Below are positions 1 to 5,148 of a DNA stretch of 5,148 nucleotides, piece after piece. The DNA lies in assembly GCA_014860725.1 (NCBI GenBank), contig JACZJD010000682.1:1-5148 (forward strand), in the 5' to 3' direction. The DNA is from Aquamicrobium sp. Lineage in GTDB: Bacteria; Pseudomonadota; Alphaproteobacteria; Rhizobiales; Rhizobiaceae. The translations under genes and the position numbers were made by a program. Below the pieces are notes generated by a model. The model was not told where the DNA came from and made no database searches. It worked only from the letters and a program-made list of their open reading frames with translations. Numbering within the stretch: position 1 is the stretch's first letter; every line of letters starts with the position of its first letter.

Positions 1-171
1 CCGCAGATCACCGCGGAGCAGAAGGCGAGCGAGACCGCCGCGCTGCGTGCCCGCCGGCAGCAGCTGGCCGGGGAGGGGGGCGGACAGGCCGTCGGGACGA
101 GCGCGGAGGACCTGCGCCGGCTCGCCCAGAGCCATGGCGAGGAGGCGCTGAAGCAGATCGAAAGCGAGTGA
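1..171 (+). CDS. C-terminal fragment of an unrecognised protein
   Basis: Frame 1 is open from the window edge to a TGA at 169-171, giving 56 residues that begin PQITAEQKASET and end EALKQIESE. Its start lies outside the window. About 52 of the 56 codons end in G or C, the same bias as the certain genes downstream, which supports real coding. The peptide is hydrophilic and rich in Ala, Glu, Gln and Arg, with a glycine-rich break (GEGGGQ) near its middle. The flanks look helical, possibly coiled-coil. There is no membrane segment and no catalytic motif. I do not recognise the family and assign no function. It ends 109 bp before the aminotransferase gene on the same strand, so it is probably a separate transcription unit or the end of an upstream operon. 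Confidence 0.6.
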   Translation, partial: PQITAEQKASETAALRARRQQLAGEGGGQAVGTSAEDLRRLAQSHGEEALKQIESE

Positions 172-211
172 AATCCCGGCTTCCCGTGCCGCCCGCAATG
201 CGGCTGCGCTA

Positions 212-240
212 TCGACCCGGTGCTGATTCGGGTGTATAGC
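212..240 (+). promoter_or_regulatory. Candidate sigma-70-type promoter for alaC-hom
   Basis: TCGACC at 212-217 matches TTGACA at four of six positions. TATAGC at 235-240 matches TATAAT at four of six. The spacer is exactly 17 bp. Initiation a few bases after 240 would leave a leader of about 35 nt before the ATG at 281. A 6-bp inverted repeat, TTCGGG at 227-232 and CCCGAA at 247-252, straddles the -10 box and could be an operator, but it is short. This is pattern matching only; in such G+C-rich DNA two 4/6 boxes can arise by chance. Confidence 0.3.
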
Positions 241-280
241 CGGCCTCCCGAAAACCCCGTTTCCGCGATCGGATTCTCCC

Positions 281-1498
281 ATGGAAGAGTTTCACAAGGT
301 CCGCCGGCTTCCGCCCTACGTGTTCGAGCAGGTCAACAGGCTGAAGGCCGCTGCCCGGGCCGGCGGCGCCGACATCGTCGACCTTGGCATGGGCAATCCC
401 GACCTGCCGACCCCGAAGGCCATCGTCGACAAGCTGGTCGAGGTGGTGCGCGACCCGCGCACGCATCGCTATTCCGCGTCGCGCGGCATTCCGGGCCTGC
501 GCCGCGCCCAGGCCAGCTACTACGCCCGCCGCTTCGGCGTGAAGCTCGATCCCGAGCGGCAGGTCGTCGCCACGCTCGGCTCCAAGGAGGGCTTCGCCAA
601 CATGGCGCAGGCCATCACGGCGCCGGGCGACGTGGTCATGTGCCCGAACCCGACCTATCCGATCCACGCCTTCGGCTTCATCATGTCGGGCGGCGTCATC
701 CGCTCGATGCAGGTGGAGCCGGACGACAACTTCATCCCGGCGCTGGAGCGCGGCGTGCGCCATTCGACGCCCAAGCCGCTGGCGCTGATCCTCAACTATC
801 CGTCCAACCCGACGGCGCAGGTCGCCTCGCTCGACTTCTACAAGGACGTCGTCGCCTTCGCGAAGAAGCACGAGATCATCATCCTGTCCGATCTCGCCTA
901 TGCCGAGATTTATTTCGACGGCACGCCGCCGCCCTCGGTGCTCGAGGTGCCGGGCGCGATCGACGTCACGGTCGAGTTCACCTCGATGTCGAAGACCTTC
1001 TCCATGCCCGGCTGGCGCATGGGCTTCGCGGTCGGCAACGAGCGGCTGATCTCGGCGCTGACGCGGGTGAAGTCCTATCTCGACTACGGCGCGTTCACGC
1101 CGATCCAGGTGGCGGCGACGGCCGCGCTCAACGGCGACGGCTCCGACGTCGCCGAGGTGCGCGAAATCTACCATCGCCGCCGCGACGTGATGGTCGATTC
1201 CTTCGCGCGCGCCGGCTGGGAGATTCCGGCCCCGGCGGCGACCATGTTCGCCTGGGCGCCGATCCCACCGGCGTTCCGCCATCTCGGCTCGCTGGAGTTC
1301 TCCAAGCTCCTGGTCGAGAAGGCGGACGTGGCGGTGGCGCCCGGCATCGGCTTCGGCGAGCACGGCGACGAACATGTCCGCCTGGCGCTGGTCGAGAACG
1401 AGCACCGCATCCGTCAGGCGGCGCGCAACATCAAGCGCTTCCTGGGCACGACCGGCGAGGGGACGGACAACGTGGTTCCGCTCGCCGCGCGGCGCTGA
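281..1498 (+). CDS. alaC: AlaC-type PLP aminotransferase (class I/II)
   Basis: A 405-residue fold-type I, PLP-dependent aminotransferase. It closely resembles E. coli AlaC (412 aa), which makes alanine from pyruvate with glutamate as amino donor. Relatives are often labelled LL-diaminopimelate aminotransferase, so the substrate is not settled. Visible family features: RRLPPYVF at the N-terminus, MGNPDLPTP, SRGIPGLRRA, GSKEGFAN, and YPSNPTAQ with Asn176, the usual contact to the PLP ring hydroxyl. Asp204 in SDLAYAEI would pair with the pyridine nitrogen, next to Tyr207. Lys238 in SMSKTFSMPGWRMGF is the Schiff-base lysine and Arg246 the phosphate contact. Arg367 in EHVRLALVEN is the expected substrate-carboxylate arginine. 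The protein is full length, cytosolic, with no signal peptide. The ATG at 281 is chosen because MEEFHKVRRLPPYVF matches the family N-terminus; the ribosome site is weak (GGA at 271-273). hom follows after 53 bp. All key residues are present. Confidence 0.93.
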   Translation: MEEFHKVRRLPPYVFEQVNRLKAAARAGGADIVDLGMGNPDLPTPKAIVDKLVEVVRDPRTHRYSASRGIPGLRRAQASYYARRFGVKLDPERQVVATLGSKEGFANMAQAITAPGDVVMCPNPTYPIHAFGFIMSGGVIRSMQVEPDDNFIPALERGVRHSTPKPLALILNYPSNPTAQVASLDFYKDVVAFAKKHEIIILSDLAYAEIYFDGTPPPSVLEVPGAIDVTVEFTSMSKTFSMPGWRMGFAVGNERLISALTRVKSYLDYGAFTPIQVAATAALNGDGSDVAEVREIYHRRRDVMVDSFARAGWEIPAPAATMFAWAPIPPAFRHLGSLEFSKLLVEKADVAVAPGIGFGEHGDEHVRLALVENEHRIRQAARNIKRFLGTTGEGTDNVVPLAARR

Positions 1499-1551
1499 AG
1501 ACGACCGGCCGACTTCCACAAGGCCAGACTGAAAGAAGGAATGCCGGGGGC

Positions 1552-2865
1552 ATGAGCGAAGCTTTGCGTGTGGGAATTGCCGGCCTCGGCACGGTCGGGG
1601 CGTCGGTGGTGCGGGTGCTGGCCGACAAGGCGGCGGAGCTGACGCGCCAGTGCGGCCGGCCGATCGTCGTGGCGGCGGTTTCGGCGCGCGACAGGGCGCG
1701 CGACCGCGGCGCGGACCTGTCGGGCGCCGCCTGGTTCGACGACCCGGTGGAACTGGCGAAAAGCAACGGCATCGACGTCTTCGTCGAGCTGATCGGCGGC
1801 GAGGAGGGGGCCGCGCGCGCCTGCGTCGAGGCCGCGCTGCAGGCCGGCCGGCACGTGGTGACGGCCAACAAGGCGCTTCTGGCGCGGCACGGCCTCGAGA
1901 TGGCGGCCATCGCCGAGAAGAACGGCGTGCTCCTGAACTACGAGGCGGCGGTGGCGGGCGGCATCCCGGTCATCAAGACCATGCGCGAGGCGCTGGCCGG
2001 CAACACGGTTTCCCGCGTCTTCGGCATCTTGAACGGCACCTGCAACTACATCCTGACGCGGATGGAGGCCGAGGGGCTGTCGTTCGAGGAATGCCTGAAG
2101 GACGCGCAGCGTCTCGGCTATGCCGAGGCCGACCCCACCTTCGACATCGAGGGCCACGACACGGCGCACAAGCTCGCCATCCTGACGAGCCTCGCCTTCG
2201 GCAGCCGCATCGCGCCGGACGACATCTATCTCGAAGGCATCTCCAACATCACGCAGGCCGACATCCGCGCCGCGAGCGAGCTCGGCTACCGCATCAAGCT
2301 GCTCGGCGTCGCCCAGCGCACCGAGGAAGGCATCGAGCAGCGCGTGCATCCGACCATGGTGCCGACCGCCTCGGTGATCGCGCAGGTCAACGGCGTCACC
2401 AACGCGGTGGCCATCGAGACCGACATCGTTGGCGAGCTGCTTCTGTCCGGCCCCGGCGCGGGCGGCAATGCGACGGCCTCGGCCGTGGTCGGCGACATCG
2501 CCGACATCGCCAAGAGCCGGCCGGGCTTCCAGCACGGGCCGGTCTTCGGCCGTCCGGCGACCGAGCTTTCGCGCTATGTGCGCGCGCCGATGCGCAGCCA
2601 TGCCGGCGGCTACTTCATCCGGCTGACCGTCCACGACCGCGTCGGCGTGTTCGCCGCGGTGGCGCGGCGCATGGCCGAGAACGGCATCTCGCTGGAATCG
2701 ATCGTCCAGCACGCCAACGGCGCCAACCCGGACACGCAGAAGACGGTCATCCTCGTCAGCCACGAGACGACCGAGGCGGCGGTGCGCAAGGCCGTGGCCG
2801 GCATCACCGAGGACGGCCACCTGACCACCAAGCCGCAGGTCATCCGCATCGAGCGGGCGGCCTGA
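1552..2865 (+). CDS. hom: Homoserine dehydrogenase with C-terminal ACT domain
   Basis: A 437-residue homoserine dehydrogenase (EC 1.1.1.3), reducing L-aspartate 4-semialdehyde to L-homoserine with NAD(P)H, at the branch to threonine and methionine. Residues 6-16 form the Rossmann start with the GxGxxG pattern G11-L-G13-T-V-G16. ANK at 105-107 carries the conserved Lys107. The catalytic region is YAEADPTFDIEGHDTAHK: Glu192, Asp203 and Lys207 have the same 11- and 4-residue spacings as Glu208, Asp219 and Lys223 of the yeast enzyme. An ACT domain starts near residue 354 (YFIRLTVHDRVGVFAAVA) and runs almost to the C-terminus; in this family it usually mediates threonine feedback inhibition. It is the monofunctional form without an aspartokinase domain, of normal length. 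The ATG at 1552 has AAGGA at 1536-1540, a slightly long 11-nt spacing. The frame stays open upstream to about 220, but that stretch is a shadow of alaC. Called thrA in some rhizobial annotations. Confidence 0.97.
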   Translation: MSEALRVGIAGLGTVGASVVRVLADKAAELTRQCGRPIVVAAVSARDRARDRGADLSGAAWFDDPVELAKSNGIDVFVELIGGEEGAARACVEAALQAGRHVVTANKALLARHGLEMAAIAEKNGVLLNYEAAVAGGIPVIKTMREALAGNTVSRVFGILNGTCNYILTRMEAEGLSFEECLKDAQRLGYAEADPTFDIEGHDTAHKLAILTSLAFGSRIAPDDIYLEGISNITQADIRAASELGYRIKLLGVAQRTEEGIEQRVHPTMVPTASVIAQVNGVTNAVAIETDIVGELLLSGPGAGGNATASAVVGDIADIAKSRPGFQHGPVFGRPATELSRYVRAPMRSHAGGYFIRLTVHDRVGVFAAVARRMAENGISLESIVQHANGANPDTQKTVILVSHETTEAAVRKAVAGITEDGHLTTKPQVIRIERAA

Positions 2866-2874
2866 CGTCGCATT

Positions 2875-2906
2875 CCCGTCATTCAATCGATTGATCTTGG
2901 GACGGG
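2875..2906 (+). repeat. Nested inverted repeat after hom
   Basis: CCCGTC at 2875-2880 is the reverse complement of GACGGG at 2901-2906. Between them lies a perfect 12-bp palindrome, TCAATCGATTGA, at 2883-2894, which is unusually A+T-rich for this window. It begins 9 bp after the hom stop codon. As RNA it could fold as an outer 6-bp stem with an inner 4-bp stem, perhaps helping 3'-end formation of hom. As DNA the palindrome could be a dimer-binding operator for glpX. There is no following T tract, so a classical intrinsic terminator is unlikely. A second small stem, GGGCG at 2904-2908 with CGCCC at 2915-2919, would compete with the outer arm. Confidence 0.35.
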
Positions 2907-2932
2907 CGCGGAATCGCCCTTGCAGGGGTGCG

Positions 2933-2952
2933 GCCTCTTTGACAAAAGGGGC
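2933..2952 (+). other. Stem-loop in the glpX leader
   Basis: GCCTCTTT at 2933-2940 pairs with AAAGGGGC at 2945-2952 as an 8-bp stem (one G-U pair) closed by a four-base GACA loop. It overlaps both a perfect TTGACA hexamer at 2939-2944 and the palindrome GGGCGCGCCC at 2949-2958, so the hairpin and that palindrome cannot form together. No convincing -10 box lies 16-19 bp after the TTGACA (the bases there are CGGGCAAC-like), so I do not call a promoter. Nor is there a T tract to make it an intrinsic terminator. Confidence 0.3.
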
Positions 2953-2997
2953 GCGCCCGTGCGGGCAACCCTCTGATCTCATGCAAGGTTCGACATT

Positions 2998-3975
2998 ATG
3001 TCCAAAACCGCTCCGTCCGGTCTCGACCGTATCCTGACCCTCGAACTCGTGCGCGTCACCGAGCGCGCGGCGGTCGCTGCCGCGAGGCTGCGCGGGCGCG
3101 GCGACGAGAAGGCGGCGGACCAGGCGGCCGTCGACGCCATGCGCGCGGAGCTGAACCGCCTGCCGATCAAGGGCACGGTCGTCATCGGCGAGGGCGAGCG
3201 CGACGAGGCGCCGATGCTCTATATCGGCGAGGAGGTCGGCACGGGCGAGGGGCCGGAAGTGGATATCGCGCTCGACCCGCTCGAGGGCACGACGATCTGC
3301 GCCAAGAACCTGCCGAACTCGCTCGCCGTCATCGCCATCGCCGAGAAGGGCAGCCTGCTCTACGCACCCGACGTCTACATGGACAAGATCGCGGTCGGCC
3401 CCGGCTATCCGGCCGGTATCGTCGACATCGACGCGCCGGCGCAGGAGAACATCCAGAACCTCGCCAAGGCCAAGGGCGTGCCGGTCTCCGAGATCACCGC
3501 CTGCATCCTCGACCGGCCGCGCCATGCGCGCCTCATCGAGGCCGTGCGCTCGACGGGCGCTGCGATCCGCCTGATCGGCGACGGCGACGTGGCGGGCGTC
3601 ATCCACACCACCGACCCGGCCGAGACCGGCATCGACATCTACATGGGCACCGGCGGCGCGCCGGAGGGCGTGCTCGCGGCCGCAGCCCTTCGCTGCATCG
3701 GCGGCCAGATGCAGGGCCGCCTCCAGCTCAACAGCGAGGAGAAGATCGCCCGCGCCGCCAAGATGGGCATCTCCGACCCGAACAAGGTCTACACGATGGA
3801 GGAGATGGCGCGGGGCGACGTCCTGTTCGCGGCGACCGGCGTGACGGACGGCAACATGCTGTCGGGCGTCAAGTTCGGGCGCGACATGATCCAGACCCAC
3901 ACCATCGTCATGCGCTCGTCCTCGCGCACCGTGCGCGAGATCAAGGCCCGGCATCAGGACCTCGACAAGTTCTGA
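2998..3975 (+). CDS. glpX: Class II fructose-1,6-bisphosphatase GlpX
   Basis: A 325-residue class II fructose-1,6-bisphosphatase (EC 3.1.3.11), a metal-dependent, Li+-sensitive-fold phosphatase converting fructose 1,6-bisphosphate to fructose 6-phosphate in gluconeogenesis. Its cytosolic role is essential for growth on organic acids when no class I enzyme is present. Metal and active-site positions match E. coli GlpX with a constant offset of 8: Asp41 in RGDEKAAD, Glu65 in VIGEGERDEAP, and Asp93, Glu96 and Thr98 in DPLEGT. Further landmarks are PRH at 174-176, GDGDVAG at 194-200, and Glu223 in GGAPEGV. The protein is slightly shorter than the 336-residue E. coli enzyme, mainly through a shorter segment before AKMGI. 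The start at ATG 2998 has CAAGG at 2984-2988, spaced 9 nt. It lies 132 bp after hom and 79 bp before recJ. Some relatives in autotrophs also act on sedoheptulose bisphosphate; nothing here suggests that specifically. Confidence 0.96.
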   Translation: MSKTAPSGLDRILTLELVRVTERAAVAAARLRGRGDEKAADQAAVDAMRAELNRLPIKGTVVIGEGERDEAPMLYIGEEVGTGEGPEVDIALDPLEGTTICAKNLPNSLAVIAIAEKGSLLYAPDVYMDKIAVGPGYPAGIVDIDAPAQENIQNLAKAKGVPVSEITACILDRPRHARLIEAVRSTGAAIRLIGDGDVAGVIHTTDPAETGIDIYMGTGGAPEGVLAAAALRCIGGQMQGRLQLNSEEKIARAAKMGISDPNKVYTMEEMARGDVLFAATGVTDGNMLSGVKFGRDMIQTHTIVMRSSSRTVREIKARHQDLDKF

Positions 3976-4039
3976 GGCCGGGGCCTGAAAACGCCGTCGG
4001 AGCGCATTGCGGCCTTGCTTTTGCCCGGCTTGCCGGTTT
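3975..4039 (+). terminator. Weak hairpins between glpX and recJ
   Basis: AGGC at 3975-3978 can pair with GCCT at 3983-3986, directly at the glpX stop codon and followed by GAAAA. A second hairpin, CCGG at 4025-4028 with CCGG at 4033-4036 (loop CTTG), is followed by TTT at 4037-4039. Both stems are only 4-5 bp. They may attenuate but are unlikely to terminate strongly. With the 79-bp spacing and the same strand, partial read-through from glpX into recJ is plausible. I see no clear separate recJ promoter. Confidence 0.15.
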
Positions 4040-4054
4040 GAGCGTGAGGCGGTG

Positions 4055-5148
4055 ATGAACGACAGGCGATTCTTTCTCGACGTGAAGCGGTCCGCGGCCG
4101 GGCTTGCCTGGGCGCACCGGCTCGACGCGCGCGGCGAGAACGTCGCGCTCGCCATCGCGCAGAACCACGGCATTCCCGACATCGTCGCGCGCGTGCTGGC
4201 CGGCCGCGGCGTCGGGCAGGACGAGGCGCCGCGCTTCCTCGATCCGACCATCCGCGATCTCCTGCCCGATCCGCGCTCGCTGACCGACATGGACCGCGCC
4301 GCCGGCCGCATCGCCGAGGCGGTGATCCGGCGGGAGAAGGTGGCGATCTTCGGCGACTACGACGTCGACGGCGCGGCCTCGTCGGCGCTGATGAAGCGCT
4401 TTCTCGGCCACTATGGCGTCGAGGCGGAAATCTACATTCCCGACCGGGTGTTCGAGGGCTACGGTCCCAACCCGGAGGCGATGCGCGAGCTGGTCGGGCG
4501 CGGGGCACGGCTGATCGTCACCGTCGATTGCGGCACCAACTCGCCCGCCGCCATCGAGGCCGCGAACGCGGCCGGCGCGCAGGTGGTGGTGCTCGACCAT
4601 CACCAGATCGGCGGCGCGCTGCCGGAGGCGGTCGCCGTGGTCAATCCCAGCCGCGACGACGATCTTTCCGGGCAGGGGCACCTTTGTGCCGCGGGCGTGG
4701 TGTTCCTCGCGCTGGTGCGCACGGCGAGCATCCTGCGCGAGCGGGGTGCCGCCGGCTCGCCGCCCGACCTTCTCGGCTGGCTCGACCTCGTGGCGCTGGC
4801 CACGGTCTGCGACGTGGTGCCGCTCGTCGGCGTCAACCGCGCCTTCGTCGCCAAGGGGCTCCAGGCGATGCGCCGGATGGGCAATGCCGGGCTCGCGGCG
4901 CTCGCCCGCGTCGCGCGCATCGGCGAGCCGCTGTCGACCTTCCATCTCGGCTTCATCCTCGGGCCGCGCATCAATGCCGGCGGGCGCATCGGCGATGCCG
5001 CGCTCGGCAGCAGGCTGCTTTCCACCGACGATCCGGTGGAGGCGCAAAAGATCGCCGAGACGCTGGAGCGGCTGAATGCCGAGCGGCAGGCGATGGAGCG
5101 GCCCGACCCCGAGCCGGTGCCGTTTGGATTGAACGAGACCGCGAAGGC
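4055..5148 (+). CDS. recJ: Single-stranded-DNA exonuclease RecJ, N-terminal part; end disrupted
   Basis: A 5'-to-3' single-strand-specific exonuclease of the DHH phosphoesterase superfamily, acting in RecF-pathway recombination, mismatch and base-excision repair. Metal-binding motifs are all visible: GDYDVDG at 100-106 (Asp101, Asp103, Asp105), VDCGT with Asp158, the DHH signature Asp181-His182-His183, and Asp244 and Asp253 in DLVALATVCDVVPL. GPRINAGGR at 303-311 is the conserved linker before the DHHA1 domain. The start at ATG 4055 (MNDRRFFLDVKRSA) fits rhizobial RecJ proteins, with GAGG at 4046-4049 five bases upstream. The whole protein should be near 600 residues. Here RecJ-like sequence ends at about Met347-Glu348. 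The next 16 codons (RPDPEPVPFGLNETAK) do not look like RecJ; they are the reverse complement of a later part of the gene (see the feature at 5089-5148). The reading frame has no stop before the window edge. Confidence 0.93.
   Translation, partial: MNDRRFFLDVKRSAAGLAWAHRLDARGENVALAIAQNHGIPDIVARVLAGRGVGQDEAPRFLDPTIRDLLPDPRSLTDMDRAAGRIAEAVIRREKVAIFGDYDVDGAASSALMKRFLGHYGVEAEIYIPDRVFEGYGPNPEAMRELVGRGARLIVTVDCGTNSPAAIEAANAAGAQVVVLDHHQIGGALPEAVAVVNPSRDDDLSGQGHLCAAGVVFLALVRTASILRERGAAGSPPDLLGWLDLVALATVCDVVPLVGVNRAFVAKGLQAMRRMGNAGLAALARVARIGEPLSTFHLGFILGPRINAGGRIGDAALGSRLLSTDDPVEAQKIAETLERLNAERQAMERPDPEPVPFGLNETAK
5089..5148 (-). other. Inverted fragment of the recJ DHHA1 coding region
   Basis: Read from 5148 back to 5089, the minus strand is open for 20 codons and translates to AFAVSFNPNGTG followed by SGSGRSIA. 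The GSGRSI motif marks the start of the RecJ DHHA1 region (E. coli RecJ has KGSGRSIQG), and a preceding PNGTG-like turn is typical of rhizobial RecJ. This segment should lie on the plus strand, some 60-70 codons after the LNAERQAME sequence that precedes it here. The junction falls within about 5090-5103. There GGCGATGGAGC can be read either as the plus-strand codons for QAME or as the reverse complement of the codons for RSIA. The inversion is an inference from motif recognition without an alignment. Confidence 0.72.

What the first reader, a model, noticed from the sequence alone, without database searches (positions are those of the whole stretch)
5086..5148. recJ runs into an inverted copy of its own downstream sequence
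RecJ reads correctly to LNAERQAME (about residue 348), after which the plus strand no longer encodes RecJ. The minus strand of the last 60 bases instead encodes a peptide with GSGSGRSI, the beginning of the RecJ DHHA1 region that belongs about 200 bp further along on the plus strand. The join sits at a short sequence (GGCGATGGAGC, about 5090-5100) shared in opposite orientations by both sites. A fold-back chimera, as made by multiple-displacement amplification or by assembly at a contig end, would give exactly this. So would a true inversion of a ~200-bp segment between short inverted repeats, which would break recJ and could be a switch. The position at the very edge of the window favours the artefact.
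Basis: partly seen in the sequence, partly recalled or inferred. Interest (0 to 1): 0.7.

Follow-up and report, generated by a model that had tools for sequence, protein, structure and literature searches.

The report
Fold-back chimera at contig end
The last 49 bases of this assembled DNA piece are a backwards copy of a stretch of the recJ repair gene that belongs a little further on; it is best explained as a sequencing or assembly artefact at the end of the contig, not as a gene switch.

Summary
RecJ reads normally on the + strand from 4055 to about 5099 (residues 1-348 plus the first base of codon 349). From there to 5148 the sequence is the reverse complement of a later part of the same gene. 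The minus-strand peptide AFAVSFNPNGTGSGSGRSI is identical (19 of 19) to residues 399-417 of three full-length RecJ proteins 99% identical to the query. In the closest DNA found (L081, 87% over recJ), the window is collinear up to 5099 and then matches inverted. The join carries up to 11 bases of inverted microhomology (GGCGATGGAGC, 5089-5099).

The window is the whole contig: its own homoserine dehydrogenase is listed on a contig of 5148 bases. So the join lies 49 bases from a real contig end. An inverted join with a skipped segment and microhomology is the published signature of fold-back chimeras from MDA or library preparation.

A true inversion cannot be excluded without reads, but little supports it. 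No recombinase was recognised in the 5.1 kb, none of the relatives examined is inverted, and the repeat is not conserved. Verdict: artefact, low interest; trim recJ at about 5099.

The parts
4055..5098 (+). recJ, genuine 5' part (residues 1-348 of about 593)
   Evidence: TIGR00644 recJ 343.4 bits over 41-349 (below its full-length cut-off of 396.9; the gene is truncated) and Pfam DHH; 99% identity over 96% of the query to P0001-P0003
5089..5099 (.). junction microhomology GGCGATGGAGC: fits both RecJ codons 345-349 on + and codons 415-418 on - ; exact length depends on unseen third-codon bases, at most 11
   Evidence: sequence read, relatives' residues, L081 alignment
5100..5148 (-). reverse-complemented recJ segment (DHHA1 region, residues 399 to about 415), the chimeric tail
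   Evidence: 19 of 19 identity to P0001-P0003; inverted blastn match to L081 2689-2744
5148..5148 (.). physical end of the source contig (contig length 5148)
   Evidence: P0128, the window's own homoserine dehydrogenase, is listed with longest contig 5148

Best explanation
This is a fold-back (inverted) chimera at a contig end. A single-stranded 3' end finishing in ...GGCGATGGAGC inside recJ annealed to the complementary GCTCCATCGCC about 200 bases further along, on a strand of the same or a sister molecule. It was then extended, during whole-genome amplification or library preparation, so that the sequence continues on the opposite strand. The assembler followed the chimeric k-mers until they merged, in reverse, with the true recJ sequence, and stopped there. 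The native recJ of this organism is presumably intact. Shown: the inverted join, its place, the microhomology (at most 11 bases) and the contig end. Inferred: the chemistry that made it, why the assembler stopped, and that the native locus is normal.
For: Inverted join shown by protein and DNA. The window is the whole contig, so the join is 49 bases from a real end. The tail agrees with the expected recJ reverse strand for at most 60 bases (5089-5148) and then the contig stops, the order of an assembler k-mer; this is suggestive only. Lasken and Stockwell (PMC1855051, abstract and passages seen) found 406 of 475 MDA chimeras inverted, the majority with an intervening deletion, with complementarity of up to 21 bases and a preference for nearby segments. 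PMC10908179 (abstract and passages) reports from sonicated libraries reads in which the stretch between inverted repeats is reverse-complemented. Perfect 11-base inverted repeats with 30-400 base loops occur at about 2.2 per 10 kb in 78 relative loci and 4.6 per 10 kb in a first-order Markov model of the window, so the substrate is commonplace. In 120 of 120 listed RecJ proteins, in 78 of 78 relative loci at protein level and in 41 of 41 loci with a DNA hit of the tail the segment is in native orientation.
Against: No reads, coverage or library information could be seen, so the chemistry (MDA or other) is not identified. For the contig to pass straight through the join, the true continuation must have been rare or pruned in that assembly, which is not demonstrated. 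The 120 proteins are the best-scoring of 7999, which favours full-length RecJ, so truncated or inverted forms would rank lower. 49 of 90 loci had no DNA hit of the 60-nt tail at E 0.01.
Confidence: 0.95

Rival explanations
1. A true inversion of about 198 bases between 11-base inverted repeats inside recJ, present in the cells, possibly reversible (an intragenic switch that disrupts the DHHA1 domain).
For: The visible 49 bases after the join are equally what such an inversion would give. The expected segment length (198) is a multiple of three. Modelled in a script, the same inversion leaves no stop in the inverted stretch in 57 of 77 relatives and in L081, the closest DNA.
Against: The contig ends 49 bases past the join, which an inversion gives no reason for. 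No recombinase or invertase was recognised in the window; its genes are an unidentified 56-aa C-terminal fragment, an aminotransferase, homoserine dehydrogenase, GlpX and RecJ. The inverted repeat is not conserved: 4-9 bases between the two sites in 78 relatives. In 20 of 77 relatives the modelled inversion meets one or two stops, including 10 of the 12 top-ranked rows printed. Full-length RecJ at 99% identity exists as three other database proteins.
Confidence: 0.03
2. A real palindromic or inverted-duplication rearrangement of the chromosome in a subpopulation (fold-back joined genome), not an in-vitro product.
For: Same junction structure as found.
Against: Needs a rare event at enough depth to be assembled. 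No relative examined shows it, and in-vitro chimeras with the same structure are well documented.
Confidence: 0.01
3. The + strand tail RPDPEPVPFGLNETAK is a genuine divergent C-terminus of a short RecJ-like protein.
For: The + frame stays open to the contig end.
Against: No match in the 120 listed RecJ proteins. The opposite strand is 19 of 19 identical to a conserved RecJ stretch and has an inverted DNA match.
Confidence: 0.005

Closest known systems
MDA fold-back chimeras (Lasken and Stockwell 2007, PMC1855051; abstract and passages seen)
   Same: Inverted second segment, intervening deletion, short complementarity at the join, nearby partner
   Different: Whether this sample was MDA-amplified is unknown
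Inverted-repeat chimeric reads from sonicated libraries (PMC10908179; abstract and passages seen)
   Same: Sequence after the inverted repeat is the reverse complement of the stretch between the repeats
   Different: Described there in human capture libraries; here seen in an assembled bacterial contig
Intragenic invertible DNA (invertons; recalled, not read here: one search found no paper with the term 'intragenic invertons' in the held library and the one paper looked up by DOI was not held)
   Same: Would give the same first 49 bases after the join
   Different: No second orientation, recombinase or conserved repeats shown
Bacterial RecJ (TIGR00644)
   Same: Residues 1-348 are ordinary RecJ
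   Different: The C-terminal DHHA1 and OB parts are missing from the contig, apart from the inverted fragment

Membership tests
Fold-back amplification/library chimera | Second segment inverted relative to native orientation | tested here: met
   19 of 19 aa on minus strand; inverted blastn match to L081
Fold-back amplification/library chimera | Short complementarity at the join | tested here: met
   up to 11 bases, 5089-5099; exact length limited by unseen wobble bases of the native second site
Fold-back amplification/library chimera | Intervening segment skipped, partner nearby | tested here: met
   the tail follows residue 348 and comes from residues 399-418; 150 bases lie between codon 348 and codon 399 in 77 of 78 relatives, 147 in one
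Fold-back amplification/library chimera | Absent from independent reads or libraries of the same sample | not testable with these tools
   no reads held; no whole genome held for the window
Invertible DNA switch (inverton) | Segment seen in both orientations in the population | not testable with these tools
   no reads; relatives examined show only the native orientation
Invertible DNA switch (inverton) | Flanking inverted repeats conserved as recombination sites | tested here: not met
   4-9 base inverted match between the two sites in 78 relatives, never 11; L081 differs at both sites
Invertible DNA switch (inverton) | Site-specific recombinase nearby | tested here: not met
   none recognised by Pfam or NCBIfam among the window's genes; only 5.1 kb seen, could act in trans
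RecJ exonuclease (TIGR00644) | Full-length score above cut-off with DHH, DHHA1 and OB domains | tested here: not met
   343.4 bits against cut-off 396.9 and DHH only, because the contig truncates the gene; relative P0001 has all three domains and 536.6 bits

The most novel reading that the evidence does not exclude
A subpopulation of this Aquamicrobium-like bacterium carries a real 198-base intragenic inversion in recJ between 11-base inverted repeats. It would replace part of the DHHA1 domain, perhaps without a stop (as modelled in the closest DNA, L081), and so switch RecJ activity off and on.
Probability: 0.02. Interest if true: 0.6.

Novelty: not a real feature. Interest (0 to 1): 0.06.

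Why it matters
It matters only as quality control: the contig's final 49 bases should be trimmed, and the 364-aa RecJ prediction with tail RPDPEPVPFGLNETAK should not enter databases as a variant. It is a clean example of how an inverted chimera at a contig end can look like an intragenic inversion, which is relevant to surveys of invertible DNA in metagenomes.

Tried and rejected
The homoserine dehydrogenase was first used one base out of frame (window:1551-2864): protein 5 and the HSD column are void as protein results (the last still shows where the gene lies). One search repeated the search in frame. A search for recJ and the join in plasmid records gave no match (megablast of 4055-5148). 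Rfam on the window gave no match at gathering scores. Single-strand DNA folding of 5000-5148 gave z = -1.78, with 11 of 200 shuffles folding as well, not informative.

A fold-back at the 5' end was looked for: the longest inverted match of the first 60 bases to the next 840 was 9 bases. The 56-aa fragment at the 5' end has a tblastn hit at E 0.002 or better in 19 of the 24 relatives printed (32-45% identity), and in 18 of these 19 the hit ends within about 125 bases upstream of the aminotransferase; in L007 it lies about 1.4 kb upstream. L002, L003 and L024 had only insignificant hits, L018 and L022 none. So the 5' end looks normal.

The first count of inverted repeats in relatives (229 per kb) was spoiled by runs of N; one search replaces it. 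Neither call found a perfect 11-base pair inside the window's first 5088 bases; the partner of 5089-5099 would lie beyond the contig. The k-mer argument (at most 60 bases shared before the contig stops) is kept only as a hint, since the third base of codon 418 in this organism is unseen.

Literature searches. Searches gave nothing used (listings only). PMC13265396 (abstract and passages) says that MDA palindromic reads disturb long-read assemblies, in tardigrade mitogenomes.

Full report
What was claimed. It proposed a fold-back chimera or a small inversion.

Is it there? Yes. The window carries, on the + strand, the end of an unidentified gene (1-171), a class I/II aminotransferase best matching LL-diaminopimelate aminotransferase (281-1498), homoserine dehydrogenase (1552-2865), class II fructose-bisphosphatase GlpX (2998-3975) and recJ (from 4055). 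RecJ is 99% identical over 96% of the query to three full-length 593-aa proteins, P0001-P0003. The agreement runs to residue 348. From residue 349 those proteins read QAMLAEARAE, while the window reads RPDPEPVPFGLNETAK. This tail matches nothing in the 120 listed RecJ proteins: at best 5 of 16 residues in 119 of them and 6 of 16 in one. The minus strand of 5092-5148 gives AFAVSFNPNGTGSGSGRSI, identical 19 of 19 to residues 399-417 of P0001, P0002 and P0003, and 11-18 of 19 in the other 117. Among 3000 shuffles of the tail the best match to P0001 was 10 of 19.

DNA check. A search of 394 genomes of the family with the first 1,044 bases of recJ found matches in 370. Blastn of the whole window against six of the twelve fetched loci (L081-L086) gives for L081 a collinear match 4057-5099 and a separate inverted match of 5093-5148 to L081 2689-2744 at 82%. 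L084, L085 and L086 show the same pair of matches, collinear up to 5099 and then inverted. L082 showed only the collinear match (to 5103), and L083 the collinear match (to 5097) plus a weak hit of the 60-nt tail (E 0.003). L081 reads through the region as an intact RecJ, and a protein search with P0001 found RecJ without internal stops in 3 of 3 genomes G001-G003. Across 90 loci (92 fetched, two Brucella loci left out), 41 have a DNA hit of the 60-nt tail at E 0.01, and in 41 of 41 the reverse complement of the tail lies on the same strand as recJ, 100-300 bases from the end of the recJ match; 49 have no hit, presumably because so short a query is too divergent. At protein level, 78 of 78 loci examined encode the peptide in native orientation, 150 bases after codon 348 in 77 and 147 in one.

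Geometry. On the native gene, codons 399-418 would lie at about 5249-5308. So 5148 corresponds to 5249, and 5099 to 5298. The join carries GGCGATGGAGC (5089-5099), which fits codons 345-349 in + and codons 415-418 in -. Since third-codon bases of the native second site are unseen, 11 is the upper bound of the microhomology. For the 49 bases after the join, a fold-back and an inversion of the 198-base segment predict the same letters; they part only beyond the contig end.

Where the window ends. The window's own homoserine dehydrogenase is listed as P0128 with a longest contig of 5148 bases and no outside source. So the window is a complete contig and the join is 49 bases from its true end. Near-identical homoserine dehydrogenases occur on contigs of up to 126,210 bases (P0129), so closely related populations have been assembled elsewhere; recJ on those contigs was not seen.

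Best explanation. An inverted join with short microhomology and a nearby partner is the described signature of in-vitro chimeras. Lasken and Stockwell report 406 of 475 MDA chimeras inverted, 337 of these with partners under 10 kb, and complementarity at the join of up to 21 bases (PMC1855051, abstract and passages). Sonicated libraries give chimeric reads in which the stretch between inverted repeats is reverse-complemented (PMC10908179, abstract and passages). Suitable repeats are common: perfect 11-base inverted pairs with loops of 30-400 bases occur at 2.2 per 10 kb in 78 relative loci and 4.6 per 10 kb in Markov sequences with the window's composition. The tail shares at most 60 bases with native recJ before the contig stops, as expected if an assembler stopped where the chimeric k-mers merged with the real, reversed ones; this is a hint, not a proof.

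The rival. A real inversion would need a reason for the contig to end 49 bases later and a way to recombine 11-base repeats. No recombinase was recognised in the window, and the repeat is not conserved (4-9 bases between these sites in 78 relatives). Full-length RecJ proteins at 99% identity are known. In favour of it, the segment is a multiple of three long, and the modelled inversion is free of stops in 57 of 77 relatives and in L081. Against it, 20 of 77 meet one or two stops, including 10 of the 12 top-ranked rows printed. High G+C makes open frames common, so this says little either way. Reads would settle it; none are held.

Verdict. The thing itself is almost certainly an artefact of amplification, library preparation or assembly. 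Low interest; the recJ end should be trimmed at about 5099.

Noticed in passing
window 1-171: C-terminal 56-aa fragment of a gene just upstream of the aminotransferase; no Pfam or NCBIfam match, but weak conservation (32-45% identity) in 19 of 24 relatives printed, in 18 of them directly upstream of the aminotransferase.
   Followed up: partly
window 281-5098: Gene order aminotransferase - homoserine dehydrogenase - glpX - recJ: glpX was found upstream of recJ in 22 of the 24 relatives printed; in L002 and L012 no significant glpX hit lay in the fetched stretch.
   Followed up: partly
window 1650-2894: A second frame of the homoserine dehydrogenase gene, one base off, is open for 414 codons and, used by mistake as a query, even found 7 database proteins: a high-G+C overlap effect that can mislead annotation.
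   Followed up: no
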